A stretch of DNA of 33,297 nt, from positions 1 through 33,297 of the forward strand of contig WYBR01000126.1 of the NCBI GenBank assembly GCA_011525805.1. The letters run 5' to 3'. Source of the stretch: Vicinamibacteraceae bacterium (GTDB lineage: Bacteria > Planctomycetota > Phycisphaerae > Phycisphaerales > UBA5793). The notes under the pieces were generated by a model that was not told the DNA's origin, made no database searches, and was given only the letters and a program-made list of their open reading frames with translations. Shown one piece after another: positions 1-33,297 of this stretch. The first letter of the stretch is position 1, and the number at the start of each line of letters is the position of its first letter. A program made the position numbers and the translations under genes.

Positions 1-83
1 AGGGCTGGGGTGGGGGTGTACTTGCGATTGGCGCGACAGGCGCAAGTAGACAACTGCTCGTCCTACTTTCGCCCCCACCCCTT

Positions 84-111
84 CCCCTCCCCCGCAAGGC
101 CGGGGGAGGGG
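84..111. repeat. Palindrome with C-rich and G-rich arms
   Basis: CCCCTCCCCCG (84-94) pairs perfectly with CGGGGGAGGGG (101-111) around a 6-nt loop. A related element with the same arm style, one mismatch and a 6-nt loop lies at 4444-4469. Both are preceded by a CCCCCACCCC run, so they are probably copies of one dispersed element. There is no T-tract, so a classical intrinsic terminator is not supported. Confidence 0.7.
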
Positions 112-149
112 CGTGCATTCTGACCCTCCTGGAAAACGCGATTGCCCTG

Positions 150-397
150 TGTAGCCGCGGGTGGAGCGAAGCGCAGCGAGCGGAGCCCGTGGTCGAGAGT
201 TGCGCTGAGATTCTTCTTCGCCCCGGGAGGGGCGATGGAGGCGTGCGATGGGCAAGTGTGTGAATCTCCCGAGCGACACTCCCTGAAGAACGTCGCTCGC
301 CTCCGCCGACCCTTCGGGGCGGTGAGATCTCTGCGCGCCCCTGACCACGGGTTCCGCTCGCCTGGCTGCGCTTTGTCTCGCTCCACCCGTGGCTACA
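150..397. repeat. Large inverted repeat of GTAGCC..CGGGTGGAGCGA elements
   Basis: The left arm (150-194) begins TGTAGCCGCGGGTGGAGCGA and ends GAGCCCGTGGTC. The right arm (343-397) is close to its reverse complement, beginning GACCACGGGTTCCGCTCG and ending CTCCACCCGTGGCTACA, with about 148 bp between. Each arm is itself roughly palindromic (CGGGT near one end, CCCGTG near the other). From memory this resembles a short interspersed repeat common in planctomycete genomes. No transposase gene lies between the arms. Confidence 0.65.
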
Positions 398-585
398 TTC
401 GTGCGCCCCGCCGGGGCGAACGCCTCCGCGCGAGGCGCGATGCATGAAGACTGCAACTGATCCGCCTCATCCGGGGTCGCGCCGCCATGATTTGGACCAC
501 GCCCGGTGCTCCCAACCGCAGGTGGAACGCCGCCGCCCCCCGCCGTACCGTGATTCCGGCCAAACCGGCCTGCGGAGGCGCCCTC

Positions 586-1068
586 ATGCGGCCCATCACC
601 CTGTGCGTTCTCCTGTGCATCCTGTGCGGCTGCGCCGCCAACGACAAGCCGACCGCGTCCCAACCGGCCAAGGAGCCAACCATGTCGCTGGGCAACTTTT
701 CCGTCAGTCTCGCGGTCAAGGACATCGCCGCCTCGCGGGCGTTCTACGAAAAACTCGGCTTCGAGGTCGTGGCCGGCGACCAGAGCCAGAACTGGCTCGT
801 GCTCTCCAACGGCGACGCCCGCATCGGCATCTTTCAGGGCATGTTCGACCGCAACATGCTCACCTTCAACCCCGGCTGGGACAGCGAGAAGAACACGCTC
901 GCCGAGTTCGACGACGTGCGCGAAATCCAGCGGCAACTCAAGGCCCGCGGCCTGAGCCTGACCATGGAAGCCGACGAGTCCACCACCGGCCCGGCCTACC
1001 TCATGCTCACCGACCCGGATGGGAATCCGATTTTGATTGACCAGCATGTGGGCAAGGCGGGGGGGTGA
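586..1068 (+). CDS. VOC (glyoxalase/bleomycin-resistance fold) family protein, predicted lipoprotein
   Basis: A 160-residue protein with one vicinal-oxygen-chelate half: FSVSLAVKDIAASRAFYEKL is the usual first beta strand and helix, and LTDPDGNPILIDQH the typical last strands. Metal use and substrate cannot be told. The ATG at 586 follows GGAGG at 574-578 and gives an N-terminus MRPITLCVLLCILCGC, a short hydrophobic segment ending in a lipobox-like L-C-G-C, so the product is probably a lipoprotein. A second ATG at 682 (MSLGNFSV) has its own AAGGAG at 670-675 and would make a leaderless cytoplasmic form starting exactly at the domain. The reading frame stays open upstream of 586 but without a good ribosome site. 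The last 35 codons are duplicated at 1365-1469. Confidence 0.85.
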   Translation: MRPITLCVLLCILCGCAANDKPTASQPAKEPTMSLGNFSVSLAVKDIAASRAFYEKLGFEVVAGDQSQNWLVLSNGDARIGIFQGMFDRNMLTFNPGWDSEKNTLAEFDDVREIQRQLKARGLSLTMEADESTTGPAYLMLTDPDGNPILIDQHVGKAGG

Positions 1069-1137
1069 GGAGGCCTTCGCGGATTGTCGAACCCAGGTGA
1101 GGTCGAGATGCACCGGCCCGTTCGACTGGAGTCAACG

Positions 1138-1350
1138 ATGCGGCTACCGACTTGGCGCGGGTTGCTAGTTGCGGGCTGCGGCTTCGTTGCCGCGTTTGCG
1201 CTTCCGAATCTCGGCAGCGCCACGCTCGGCAGGTCATTGTCGATTCTGCTCGGCATGGTGGCCGGCATCCTGATCGTCCTCGCGGTCGATTGCTGCCGCG
1301 GCGTGCCGATTTCACAGCATTTTCGGCATCCACGGGATTGGCTTCGCTAG
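1138..1350 (+). CDS. Small hypothetical membrane protein
   Basis: A 70-residue protein of unrecognised family. Two hydrophobic segments are visible: LLVAGCGFVAAFALPNL near residues 9-25 and LSILLGMVAGILIVLAV near residues 32-48. The tail is basic and ends HPRDWLR. The start at 1138 is chosen for a GGAG at 1128-1131; an ATG at 1108 and a TTG at 1084 are in frame upstream. It sits between the VOC gene and the stranded duplicate of that gene's 3' end, so it may be what interrupted a former tandem pair. It could be spurious, but hydrophobic segments flanked by charged residues favour a real gene. Confidence 0.45.
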   Translation: MRLPTWRGLLVAGCGFVAAFALPNLGSATLGRSLSILLGMVAGILIVLAVDCCRGVPISQHFRHPRDWLR

Positions 1351-1364
1351 GTGTGCCCTGTACC

Positions 1365-1469
1365 ATGGAAACCGACGAATCCACCACCGGCCCGGCCTAC
1401 CTCATGCTCACCGACCCGAATGGGAATCCGATCCTGATTGATCAGCATGTGGGCAAGGCGGGGGGGTGA
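1365..1469 (+). pseudogene. Stranded duplicate of the last 35 codons of the VOC gene
   Basis: These 105 bases match 964-1068, including the TGA stop, with six substitutions. Four are synonymous and two change residues (Ala to Thr, Asp to Asn). The translated piece reads METDESTTGPAYLMLTDPNG and continues to the same C-terminus. Upstream similarity ends almost at once, so the first ~125 codons of the domain are missing. The excess of synonymous changes suggests it was once part of a functional paralogue that lost its 5' part, rather than a very recent copy. Confidence 0.85.
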
Positions 1470-1591
1470 GTTCCCCATAGATCGAAGGCTTGCGACTGGC
1501 GGCCAAACACCGCGGTCGCCGAGTGTTCCGCGCGTGGGGCGTCTAGGATTTCGCCGTCGACCCGTGCTCTTCATGGACACCGGTCGGTATT

Positions 1592-2698
1592 ATGATGTCG
1601 CAGATCTACGATCTTCTGCCGTGGTCCCAAGTCCTGCGGTCGGTCGGCTTCTTCATCGCGGGGGCCGTGCTGTTGTATTGTGCCTGGCGCATCAGATTCC
1701 GCGCAATGGCGGAGCCCCATCCACGATGCGCAAAGTGCCGCTTCGATCTCTTTATGCGCTGGCCCGAGGCGACTCGCTGTCCGGAGTGCGGACATCAGTT
1801 GACGGCCACCGGCTCCGTCGTCTACATTGCGAATGACCGACAACTCGTGTTTGCTCCGCTCGCGGGTCTGGTCGGCCTTACTCTGCTGATCGGCACGTTC
1901 TTCCATGGACGTCACTGGATTCGTGACACCAACTGGTATGAGTACAAGCCGACATCTTGGCTGATCGACGACATGGTCGAAGTGAAGGACGGCTGGCGCA
2001 GTCATCTCATCGGGAACGAATTGCGTTCACGTCTGGAAGATGATGAGTTTGTTGCGGCCAACCACAAACTGCTGACAAAGGCAATTGATCGGATTCTCGA
2101 GGCGCCGGTCGAAATGCCGACAAGGCGAACCCAGGCCATACAGATGTTCTTCTGGAATGCCAGTCGTCAAGGACTCGTGTCTACTCCGCATCTTCAGAGG
2201 TTCCTTGATCAGTCGTTCGACATTGCCTTTGTCGACCCGAGTCACAATGAAATGCGAACGACTCCCGACCTGACAGACAAACCAGCGACGCTTCAGTTCT
2301 TGCTGCGCGCCACGTTAGTGAATCTGTCCGAGGTGCATGACTTTCCAAACGTCGACATCGTGCAAGTCGTCATCAATGATCAGGAGATAGACAGGAGCGC
2401 GTTCCATCGCAAATCGGGCAGCGTCGGAGGCGGCAGTGGCGGAGGCGGAGAAGTAGTGTCGTGGCAACTTATCGGAGTTGAGGCCACAGTATTGGGACTT
2501 GATGAAGGTGATCATGCGATTGCGGCCGAAGTCTGCCTCAGCAGATGGGATCACACTGCACAGCAACCGCGTGTCTTGCGCCGCTATCGCGTGCAAGGCT
2601 GGTTCACCATCGAGTCCGAAGAGCAGTTCCGCGCGGAAGTGAGCCCGTCTGTCCGAGATGTCATGATCACGCCGATTGAGGAAGATCGTGATGGATGA
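1592..2698 (+). CDS. Membrane protein with zinc ribbon, unknown function (first of an adjacent pair)
   Basis: A 368-residue protein of unrecognised family. Order of parts: N-terminal membrane segment (about 15-35), a zinc ribbon made by CAKC (about 46-49) and CPEC (about 63-66), a second membrane segment (LAGLVGLTLLIGTFF, about 90-105), a soluble alpha-helical part with FFWNASRQGLVSTPHLQRFL near residues 188-207, a GGGSGGGG linker, and a likely beta-rich C-terminal domain. The architecture is repeated in the next gene, 30 bases downstream. The start is 1592 or the adjacent ATG at 1595. No clear Shine-Dalgarno is visible, and a TATTAT box (1588-1593) overlaps the start. The large soluble part probably lies outside the cytoplasm, but topology is not proven. 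Confidence 0.8.
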   Translation: MMSQIYDLLPWSQVLRSVGFFIAGAVLLYCAWRIRFRAMAEPHPRCAKCRFDLFMRWPEATRCPECGHQLTATGSVVYIANDRQLVFAPLAGLVGLTLLIGTFFHGRHWIRDTNWYEYKPTSWLIDDMVEVKDGWRSHLIGNELRSRLEDDEFVAANHKLLTKAIDRILEAPVEMPTRRTQAIQMFFWNASRQGLVSTPHLQRFLDQSFDIAFVDPSHNEMRTTPDLTDKPATLQFLLRATLVNLSEVHDFPNVDIVQVVINDQEIDRSAFHRKSGSVGGGSGGGGEVVSWQLIGVEATVLGLDEGDHAIAAEVCLSRWDHTAQQPRVLRRYRVQGWFTIESEEQFRAEVSPSVRDVMITPIEEDRDG

Positions 2699-2728
2699 CC
2701 GGTCACAATCGCAGTCGGAGCGCCGAGC

Positions 2729-3769
2729 ATGATGCCCGTGTCGTGGATTCTCGGCTATCTGCTGCTGACGGGGGTGCTGGCTGTCGGCGGGCTCCACACC
2801 TTCCGTCGGGCTCGCACGATGTGGCGCACGGCCATTCTGGCCGATCTGCCATACTGCGATGCGTGCGCTCCGTCAAGCGCCGTCGAATCTGCGCGCCCTG
2901 CTGCTGTGGCCGGTTGGAAATGCACCCGTTGTCATCGGACAATCTCCGGCAAGGAGACGATCCGAACCGCTCCAGCGCCACGACGGCCGAATGCGGGCTT
3001 CGCTCACTGTTTTGCTTCCTACGTTTTGATCTCAGCGAACATCGCGTTCACACTGTGGTGGTTTCCCAGCGTGATCTGGCATCGGTTCGTTCCACTCAAC
3101 GTGCTGCTCGTTGAACAGCGACTGCCCGTGCCGTTCGCTTCCCATTGGGCGAGCGAGGAACTAACGCGCAGGATTCTCGATGACAATCGCGGGTTGCCTG
3201 ACGATGTCAGACAGAGGCTGGTTGAGGCTGCCTTGACACGGCAGGCTCAAGTCGACCGCCGCTGGGACGAACGAATGGGGCAGATCGTCGATGCCGCCTG
3301 GTACAAGGGGCTGATGGATGATGACCAGATACAACAGTGGGTGGAACAGCTGTTCGTCGCTGAGGAAGCCATCATTGAGCCCAGGCCTCCCCGTTCAAGG
3401 AAGGATGGCTTCAGCATCGAGTTGCGCTTTCGGCGGCGCGGGTCGGATGTGCTGCCGTTCGACTTTGACTTGACGATCGAGTCGGCCAGCCTCAACGGCG
3501 AGTCGCTGCCCGAGTTTCAGTCCAGCAGTTCCGGTCGAGCACTTGACGAGTTCCACTTTGAGAAGTACGTAGAGGAATCTGGCTCGATGCAAACGACGAA
3601 TCGCCTCGAATGCGTGTGCCGCTTCGACTACATCGTGCCTGGTGAGCAACGAGCAGACCGTCGAACGTGGAGAAGGGCTTATGAATTGGAGTTTACCTGG
3701 CAGCAAAATGTGGCCCAAGTCGTGGCAGGATCGCTCCGCGAGAAGCCGCTCGAAGAGGTAGATCATTAG
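2729..3769 (+). CDS. Membrane protein with zinc ribbon, unknown function (second of an adjacent pair)
   Basis: A 346-residue protein of unrecognised family with the plan of its upstream neighbour: N-terminal membrane segment (WILGYLLLTGVLAVGGL), a zinc-ribbon-like cluster of CDAC and CTRC separated by about 27 residues, a second membrane segment around SYVLISANIAFTLWWFPSV, a helical part containing AAWYKGLMDDDQIQQWVEQL, and a beta-rich C-terminus. The AAWYKGL stretch lines up with NASRQGLVSTPHLQRFLDQS in the neighbour, which suggests distant paralogy. Start ATG 2729 (or 2732) follows GGAG at 2717-2720. Only 30 bases separate it from the preceding stop, so the two are probably co-transcribed and may work together. 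Confidence 0.8.
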   Translation: MMPVSWILGYLLLTGVLAVGGLHTFRRARTMWRTAILADLPYCDACAPSSAVESARPAAVAGWKCTRCHRTISGKETIRTAPAPRRPNAGFAHCFASYVLISANIAFTLWWFPSVIWHRFVPLNVLLVEQRLPVPFASHWASEELTRRILDDNRGLPDDVRQRLVEAALTRQAQVDRRWDERMGQIVDAAWYKGLMDDDQIQQWVEQLFVAEEAIIEPRPPRSRKDGFSIELRFRRRGSDVLPFDFDLTIESASLNGESLPEFQSSSSGRALDEFHFEKYVEESGSMQTTNRLECVCRFDYIVPGEQRADRRTWRRAYELEFTWQQNVAQVVAGSLREKPLEEVDH

Positions 3770-4443
3770 CTGGAGTGGCGTGATTCAGGGATGTTCTGGG
3801 AGCGCGGGCCACGCGGGTGCGCGATCGACGATCGAAATTGAATGATCGCCCGTTCGCGCGAGGGTGTGGCCCTCCGGTCGCGGAGCCTCCCTTCGGGCCA
3901 CGGCACCCCGAATGTACTTCACCCCTTGATGCGGTCTCTGGCGCTCGCCCTCGCTTCGGGGCTTTGTTGTTTCCTTCCTTGTCTCTTCGCGCCGATCGGG
4001 GGAAACGTGCCGGAGCGCGGGGGAGACGGAAGGAGCGGGGAGAGAGTCTGCGGGGGCGGGCGGGGAAGTGCGAGGCACGGGGAAGCAATGCGGTGTTGCG
4101 GGAGAGGGGGCGGGACGTGCGGAGAGTCTGCCGCGCGTTGCGGGAGTCGAACCGGGAAGTACAGGGAGGGACTCTTGAGAGTGGAGAAACCACTCCCGGG
4201 CCGGGGCGATCGGCTCGCGGGGGCGGTGAGATCAGTTTCGAGAGGGCGGGGTCGGCGACTGGAGCGGGGCGGCCGACGGCCGGGGGTGCGTCGCGGACCC
4301 GCAGAGCGTGCAGGATCGCTCGCGATGCGGAAGAGAAGACCCGCATCGCGCGCGGCCGATTCGCGGATCGGCGGTGAAGTCGAGCGCGTTATTGGCCGAT
4401 GACCGCAGAGGCGGGGCGGGAAACGAAATCACCCCCACCCCGG

Positions 4444-4469
4444 CCCTCCCCCGCGGAGCCGGAGGAGGG
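4444..4469. repeat. Palindrome with C-rich and G-rich arms, second copy
   Basis: CCCTCCCCCG (4444-4453) pairs with CGGAGGAGGG (4460-4469) with one mismatch and a 6-nt loop. It follows a CCCCCACCCC run, as does the copy at 84-111. Confidence 0.6.
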
Positions 4470-4476
4470 AGTTGAA

Positions 4477-4585
4477 CCGAGCCCCACGCGTAAGCACGGG
4501 TCTGAGACGTGGGCGGCGATTGGCGCCGTGTTGGAAGGCGAAGGCTGGGCAACGGCGAAAACCCTCCCTGACGGTCGGGGCTCGG
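4477..4585. repeat. Inverted pair of short dispersed repeats, tail to tail
   Basis: The left unit (4477-4501) contains GCCCCACGCGTAAGCACGGG. The right unit (4561-4585) is inverted and, read on the minus strand, contains GCCCCGACCGTCAGGG. Each matches one unit of the 168-bp array at 6154 over 24 of 25 positions, but there the two units point the other way. The units resemble each other (both begin CCGAGCCCC and end GGGT), so the locus looks like a BIME-type mosaic. The spacer of about 59 bases is not shared with the 6154 locus. Confidence 0.7.
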
Positions 4586-4637
4586 TTTGTCTGCCGAGCG
4601 CGGCGTGCTTTCTTCATCGTCCATGAGAGGTCTTGAC

Positions 4638-5363
4638 ATGGCTGGAAAGTTCATTCCCGATTCGGACAGCGGCTTTGCGCGCATGGCGCGGGTTTTCTCG
4701 GACAACATCGCGCTCGAGCCGGAGCGGTACTTCCTGACGGCGGAAGATGCGCGGGACATCGGGTACGCCGTGTCGGAGTTTCGTCATCATCTGGCGCTGG
4801 CGTCCTGGCCGAGCACGCGATCGGCGAGCCGGATCGCGGAGAAGGATGCAGCGAGGCAGCGGGCTGAGCGCATCGTGCGCAAGTATGGGGCGATGATCCG
4901 CGCGAATCCGCAGATCAATCGAAGCGCCAAGGTGTGCGTGGGGGTGCGGGAGCGGCCGGGTCGTCTGCATCGGCGGGAATGTCCAAGAAGTGCGCCGCAC
5001 CTGCGGTACCTGGGTTCGGAGACGGGAGTGCATTTCATCGAGTTTCGCGAGGAGTGGGGCGCGCGCAGCCGAGCCAAGCCGCACGGGGCGAGCCGACTGG
5101 AGTTGTTTGTCGAGATGGTCGAGCCGGGGCGGGCGATACCGGCGGGGCCGGGCGCGCGGCCGTGGTATCTGCGGTCGTTCACGAGCAGCCCGATGCGGGT
5201 GCAGTTTCCGATGCCCGAGGGGCCGCGGATGATCGTGTACTGGGGCCGGTGGGCGGATGCGACCGGGGAGGTGGGACCGTGGTCTCGGCGGGTGGTGGCG
5301 CGCGTGGAGGGTTGGGGGGCGGAGGATGCGGGAGGCGAGGGGGAGGCGCGGCGCGCGGCGTGA
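4638..5363 (+). CDS. Conserved MAGKFIPDSD-type protein with fibronectin-like C-terminus, unknown function
   Basis: A 241-residue protein of a type I recognise as common in planctomycete genomes, with no established function. The N-terminal half is helical and holds FIPDSDSGFARMARVFSDNI, then a conserved stretch ending RIVRKYGAMIRANPQINRSA. The C-terminal half looks like a beta sandwich, with VELFVEM-like strands, RPWYLRSFTSSPMRVQFPMP and VYWGRWADATGEVGPWS, the last typical of a fibronectin type III end (W..W.. GpWS). No signal peptide is seen. ATG 4638 is chosen because GAGAGG at 4625-4630 is 7 bases upstream and the homologues I recall start MAGK; an in-frame ATG at 4587 lacks this. Such genes often occur in several copies per genome, which could be checked outside this window. 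Confidence 0.8.
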   Translation: MAGKFIPDSDSGFARMARVFSDNIALEPERYFLTAEDARDIGYAVSEFRHHLALASWPSTRSASRIAEKDAARQRAERIVRKYGAMIRANPQINRSAKVCVGVRERPGRLHRRECPRSAPHLRYLGSETGVHFIEFREEWGARSRAKPHGASRLELFVEMVEPGRAIPAGPGARPWYLRSFTSSPMRVQFPMPEGPRMIVYWGRWADATGEVGPWSRRVVARVEGWGAEDAGGEGEARRAA

Positions 5364-5505
5364 AGCGAGGAGGGCGGGACAAGCGATGGTTTCGGAGCGA
5401 ATCCCATCGGGTTCGCCGGTCGATGTCGAAAGCGCCGCTTCGTCGGTGAGAGCAGCCGTAGCCCGGGCACCGGCCTTCCCGCCGGCGTGCGTCCTGCAAA
5501 GGGGA

Positions 5506-5619
5506 GAACCCGCTTCCTTACGGGCGCGGCTCGTTGATCCAGAGAACCCGCTTCCTTACGGGCGCGGCTCGTTGATCCAGAGAACCCGCTTCCTTACGGG
5601 CGCGGCTCGTTGATCCAGA
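5506..5619. repeat. Three perfect tandem copies of a 38-bp repeat
   Basis: Copies at 5506-5543, 5544-5581 and 5582-5619 are identical. Read on the minus strand each carries GCCGCGCCCGTAAGGAAGC followed by GGGTT, the same layout as the dispersed units at 4477-4585 and 6154-6517 (CGAGCC start, CGT in the middle, GGGT end). CCCG..CGGG can form a small hairpin around CTTCCTTA. The copies are directly contiguous with no spacers, so this is not a CRISPR array. The stretch 5364-5676 holds no gene. Confidence 0.9.
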
Positions 5620-5644
5620 CGCCATCGGCCGCGAGCCTGGGCGT

Positions 5645-5650
5645 TATACT
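5645..5650 (+). promoter_or_regulatory. Possible -10 box of the DUF1801 gene
   Basis: TATACT preceded by GCGT lies 26 bases before the GTG start at 5677. The same GC-flanked TATACT appears before the tRNA gene (19367-19372) and in the ArsR promoter. No -35 box is evident. Confidence 0.35.
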
Positions 5651-5676
5651 TGCGCTTTCACCGAAGGGGCGGCCGC

Positions 5677-6072
5677 GTGGCGATTCATGAGGACATTCGA
5701 GCGTACAACGCGGCCCTGTCGGCCGGGGACAGGCGCATCAGCGAGGCGCTCAGCCGGACGATCGATCGGCATCTGCCGGGCGCGGAGTGCAAGGTCTGGC
5801 ACCGGCATCCGGTGTGGTTTCTCGAGGGCAACCCGATCGTCGGCTACAGCAAACTCAAGGACTGCATCCGCCTGCTCTTCTGGAGCGGGCAGTCGTTCGA
5901 CGAGCCGGGCCTCAAGGCCGAGGGGAGTTTCAAGGCCGCCGAGGCGCGCTACACGGCCGTCGATCAGATCGAAGCCGCTGATCTGGAGAGGTGGCTGGCG
6001 AAGTCGATCGAGATTCAGTGGGACTACAAGAACATCGTGAAGCGCAAGGGCCGGCTCGAACGGTTGAAGTGA
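5677..6072 (+). CDS. DUF1801 (YdhG-like) family protein
   Basis: A 131-residue small soluble protein. The stretch WHRHPVWFLEGNPIVGYSKLKDCIRLLFWSGQSF, seen here in pieces around residues 40-70, is typical of the DUF1801/YdhG fold, which resembles frataxin-like small alpha-beta proteins; the biochemical role of the family is not settled. The GTG start at 5677 follows AAGGGG at 5664-5669. The frame extends to a TTG at 5650 but that lies inside the candidate promoter. The end, KNIVKRKGRLERLK, is strongly basic. It stands alone, with repeat arrays on both sides. Confidence 0.82.
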   Translation: MAIHEDIRAYNAALSAGDRRISEALSRTIDRHLPGAECKVWHRHPVWFLEGNPIVGYSKLKDCIRLLFWSGQSFDEPGLKAEGSFKAAEARYTAVDQIEAADLERWLAKSIEIQWDYKNIVKRKGRLERLK

Positions 6073-6153
6073 GCGGGGGGTGGTCGCGGGGCGGCGGAGC
6101 CTTGCTTGCGCACCAGTGATCGCCGGGTGCCGGTGCCGGCGCCCCCGTCCAGG

Positions 6154-6517
6154 ACCCGTGCTGACGCGTGGGGCTCGGATCTGATCATCGCCATGCGATG
6201 ATCCGAGCCCCGACCGTGAGGGAGGGTCTTCGCCGAGCACCGGCCTTCGCCGTTCGATTTGACGACCATCCGGCTCACCTGTCATCTGTCGTGGCTCGCC
6301 ACTGCCGTGCACGAGTCCAACACCCGTGCTGACGCGTGGGGCTCGGATCTGATCATCGCCATGCGATGATCCGAGCCCCGACCGTGAGGGAGGGTCTTCG
6401 CCGAGCACCGGCCTTCGCCGCTCGATTTGACGACCATCCGGCTCACCTGTCATCTGTCGTGGCTCGCCACTGCCGTGCACGAGTCCAACACCCGTGCTGA
6501 CGCGTGGGGCTCGGATC
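6154..6517. repeat. Tandem array of a 168-bp unit (about 2.2 copies)
   Basis: Copies at 6154-6321 and 6322-6489 differ by one base seen (T/C in GCCGYTCGATTTG); a 28-bp partial third copy ends at 6517. Each unit begins with a head-to-head pair of the dispersed short repeats. Their facing arms make a long hairpin at 6170-6211 and 6338-6379: GGGGCTCGG pairs with CCGAGCCCC, and inside it ATCATCGC pairs with GCGATGAT around CAT. Because 168 is a multiple of three, a minus-strand frame stays open through it and shows a false 56-residue repeat. The whole stretch 6073-6568 holds no supported gene. Confidence 0.92.
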
Positions 6518-6530
6518 AGTGCGTTTTCTG

Positions 6531-6547
6531 GCAGGCTGAAAGCCTGC
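6531..6547. repeat. Short palindrome GCAGGCT-GAA-AGCCTGC
   Basis: A perfect 7-bp stem with a 3-nt loop, 21 bases beyond the stop of the MoaD-like gene. From memory similar GGCTGAAAGCC palindromes are dispersed in planctomycete genomes. It could act as a weak terminator or RNA end stabiliser for the minus-strand gene, but there is no clear U-run. Confidence 0.5.
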
Positions 6548-6568
6548 ACCACCATTGTGTAAGCAACC

Positions 6569-6868
6569 TCATCCGCCCGCAATCGCGCCGACGATCATGA
6601 AGGGTTCCTCGCCGCGGGCGACGGGCGGCGGCAGGGGGGCGTCGTCGGGCTCGTGGGTGAGGTCTTCGCGGCAGGCGTAGAAGCGGATGAAGGGACGGCG
6701 CGTTTTGGTGACGTGGTCGCGGATGGTGCCGCGCAGCATGGGGTAGCGCTCTTCGAGGGCGTCGAGGAGCATGGCGCGCGTCGGCGCGGCGTCGCCGAGA
6801 TCGAGGGCGACTTCGCCCTCGACGCGGGCGAGTGTGCGAAGATGGAAGGGGATGGTGATGCGGATCAT
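6569..6868 (-). CDS. MoaD/ThiS-like ubiquitin-fold protein
   Basis: A 99-residue protein that fits the small sulfur-carrier fold: [14 protein letters not shown] first strand, a helix [27 protein letters not shown], then a C-terminal end VGAIAGG. The free Gly-Gly terminus is what MoaD and ThiS need for adenylation and thiocarboxylation. No MoaE, MoeB, ThiF or other partner gene is in the window, so the cofactor pathway is unknown, and it could be a carrier for another enzyme. GGAGGAACAC immediately before the ATG gives a strong ribosome site. It is divergent from the toxin-antitoxin-like pair, with 59 bases between the starts. Confidence 0.75.
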
Positions 6869-6927
6869 GTGTTCCTCCGCGTCGTGGCGGGAAGCGCGGG
6901 TGATGAGGCAATGCGGTCTCGAGACGA

Positions 6928-7260
6928 ATGGCTACGATGAGTGGCGCCATGAGCGATGTCCTCGTCAGAATCAAGCGTGCGGTCCTGGCAGGCCATTTCG
7001 AGTTCAGCCGCAAGGCTGCCGAGGAGATGGACCTGCATGATTTGACGCGGCTGGATGTTGCCGAGTCGATCATGAACGCTGTGGCGATCTACAAAACGAT
7101 TCGCTCGACCAGCCCGTACCGCGGGCGAGGGCGCGAGACGCTCTACGTGATTCAAAGCACCAATCTCCGCGGGGTTGCAATTTACACCAAGGGAAAACTC
7201 GTGGTCGAGGCTGACGTGGAGACGTACTATTTTCTGGTGTCGGCGAAGCGGTCTGAGTAA
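6928..7260 (+). CDS. DUF4258-like protein, candidate toxin of a YgiT-linked pair
   Basis: A 110-residue (103 if started at 6949) protein. [20 protein letters not shown] at about 22-41 is the typical opening of DUF4258 proteins, followed by [20 protein letters not shown] and a final strand [16 protein letters not shown]4258 proteins are often small RNase-like toxin partners, and the next gene 18 bases on encodes a YgiT-type zinc finger, the usual antitoxin companion. The family assignment is by eye, and activity is inferred from the pairing. ATGs at 6928, 6937 and 6949 are all in frame. None has a strong Shine-Dalgarno, and 6949 (MSDVLVRIK) is the most natural domain start. Confidence 0.75.
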
Positions 7261-7278
7261 TCGCATCGAGTTCTTCTC

Positions 7279-7488
7279 ATGATTGAACTGAAGACATGTC
7301 CAACCTGCGGCTCCTCGCGAATCCGGCGCGTTCGACGGACGGTCACTCGCACAAGTCGAGGCCGCGAGTTCAAGGTTCCCAATCTCGTCTTCTACGAATG
7401 TCCGGACTGCGGCGAGCAGGTCTACAGCCCGGAAGCGATGGAGCGCATTGAGTCGTGTCGCCCGAAGCGCGACGACGCCGCTGCCTAG
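7279..7488 (+). CDS. YgiT-type zinc finger protein, candidate antitoxin
   Basis: A 69-residue protein with CPTC (about 8-11) and CPDC (about 39-42) zinc knuckles and the stretch VPNLVFYECPDCGEQVYSPE, the YgiT/MqsA N-terminal zinc-binding domain. In E. coli MqsA that domain binds the MqsR toxin and a C-terminal helix-turn-helix represses the operon. Here the protein ends after the zinc domain, so it cannot autoregulate in that way unless through a partner. Gene order is toxin then antitoxin, as in mqsRA. Start ATG 7279 is 18 bases after the DUF4258 stop with only a weak ribosome site, suggesting coupling to the upstream gene. Confidence 0.78.
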   Translation: MIELKTCPTCGSSRIRRVRRTVTRTSRGREFKVPNLVFYECPDCGEQVYSPEAMERIESCRPKRDDAAA

Positions 7489-7512
7489 CGATCCCCCGAG
7501 GACTGCTGTTTC

Positions 7513-8691
7513 TCACGTGATCACCTGCGCCTCCACGCTGAGGACGGCCGGCAGGTCGCGGGCGATGGCGGTCCAGGTGTCGCCGCCGTCGGCGGAGGCG
7601 TAGACCTGTCCGCCGGTGGTGCCGAAGTAGATGCCGCAGGGGTTGAGCGTGTCGGTGGACATCGCGTCGCGCAGGACGTTGACGTAGCAGTCCTTCTGCG
7701 GCAGGCCGCTGGTCAGCGCCTCCCACTCGTTGCCGCCGGTGCGGCTGCGGTAGACGCGGAGTTTGCCGTCCGGCGGGAAGTGCTCCGAATCGCTCTTGAT
7801 CGGCACGACGTAGATCGTCTCCGGCTCGTGGGCGTGGACGCCGATGGGAAAGCCGAAGTCGGTCGGCAGGTTGCCGCTGACTTCGCGCCAGTGGTCGCCG
7901 GCATCGTCGCTGCGGCAGACGTCCCAGTGCTTCTGCATGAAGAGCGTGTCGGGGCGCGAAGGATGCAGGGCCATGTTGTGAATGCAGTGGCCCGTCTCGG
8001 CGTCGGGATCGGGGATGTACTGCGACTTGAGGCCGCGGTTGATGGGCTGCCACGTATTGCCGCCGTCATCGGTGCGAAAGGCGCCGGCGGCGGAGATGGC
8101 GATGTAGATGCGCTTGGGGTTGGTCGGGTCGAGAAGGATGGTGTGCAGGCCGAGTCCGCCCGCGCCGGGTGACCAGGTCTTTCCCGAGGGGTGCCCGCGC
8201 AGCCCGGGCAACTCGTGCCACGTCTTTGCGCCGTCGGTTGAGCGGAAGATCGCGGCGTCCTCGACACCGGCGTAGACGAGATTGGGATCGGTGAGCGACG
8301 GCTCAATGTGCCAGACGCGCTTGAACTCCCACGGGTGCTGCGTGCCGTCGTACCACATGTGCGTGGTGAGGGGCTTGCCGGTCTGCGGAGAGGTGTCGTA
8401 GACGAACTTGTTGCTCTGTCCGCCGGGCGGGTCGGTCGGGCTGGGGAGTTTTTCGCCGCCGGGGATGGTCCACGTTTTGCCGCCGTCGTCAGAGCGCTGG
8501 ATGATCTGGCCGAACCAGCCGCTGGACTGCGAGGCGTAGAGACGGTTGGGATCGACCCGGGAGCCTTTGAGGTGGTAGATCTCCCAGCCGGCGAAGAGCG
8601 GGGGGGAGATTGTCCACTTCTTTCGAGCGGCGTCGGAGGTGAGAATGAAGGCGCCCTTTTTCGTGCCGACGAGAACTCGTACTGCGGTCAT
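7513..8691 (-). CDS. BNR/Asp-box beta-propeller protein (exo-sialidase-like), probably cytoplasmic
   Basis: A 392-residue beta-propeller of the sortilin/BNR-repeat type. At least six Asp-box-like repeats are visible: [60 protein letters not shown] and [12 protein letters not shown]. The start [19 protein letters not shown] has no signal peptide. Such proteins are often called exo-alpha-sialidase or glycosyl hydrolase, but no catalytic residues can be assigned here, so an enzymatic role is not claimed. GAGGAG lies just upstream of the ATG at 8691. It is the last gene of the minus-strand ArsR cluster, after a 235-base gap containing repeats. It converges with the YgiT gene, 24 bases between stops. 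Confidence 0.85.
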
Positions 8692-8735
8692 GGATGGCTC
8701 CTCAGATTGATCTGCATTTTGCGGGACTTAAGATC

Positions 8736-8883
8736 CTCACCACAAAGAACACGAAGACACGAAGTCGTCACCGAGAGTTCCCAGGCACGTAATGGTCCAA
8801 TGAGATTCGTCGTACCGTGCAAACTCCGGTTGACTTGGCTGGGCTTTGTGCCCACTTTGTGAAGTTGTGCCATTTGTGGTGAG
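8736..8883. repeat. Inverted pair of CTCACCACAAAG elements
   Basis: The left arm 8736-8764 reads CTCACCACAAAGAACACGAA and onwards. The right arm 8855-8883 is its partial inverse, ending ATTTGTGGTGAG: 11 bases match exactly and the rest is looser. From memory, minus-strand reads such as GTGTTCTTTGTGGTGA belong to a short interspersed repeat found in many bacterial genomes. The pair lies in the gap between the DUF1428 and BNR genes of the minus-strand cluster and would fold into a stem in that transcript. Confidence 0.55.
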
Positions 8884-8926
8884 TGTTGGATGCTCGTTTC
8901 GTTCACTGGGGCAGGGTTCCAGGCTC

Positions 8927-9292
8927 TCACGCCTCGACAATCGTATTGAAACCGCCGTAGATCATGCGCTTCATGTCGAAGGGAGTCTCTTTGGGGCTCA
9001 TGGCCATCATCTTCGCCAGGCGCGGGTCTTTGCAGGCTCTCGCGTTCACGCGGTCGCGGTGGGCGCGCGACTTGTAGACGATCCAGGCGAAGATGACGGT
9101 CTCGCCCTTCCTGCACTGCGCCGGTTTCGTGAAGGGCACGACGCCCTTGATCTTGAGGTCGTCGCCGACGCACTCGCGGTACTCGAGCGCGCCGTGCTCC
9201 ATCCAGACCCTGCACGCGGTGCGGGCCATGCGGCGGTAGCGGGCGAGATTCTTCGCGGGCAGGGGGATGAGAAAGCCGTCGACGTAGGTCAT
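8927..9292 (-). CDS. DUF1428 (YbaA-like) family protein
   Basis: A 121-residue protein with the family's features: MTYVDGFLIPLPAKNLARYR at the start, GALEYRECVGDDL in the middle, FAWIVYKSRAHRDRVNA and a C-terminal DMKRMIYGGFNTIVEA. Members have a dimeric ferredoxin-like fold resembling ABM/YciI proteins, and their substrate is unknown. AAAGGAA lies 6 bases before the ATG. It follows the DinB gene at 99 bases. An ArsR regulator with SRPBCC, DinB and DUF1428 proteins is a recurrent bacterial cluster in my recollection, so these probably share one transcript. Confidence 0.88.
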   Translation of the reverse strand: MTYVDGFLIPLPAKNLARYRRMARTACRVWMEHGALEYRECVGDDLKIKGVVPFTKPAQCRKGETVIFAWIVYKSRAHRDRVNARACKDPRLAKMMAMSPKETPFDMKRMIYGGFNTIVEA

Positions 9293-9391
9293 GGGCGTTC
9301 CTTTCGAATGTGCGCGGCCAGCGGTTCCGTGGGACGAGACCGACGACGGGCGCGTGAGGCAAGCATACGTCGCCGTGCCGCAGGGAGGCTG

Positions 9392-9949
9392 TCACTCGTC
9401 TCCGCTCGGGCCGTAACTCGACGGCACCTTGGCGCCGAGGAGGCGCAGGTAGACGCCGAACTGCCCGCGGTGGTGGTACCAGTGGTTGAGGAGAATGGCG
9501 CGCAGGAAGTCGATGCGCGGCATCGCCAGCATCGTCTCTCTCCCCCGCACCACGCGAAAGGTCCGTCGCATCCGCTCGTCGTCGATGGTCGGCAGCGTGC
9601 GGCGGAGGAATTCCGCGCCGGCGTCGAGCGCTTCGAGTACTTCGCGTTTCGACTGAGGCTGCGGCGGGCCGGCGCTGAAGTCCGGTGGGGCCGCCTCCTC
9701 TTCGAGCGAGAGGCGCAGAACGCCTTGAAGGCTCTGCGCGATGTGCAGAGACAGTTGTCCCGCCGTCATCGACTTCTCGTGCGGCTTCCACGTGAGCCGG
9801 TCCTCGGGCAGGCGGTCGAGAAACTTGCGCGTCGTCGGCAGTTCGCGCTCGAACTCGTCGAGCAGGGCCTGCGCGAGCGCGTTTGGATGCGATGGGGCGG
9901 GCGCTGCACCGGCGCGGGTGCTTGCAGGGGGCGGTTGAACCGGGTTCAC
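9392..9949 (-). CDS. DinB-like four-helix metal-binding protein
   Basis: A 185-residue protein with the DinB fold: ALLDEFERELPTTRKFLDRL, then WKPHEKSMTAGQLSLHIAQS with a histidine in the second helix, and the signature LNHWYHHRGQFGVYLRLLGA near the end, giving the H-x3-H metal site. Families of this fold include bacillithiol or mycothiol S-transferases; no substrate can be assigned. The GTG start at 9949 overlaps the stop of the SRPBCC gene as GTGA, and AAAGGAGG lies 8 bases upstream, a strong case for coupled translation. The frame stays open upstream inside the SRPBCC gene but that extension is not coding. Confidence 0.87.
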   Translation of the reverse strand: MNPVQPPPASTRAGAAPAPSHPNALAQALLDEFERELPTTRKFLDRLPEDRLTWKPHEKSMTAGQLSLHIAQSLQGVLRLSLEEEAAPPDFSAGPPQPQSKREVLEALDAGAEFLRRTLPTIDDERMRRTFRVVRGRETMLAMPRIDFLRAILLNHWYHHRGQFGVYLRLLGAKVPSSYGPSGDE

Positions 9950-10434
9950 GGCCGGGCCTCCTTTCCGGAAGAGCGGGACTCGCCGCGGCGCGTCTGGGCG
10001 CGATCGCGGATCCGCTGGAGTTCGTGCTCCCAGCCTTCGGGCATGCCGTCGCGGTGCTCGGGGGGGATGAGGCCGATGGCGCGGTGCAGAAGCGTGAGCC
10101 GCGTGCCCGTTCCCTCGGCCTTGAGGCGGTACTGGATGTGGTTCACGGCGGGATAGGACATCGGCATCGGCCCATTGATTTCGAGTAGCGCCGGCGGCTT
10201 GATCACCTGCACGTGCCCCCAGAGATGCCCCGAGCCGTTGCCGAGATCGCGGTACCACCGCCCGCCCGGCCAGGGCTCGATCTTCATGTGCAGCGACTTG
10301 CCGTCCGGCGTGAGACCTTCCGGTCCGAGTTCGTCCAGCAGCGACTGAAAGCACACGTCGGGGGGCGCGGCGATCAGAATCTCCTTGCGGATGCAGAGCG
10401 TCTGAATCTCTTCTTCCATGTTCACGCTGACCAT
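9946..10434 (-). CDS. SRPBCC (START/AHSA1-like) family protein
   Basis: A 162-residue protein with the helix-grip fold of the SRPBCC superfamily: IRKEILIAAPPDVCFQSLLD is the first strand and helix, EPWPGGRWYRDLG and GHLWGHVQVIKPPALLEING the central sheet, and RLTLLHRAIGLIP with a long final helix closing the pocket. It likely binds a small hydrophobic ligand, which is not identified. AGGAGG lies 7 bases before the ATG at 10434. It follows the ArsR gene by 15 bases and overlaps the DinB gene by 4 bases, so it is the second gene of the operon. Such genes are typically controlled by the ArsR neighbour. Confidence 0.87.
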   Translation of the reverse strand: MVSVNMEEEIQTLCIRKEILIAAPPDVCFQSLLDELGPEGLTPDGKSLHMKIEPWPGGRWYRDLGNGSGHLWGHVQVIKPPALLEINGPMPMSYPAVNHIQYRLKAEGTGTRLTLLHRAIGLIPPEHRDGMPEGWEHELQRIRDRAQTRRGESRSSGKEARP

Positions 10435-10449
10435 GTTCGTTCCTCCTGT

Positions 10450-10809
10450 TCAGTTGCGAGTGGTGTGTTCGGCCCTGTGCGCCGCGGCGCGGCCCTCGGC
10501 GCGCTGTTTGATCCGGTCGAGTTGGTGCGTCCAGAAGCGCTCAAAGCGGCTGACCCACTCGTGCATCGGCCGGAGTTGGGCCGCGTTGAGACGGTAGAGG
10601 CGCCGCCGCCCCTCGGCCGTCGCCGAGACCAGCCCGACGCGGCGCAGCACGCCGAGGTGCTTCGAGACGGTCGGCTGCGAGAGATGCAGGGAGCGCACGA
10701 GGCGAGAGACATCGCGCGGTCCGCGGCGGGCCAGTTCGTCGAGGATGGCCCGCCGCCGCGGCTCGGCGACGGCATTGAAGACATCGGCGGTGGTGGGGGC
10801 GCGGGGCAT
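10450..10809 (-). CDS. ArsR-family winged-helix repressor
   Basis: A 119-residue DNA-binding protein. DVFNAVAEPRRRAILDELA is the first helix pair, LVRSLHLSQPTVSKHLGVLR the helix-turn-helix (about 37-56), and GLVSATAEGRRRLYRLN the wing. No cysteine metal site is present, so it belongs to the non-metal ArsR group linked to SRPBCC proteins. It is first in the minus-strand cluster and probably represses its own promoter. ATG 10809 has no Shine-Dalgarno. The -10 box ends 7 bases before the ATG, so the mRNA probably starts at or within a base or two of the start codon. Confidence 0.9.
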   Translation of the reverse strand: MPRAPTTADVFNAVAEPRRRAILDELARRGPRDVSRLVRSLHLSQPTVSKHLGVLRRVGLVSATAEGRRRLYRLNAAQLRPMHEWVSRFERFWTHQLDRIKQRAEGRAAAHRAEHTTRN

Positions 10810-10815
10810 CGGCTA

Positions 10816-10843
10816 AGTATATGCTCATATGGGAATATGTCAA
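10816..10843 (-). promoter_or_regulatory. Promoter and candidate operator of the ArsR operon
   Basis: On the minus strand, TTGACA (10843-10838, a perfect -35) is followed after 16 bases by TATACT (10821-10816, 5 of 6 matches to TATAAT). The palindrome ATATG-AG-CATAT (10830-10819) overlaps the spacer and the -10 box, where a repressor would block polymerase. The sequence is much richer in A/T than its surroundings. Confidence 0.75.
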
Positions 10844-11177
10844 GTCGACTCGCCTCGGTGCGGCGGGCGGCAATGCCGACGCGAGATGCGGGAGCCCTCC
10901 CGCGACCGTCCGCCGTGTCGGACGCGGCGGAGCACGACCGGCGCCGTCAACTTTGGGTGCGAGACTCTCGGCCCGCCCGCCGCGGCGCGATAGAATGACT
11001 TTCGGAATGAACTGCGCCGGGAACCCGTCTCAACGGAGGGGGGGCTGGGCGGTTCAACCAGGAACCTGCCGCCGCATCGCGATGGCGATGCGGGTGGGAC
11101 AGAACCTCACCCGCTGCGGAGATGCCGCCGACCGGCCGCAGCAAGAGTTCGCGGACGAGACATTCGAGGAGAGTGAC
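10844..11177. other. Upstream region of the peptide transporter operon, with hairpin
   Basis: No gene is supported. TAGAAT at 10990-10995 could be a -10 box for the transporter. A perfect hairpin, CCGCATCGC-GATG-GCGATGCGG (11072-11093), lies about 85 bases before the first start codon and could sit in the leader mRNA. The long frame running through this region into the binding-protein gene lacks coding character before 11178. Confidence 0.45.
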
Positions 11178-13013
11178 ATGAACGCCCAATCTGCCCGACT
11201 TCGCAACCTCGCCCTCGTATCCCTGGCCGCGTTGAGCGCCGCGGCGATGACGCTCCACGCCGGCGTCGCGAGCGATGCGGGGGAGGGATCAAGGGCGGCC
11301 GAGAAGGTCCTGCGCATCCCCATGACCACGGACGGGCCAAAGTCCCTCGATCCCGTCCGCGGCTCGACGACCTACGAGAACCGCTGCTGTTCGCAGATCT
11401 ACGACACCCTTGTCCAATACAAGTACCTCAAGCGGCCCTACGAACTCGAGCCTTCGCTGCTCGAGGAGATGCCGGCGATCTCGGCCGACGGCCTGGTGTG
11501 GCACTTCAAACTCAAGCAGGGCGTCTACTTCCAGGATGATCCCTGCTTCCCCGACGGCAAGGGGCGCGAAGTCGTCGCCTCGGACGTGTTCTACTCCTGG
11601 AAGCGGGTCGCCGATCCAAAGTACCAGTTCAAGTCGTTCTGGCTTCTCGAGGACACCATCGTCGGCTTCGATGAGTTCAAACTCGCGCAGGAGAAGGCGG
11701 CGACGTTCGACTACAGCGCCCCGGTGGAGGGGATGCGGCTCATCAACGACTGCGAGTTTGAGTTGACGCTCAAGCGGCCGGTGCAGCAGTTCATGTGGAG
11801 ATTGGCGCAGTTCCAGTTGTCCATCGTGCCGCGCGAAGCGATCGAGAAGTACGGAGACCGCTTCAACCGCCATCCCGTCGGCACCGGCCCGTTCATTCTC
11901 AGGAGCGAGGACGACTGGAAGATCGGCACGAGCCTGACGCTGCACCGCAATCCGACCTACCGCGAGGAGTTCTACCCCGACGAGTGGATGCCCGAGGATG
12001 AGGCGTTCGGATTCCACAAGCCCGCCGGGACGCGGCTGCCGATCGTCGACCGCATCGAGGTGACGTTCTTCGTGGAGAGCCAGCCGATGTGGCTCAAGTT
12101 TGAGGCGGGCGAACTCGACTACACGACCGTTCCCGAAACGGCCTACGAGAGCGCCTTTGCGAGGCGCTCGCGCAACCTCCGGCCGGCCTATGCGAATCGC
12201 GGCATTACGGCGCACAAACTGCCGCTGCTCGACTTCATTTTCCGCGGGTTCAACATGGAAGACCCGCTGCTGGGCGGGTACACGGAGGAGAAGAAGGCGC
12301 TGCGCAAGGCCATCTGCCTCGCTCTCGACTGGGAGGAGATGAACGAGGCGTACTACAACGGCACGGCGCTCGTGTATGACGGCATGATCCCACCCGGGCT
12401 GGACGGATATCCCGCGGACGGGCGCCTGCCCAACGCCTGGCGCGGACCCGACCTCGAACGCGCCCGCGAGTATCTCGCCAGGGCGGGCTACCCCGACGGC
12501 GAGGGCCTGCCGACCATCGACTACTACACGAGCAACGGCGCGACGTCGGAGCGCATGGCCGCCCTCACGGCCCGGCAACTCGCCAAGGTCAACATCAAGA
12601 TCAATCCGCGCCTCGTCGATTTCTCGACGCTCATCGAGGCGGTGGACAACAAGAAGGCGCCCTTCTTCTCCTTCGCGTGGGGCAGCGACTACCCCGACGC
12701 CGAGAACAACCTCGCCCTCTTCTACGGCCCCAACGAGGCCCCCAAGCCCAATCACTTCAACTACAAGAACGCCGAGTTCGACGCACTTTACGAGAAGATC
12801 CGCACGATGCCGCCCGGCCCGGAGCGGACGGCGATTTACGAGAAGATGCGCGACATGGTGCTCGAAGACTGCCCCTACGCCGGCTCGATGGCCCGCATCC
12901 GGCACTACCTCGTCCACCCCTGGCTGCTCAACTACAAGCCGTCGGAGACGTTTTTCACCTGGATGAAGTACCTCGACGTGGACGACTCCAAGCGTCCCGG
13001 GGCTTCGCGTTGA
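11178..13013 (+). CDS. Oligopeptide/dipeptide ABC transporter substrate-binding protein (SBP_bac_5)
   Basis: A 611-residue exported solute-binding protein of the OppA/DppA type. The N-terminus MNAQSARLRNLALVSLAALSA is a signal peptide with likely cleavage near AGVAS. Family marks include KSLDPVRGSTTYENRCCSQI, DGLVWHFKLKQGVYFQDDP, HPVGTGPFILRSEDD and the late lobe LDWEEMNEAYYNGTA through PAGYP-like LARAGYPDGEGLP. At 611 residues it is somewhat longer than typical (about 540), with extra sequence around the 200-360 region. ATG 11178 is preceded by GAGGAGAG. It starts a five-gene operon with both permeases and both ATPases. The ligand could be peptides, but some members of this class carry nickel, opines or sugars. 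Confidence 0.92.
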   Translation: MNAQSARLRNLALVSLAALSAAAMTLHAGVASDAGEGSRAAEKVLRIPMTTDGPKSLDPVRGSTTYENRCCSQIYDTLVQYKYLKRPYELEPSLLEEMPAISADGLVWHFKLKQGVYFQDDPCFPDGKGREVVASDVFYSWKRVADPKYQFKSFWLLEDTIVGFDEFKLAQEKAATFDYSAPVEGMRLINDCEFELTLKRPVQQFMWRLAQFQLSIVPREAIEKYGDRFNRHPVGTGPFILRSEDDWKIGTSLTLHRNPTYREEFYPDEWMPEDEAFGFHKPAGTRLPIVDRIEVTFFVESQPMWLKFEAGELDYTTVPETAYESAFARRSRNLRPAYANRGITAHKLPLLDFIFRGFNMEDPLLGGYTEEKKALRKAICLALDWEEMNEAYYNGTALVYDGMIPPGLDGYPADGRLPNAWRGPDLERAREYLARAGYPDGEGLPTIDYYTSNGATSERMAALTARQLAKVNIKINPRLVDFSTLIEAVDNKKAPFFSFAWGSDYPDAENNLALFYGPNEAPKPNHFNYKNAEFDALYEKIRTMPPGPERTAIYEKMRDMVLEDCPYAGSMARIRHYLVHPWLLNYKPSETFFTWMKYLDVDDSKRPGASR

Positions 13014-13046
13014 CTCACGGCTGACGTTCTCCGGAGACCGCCGGCC

Positions 13047-14060
13047 ATGTGGTCGTTCATACTCCGCCGCCTGCTTTACAACGTCCCCGTCTATCTCGGC
13101 ATTCTCCTGCTCGTGATGGGGCTGCTGCGCGTGCGCAACCCCGTCTACGCCTATCTCGGCAAGAACGCCGACGAGAAGCAGATCGCGCAACTTGAGGAGT
13201 CCTTCGGGCTCAACGACCCGTTCATCGTGCAGTACGGCCGGTTCCTCTGGAAGGGGCTGCGGCTGGACTTCGGCGAGAGTTGGAAGTACCAGGGCACGAC
13301 GGTGCGCGAAAAACTTCTCGCCTCCATTCCACCGTCCATGTCAATCACCGTACCGGCGCTGATCCTGACGAGCGTCATCTCGATCACGGTCGGGCTGATG
13401 TCGTCGTTCTACCGCGGGCGCTGGATCGACCGCCTGCTGGTCATCGCGGCGGTGCTGGGCATGAGCATCAGTTTCCTCGTCTACATCATCTTCGGGCAGT
13501 TCTTCGGCGCGTTTCTGCCCAAGCAGATGGGGCTTGAGTGGTGGCCGCTGGAGATCGGCGGCAGTTTCGACCTCTGGTTCTCCATGTCGTCCTTCAGCGT
13601 CTTTGGCCTGCGCGTTCCCTACCCCGACATCAACGCGATGACGTGGGTGAAGTTCTGCCTGCTCCCCGTGCTCATCAGCGTGATCGTCAGCATGGGCTAC
13701 GACACCCGCTTCTACCGCGCCGTGATGGTCGAAGAGTGCAACCGCGACTACATCATCACCGCCCGGGCCAAGGGCGCCACGAAGCGGAAGATCATGTTCG
13801 TGCACATGCTCAAGAACGCGATGATCCCCATCATCACGCGCATCATGACGACGCTGCCCTTCCTCATCACGGGCTCGATCCTGCTCGAGATGTACTTCAA
13901 CATCCCCGGAATGGGGCGCACGCTCATCACGGCGATCACCGACATGGACTACCCCATGATCCAGGGCTTCACGGCGGTCATCGCGCTCCTCTACATTCTC
14001 TCCATCATCTTGACTGACGTGCTCTACGCGCTGGTCGATCCGAGAGTGAGGCTTTCATGA
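13047..14060 (+). CDS. Peptide ABC transporter permease (OppB/DppB family)
   Basis: A 337-residue inner-membrane permease. The first membrane segment is at residues 3-25 (FILRRLLYNVPVYLGILLLV). A periplasmic loop with LNDPFIVQYGRFLWKGLRLDFGES follows, then a BPD_transp_1 core. The EAA loop that contacts the ATPases is DYIITARAKGATKRKIMFVH, followed by IPIITRIMTTLPFLITGSIL and IPGMGRTLITAITDMDYP, all typical of OppB. A loop GLEWWPLEIGGSFDLWFSMS is longer than usual. It begins 33 bases after the binding-protein stop, and its TGA overlaps the next ATG as ATGA, so translation is likely coupled. Confidence 0.93.
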   Translation: MWSFILRRLLYNVPVYLGILLLVMGLLRVRNPVYAYLGKNADEKQIAQLEESFGLNDPFIVQYGRFLWKGLRLDFGESWKYQGTTVREKLLASIPPSMSITVPALILTSVISITVGLMSSFYRGRWIDRLLVIAAVLGMSISFLVYIIFGQFFGAFLPKQMGLEWWPLEIGGSFDLWFSMSSFSVFGLRVPYPDINAMTWVKFCLLPVLISVIVSMGYDTRFYRAVMVEECNRDYIITARAKGATKRKIMFVHMLKNAMIPIITRIMTTLPFLITGSILLEMYFNIPGMGRTLITAITDMDYPMIQGFTAVIALLYILSIILTDVLYALVDPRVRLS

Positions 14061-15271
14061 CGGGCCGCCTGCTCCGGTCGCGCGGCGCGCGGAAGTTCCG
14101 GCGCAATCGCCTCGCCATGGCGGCGCTCGGGGTGATCCTGCTGTATTTCGCCACGGCGGTCTTTCTCTTCTTCGGCGGCGTCAGCATGGAGGCGACGAAA
14201 GAGCGCGTCGCGCCGAAGCACACGCCGGGCTTCTTTCAGACGCCCGACCTCGACCAGCGCCTCGCCTTCGCCATGCACTTCATCAGCGAGGTGGATTCGG
14301 CGACCCGCCTCGCCTCGCGCCGCGACCAGCACCCGCACGACATCCTCGTCGAAAAGGCCCTTGCGGAGCGCCGGCCGGCGCGCCTCGAACCCCAGCGGTA
14401 CGATGAACTGCTCGACGAGGCGTTCGGGATTCTCGAAGAGGAACTCGACCTCGTCGACAACATCGCGGACCATCCCGAACTCGAGCCCCGCGTCGAGCGC
14501 GTTGAAGAGATCGCCGCGGCTTTCTTTCCGATGCCGACGGGGTGGGAGGGGCGCGCGTATTGGTCTCGGACGTTTCTCGGCAGCGACGCCGCGGGGCAGT
14601 CCATCTCCATCCGCGCGATCTACTCAATCAAGGTCGCCTTTCAGATCGGGTTGATCACGAGCGTGATCTCGGTGCTTTTCGGAAGTCTGCTCGGCGCCGC
14701 GGCCGCGTTCTTCGGCGGGTGGGTCGATCACGCCATCACCTGGGTTTTCTCCACCCTCTCGTCCATTCCCTACCTCGTTCTGCTCAGCGTGCTCATCGTG
14801 GTTTTCTTCGGCACGATCTTCGACGATCCCGAGCGGCCCTTCCTCTCGCTCGTGCCGATCTACGTCGCTTTCTGCTCGACCTTCTGGATCGGGCCGTGCC
14901 GCGTTATCCGCGGCGAGACGATGAAGATCAAGGAACTGGAGTACGTGCAGGCGGCGACGGCGATCGGCTTCGGCCGCGTCTACATCCTCCTCAAGCATGT
15001 CATCCCCAACACCGCGCATCTCATGTTCATCAACTTCTCGCTGCTGTTCATCGGCGCGATCAAGTCCGAGGTCATTCTCAGTTTTCTCGGCCTGGGGGTG
15101 AAGGGACAGGCGAGTTGGGGCATCATGATCCGCGACGCCAAGGATGAAGTCGCCTCCTACTTCTTCTGGCAGATTGGAGCGGCCACGTTCCTCATGTTCG
15201 TCCTCGTGCTCGCATTCAACATCTTCACCGACGCCCTGCAGGATGCGTTCGACCCCAGGCATGTCGATTGA
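14057..15271 (+). CDS. Peptide ABC transporter permease (OppC/DppC family) with periplasmic insert
   Basis: A 404-residue inner-membrane permease, about 100 residues longer than typical OppC. The extra part (about residues 40-150) sits between the first membrane segment and the conserved FLGSDAAGQSISIRAIYSIK. It is charged and helical (LDEAFGILEEELDLVDNIAD), with a predicted extracytoplasmic position. The core is normal: the EAA loop EYVQAATAIGFGRVYILLKH and SFLGLGVKGQASWGIMIRDA. It overlaps the upstream permease by ATGA and is followed after 15 bases by an ATPase gene. The insert could contact the unusually large binding protein; this is inference. Confidence 0.92.
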   Translation: MTGRLLRSRGARKFRRNRLAMAALGVILLYFATAVFLFFGGVSMEATKERVAPKHTPGFFQTPDLDQRLAFAMHFISEVDSATRLASRRDQHPHDILVEKALAERRPARLEPQRYDELLDEAFGILEEELDLVDNIADHPELEPRVERVEEIAAAFFPMPTGWEGRAYWSRTFLGSDAAGQSISIRAIYSIKVAFQIGLITSVISVLFGSLLGAAAAFFGGWVDHAITWVFSTLSSIPYLVLLSVLIVVFFGTIFDDPERPFLSLVPIYVAFCSTFWIGPCRVIRGETMKIKELEYVQAATAIGFGRVYILLKHVIPNTAHLMFINFSLLFIGAIKSEVILSFLGLGVKGQASWGIMIRDAKDEVASYFFWQIGAATFLMFVLVLAFNIFTDALQDAFDPRHVD

Positions 15272-15286
15272 CCGGAAGACTTCCCC

Positions 15287-16321
15287 ATGATTCAGCGCGC
15301 CGCCTCCAACGCCGAGCCGATCCTCACCGTCAGAAACCTGACGACGCGCTTCCGCACGGACCTCGGCCTGGTCACCGCGGTCGATGACGTTTCATTTGAC
15401 GTGGCGGCGGGCGAAACGCTCGGCATCGTGGGCGAGTCGGGCTGCGGCAAGACGGTCACGAGCAAGTCGATCATGCGCCTGCTGCCCGAGCAGGTGACCC
15501 GCATCGACCCGAAAAGCCGCATCTTGTTCAAGGGCGTCAACCTCGCCACCGCCGACGAGGCGGCGATGCGCTCCATCCGCGGCGACAAGATCGCCATGAT
15601 CTTTCAGGAGCCGATGACGAGCCTGAACCCCGTCTTTCGGGTCGGCTGGCAGATCGACGAGGCCCTCAAGTATCACACGACTCTCAATCGCGCCCAGCGG
15701 CGCGCTCGCACCATCGAGATGCTGCGCCTCGTCGAGATTCCCAACCCCGAGCGGCGCGTCGATGAGTATCCGCATCAACTCTCGGGCGGCATGCGCCAGC
15801 GCGTCATGATCGCCATCGCGCTGTGCTGCGAGCCGGACATCCTCATCGCCGACGAGCCGACGACCGCCCTGGACGTGACCATCCAGGCGCAGATCCTCAA
15901 CCTGATGGAGGGCCTGAAGCGCAAACTCAACACCGCGATCGTCCTCATCACCCACAACCTCGGCGTGGTGGCGCAGGTGTGCGACCGGGTCATCGTCATG
16001 TACGCCGGCCGGATCATCGAGACCGGCAGCGTGCATGACATCTTCCACCGCCCGCAGCATCCGTACACGCAGGCGCTGCTCGAGTCGATTCCCAAGCGCG
16101 GCCGGCGCGAGCACGGCAAGCGCCTGCCGACGATCCCCGGCATCGTGCCCAGCCTGCACGACCTGCCGTCGCACTGCCGCTTCGCTGATCGATGCCGGTA
16201 CAAGCAGGACAAGTGCATCGCGGCCGAGCCTGACCTCATCGAAACCGGCGACGGTCGCGCGTATCGCTGCTTCTATCCACTCAACCAGGCGCCGGCGGCG
16301 CCGACGGTGGGGGCCCGTTGA
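15287..16321 (+). CDS. Peptide ABC transporter ATPase (OppD/DppD family)
   Basis: A 344-residue cytoplasmic ATPase. Walker A GESGCGKT is at 49-56, the Q-loop is MIFQEPMTSLNP, the signature LSGGMRQR, Walker B ILIADEPTTALD, and the H-loop ITHNLG. The C-terminal oligopeptide domain (HPYTQALLESIPKRGRR, then HCRFADRCRYKQDKC and YRCFYPL) carries the four cysteines often found in this family. GGAAG precedes the ATG. The stop TGA overlaps the next start as TGATG, so the two ATPases are translated together and probably form the heterodimer driving transport. Confidence 0.95.
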   Translation: MIQRAASNAEPILTVRNLTTRFRTDLGLVTAVDDVSFDVAAGETLGIVGESGCGKTVTSKSIMRLLPEQVTRIDPKSRILFKGVNLATADEAAMRSIRGDKIAMIFQEPMTSLNPVFRVGWQIDEALKYHTTLNRAQRRARTIEMLRLVEIPNPERRVDEYPHQLSGGMRQRVMIAIALCCEPDILIADEPTTALDVTIQAQILNLMEGLKRKLNTAIVLITHNLGVVAQVCDRVIVMYAGRIIETGSVHDIFHRPQHPYTQALLESIPKRGRREHGKRLPTIPGIVPSLHDLPSHCRFADRCRYKQDKCIAAEPDLIETGDGRAYRCFYPLNQAPAAPTVGAR

Positions 16322-17313
16322 TGGCGCTGATGGAAGTGCGCAATCTCGTCAAGCGATTCCCGGTGCGCGGCGGAGTGCTCAACCGCGTGATCGGGCACGT
16401 TCACGCCGTCAGCGACGTCTCCTTCGACGTACACAAGGGCGAGACTCTCGGCGTCGTCGGCGAGTCCGGCTGCGGCAAATCCACCCTCGGCAAGATGCTC
16501 ATCCGCCTCATCGAGCCCACCTCGGGCACGATCCGCTACGAGGGCAAGGACATCACGACGCTCGACCACGTCGAGCTGATGCCTTTCCGCCGCACGATGC
16601 AGATCATCTTCCAGGATCCGTATTCATCGCTGAATCCGCGCCTGACGGTGCGCTCGCTGCTGCGCGAGGCGATCGCCTTTCACCGCATCGTGCCGCGCGC
16701 TGAGATGGATGAGTACATCACCAACCTGATACGAAAAGTCGGTCTGCGCGCCGACGCGGCCGATAAATTCCCCCACGAGTTTTCCGGCGGGCAGAGGCAG
16801 CGCATCGGCATCGCCCGCGCGCTCGCCACCCGGCCTGAGTTCATCGTCGCCGATGAGCCTGTCTCCGCTCTCGACGTCTCCATCCAAGCGCAGGTTCTGA
16901 ACCTGCTCATGGACCTCAAGGACGAGTTCGGACTCACGCTCGTGTTCATCTCGCACGACCTCAAGGTCATTCAGCACTTCTGCGACCGCGTGATGGTCAT
17001 GTACCTCGGCCGGGCCGTCGAGATGATGCCCTGCCTCGACCTCGACGAGCAGGCGAGGCATCCATACAGCAAAGCGCTGCTCGGCGCAAACCCGATCGAC
17101 GATCCCAGCGACCGCCGGCCGCTGACGATTCTGCAGGGCGATGTGCCCAGCCCGTTCAACGTGCCCAAAGGCTGCCCCTTCACCGGCCGCTGTCCGGAGG
17201 TGATCGACCGCTGCCGCGAGGAGATGCCCCCGGCCGTGTCGCACTCCGACGGCCATCTTGTGGCGTGCTGGGTGGCGAGCGAGGGCGTGGCGGAGTGCCA
17301 GCGCGGAGCATAG
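16321..17313 (+). CDS. Peptide ABC transporter ATPase (OppF/DppF family)
   Basis: A 330-residue cytoplasmic ATPase. It has Walker [27 protein letters not shown], the signature FSGGQRQR, Walker [13 protein letters not shown] and the H-loop ISHDLK. The C-terminal domain has [20 protein letters not shown] and [20 protein letters not shown] then VACW, giving the four conserved cysteines. ATG 16321 shares its A with the TGA of the upstream gene. The last codons and the TAG stop lie inside a dispersed repeat (17305-17326), so the C-terminal residues RGA are repeat-derived. Confidence 0.95.
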
Positions 17314-17359
17314 GCGTCTCGCCTGTCATCTCGCGCCGGAGCATAGGCGTCTCGCCTGT
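17305..17359. repeat. Two direct copies of a GGAGCATAGGCGTCTCGCCTGT element
   Basis: Perfect 22-bp copies lie at 17305-17326 and 17338-17359, 33 bases apart. AGGCG-TCT-CGCCT can form a 5-bp hairpin. The first copy contains the TAG stop of the OppF-type gene. An inverted, 20-of-22 match lies at 17765-17786, right behind the stop of the opposite-strand metallo-hydrolase gene. Confidence 0.85.
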
Positions 17360-17487
17360 GCGAACATCCAATGGCGCGCTCGCACGGGTGGGACGACCAT
17401 GCTCCGGCTGCGTGTTCTGTAGTGCGCTTCGCCGGACATGCGACCCGCGCCGGGTTGCGGTAGACTGCTTCAAGGAGGAGGCGGCGC

Positions 17488-17703
17488 ATGGCCGTTGGAC
17501 TTCTGGCTGTATTTGTCGTGCTGCTCTACGCCAACGCCGATGAACTCGGGCTCAAGGGAGTGCTGTTCTCGCTGGCGTTTGTGGCGGGAGGGTTCGCCAT
17601 CTCCCTTGCCATCGAAAACCCAGCGCCGCTCACGATCGCCATGGCGCTCGCAGACATCGCGCTCGTGCTGATGCTCTTCGGCGGGGATGTTCGGATTTGG
17701 TAG
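17488..17703 (+). CDS. Small hypothetical membrane protein
   Basis: A 71-residue protein of unrecognised family, hydrophobic almost throughout: MAVGLLAVFVVLLYANADEL, LFSLAFVAGGFAISLAIENP and LTIAMALADIALVLMLFGGD make three probable membrane segments. AAGGAGGAG at 17472-17480 ends 7 bases before the ATG, a strong ribosome site, and TAGACT at 17461-17466 could be a -10 box, so it has its own expression signals. It lies between inverted copies of the GGAGCATAGGCG element but nothing suggests mobility. It is separate from the transporter operon. Confidence 0.7.
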   Translation: MAVGLLAVFVVLLYANADELGLKGVLFSLAFVAGGFAISLAIENPAPLTIAMALADIALVLMLFGGDVRIW

Positions 17704-17764
17704 AGGGAGGCCGGCTGCCTCGCTCACGCTTCGAGCCTTACTGCGGGCGCGTTTGCATGGTCGC

Positions 17765-17786
17765 ACAGGCGAGACGCCCCTGCTCC
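17765..17786. repeat. Inverted copy of the GGAGCA..GGCGTCTCGCC element
   Basis: Read on the minus strand it matches the copies at 17305 and 17338 at 20 of 22 positions. It starts one base after the TGA of the minus-strand metallo-hydrolase gene. Confidence 0.8.
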
Positions 17787-17787
17787 A

Positions 17788-19239
17788 TCACACGGCCGCG
17801 CTGCGCTGCGAGGTCTCCACCGGCTGCCCCGCGCGCTCCCACGCCATGAAACCACCCGCGAGGTTGGTCGGCGTGAAGCCCATCCGCTTGAGATAGGCGC
17901 AGGCGTACGACGAGCGCACGCCGCTGCGGCAGTGGACGATCAGATCGCTACCGGGTTCGAGTTCCTTGAGGCGGGCCATCAGGCGCGTATGGGCGATGTT
18001 GGCGCTGCCGGCGATGCGCCCCTCCTCGTGCTCGACGAGGCGGCGCACGTCGAGGACGTTCGTCTCGCCGCGATTGATGCGATCCGCCACGGCGGCCACG
18101 CTCACCTCGTCGATCGACTCGACGCGCCCGGCCGCGCGGCGGTACTCCTCGAACACCTCCGGCAAGATGAAACCCTCAACGCGATCAAGGCCGATGCGGA
18201 TGAGCAGGCGCACCGCCTCCTCAAGATTCACCTCCTCGACGAGCAGGATGATCCGGTCCTCGCCCTGCACATAACATCCGGGAATCGTCGGAAAAGACGA
18301 GTCGAAAGGCGTGAAGAGGCTGCCGGGCAGGTGGCTCTCGCGGAAGGTCCGCCACGGCCGCGTATCGAGCACCATCACTTCTCGCGGCAGTGTTTCGAGG
18401 TCGCGCGGCGACAGCGCCCTCGGATGAGGCGGGGCCTTGAGCACCGGCGCGCCATCGCGGTTGAGCACTTTCATGCGCGCGAAATACGTCGGCGGCTCGG
18501 GCTGTCCGCTGAGGACGTAGTCGAGGAAGCCGTCGCGGTCGGCGGCGAGGCGGATGGCGGGGTTGAAGCGCTTCTCATAGCCGACCGTCGTCTGCGGCAC
18601 CGCGCCGAGCGCCTTGCCGCAGGCGCTGCCCGCGCCGTGGGCCGGCCAGACCTGGAGGTAATCGGGCCACTGCGCAAAGCGAACGGCCGACTCGAAGAGT
18701 TGCCGCGCCGAGGCCTCTTGCGCCCCGGCGACGCCGACGGCGCTTTCGAGCAGGTCGGGCCGGCCCGTGTCGCCCACAAAAACGAAGTCGCCGCTGAGCA
18801 CACCCATCGGCTCGTCGGCCCGCCCGCCGCGATCGGTCACGAGAAAACAGATGTGCTCGGGCGTGTGGCCGGGCGTGTGCACCACGCGGAACTCGATGCC
18901 GCCGATGCGGAACGTGTTGCCGTCGCGCAGTCGCACGGCATCGTACGAGCCTCCGGCGCTGCGCTGATCGAGCCAGCGGTACTTCCACTCTTCGTCGCCG
19001 CAGTCGGAGAGATAGAGGCGAGCACCGGCTTCGCCGAACTGCCGCAGGCCGGAGAGGTAGTCGGCGTGAATGTGCGTCTCGGCGGCCGCGACGAGGCGCA
19101 GGCCCTGCCGCTGCGCTTCGCGGATGTAGCGGTCGATGTCGCGCTCGGGGTCGATGACGATGGCCTCGCCGGTGGCCTGGCAGCCGATGAGGTAGGCCGC
19201 CTGCGCAAGGCGGTCATCGTAGATCTGGCGCAAGAGCAT
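17788..19239 (-). CDS. Metallo-beta-lactamase fold hydrolase fused to two rhodanese domains (persulfide dioxygenase-like)
   Basis: A 483-residue protein with an ETHE1-like domain at about 1-250 and two rhodanese domains at about 284-370 and 375-475. The metal motif T-H-I-H-A-D-Y is at 55-61, HTPGHT at 121-126 and GDTGRPDL at 156-163, as in persulfide dioxygenases. The second rhodanese has the active loop HCRSGVRS with Cys437. The first has VEEVNLEEA where the catalytic cysteine loop would be, so it is probably inactive and structural. This layout resembles CstB-type enzymes, which turn persulfide into sulfite or thiosulfate. Neither iron use nor activity is proven here. No signal peptide is seen. 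The start is supported by GGAG and a perfect TATAAT upstream. Confidence 0.9.
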   Translation of the reverse strand: MLLRQIYDDRLAQAAYLIGCQATGEAIVIDPERDIDRYIREAQRQGLRLVAAAETHIHADYLSGLRQFGEAGARLYLSDCGDEEWKYRWLDQRSAGGSYDAVRLRDGNTFRIGGIEFRVVHTPGHTPEHICFLVTDRGGRADEPMGVLSGDFVFVGDTGRPDLLESAVGVAGAQEASARQLFESAVRFAQWPDYLQVWPAHGAGSACGKALGAVPQTTVGYEKRFNPAIRLAADRDGFLDYVLSGQPEPPTYFARMKVLNRDGAPVLKAPPHPRALSPRDLETLPREVMVLDTRPWRTFRESHLPGSLFTPFDSSFPTIPGCYVQGEDRIILLVEEVNLEEAVRLLIRIGLDRVEGFILPEVFEEYRRAAGRVESIDEVSVAAVADRINRGETNVLDVRRLVEHEEGRIAGSANIAHTRLMARLKELEPGSDLIVHCRSGVRSSYACAYLKRMGFTPTNLAGGFMAWERAGQPVETSQRSAAV

Positions 19240-19272
19240 GAGCGGCTCCGTGGGGCGTGGAGGTGATGAGGC

Positions 19273-19278
19273 ATTATA
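19273..19278 (-). promoter_or_regulatory. -10 box of the metallo-hydrolase/rhodanese gene
   Basis: TATAAT on the minus strand, a perfect match, 33 bases before the ATG at 19239. No clear -35 box is seen. It is divergent from the tRNA promoter 89 bases away. Confidence 0.5.
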
Positions 19279-19366
19279 CGGGCCGGCGGCGCACTCCGGT
19301 CCGTGCGAGGCCGCGGGGCTTCGCGCCGGGCTGCCGCATCGCGCCCGCTGCGCCGCGCGTCGGCGC

Positions 19367-19372
19367 TATACT
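19367..19372 (+). promoter_or_regulatory. -10 box of the tRNA-Gly gene
   Basis: TATACT preceded by GGCGC, 11 bases before the 5' end of the tRNA. Spacing fits a short processed leader. No -35 box is evident. Confidence 0.5.
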
Positions 19373-19383
19373 CCGCCGCCAGC

Positions 19384-19455
19384 GCGGGCGTAACTCAATG
19401 GTAGAGTGTCAGCCTTCCAAGCTGAATGTTGAGGGTTCGAGTCCCTTCGCCCGCT
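19384..19455 (+). tRNA. tRNA-Gly (anticodon UCC)
   Basis: A 72-nt cloverleaf is complete. The acceptor arms GCGGGCG and CGCCCGC pair over all seven positions, with discriminator U73, as expected for bacterial glycine tRNAs. The D arm is ACTC/GAGT, the anticodon stem TCAGC/GCTGA with loop CTTCCAA (anticodon TCC), and the T arm has the loop TTCGAGT. The 3' CCA is not encoded. No intron or second tRNA follows. Nothing suggests an integration at its 3' end. Confidence 0.97.
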
Positions 19456-19482
19456 TTGATCCCGGCGCCGCCGGGTCGTCGG

Positions 19483-20163
19483 TCACTGAGAGTGGGGGAG
19501 CGGCGCCGGGTCGCCCGGTGACGCCGCCGGGCGCGATGGGTGGGTCGGCGTCGAGGTCGGCTCGCGGCGCAGCGCGTCGTAGTCCTGCAGGGCAATGAGT
19601 TGATCGAGCGTGTACTGCGTACCGCATTCGGGGCAGGTGCAGTCCGTCTTGCCCACGAGAGAGTAACCGCACTGCGGGCAGGAGACGTTGACGCATCCGG
19701 AACGGCCGACGATCGAACGGCCGCGCATCCGGCGATATAGCAACGATGCGATGAGCAGGGCGGTGGCGGTCAGGCCGCTGAACATGCACGCGGCGATCCA
19801 CACCTCCTCGTGGCGCATCCGGGACTCGGCGATCACCGCCAGCAGAATGGCGACGAACCAGATCGCTCCGAGGGCGAAGGCGCCGCGCAGGAGCGGGCCG
19901 AGTACGGCATGACCAAGCCACAGCCAGGAGAGCAGCAGCAGCCACGCCAGCCCCGCCACAACGAGCACCAGGGCGGCGGTGCCCTCGCCGACGCGCGCTC
20001 CCGCCTCGGAGATGAGACCAAGAGCCACCAGCGCCGCCACGATGGCGGCGCCGAGCCCGCCGACGCTGAGCGCCATTCGGCCGAAGATGGTGAGCCGACC
20101 GCTCACGAGATCCGCCCAGAGCGACGGAGCGTCGTCGTCTGGTCTCTGAGGAGTCCAGGGCAC
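19483..20163 (-). CDS. Membrane protein with C-terminal zinc ribbon, unknown function
   Basis: A 226-residue protein of unrecognised family. Four hydrophobic segments are visible: ALSVGGLGAAIVAALVALGL, AALVLVVAGLAWLLLLSWLW, FALGAIWFVAILLAVIA and IAACMFSGLTATALLIASLL. After a basic linker comes a zinc ribbon with CPQCGYSLVG and CPECGTQYT, a pairing very common in planctomycete membrane proteins. A proline-rich tail follows (PTSTPTHPSRPAASPG). The GTG start at 20163 follows GGAGG by 6 bases; the frame stays open upstream to 20349 but without a better signal. It is convergent with the tRNA gene and divergent from the nitroreductase gene. Confidence 0.78.
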   Translation of the reverse strand: MPWTPQRPDDDAPSLWADLVSGRLTIFGRMALSVGGLGAAIVAALVALGLISEAGARVGEGTAALVLVVAGLAWLLLLSWLWLGHAVLGPLLRGAFALGAIWFVAILLAVIAESRMRHEEVWIAACMFSGLTATALLIASLLYRRMRGRSIVGRSGCVNVSCPQCGYSLVGKTDCTCPECGTQYTLDQLIALQDYDALRREPTSTPTHPSRPAASPGDPAPLPHSQ

Positions 20164-20383
20164 TTTGCACCTCCTCTCCGCGGCGCCGCCGCACGCGTGA
20201 GGCGCGCGAGTCCGCATCAGATGATTGGCCGGGAACCCGCCGGAATTCCAGTCGGCCCGGGAGATGGCAACGCGACCCGCGCGGCGCCGTGTGGTCGAAA
20301 GCCGATGCTCCGCCCCGCGCTCGGCGGCATTGGCGGCGTGGGCGAGCATCGGCGCCGCCCGGCAGCGCCGTCGGCCCCGGCCC

Positions 20384-20389
20384 TACAAT
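20384..20389 (+). promoter_or_regulatory. Possible -10 box of the nitroreductase gene
   Basis: TACAAT, 34 bases before the ATG at 20424. No -35 box is evident. Confidence 0.35.
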
Positions 20390-20423
20390 GCCTCGCATCA
20401 CCTCGGAGAGAAAGGAGCAAGCG

Positions 20424-21044
20424 ATGAGCAAGCACGCCCGACCCGATCGACCCATCCACGACCTGCTGGCCCGGCGCTGGAGCCCGTACGCGTTTGACGA
20501 TCGGCCCGTCTCGGCCGAGGATGCGCTTTCGCTCTTCGAGGCGGCGCGGTGGGCGGCTTCTTCCTACAACGAGCAGCCCTGGCGCTTCATCGCGGCGCTG
20601 CGGACGGACGCGGCCGCGTTCGACAAGGTGCTCTCCTGCCTCGTCGAGGCGAACCGGCAATGGGCGCAGCACGCGGGCCTGCTCGCGCTGGGCGTGATCC
20701 GCACGACCTTTTCGCGCAACGACAAGCCCAACCGCGTGGCGCTGCACGACCTCGGCCTTGCGGCCGCGAACCTGACGTTCGAGGCGACGGCGCGCGGCCT
20801 GTACGTCCACCAGATGGCGGGCATCGACCCCGACGCGGCGCGGCGGCTCTTCCACGTCCCCGAAGGACACGAAGTGGCCACGGCGATCGCCGTCGGCTAC
20901 CGCACGCCCGACTCGCGCCTGAGCGGAGAGTTGCGCGAGCGCGAGACCACGCCGCGGGCGCGCAAAGCGCTGCGTGAGTTCGTCTTCGGCGACGACTGGA
21001 ATGAGCCGGCGGCATTTGTGCCGGCCCGGGTCAGCGGAACGTAA
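20424..21044 (+). CDS. Nitroreductase family protein (FMN-dependent)
   Basis: A 206-residue flavoprotein-type oxidoreductase. LLARRWSPYAFDDRPVSAED and ARWAASSYNEQPWRFIAALR are the conserved N-terminal FMN-binding stretch, and ALHDLGLAAANLTFEATARG and ATAIAVGYRTP the later core. It should use FMN and NAD(P)H to reduce small organic substrates; specificity is unknown. ATG 20424 follows AAAGGAG (20411-20417); the frame is open upstream but lacks this signal. Its last 14 bases overlap the 3' end of the convergent BNR gene, so transcripts from the two promoters meet. Confidence 0.92.
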   Translation: MSKHARPDRPIHDLLARRWSPYAFDDRPVSAEDALSLFEAARWAASSYNEQPWRFIAALRTDAAAFDKVLSCLVEANRQWAQHAGLLALGVIRTTFSRNDKPNRVALHDLGLAAANLTFEATARGLYVHQMAGIDPDAARRLFHVPEGHEVATAIAVGYRTPDSRLSGELRERETTPRARKALREFVFGDDWNEPAAFVPARVSGT

Positions 21045-23637
21045 ACTCCACGAGGTTGCTCACGCGGCAGGTGGCTCGCTCAACGGACTGGAGAAGCACG
21101 CGCCGTCCCGCCGCGCCCGGAGGGATCGGCAGATCGAGGACGGCGTCGCCGTTGCCGTCGGCGACGGCATCGCCGGCGATTTGCGGCTGGGCCATGGTCA
21201 CCGCCACGCCTCCGCAACCGGGAATGTTCGTGCTGCCGCTGCGCATGCTGTAGACGAGGTAAACGCGGCGGCCGGCGGTGCAGTTCGTCGTGCGGAAACG
21301 GTTCACCTCTCCGGCGCGCCCCGGCTCGGGGTCGGCGAGCGCGATGCTGCGGCTTACGTTCGCGAGGAACGCCCCCCGTCCATGGGTGCCGGCGACAAGC
21401 GTGTTGGCATCCTTCCACAGGAGTTCGTCGATGGGGACGGTGCCGGGCCCCTGCGTCGCGGCGGACCAGTTCTGCCCGCCGTCGGTGGAGGTGAAGATGC
21501 CGATGTCGGTCCCGGCGTAAAGCCAGCCTTCAACGTCGGGATGGACTTCGAGCGCGCTGACGGGCGTCGAAGGCAGCGGCCAGTCGCCGCCCGTGCCGCT
21601 GATCGCGGTCCACTCGCCCCGGTTCACGTCAAAGCGCCAAACGTTGTCCGGCTCCCAGCCCATGAAGGAGAAGTAGACGGTGTCGCGGTTGAGCGGATCG
21701 ACGACGATGTGGGAGACCCAGCGGTCCGGCGGCTGGGCGGCTCCGACGTCGTCGATGCGGTTCCAGGTCGGGGTTACGGCCGTTCCGTTCTCGGTCATGA
21801 AGATGTAGCCGTTGTTGTGGCCGACGAAGATGCGGTTCGAGTTGCCTGGCGCGACGGTGATGGTGCTGATGTTGCGCGGATCGTTGTCCTCGAAGTGGTT
21901 CTGCCCGATGAAGTGAGTCTGCGGGCCGGGGTCGGGCGAGAGGCCCAGCGCCGGCTTGATCGCCGTCCAGGTTGGCGGCGTGCCCTTGACATTGTTGGTG
22001 CGCCAGAGTCGGCGGCAGCCGGTGAGCATGCGATTCGGATCGTTGGGATCGAGAATGAAGTGGGGGATGAAGTTGCAGTTGGCGCGGTTCGTCTCGCTGA
22101 TCCCGCTGTGGATGTAACTCCAGTTCTGTCCGCCGTTGGTCGAGCGGAAGATCTGGGAGAAGTAGATCTCTCCGTAGAGGTAGTTGGGATCCACGGGGTC
22201 GGCGGCGCAGAACCCGCCGTCGCCGCCGAAGGTCATGCGCCAGTCCTGCGGGTTGCCGGCGTAGCGAAGCGTGCCGTTGTCCTGCGTGCCGCCGACGATG
22301 ACGCTGCCGCTTGCGCTGACCGCCACGCCGTAGAACTGCGTGACCCCGAGGTTGTTGTTCAGATTCGTGTAGGATGAGCCGAGCGCATCGGGTACGCGGC
22401 TGATCCCGCCGTCGTGGCCGACGAAAACGACGCGGTTGCTCCCGCCGTTGTAGAGCGGGTGATTCACGATGACGTGGAAATCGGGGTGCATGTTGTTCCA
22501 CACCCGCGACATGCTCGCGCCGCCGTTGGTCGAGCGGTAGATGTACACGCCTCCGGCGACGATCGTCTCAGCGTTGGTGGGATCGACCCACAGCACGCTG
22601 TTGTAGGCGGAGTAAGTGCTCAGGCTGCCGCCGCGCGAGGCATACGTCTGCCCGCCGTCGGCCGAGCGGTAGATGCGCACGCTCCCGCTGATGCTCACGC
22701 CGGCGTAGACGATGCTCGGATTGCTCGGGGCGTAAGCGAGTTCGACGCGGACGTTGGTCGGAATGCCCGAGGCGGTCTGCCACGTGACGCCGCCGTCCGT
22801 CGAGTAGTAGGCGCCGGGATTGTGATGGTCGCCGCCGGCGACGAGGCGGTTGGGATTGGAGGGATCGGCCTTGACGTCGAGCACGCCGAAGGTTGCCGTT
22901 CGCGTCCACGAGTTCCCGCCGTCGGTCGTGCGGTGAATGCCCGACGCGGTCGCGGCGAGCATGATCGACGGATTGGTCGGGTGGATGACGAGGCGGTTGA
23001 CGAAGTGCCAGTTTTCGTCGGCGGTGCTGGGCATCTGGGCCCACGTCCTGCCGCTGTCGGTGGACTTGAAGATCCCGGCGCCGCGAATGGCGGCGGTGTT
23101 GGACGAACCTTCGTCGGCGTCGAAGAAGCCCTCGCCCGTGCCGGCGTAGAGGATGTCGGGGTTGATCGGATCGATGGCCATGCACCCGACGGAGAGCGAG
23201 GCCATGAAGTCATCGAGTGGGAACCAGGAGGCGCCGCCATCGGTCGTCTTCCAGACGCCGCCGCTCGCCGACCCGACCCACATCGTGTCGTGATTCGTCG
23301 GGTGGACGATGATGGCGCGAAGTCGGCCGCCGATGTTGCCCGGGCCGATCCATGTCCAGGCGTCGGGCGAGATGCCCGCCCCGTCGATCGGGTTGGTGAG
23401 CAGGTAGTCCCGCTGCGCCTTGGCGTTCATGAGCGCGTTGGCCGGCACGGTGCCGTCGGCGCTGAGGCGGGCCTGGTAGCGTTGCCGAGCCGCGGCGAGG
23501 GGCTGGTCGTGCTTGAGTTGACGCCGGATCGCCCGTGGACCCTCCGGGTCGTCGAAGGGCTGGACCGTCGTACACGAGGCGCCTGCGGCCAGCATCCAGC
23601 CGAGTGCCGCCAGAGTCAGGAATCGACGCATCTTCAT
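21031..23637 (-). CDS. Large exported BNR-repeat beta-propeller protein with shared C-terminal domain
   Basis: An 868-residue protein. The N-terminus MKMRRFLTLAALGWMLAAGA then SC suggests a signal peptide with possible lipidation, although Gly rather than Leu sits at -3. PDAWTWIGPGNIGGRLRAII opens the sortilin/BNR propeller, and eight repeats are visible, for example KTTDGGASW, KSTDSGRTW, RTTDGGNSW, YSTDGGVTW, RSADGGQTY, RSTNGGASM, RSTNGGQNW and TSTDGGQNW. Residues about 770-868 form a separate domain (YLVYSMRSGS..., ADGNGDAVLDLPIPPG, VSNLVEFTFR) similar to the end of the divergent TIGR03790 gene. GGGAGG is before the start. No catalytic residues can be assigned, so binding or enzymatic function is open. 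Confidence 0.88.
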   Translation of the reverse strand: MKMRRFLTLAALGWMLAAGASCTTVQPFDDPEGPRAIRRQLKHDQPLAAARQRYQARLSADGTVPANALMNAKAQRDYLLTNPIDGAGISPDAWTWIGPGNIGGRLRAIIVHPTNHDTMWVGSASGGVWKTTDGGASWFPLDDFMASLSVGCMAIDPINPDILYAGTGEGFFDADEGSSNTAAIRGAGIFKSTDSGRTWAQMPSTADENWHFVNRLVIHPTNPSIMLAATASGIHRTTDGGNSWTRTATFGVLDVKADPSNPNRLVAGGDHHNPGAYYSTDGGVTWQTASGIPTNVRVELAYAPSNPSIVYAGVSISGSVRIYRSADGGQTYASRGGSLSTYSAYNSVLWVDPTNAETIVAGGVYIYRSTNGGASMSRVWNNMHPDFHVIVNHPLYNGGSNRVVFVGHDGGISRVPDALGSSYTNLNNNLGVTQFYGVAVSASGSVIVGGTQDNGTLRYAGNPQDWRMTFGGDGGFCAADPVDPNYLYGEIYFSQIFRSTNGGQNWSYIHSGISETNRANCNFIPHFILDPNDPNRMLTGCRRLWRTNNVKGTPPTWTAIKPALGLSPDPGPQTHFIGQNHFEDNDPRNISTITVAPGNSNRIFVGHNNGYIFMTENGTAVTPTWNRIDDVGAAQPPDRWVSHIVVDPLNRDTVYFSFMGWEPDNVWRFDVNRGEWTAISGTGGDWPLPSTPVSALEVHPDVEGWLYAGTDIGIFTSTDGGQNWSAATQGPGTVPIDELLWKDANTLVAGTHGRGAFLANVSRSIALADPEPGRAGEVNRFRTTNCTAGRRVYLVYSMRSGSTNIPGCGGVAVTMAQPQIAGDAVADGNGDAVLDLPIPPGAAGRRVLLQSVERATCRVSNLVEFTFR

Positions 23638-23965
23638 TCTGAGCCTCCCTCGTGGAACCGTTGCCTTGGCGGCCCCGGCCGCCCGGCCACGTGCCCATCA
23701 TACCGGTCGGGCCCGGCGAAGTGTCGGCGAAAGCGCCCGAACGCATCCCGCACTGCCGCTACGGTCCCGCGATACAGGCTCAACCTCGCCTCCAGCGTCC
23801 GGTATTCCACATTCGTCCGCATCGAACCAGTCGGAGCCTCACTCCCGGAACGCAGAAAATCCCCGGACGAGGAGCGGAAATCCGGCCGCGATCGTGTATC
23901 TTCATGAAGAGCGTCCGCCGCCTGAGCAGTGGGGGAGTGGCTGGGCGCCACAGGGGAGAGAAAAC
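23638..23965. other. Divergent promoter region of the two large exported genes
   Basis: The 328 bases hold no supported gene. On the minus strand TATGAT (23702-23697) could be the -10 box for the BNR gene. On the plus strand TATCTT (23897-23902) could serve the TIGR03790 gene. No -35 boxes or operators stand out. Confidence 0.4.
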
Positions 23966-26284
23966 ATGCGTGCGCTCAAGAGTCGGCCCGTCCGATACCT
24001 TCCGGTCATCGCCGCCGCCGGTCTACCCGTCATCTTCGGTCAGGCGGTTCGCCCCGCCTTCGCGGGCGGGGGCGGCGAGAACGTCCTGCTCATCATCAAC
24101 CCGATGAACCGCGAGTCGCTGCTCATCGGCAACTACTACGCGGCCGCGCGGGGGATTCCCGAACGCAACGTGCTTTACCTCGTGCCCGCCTCGGCGAACT
24201 ACATGCAGTTCGTCACGGAGAACACCGCCGCGACGTTCGGCTCGCTCGCCAACCGCGAACTGGGCGACCACATCGACTTCGTCGTGGTTACGCCCGGCAA
24301 CGAGTTCTTCATCAGTGCCCCGGGGGTGGTCAACGACTCCTGCTCGCCGGTGACCAAGTTCTCGACCGGCTCAGCGTTCACGATGTCCTTCATCGCCGAC
24401 TCGATCCGGCAGGGGGGTCAGCAATCCACGCGGCCCAACCGCTACTTCGGCACGAGCAACACGCCGCTCGCCTTCGACAGCAACACCCGCTGGTTCGGCG
24501 GCGTTCCCAGCGACCGGTCTGACGCGGAGCAGTACTTCGTCGGCGTCATGCTCGGCTACACGGGTGAGCGCGGCAACACGGTCGCGCAAGTGCTCGACAT
24601 GATCGACCGCAGCGTGGCGGTCGACGGGACGTTCCCCGGCGGCACGTTCTACTTCATGCAGACGAACGACGACCTGCGCAGTTCGCCGCGGCACGGGTGG
24701 TACCCGATCGTCCGCGACGCGATCCGCGCGCTGGGCGGGCAGGCGGAGCATCTGTGCTGCAACGTCCTGCCCAACGGAGCCCAGGACGTCCTCGGCCTGA
24801 TGACGGGGGCGGCGACGGTGGACATCGAAGGCTCGGGCATCAACATCCTCCCCGGCGCCTTCTGCGATCATCTCACCAGTTTCGCCGGCACCTTCGACAA
24901 CGGCAGCCAGACCAAGATGTCGCGCTGGATCGCCAACGGCGCCAGCGGAACGGCCGGCACGGTCGAAGAACCCTGCAACTATCCCGGCAAGTTCCCGCAT
25001 GCGCGCATGCACCTGTATTACTTTCAGGGTCTCACGCTCGGCGAGTCGGTGCTGCGCAGCCTCGGGCAGATTCCTTTCCAGGTTCTGGTGATGGGGGACC
25101 CGCTCACCCAGCCCTTCACTCACATCCCGCAAGTGAGCGTCGTCGACGCGCCGACCGGGCCGGTCTCGGGCATCATCCGACTGACGCCCGACGCCCAGAC
25201 GAGCCATCCGACGGCCCTGATCAGCCACTACGACCTGCTCATCGACGGCGCGACAACGCTGACGGTGCAGCGGGGGCGAGTCTTCTCCCTCGACACCACG
25301 CGCCTGAGCGATGGCTGGCACGACCTGCGCGTCCTCGCCTACGACGACTCCGACGTCCGCTCGACGGGGCGGTGGCGCGGCTCGCTGGTCGTCAACAACC
25401 TCGGCCGCAGCGCGACGATCCAGAGCAGCCGGCAAGGCGGAAACTACGCGGATCGATTCGACCTCACGATGTCCCCGACGGGCGGGGGCGTTGTCGAATA
25501 TCGTGTGATCCAGAACGGCCGCGTCCTCGGCGCCGTGACCGACCCGGCCAACCCCGTGCGCACCTTCGGCGCGACGCTCGGCGCCGGCGACATCATCGTG
25601 CAGGGCGAAGCGCTCTATGCCGACGGGTCGCTGGTTCGCAGCGAGCCGCTGGCGCTGTCTGTTGATGACGATGCCGGATCGCCCGCGACGATTCAGCCCT
25701 ACGCGTACAGTTTCACCAGAACCGTGCTCACCGACGAGCCGTTTCTTCTTGAACTCCCCGGCACGTTCAACCAGTTCGACGCCGGGGTTGGCTACGAGAT
25801 CCGCACGCCGCCGTCGCAGTCGACGATCATCTCGACCACGGCTGGGCCGTACCGCGTGCTCCGGCCAGACCCGAACGCGACGGGGACGGACCAGTTGACG
25901 TTCCAGTGGACCTCGCCGAACGGAAACTCCAATATCGGAACGATCACGCTTGTCTACCGGCGCTGCATCCCCGGCCGCCTGCGCTTGGCCGTCGGTCCGC
26001 TGCGGCGCGGCCAGCAGGGCGTCTTCGACGTTTCCTGCGCTTATCCGAACGAGATGACGTACCTGGCGTACAGCCTTCAGGGGACGGGCAACGTCTTTGT
26101 GCCGCAACTCAACGTGACGCTGAACCTGCGCAACCCCGTGCAGGCAGGCAATCCGAAACGCTCCGACGCCGACGGCAACGTGCGCTGGACGCTGCCGATC
26201 CCGAACATCAACCCGAGGCCGGTGTGGATCCAGGCGGCCCAGCGCAGCGCTGTGAGCAACGTGGTCGAGACGATGGTGAACTAG
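23966..26284 (+). CDS. TIGR03790 family exported protein with shared C-terminal domain
   Basis: A 772-residue protein with signal peptide MRALKSRPVRYLPVIAAAGL ending near AFA. NVLLIINPMNRESLLIGNYY, followed by ARGIPERNVLYL, is the hallmark start of the TIGR03790 domain (about 35-390), which ends YYFQGLTLGESVLRSLGQIP and VLVMGDPLTQPF. The function of TIGR03790 is not established. Next come Ig-like beta segments (about 395-665), and residues about 670-772 (TYLAYSLQGTGN..., RSDADGNVRWTLPIP, VSNVVE) form the domain shared with the divergent BNR protein. GGGGAGAG precedes ATG 23966. The divergent pair may act together at the cell surface; that is inference. Confidence 0.85.
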   Translation: MRALKSRPVRYLPVIAAAGLPVIFGQAVRPAFAGGGGENVLLIINPMNRESLLIGNYYAAARGIPERNVLYLVPASANYMQFVTENTAATFGSLANRELGDHIDFVVVTPGNEFFISAPGVVNDSCSPVTKFSTGSAFTMSFIADSIRQGGQQSTRPNRYFGTSNTPLAFDSNTRWFGGVPSDRSDAEQYFVGVMLGYTGERGNTVAQVLDMIDRSVAVDGTFPGGTFYFMQTNDDLRSSPRHGWYPIVRDAIRALGGQAEHLCCNVLPNGAQDVLGLMTGAATVDIEGSGINILPGAFCDHLTSFAGTFDNGSQTKMSRWIANGASGTAGTVEEPCNYPGKFPHARMHLYYFQGLTLGESVLRSLGQIPFQVLVMGDPLTQPFTHIPQVSVVDAPTGPVSGIIRLTPDAQTSHPTALISHYDLLIDGATTLTVQRGRVFSLDTTRLSDGWHDLRVLAYDDSDVRSTGRWRGSLVVNNLGRSATIQSSRQGGNYADRFDLTMSPTGGGVVEYRVIQNGRVLGAVTDPANPVRTFGATLGAGDIIVQGEALYADGSLVRSEPLALSVDDDAGSPATIQPYAYSFTRTVLTDEPFLLELPGTFNQFDAGVGYEIRTPPSQSTIISTTAGPYRVLRPDPNATGTDQLTFQWTSPNGNSNIGTITLVYRRCIPGRLRLAVGPLRRGQQGVFDVSCAYPNEMTYLAYSLQGTGNVFVPQLNVTLNLRNPVQAGNPKRSDADGNVRWTLPIPNINPRPVWIQAAQRSAVSNVVETMVN

Positions 26285-26571
26285 CCGGTTGCGATGCAGG
26301 ATTTGCGGGCAGATCACGCCGGGGCAAAGCGAGGCCGCCGAGCGCCGCCCCGGATGGTGCGCCGCGAGGCGGCCCTGACGATCGAAGGCGCTATAACTCA
26401 CTGTAGTCAAAAGACTTACGTCGATCAGTATCGCCGGTGCCCCCCACCAACTCTACCGCAAGATCCAACGTCCTAGAATATATGTTATGTTAAACATAGC
26501 CCGTTCCTGGCGCTGGACCGGCCATCCCTCGAGTGCTGCCCGCTGCGACTCGGGATGCGCCAGCGCCGGGC
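26285..26571. other. AT-rich spacer with a perfect palindrome
   Basis: No gene is supported in these 287 bases. The last hundred bases are much more A/T-rich than the surroundings. TATGTT-A-AACATA at 26486-26498 is a perfect 6-1-6 palindrome, as a repressor or transcription-factor site would be. It is downstream of both flanking genes (TIGR03790 and the convergent small anchored protein), so a promoter role is unclear. Confidence 0.4.
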
Positions 26572-26952
26572 CTACTTCCACGGAATCTGCGACACCTCTT
26601 CAGTCGCCAGTGGCACTGCGCCCGCGCTGATCGGCCATCGCCGCCGGAACCCACCCGAGTCGCCGACATCCGCCGTCCAGTCCACGAGGTTGCCCGCATC
26701 ATCGAAGATGTAGCAAGGCGGGCCGGAGGGCAGCGTCCACGTTGGTGGGAGCGGGCCGATGACGCAGTACCACCGCCGGCCGTCCATCACCAGAATGTGA
26801 ATGCTCGTCGCGCGGCGCAGCATCTCGGCCCGCTGCACCTCAATCGTTGCGCCGAGCGCGGACGGCGCGGACGCGCCCGTCTGGTAGAGACACGCCGCGA
26901 ACCATGCAATGAGACCACCGGCCGCCGCGGCAATCAACGCCGCACTCAGCAC
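26572..26952 (-). CDS. Small membrane-anchored hypothetical protein
   Basis: A 126-residue protein of unrecognised family: one N-terminal membrane anchor (LSAALIAAAAGGLIAWFAACLY) then a soluble part with MDGRRWYCVIGPLPPTWTLP and GPPCYIFDDAGNLVDWTADV, which reads like a small beta domain. The start is uncertain: GTG at 26952 is the first in-frame start after the stretch that overlaps no other gene, but it has no Shine-Dalgarno. The same frame runs open upstream, antisense to the TIGR00730 gene, and that part is not coding. The gene could begin a few codons further upstream at a rare start. Confidence 0.55.
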   Translation of the reverse strand: MLSAALIAAAAGGLIAWFAACLYQTGASAPSALGATIEVQRAEMLRRATSIHILVMDGRRWYCVIGPLPPTWTLPSGPPCYIFDDAGNLVDWTADVGDSGGFRRRWPISAGAVPLATEEVSQIPWK

Positions 26953-27141
26953 GCGCCGTCGGCCGAATCCCCGGATTGCAGCACCATCGCCGGAGCCTAC
27001 GAAGCCATCAGCCGCCGGTCCATCAGCCGCGCCGCGGACATTTGCGGTACGATCCTCCTCGGCGCCTGAGCGCGACGCCCCAGCGAGCCGAAATTGACCT
27101 GAGCGACGTTGACCCGCGACTTGAGATTGAGCGCGCCTCCC

Positions 27142-27690
27142 GTGACACCCCCCATCCGCCGCGTGACCGTGTACTGTGCTTCGAGCCGCAACCTCGACCG
27201 CGCCTACATCGAGGCGGCCGAGCGCCTCGGCGTCGCGATCGCGCGGGCCAGACTCATGCTCGTCTACGGCGGCGGCAGCCTCGGCCTCATGGGCGCCGTG
27301 GCCGACAGCGTCCACCGCGGCGGCGGGCGAGTCCACGGCGTCATCACCGAAAAACTCGCTGCGATGGAACTGGCGCGCGAGACGTGCGATGAACTCGAGA
27401 TCGTCCCCACGATGCGGGTCCGCAAGCAGCGCATGGAGGAACTCGCTGACGCCTTCATCACCCTGCCCGGCGGCGTGGGAACCTACGAGGAACTCTTCGA
27501 GATGTTGGTCGCGCGCCAGTTCCGCGACCACGACAAGCCCCTGCTGGTCGTCAATGTCAACGACTACTTCCGCCCCCTGCTCGACCTCCTCCAGCGCGGT
27601 GTGGATGAAGGCTTCATTCATCCCCCCACCCGCGACCTGCTGACGTTCGTCGCCGCGCCCGAGGAGGCGGTCGAGCGGCTGACGCGGTGA
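27142..27690 (+). CDS. LOG/TIGR00730 family Rossmann-fold phosphoribohydrolase
   Basis: A 182-residue protein that matches the lysine decarboxylase-like LOG fold, in which the enzymes release a base from nucleoside 5'-monophosphates (cytokinin ribotides in plants and some bacteria). Motifs are VYCASS at the start, YGGGSLGLMG at 42-51, MRVRKQRM at 91-98 and PGGVGTYEE at 109-117, the last two forming the substrate site. GTG 27142 is the best domain start; a TTG lies upstream at 27109. The ribosome site is weak. A long hairpin follows directly after the stop. Confidence 0.93.
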   Translation: MTPPIRRVTVYCASSRNLDRAYIEAAERLGVAIARARLMLVYGGGSLGLMGAVADSVHRGGGRVHGVITEKLAAMELARETCDELEIVPTMRVRKQRMEELADAFITLPGGVGTYEELFEMLVARQFRDHDKPLLVVNVNDYFRPLLDLLQRGVDEGFIHPPTRDLLTFVAAPEEAVERLTR

Positions 27691-27695
27691 GGCGT

Positions 27696-27723
27696 CGCTT
27701 GCGGCTTCGCGAAGCCGCGAGCG
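27696..27723. repeat. Long palindrome after the LOG-type gene, terminator-like
   Basis: CGCTTGCGGCTTC (27696-27708) pairs with GAAGCCGCGAGCG (27711-27723) with one G-U pair. It starts 5 bases after the LOG-type stop and ends 25 bases before the lpxI start. No U-run follows, so it is either a Rho-independent terminator without a tract or a dispersed palindromic repeat. Confidence 0.6.
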
Positions 27724-27747
27724 GCGAGTTTGCCCCTACGATGAGGC

Positions 27748-28593
27748 GTGAGTCACATCGCTGCACGGCAATCGATCGGCCTCATCGCCGGGCAGGGGCA
27801 GTTGCCTCTGCTCGTGGCCCAGGGCATTCGCCGTGCGGGGCGCTCCGTGGCCGCCGTCGGGCTGGCCGGACAGTTTGATCCCGCCTTGCCGCTGGAGTGC
27901 GACTGCTTCCGCGAGGTCGGCCTGGCGAGCCTGGGGCGCTGGATACGCACCTTTCACCGCTGGCGCGTCTCCGAGGCGATCATGGTCGGCCGCGTCTCGC
28001 ACCAGCGCAAGTACGCGCGGTTCCAGTGGCTGCGCCATCCGCCGGATTGGCGGGCGGCCCGGCTGTGGTATCGTTACCTGCGGCACGACCGCCGCACCCG
28101 CACCGTCCTCACCGCCCTCGCCGAGGAACTCGGTCGCAACGGAGTTACGCTCATCGACAGCCGCACCTACATCGACGATCACCTCGCCACCGCAGGGCTT
28201 CTGACGGGCCACTCCCCCACTGCCGAGTTGCATCGCGACATCGAGTTCGGCTGGCCGCTGCTTGAGCAGTTGCTGGCGCTGGGCATCGGGCAGTCGATGG
28301 CGGTGCGCGGCCGGGACGTCGTGGCCGTCGAGGCGGCGGAGGGGACGGACGGAATGATCGACCGAGCCGGCGAGGTCTGCGGCCGGAGGCCGTGGGTGCT
28401 GCTCAAGGCGTCGGCAAAGGACCACGACATGCGCGCCGACGTCGCCACCATCGGCGTCGAGACGATCGCCCGTCTGCACGCGGCCGGGGGAAGGGCCATC
28501 GCGGTGGGCGTGAAGCGCGTCATCCTGATCGACCGCCCCGCCGTTATCGCCGAGGCGGACCGCCTCGGCGTGGCCATCGTGGGAATGGAGTAG
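27748..28593 (+). CDS. lpxI: UDP-2,3-diacylglucosamine diphosphatase LpxI
   Basis: A 281-residue cytoplasmic protein of the LpxI (DUF1009) family, which hydrolyses UDP-2,3-diacylglucosamine to lipid X and UMP in lipid A synthesis and replaces LpxH in many bacteria. The N-terminal domain opens SIGLIAGQGQLPLLVAQGIR, and the C-terminal catalytic domain has LIDSRTYIDDHLATAGLLTG, DIEFGWPLLEQLLALGIGQS, VVAVEAAEGTDGMIDRAGEV and VLLKASAKDHDMRADVATIG, all characteristic. The GTG start has GAGG just before it. CCTACGAT (27735-27742) is a candidate -10 box right at the start codon, so the message may have almost no leader. The methyltransferase gene follows 7 bases later. Confidence 0.95.
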   Translation: MSHIAARQSIGLIAGQGQLPLLVAQGIRRAGRSVAAVGLAGQFDPALPLECDCFREVGLASLGRWIRTFHRWRVSEAIMVGRVSHQRKYARFQWLRHPPDWRAARLWYRYLRHDRRTRTVLTALAEELGRNGVTLIDSRTYIDDHLATAGLLTGHSPTAELHRDIEFGWPLLEQLLALGIGQSMAVRGRDVVAVEAAEGTDGMIDRAGEVCGRRPWVLLKASAKDHDMRADVATIGVETIARLHAAGGRAIAVGVKRVILIDRPAVIAEADRLGVAIVGME

Positions 28594-28600
28594 CGCCCTC

Positions 28601-29224
28601 GTGTCGGAGCGACCGTATGTCGGCCGGGGCGGATTGAAACTCGAGTACGCCCTGCGCGAGTTTCAGGTCGATGTCACCGGGCTGGTTGCCGCGGATTTCG
28701 GCTGCAACGTCGGCGGGTTCACCGACTGCCTGCTGCGGCACGGCGCGCGGCGCGTCTACGCCGTCGACACGGGCTACGGCATGCTGGACTACCACCTGCG
28801 CCGCGATGAGCGCGTCGTCGTCATGGAGCGGACCAACGCCCTGCACGCCCCCCCACCGGAAGAGCCGATCGACCTTGTGGTCATCGACGCCGGCTGGACG
28901 CCGCAGCGCCTCATCGTCCCCGCGGCGCAGCGCTGGCTGCGCGGCTGCGGCGCGACGGCAGGAACCGGCCGCATCATCACCCTCATCAAGCCCCACTACG
29001 AGCGGTCCGCGGGCGGGCCGCACCCGGGTCGATCCGATCGCGGCGTCGCTCCGGATGATGAGGCAAGGCGCATTGCGCATGAAACGGCGGGTTCGCTCGC
29101 TCCGTTGGGCATCGAAGTGGCCGGACTCGTCGAGTCGCCCCTGCGCGGCGGCGCTTCAAAGGGCCGCCGCGGGAACATCGAGTTCCTCGCCCTGCTCCGA
29201 TCAGGCGCGTCCGGGTTGGCGTGA
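28601..29224 (+). CDS. TlyA/FtsJ-type RNA methyltransferase lacking the S4 domain
   Basis: A 207-residue SAM-dependent methyltransferase. YVGRGGLKLEYALREF at the N-terminus and DFGCNVGGFTDCLLRHGARR for the SAM site match TlyA/FtsJ 2'-O-methyltransferases. The K-D-K-E tetrad is present: Lys13 (GGLKL), Asp96 (VVIDAGWT), Lys130 (LIKPHYE) and Glu194 (GNIEFL). TlyA has an S4 RNA-binding domain of about 60 residues before this; none is present here, and the GTG start 7 bases after lpxI leaves no room. It may methylate rRNA through a partner, or another RNA. The gene is probably co-transcribed with lpxI. Confidence 0.87.
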   Translation: MSERPYVGRGGLKLEYALREFQVDVTGLVAADFGCNVGGFTDCLLRHGARRVYAVDTGYGMLDYHLRRDERVVVMERTNALHAPPPEEPIDLVVIDAGWTPQRLIVPAAQRWLRGCGATAGTGRIITLIKPHYERSAGGPHPGRSDRGVAPDDEARRIAHETAGSLAPLGIEVAGLVESPLRGGASKGRRGNIEFLALLRSGASGLA

Positions 29225-29246
29225 CCTTTCGACGATGGCGGCGGAG

Positions 29247-30203
29247 TCATCCGACCTCGGGCGGCCGGCGCGTCGCCGCCCGCCACGCGTCGGCCGAGTA
29301 GATCGCCAGCGCCGCCCAGATGATGATGAAACTGGCGAGTGCATCGCGGCTGAGCGGCTCATCGAAGACGAACACGGCCATGAGGAACTGCCCGCTCGGC
29401 GCGAGATACTGGAGGAACCCGACCGTCACGAGCCGCAACCGCCGCGCAGCGCAGGTGAACCAGAGCAGCGGCAGAGCGGTCACCACTCCTCCCGCGAGCA
29501 GGAGCGCATCGGTGGAGAGGGCGCCCTGCCCGAACGCCCCTTCGCCGCGCCAGTCGGCCCAGAGGAGGTAGGCGATGCACAGCGGGGCGAGCAGCAGCGT
29601 CTCGACCGTCAGCCCGACCATCGCCTCGACGGAGACCAGTTTGCGAATCAATCCGTAGGACGCGAACGTGCACGCCAGCAGCAGCGCCAGCAGCGGGGCC
29701 TCGCCCGAGCGGATCGTCAGGTACAGCACTCCCAACGCCGCGACGCAGACGCTCGCCGTCTGAAGGCGGCGGAGGCGCTCGCGGAGCACGACGAAACCCA
29801 GCAGCACACTCAGCAACGGATTGATGAAGTAGCCCAGGCTCGCCTGGAGCACCTGGCCGGTCTCGTGAACCCAGATGAAAACGAACCAGTTGACGCTGAT
29901 GAGCACGGTGGTGAGCAGCAGAACGGCCAGCGTGGGCGGCGCCCGGAAGAGAACGCGGCGCAGCGAGGCAACCTGCCCACGGACGGCCACGAGTCCGAGC
30001 AGGAACACGGCCGACCAGAGGACGCGGTGCGCGAGCACTTCCCATGCCGTCGCGTGTTGGATGACGGCCTTGAAATAGAGAGGCGCGACTCCCCAGGAGA
30101 CGTACGCCCCCAGGCCGTAGAGGACGCCGGCGCGGGCGGTGGCGGCGGCGTCGCGTCGCGGCGTGATGGAGAGCGTCTCCCGGCTCATGCCGCACCTGCT
30201 CAT
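29247..30203 (-). CDS. rarD: EamA/RarD family transporter
   Basis: A 318-residue inner-membrane protein with about ten hydrophobic segments. YGLGAYVSWGVAPLYFKAV near residue 29, WEVLAHRVLWSAVFLLGLVA, SVNWFVFIWVHETGQVLQAS and LGYFINPLLSVLLGFVVLRE are the RarD signature of the drug/metabolite transporter superfamily. The transported substrate of RarD proteins is not known. Its ATG at 30203 overlaps the antiporter's stop as ATGA; a second ATG at 30188 is also possible. Coupled translation with the antiporter suggests they are co-expressed. It converges with the methyltransferase gene. Confidence 0.93.
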   Translation of the reverse strand: MSRCGMSRETLSITPRRDAAATARAGVLYGLGAYVSWGVAPLYFKAVIQHATAWEVLAHRVLWSAVFLLGLVAVRGQVASLRRVLFRAPPTLAVLLLTTVLISVNWFVFIWVHETGQVLQASLGYFINPLLSVLLGFVVLRERLRRLQTASVCVAALGVLYLTIRSGEAPLLALLLACTFASYGLIRKLVSVEAMVGLTVETLLLAPLCIAYLLWADWRGEGAFGQGALSTDALLLAGGVVTALPLLWFTCAARRLRLVTVGFLQYLAPSGQFLMAVFVFDEPLSRDALASFIIIWAALAIYSADAWRAATRRPPEVG

Positions 30204-31213
30204 TCCGCGCCGACGACCTGAGCGACGCGCCAGCCGACGAAGACGACGTACGCGATGAGCAGGATCGAACCCTCATGCCGCATGATCCGCCGGCTCGTGG
30301 TGAGCACCATGGGAACGAGAATCAGCGAGAGGCCCGTCATCCAGTTGAGGTCGAAAAAGCCCCCGTCGGGAACCGGGATCGGCCGCAGCACTGCCGTCGT
30401 TCCCAGAATGAACAGCAGATTGAAGATGTTGGAGCCGATCACGTTGCCCACAGCGAGATCGGACTGTCCGCGGCAGACGGCAAAGACGGAGGTAACGAGT
30501 TCGGGCAGACTCGTGCCGATGGCCACGAGCGTCAGGCCGACAATGACTTCAGGAACGCCGAAGGCCAGCGCCAGCGCACTGGCCTGATCGACGGTCACGC
30601 GGCCGCCAATGACCAGCAGCGCCAGCCCGGCGAGGGTGAGCATCGCGCTGACGGGCAGCGAGGCTCGCCCGCCGTCGGGCGCCACGCGGGCGAGGAACTC
30701 GCCCGACTCGACGTTGATGGCGTCGGATTGCCGGTCGGTGAGAACCTGGGCGACCGTGTAGTAGAGAAACACGCCAAAGAGCAGGAGCATGATCAGCCCG
30801 TCGCTGCGGTCAAAGTCGGCGGCGGCCTGTCCGCGCAGAGGCGCGTCGAGCGCCATGACGACGGTCGCGATCGTCGCCAGGAGCATCATCGGCAACTCAC
30901 GCCGGATGACCTGCCCCTGAATGGACAGCGGCCGGATCATCGCCGATATGCCCAGGATCAGGCCGATGTTGGCGATGTTGGAGCCGATGATGTTGCCGAA
31001 GGAGATCTCGCCGCGACCCTCCCAGGCGGCGAGGACGTTGACGGCCAGTTCCGGCGCGCTGGTGCCGAAGGCTACGACGGTCAGGCCGATGACCAGTTCG
31101 GAGATGCCCAGCACCCTCGCCAGCGCCGAGGCGCCGCGCACCAGGAGATCGCCGCCGAAAAGCAGCATCGCCAGGCCGGCCGCGAGCAGCAGGAATGAAA
31201 GGAGAATCGTCAC
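30200..31213 (-). CDS. Calcium/sodium antiporter (CaCA family, YrbG-like)
   Basis: A 337-residue inner-membrane exchanger. The two alpha repeats are clear: VVAFGTSAPELAVNVLAAWE with GNIIGSNIANIGLILG, and VAIGTSLPELVTSVFAVCRG with GNVIGSNIFNLLFILG, which hold the acidic ion-binding residues. About ten membrane segments flank them, with a central loop (DRQSDAINVESGEFLARVAP). GTG 31213 is chosen because AGGAG is 8 bases upstream; a TTG at 31234 also starts an in-frame extension MNGRSAS. TATCCT upstream of it could be its -10 box, in a region shared with the divergent glycosylase gene. Ion specificity cannot be read from the sequence. Confidence 0.94.
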   Translation of the reverse strand: MTILLSFLLLAAGLAMLLFGGDLLVRGASALARVLGISELVIGLTVVAFGTSAPELAVNVLAAWEGRGEISFGNIIGSNIANIGLILGISAMIRPLSIQGQVIRRELPMMLLATIATVVMALDAPLRGQAAADFDRSDGLIMLLLFGVFLYYTVAQVLTDRQSDAINVESGEFLARVAPDGGRASLPVSAMLTLAGLALLVIGGRVTVDQASALALAFGVPEVIVGLTLVAIGTSLPELVTSVFAVCRGQSDLAVGNVIGSNIFNLLFILGTTAVLRPIPVPDGGFFDLNWMTGLSLILVPMVLTTSRRIMRHEGSILLIAYVVFVGWRVAQVVGAE

Positions 31214-31321
31214 GGAGGCGCTCCTGCCGTTCAACGCCGGTCAAGGGTGGGCAAGGATAGCGGCGCGCCCCGCCGCGTGAAGCGGCTCGACCTGAGACGC
31301 AGCGCTCCTATTCTCCGCACG

Positions 31322-32572
31322 ATGCCTCAACGCAGCGCGACCCCGCACGAGAAGATCACCGCCGCCCAGGCGCGGCGCCTGCTCCTCGAGGCGCAGGGGC
31401 TGACCGGCCGCGCCGACGGCCCGGCGGATGACGCGCGGGTCTTTCACCTCATCGAGCGGATGGGATTCGTCCAGATCGACACGATCAGCGTCGTCGAGCG
31501 GGCGCACCATCTCATCCTCGCCTCGCGGCTGGACGCGTACCGACCCGATCGGCTCGCCGGCCTGCTGGAGCGCGAGCGATCGCTCTTTGAGCACTGGACG
31601 CACGACGCCTCGGCGATCCCGACGGCGTGGTTCGCGCACTGGAAGCCACGCTTTGAGCGCTATCGCCGCCGCGACCCGCAGCGCGCGTGGTGGAAGGCGC
31701 GCATGGGGCCCGAGCCTAAGCGCATCATCGCCGAAGTGCTCGATCGGATCGAGCGCGATGGGCCGATCATGTCGCGCGACATCGAGTCTCCGAAGGACGA
31801 GCCGACGGGGATCGGAGACGAGTGGTGGCGCTGGAAGCCGCACAAGTGCGCCCTCGAGCATCTCTGGCGCTGCGGCGAACTGGCCGTGGCGAGGCGCGTG
31901 AACTTTCAGAAGGTCTACGATCTCACGAGGCGCGTGCTGCCCCACGGGCACGCGGCCGGCCCGCCGAGCGAGGACGAGCACGTCGAGTGGGCGTGCGCTT
32001 CGGCGCTTGAGCGGCTCGGGTGCGCCACGCCGCGCGAACTGGCCGCGTTCTGGAACGCCATCACGCTGGCGCAGGCACGGGCCTGGTGCGATGCGGCACT
32101 GCGCGGCGGCCGGATCGTCCCGGTCGAAGTGCAGGCGGCGGATGGTTCGCGGCCGCGGCTGGCGGTCGCGTTTCACGACTGGCGCGGCCGGCTGGAGTCG
32201 GCGGGGCGCGCCCCGCGCCGCGCGAGGCTGCTGTGCCCCTTCGATCCCGTGCTCCGGGACCGCGAGCGCACCAGCCGCCTCTTCAACTTCGACTACCGCT
32301 TCGAGGCGTTCGTTCCGGCTGCGAAGCGCCGCTTCGGCTACTACGTCATGCCGGTGCTGGACGGCGAGCAACTCGTCGCGCGCGTCGATCCCAAGTTCGA
32401 CCGCGCCCGCGGGGTCCTGCGCCTCCGCCGCGTGTGGTGGGAGCCGGGCGTGCGCGTGACACCGGCGCTCGAAGCGCGATTCGACGCGGCCGTCGATCGA
32501 CTCGCACGATTCCTTGGAGCCGATTCGTGGTCGATCGGCCGCCGGTCGGTGAATCGCGCGCGGGGGGGCTGA
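31322..32572 (+). CDS. YcaQ/AlkX-type DNA glycosylase (HTH_42 winged helix)
   Basis: A 416-residue protein of the AlkZ/AlkX superfamily of DNA glycosylases, which remove bulky alkylated bases and unhook some interstrand crosslinks. RMGFVQIDTISVVERAHHLI carries the Q-I-D motif at 51-53; E. coli YcaQ (AlkX) has QxD at this place and AlkZ has QxQ, so this is the YcaQ type. Later marks are LCPFDPVLRDRERTSRLFNF, FDYRFEAFVPAAKRRFGYYV and the basic C-terminal winged-helix repeat. ATG 31322 is preceded by TATTCT (31309-31314) only 7 bases away, so the message may be leaderless. The stop is 3 bases from the convergent gene's stop. Confidence 0.92.
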   Translation: MPQRSATPHEKITAAQARRLLLEAQGLTGRADGPADDARVFHLIERMGFVQIDTISVVERAHHLILASRLDAYRPDRLAGLLERERSLFEHWTHDASAIPTAWFAHWKPRFERYRRRDPQRAWWKARMGPEPKRIIAEVLDRIERDGPIMSRDIESPKDEPTGIGDEWWRWKPHKCALEHLWRCGELAVARRVNFQKVYDLTRRVLPHGHAAGPPSEDEHVEWACASALERLGCATPRELAAFWNAITLAQARAWCDAALRGGRIVPVEVQAADGSRPRLAVAFHDWRGRLESAGRAPRRARLLCPFDPVLRDRERTSRLFNFDYRFEAFVPAAKRRFGYYVMPVLDGEQLVARVDPKFDRARGVLRLRRVWWEPGVRVTPALEARFDAAVDRLARFLGADSWSIGRRSVNRARGG

Positions 32573-32575
32573 GCG

Positions 32576-32824
32576 TCAGATCCGGTCCGACCAGTCGCTG
32601 AATCGCGCCCACAGCCGCCGGCTGATCGGAATCCCCGCGATGGAAAGCGCGATGCTCAGGCCGACGCCGATGAGCAGCGTGGTTCGCACGTCGAACCAGA
32701 TCGGCCCGAGGAACACGCACCAGACGATCAGGGGGACCATGACGAAAGTCATGTTGAAGGTGATCGCCCCGGTCATCTCGCCGTCGCGGTCTTCCTGTCC
32801 GGGCTTGGCGCGGTATTCAGCCAT
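32576..32824 (-). CDS. Small hypothetical membrane protein
   Basis: An 82-residue protein of unrecognised family with two membrane segments: ITFNMTFVMVPLIVWCVFLG and TTLLIGVGLSIALSIAGIPI, ending in the basic RRLWARFSDWSDRI. The N-terminus AEYRAKPGQEDRDGEMTGA is charged and probably faces the cytoplasm. ATG 32824 is taken as start since the in-frame extension to 32920 is proline-rich and overlaps the hairpin at 32865-32894; its ribosome site is weak. It converges with the glycosylase gene. Confidence 0.7.
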   Translation of the reverse strand: MAEYRAKPGQEDRDGEMTGAITFNMTFVMVPLIVWCVFLGPIWFDVRTTLLIGVGLSIALSIAGIPISRRLWARFSDWSDRI

Positions 32825-32864
32825 GGTGACTGGTGTGGGAGTGATTGAAGGGTCCGGGAGTGGA

Positions 32865-32894
32865 AGGACCGCCCGGCGCGGGCCGGGCGGTCCT
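32865..32894 (-). terminator. Strong GC hairpin, likely terminator of the cysteine-rich lipoprotein gene
   Basis: The arms AGGACCGCCCGG (32865-32876) and CCGGGCGGTCCT (32883-32894) pair over all 12 positions with a 6-nt loop. It lies 59 bases past the lipoprotein stop, in the direction of that gene. The following minus-strand U-run is only two bases, so it may work with a factor or only stabilise the RNA end. Confidence 0.55.
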
Positions 32895-32953
32895 GAATCG
32901 GTCTTGAGGGCGTGTTTCACCGGCGCGTTGAGGCGCGGCGGTTCGACGCGCGG

Positions 32954-33190
32954 TCAGTTCTGCTGCTTGCTGAAGGGGCACTCGCCGCTCTGGCCTTCGC
33001 AATGAGCCTTCGTGGCTTCGCTGCACGAGGACTTCTCGCCGACGACTCCCGGGCTGGTGGATTCGCACTGGCTCGACTTGGCGCAGGAACCGCAGTCCGA
33101 GGTTTCCGTCATGTTGACGTCTTTCTCGCTGCTGCAGCCGACGAACGCAAAGGCCGCAACAGCGGCGCCGACGAGGAACATCTTCTTCAT
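32954..33190 (-). CDS. Small cysteine-rich lipoprotein, unknown function
   Basis: A 78-residue protein. MKKMFLVGAAVAAFAFVGC is a lipoprotein signal with F-V-G-C at the cleavage site (Cys19), and the mature part has seven further cysteines in DCGSC, SSQC, SSC, AHC and GEC spacings. The pattern suggests disulfides or metal binding outside the cytoplasm. AGAAGGAG lies 8 bases before ATG 33190; an upstream in-frame start at 33226 is unsupported and lies inside the hairpin. TAAGAC farther upstream could be a -10 box. A perfect hairpin sits 24-46 bases before the ATG. Confidence 0.72.
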   Translation of the reverse strand: MKKMFLVGAAVAAFAFVGCSSEKDVNMTETSDCGSCAKSSQCESTSPGVVGEKSSCSEATKAHCEGQSGECPFSKQQN

Positions 33191-33213
33191 TGGACAGACT
33201 CCTTCTGGGCAGG

Positions 33214-33236
33214 CTGTCCGGCCCAAGGCCGGACAG
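33214..33236. promoter_or_regulatory. Perfect hairpin in the leader of the cysteine-rich lipoprotein gene
   Basis: CTGTCCGGCC (33214-33223) and GGCCGGACAG (33227-33236) pair perfectly around CAA. In the minus-strand mRNA it ends 23 bases before the start codon, just above the ribosome site. It may be an RNA control element or the end of an upstream transcript. Confidence 0.45.
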
Positions 33237-33297
33237 GGTGTCTTACTCCCGGCCCCGCCGTCGCCCCAAGCGACCGCAGGCCGGATCGAGCATTCAC

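Follow-up and report, generated by a model that had tools for sequence, protein, structure and literature searches.

The two divergently transcribed, exported proteins of the analysed window, a stretch of 33,297 nucleotides from a planctomycete genome (contig WYBR01000126.1), end in members of one common domain family. This family is large, so far unnamed and C-terminal, and each of the two ends is one copy of it. In our reading, to which we assign a probability of about 65%, the domain would be a folded C-terminal sorting or attachment tag, portable genome-wide in this Phycisphaerales lineage and acting after Sec export; this reading is drawn from sequence comparison and structure models.

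The first protein, a BNR/sortilin-like beta-propeller protein of 868 aa, is encoded on the reverse strand (21031-23637; PF15902 with E 1.5e-18, PF02012). Its N-terminus looks exported (MKMRRFLTLAALGWMLAAGASC), and its match to the NCBIfam model NF045728 lies below the cut-off. The second, encoded on the forward strand (23966-26284), belongs to the TIGR03790 family (E 1.6e-25; 90.3 bits at a cut-off of 67) and carries a Sec-type signal peptide (MRALKSRPVRYLPVIAAAGLPVIFGQAVRPAFA). Its start is the ATG at 23966, which yields this signal peptide; the start at 23666 given by the ORF caller is too early. Both reading frames are real and lie where the initial annotation had placed them, separated by a divergent intergenic region of 328 bp (23638-23965). 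The domain occupies 21031-21351 on the reverse strand in the BNR protein (E 3.8e-33 in a profile search of the genome) and 25970-26284 on the forward strand in the TIGR03790 protein (E 2.5e-38). The first copy belongs to a Cys-containing subfamily (IPGC...TCRVSN) and the second to one without the paired Cys (YS..G.G...P.LNVT...P...G...D..G...LPIP...W.QA...SNVVE). Elsewhere in the window, a complete oligopeptide ABC transporter operon (SBP_bac_5, two permeases and two ATPases) was found at 10821-17313.

Homology of the two ends over about 100 residues, first proposed from the letters alone, was borne out by each of the comparisons. Pairwise alignment gave 31% identity over 95 columns, with a BLOSUM62 score of 76 for the C-terminal pair, whereas the highest score among 2000 shuffles was 55 (mean 27.7, sd 5.0), and two-sequence BLASTP returned E 3e-4. 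Circularity was avoided by building profiles from orthologs only (five BNR and six TIGR03790 C-termini), with paralogs excluded from both. The hhalign comparison of these profiles is significant, with a probability of 97.2% and E 3.2e-11 over 93 columns. The motif agreement on which the homology had originally been based is correct insofar as the ends align, but in the true alignment the letters VT of the two proteins are offset by two residues.

The domain is not confined to these two proteins. A search of the genome with the TIGR03790 end alone matched 63 places, the BNR end being the 57th among them. With a profile built from 53 copies (A1), at least 144 places were found at E<=0.01; this number is a lower bound, as 150 of 274 candidates were scored. 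A second profile (A2), representing the Cys-rich branch, is related to the first (98.6%, E 5e-16) and adds 31 places among the matches listed, so that the 4.54 Mb genome holds at least 175 copies. Conservation is highest at glycine and proline columns, at an invariant Gln in a late strand and at S/T-N near the end. No model in Pfam or NCBIfam covers the domain, and a search of the accessible literature found nothing on it, on TIGR03790 or on GC-type dockerins. Two loci, L047 (C82:31010-32901) and L035 (C65:55314-56442), are tandem arrays of short proteins, each consisting solely of a signal peptide and a Cys-rich copy of the domain.

The carriers are many and the domain is nearly always terminal. 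It comprises about 100 residues and ends 3-20 residues before the stop. When 132 complete reading frames were collected around the matched places, its end lay no more than 20 residues ahead of the stop codon in 131 of them and no more than 10 in 120; the sole exception is a copy in the same genome with a tail of 114 residues. The upstream parts of the carriers belong to various extracytoplasmic families and include FG-GAP repeats, subtilases, a carboxypeptidase family, peptidases of the M14 and M28 types, Kelch and BNR repeats, PQQ/GSDH proteins, HAF repeats, choice-of-anchor B and J proteins and others. By a crude rule, a signal-peptide-like start was present in 113 of 130 carriers versus 115 of 413 control ORFs, with many non-genes among the controls.

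Further evidence comes from orthologs of the two passengers, on which the C-terminal end is exchanged between families of the order. In the own family, TIGR03790 proteins have the domain at their end, both in the own genus and in genus g267. A second family (f2) has GC-type dockerin tails at this place (NF041540, E 3.2e-12 and 4.4e-14), and a third (f4) has PEP-CTERM-like ends, one of them above the TIGR02595 cut-off and another, L126, judged by eye (VPEPASLVILLLSS...R). The same is seen for the BNR protein: orthologs from the own genus carry the domain at their end, and those of family f2, with 43-45% identity over about 690 aa, have dockerin-type tails. Here the NF041540 match of the ortholog L202 remains below the cut-off and that of the more distant homolog L207 lies above it. 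Since the orthologs in other families end in a GC-type dockerin (both proteins) or in PEP-CTERM (TIGR03790 only), the domain fills a slot otherwise taken by modules whose role in sorting and anchoring is known or presumed. Ends that are exchanged on one and the same passenger are what would be expected of such modules. A BNR ortholog in family f5 (L200, genome G368) is 57% identical and thus closer than the orthologs of family f2, and it lacks both the domain and a dockerin tail. Lateral transfer is possible in this case.

Both copies in the window are predicted with high confidence to be Ig-like beta-sandwiches. AlphaFold2 modelled each end as a compact all-beta sandwich (pLDDT 96.2 and pTM 0.87 for the TIGR03790 end, 94.0 and 0.84 for the BNR end). 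In the VIA-align comparison, the best structural neighbour common to both models is Nir2, residues 916-1015, with Z 10.1 and an rmsd of 2.4 over 88 residues for one model and Z 11.3 and an rmsd of 2.0 over 88 for the other. The outcomes named at the start as refuting a common domain, a profile comparison without significance or a domain restricted to these two proteins and with dissimilar folds, were thus not observed. The matches are mostly Ig-like chains, many at similar Z, so the fold is generic and no specific function can be read from it. Foldseek with the domain model found nothing below E 1e-3, the matches from a sequence-profile search of the PDB all lay below the threshold, and structures of T9SS CTDs were absent among the matches listed in the structural comparison, an absence that carries no weight as evidence.

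Among these matches are neocarzinostatin-type apoproteins (Z 8.5-9.0 to the model of the TIGR03790 end), and a relationship to the enediyne apoproteins (neocarzinostatin, C-1027), with the domain as a module that binds a small ligand, was considered. The corresponding sequence matches recur and are weak (C-1027 in the PDB, E 0.017; NF040680, best E 0.022, in two members); they are not significant, and other Ig-like folds score equally well or better. As use as an end tag at about 175 places does not suggest one ligand either, we regard this explanation as extremely improbable. Bacterial Ig-like domains such as Big_3_5 (PF16640) likewise resemble the domain in predicted fold. However, sequence similarity to these and to the apoproteins is sub-threshold, and neither group is known as C-terminal tags.

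The generic fold, with its many weak structural matches, would also suit a passive or adhesive Ig-like building block, serving as a stalk, for contact with matrix or glycans or for docking between proteins, without dedicated sorting machinery; its terminal place would then be an architectural habit spread by duplication. In a sample of the phylum, 55 of 392 genomes matched, and the domain is used heavily in the own genus as well as in family f61. Among the genomes listed, those of the order but outside the own family lacked the domain, and the A2 branch was detected in all six genomes of the own family and in none of 95 others of the order. The carriers with names, found with a closer alignment set (A4), are the Planctomycetota MAGs PLA5, Phycisphaerales UBA5793, KLAP200 and PNC21, and one MAG labelled Gemmatimonadetes (ARS67). 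Most copies in distant lineages are terminal. In two distant planctomycetes (L088 and L092), the domain is internal and followed by 226-228 residues of other sequence; together with the 114-residue tail in the own genome, these copies indicate that the domain need not be terminal. Two proteins (L113:2408-4612 and L115:2114-4306) have two C-terminal copies in tandem, which is rare among the carriers seen. Internal and tandem copies both favour a building block. However, a terminal position in all but one of the collected frames, across very different passengers, and the occupation of the PEP-CTERM and GC-dockerin position on orthologous passengers speak against it, and we consider this explanation unlikely. 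For the sorting tag, we count as points against it the internal distant copies, the 114-residue tail, the generic Ig fold and the failure to find a machinery, described below: SprA was not detected, in a search that left the control genomes unmatched too, and no PorU with the domain was seen.

The closest parallel in layout is the type A CTD of the type IX secretion system (PF18962/TIGR04183), which is Ig-like, forms the very end of numerous unrelated proteins exported through Sec and occurs many times in a genome (PMC10202324). The domain described here shares the predicted Ig-like fold, the C-terminal position and the high copy number. However, its host belongs to the Planctomycetota, whereas the T9SS CTD is found in Bacteroidota. 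None of the T9SS CTD models PF18962, PF13585, TIGR04183 and TIGR04131 matched the 53 domain members at E<=1, and the family listing of the full-length carriers did not contain them either. SprA (TIGR04189) was not matched in the own genome, nor in any control genome. The PorU model gave two partial matches below the cut-off, L155 (C25:77789-79738) and L156 (C72:89470-91011), which we rejected as CTD-bearing PorU sortases: they are plain Peptidase_C25 proteins without the domain. Most likely, the domain is a sorting or attachment module that would work like the T9SS CTD, which it resembles in layout, and belongs to no known CTD family.

The two end modules found on the orthologs differ from the domain in structure. 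PEP-CTERM, of the PEP-CTERM/exosortase system (TIGR02595/PF09721), is a short motif followed by a TM helix and a basic tail (PMC1569441). It is likewise a portable C-terminal end, carried by TIGR03790 proteins of a related family within the order, but the domain is a folded unit of about 100 residues without a TM helix. None of the three PEP-CTERM elements was seen in the domain, in which SNvVe is followed by a beta-strand and then few residues. The own genome also encodes a PEP-CTERM system, with two exosortases and 11 PEP-CTERM proteins; as both are present, the domain was rejected as a replacement for PEP-CTERM in this genome. The GC-type dockerin (NF041540) takes the same C-terminal slot on both orthologs in family f2, but is a short tandem EF-hand-like tail (DxNxDG) ending in GC, in contrast to the beta-sandwich found here. 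NF041540 was neither among the 25 NCBIfam families with the most matches to the carriers nor in the 53 domain sequences, and a search of the own genome, run without a control, gave no match.

The initial annotation had gone further and taken the shared end as a sign of joint function of the two proteins. On this reading, the two would be a dedicated pair, made partners in one surface complex by their common end. The two ends are indeed homologous, and the head-to-head order of the genes is kept in five of five genomes of the genus examined. However, with at least 175 copies in the genome, the shared end is a property of a large class. In the domain tree, the BNR and TIGR03790 ends fall into different subfamilies with a well-supported branch between them, and each of the two copies ranks low in the match list of the other (43rd and 49th). 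Thus, the shared end provides no specific link between the two proteins. In addition, the TIGR03790 protein of the neighbouring genus keeps the domain, and an adjacent BNR ortholog was not found there. A dedicated pair is therefore very unlikely, and the claim of joint function from the shared end is not upheld. What stands is the proposal of a shared sorting or attachment module, which the terminal position, the varied passengers and the slot shared with GC-dockerin and PEP-CTERM make plausible; that it would be specific to this pair does not stand. As the head-to-head arrangement persists within the genus, the two genes may still be co-regulated for reasons unrelated to the domain. No sigma-70-like promoter was seen in the 328-bp gap, which is weak evidence either way.

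For the sorting tag, we infer a route in which the passenger would leave the cytoplasm through Sec by means of its N-terminal signal peptide and the C-terminal Ig-like domain would fold in the periplasm. A putative dedicated envelope component would then recognise the conserved glycine- and proline-rich elements, namely the G.G.T..P.L.VT loop, the AD..G turn, the strand with the invariant Gln and the SN near the end, and may move the protein to the outer surface or hold it there. The role of the domain would thereby parallel that of the type IX CTD, the GC-type dockerin or PEP-CTERM elsewhere. The carriers may also be secreted by a general route such as the type II system, given five secretin matches in the own genome and the coexisting PEP-CTERM/exosortase system. 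One secretin domain match (L225, G000:C121:21961-22458) is located inside an open frame of 3765 codons; this frame may code for a giant fusion protein or simply be a long stretch of GC-rich DNA that happens to stay open.

The cell envelopes of planctomycetes are unusual, and little is known about the placement of proteins on their surface. Only tentatively, and as a somewhat unlikely case, we suggest a planctomycete-specific pathway of outer-membrane secretion or surface attachment, unrelated to T9SS and with a translocon or receptor of its own, that would recognise the Ig-like domain at the C-terminus of a few per cent or more of all the organism's proteins. If the domain acts as a sorting tag, it would be a ready marker of an export class, whose machinery could be sought by co-occurrence, and many hypothetical proteins could be annotated as one class.
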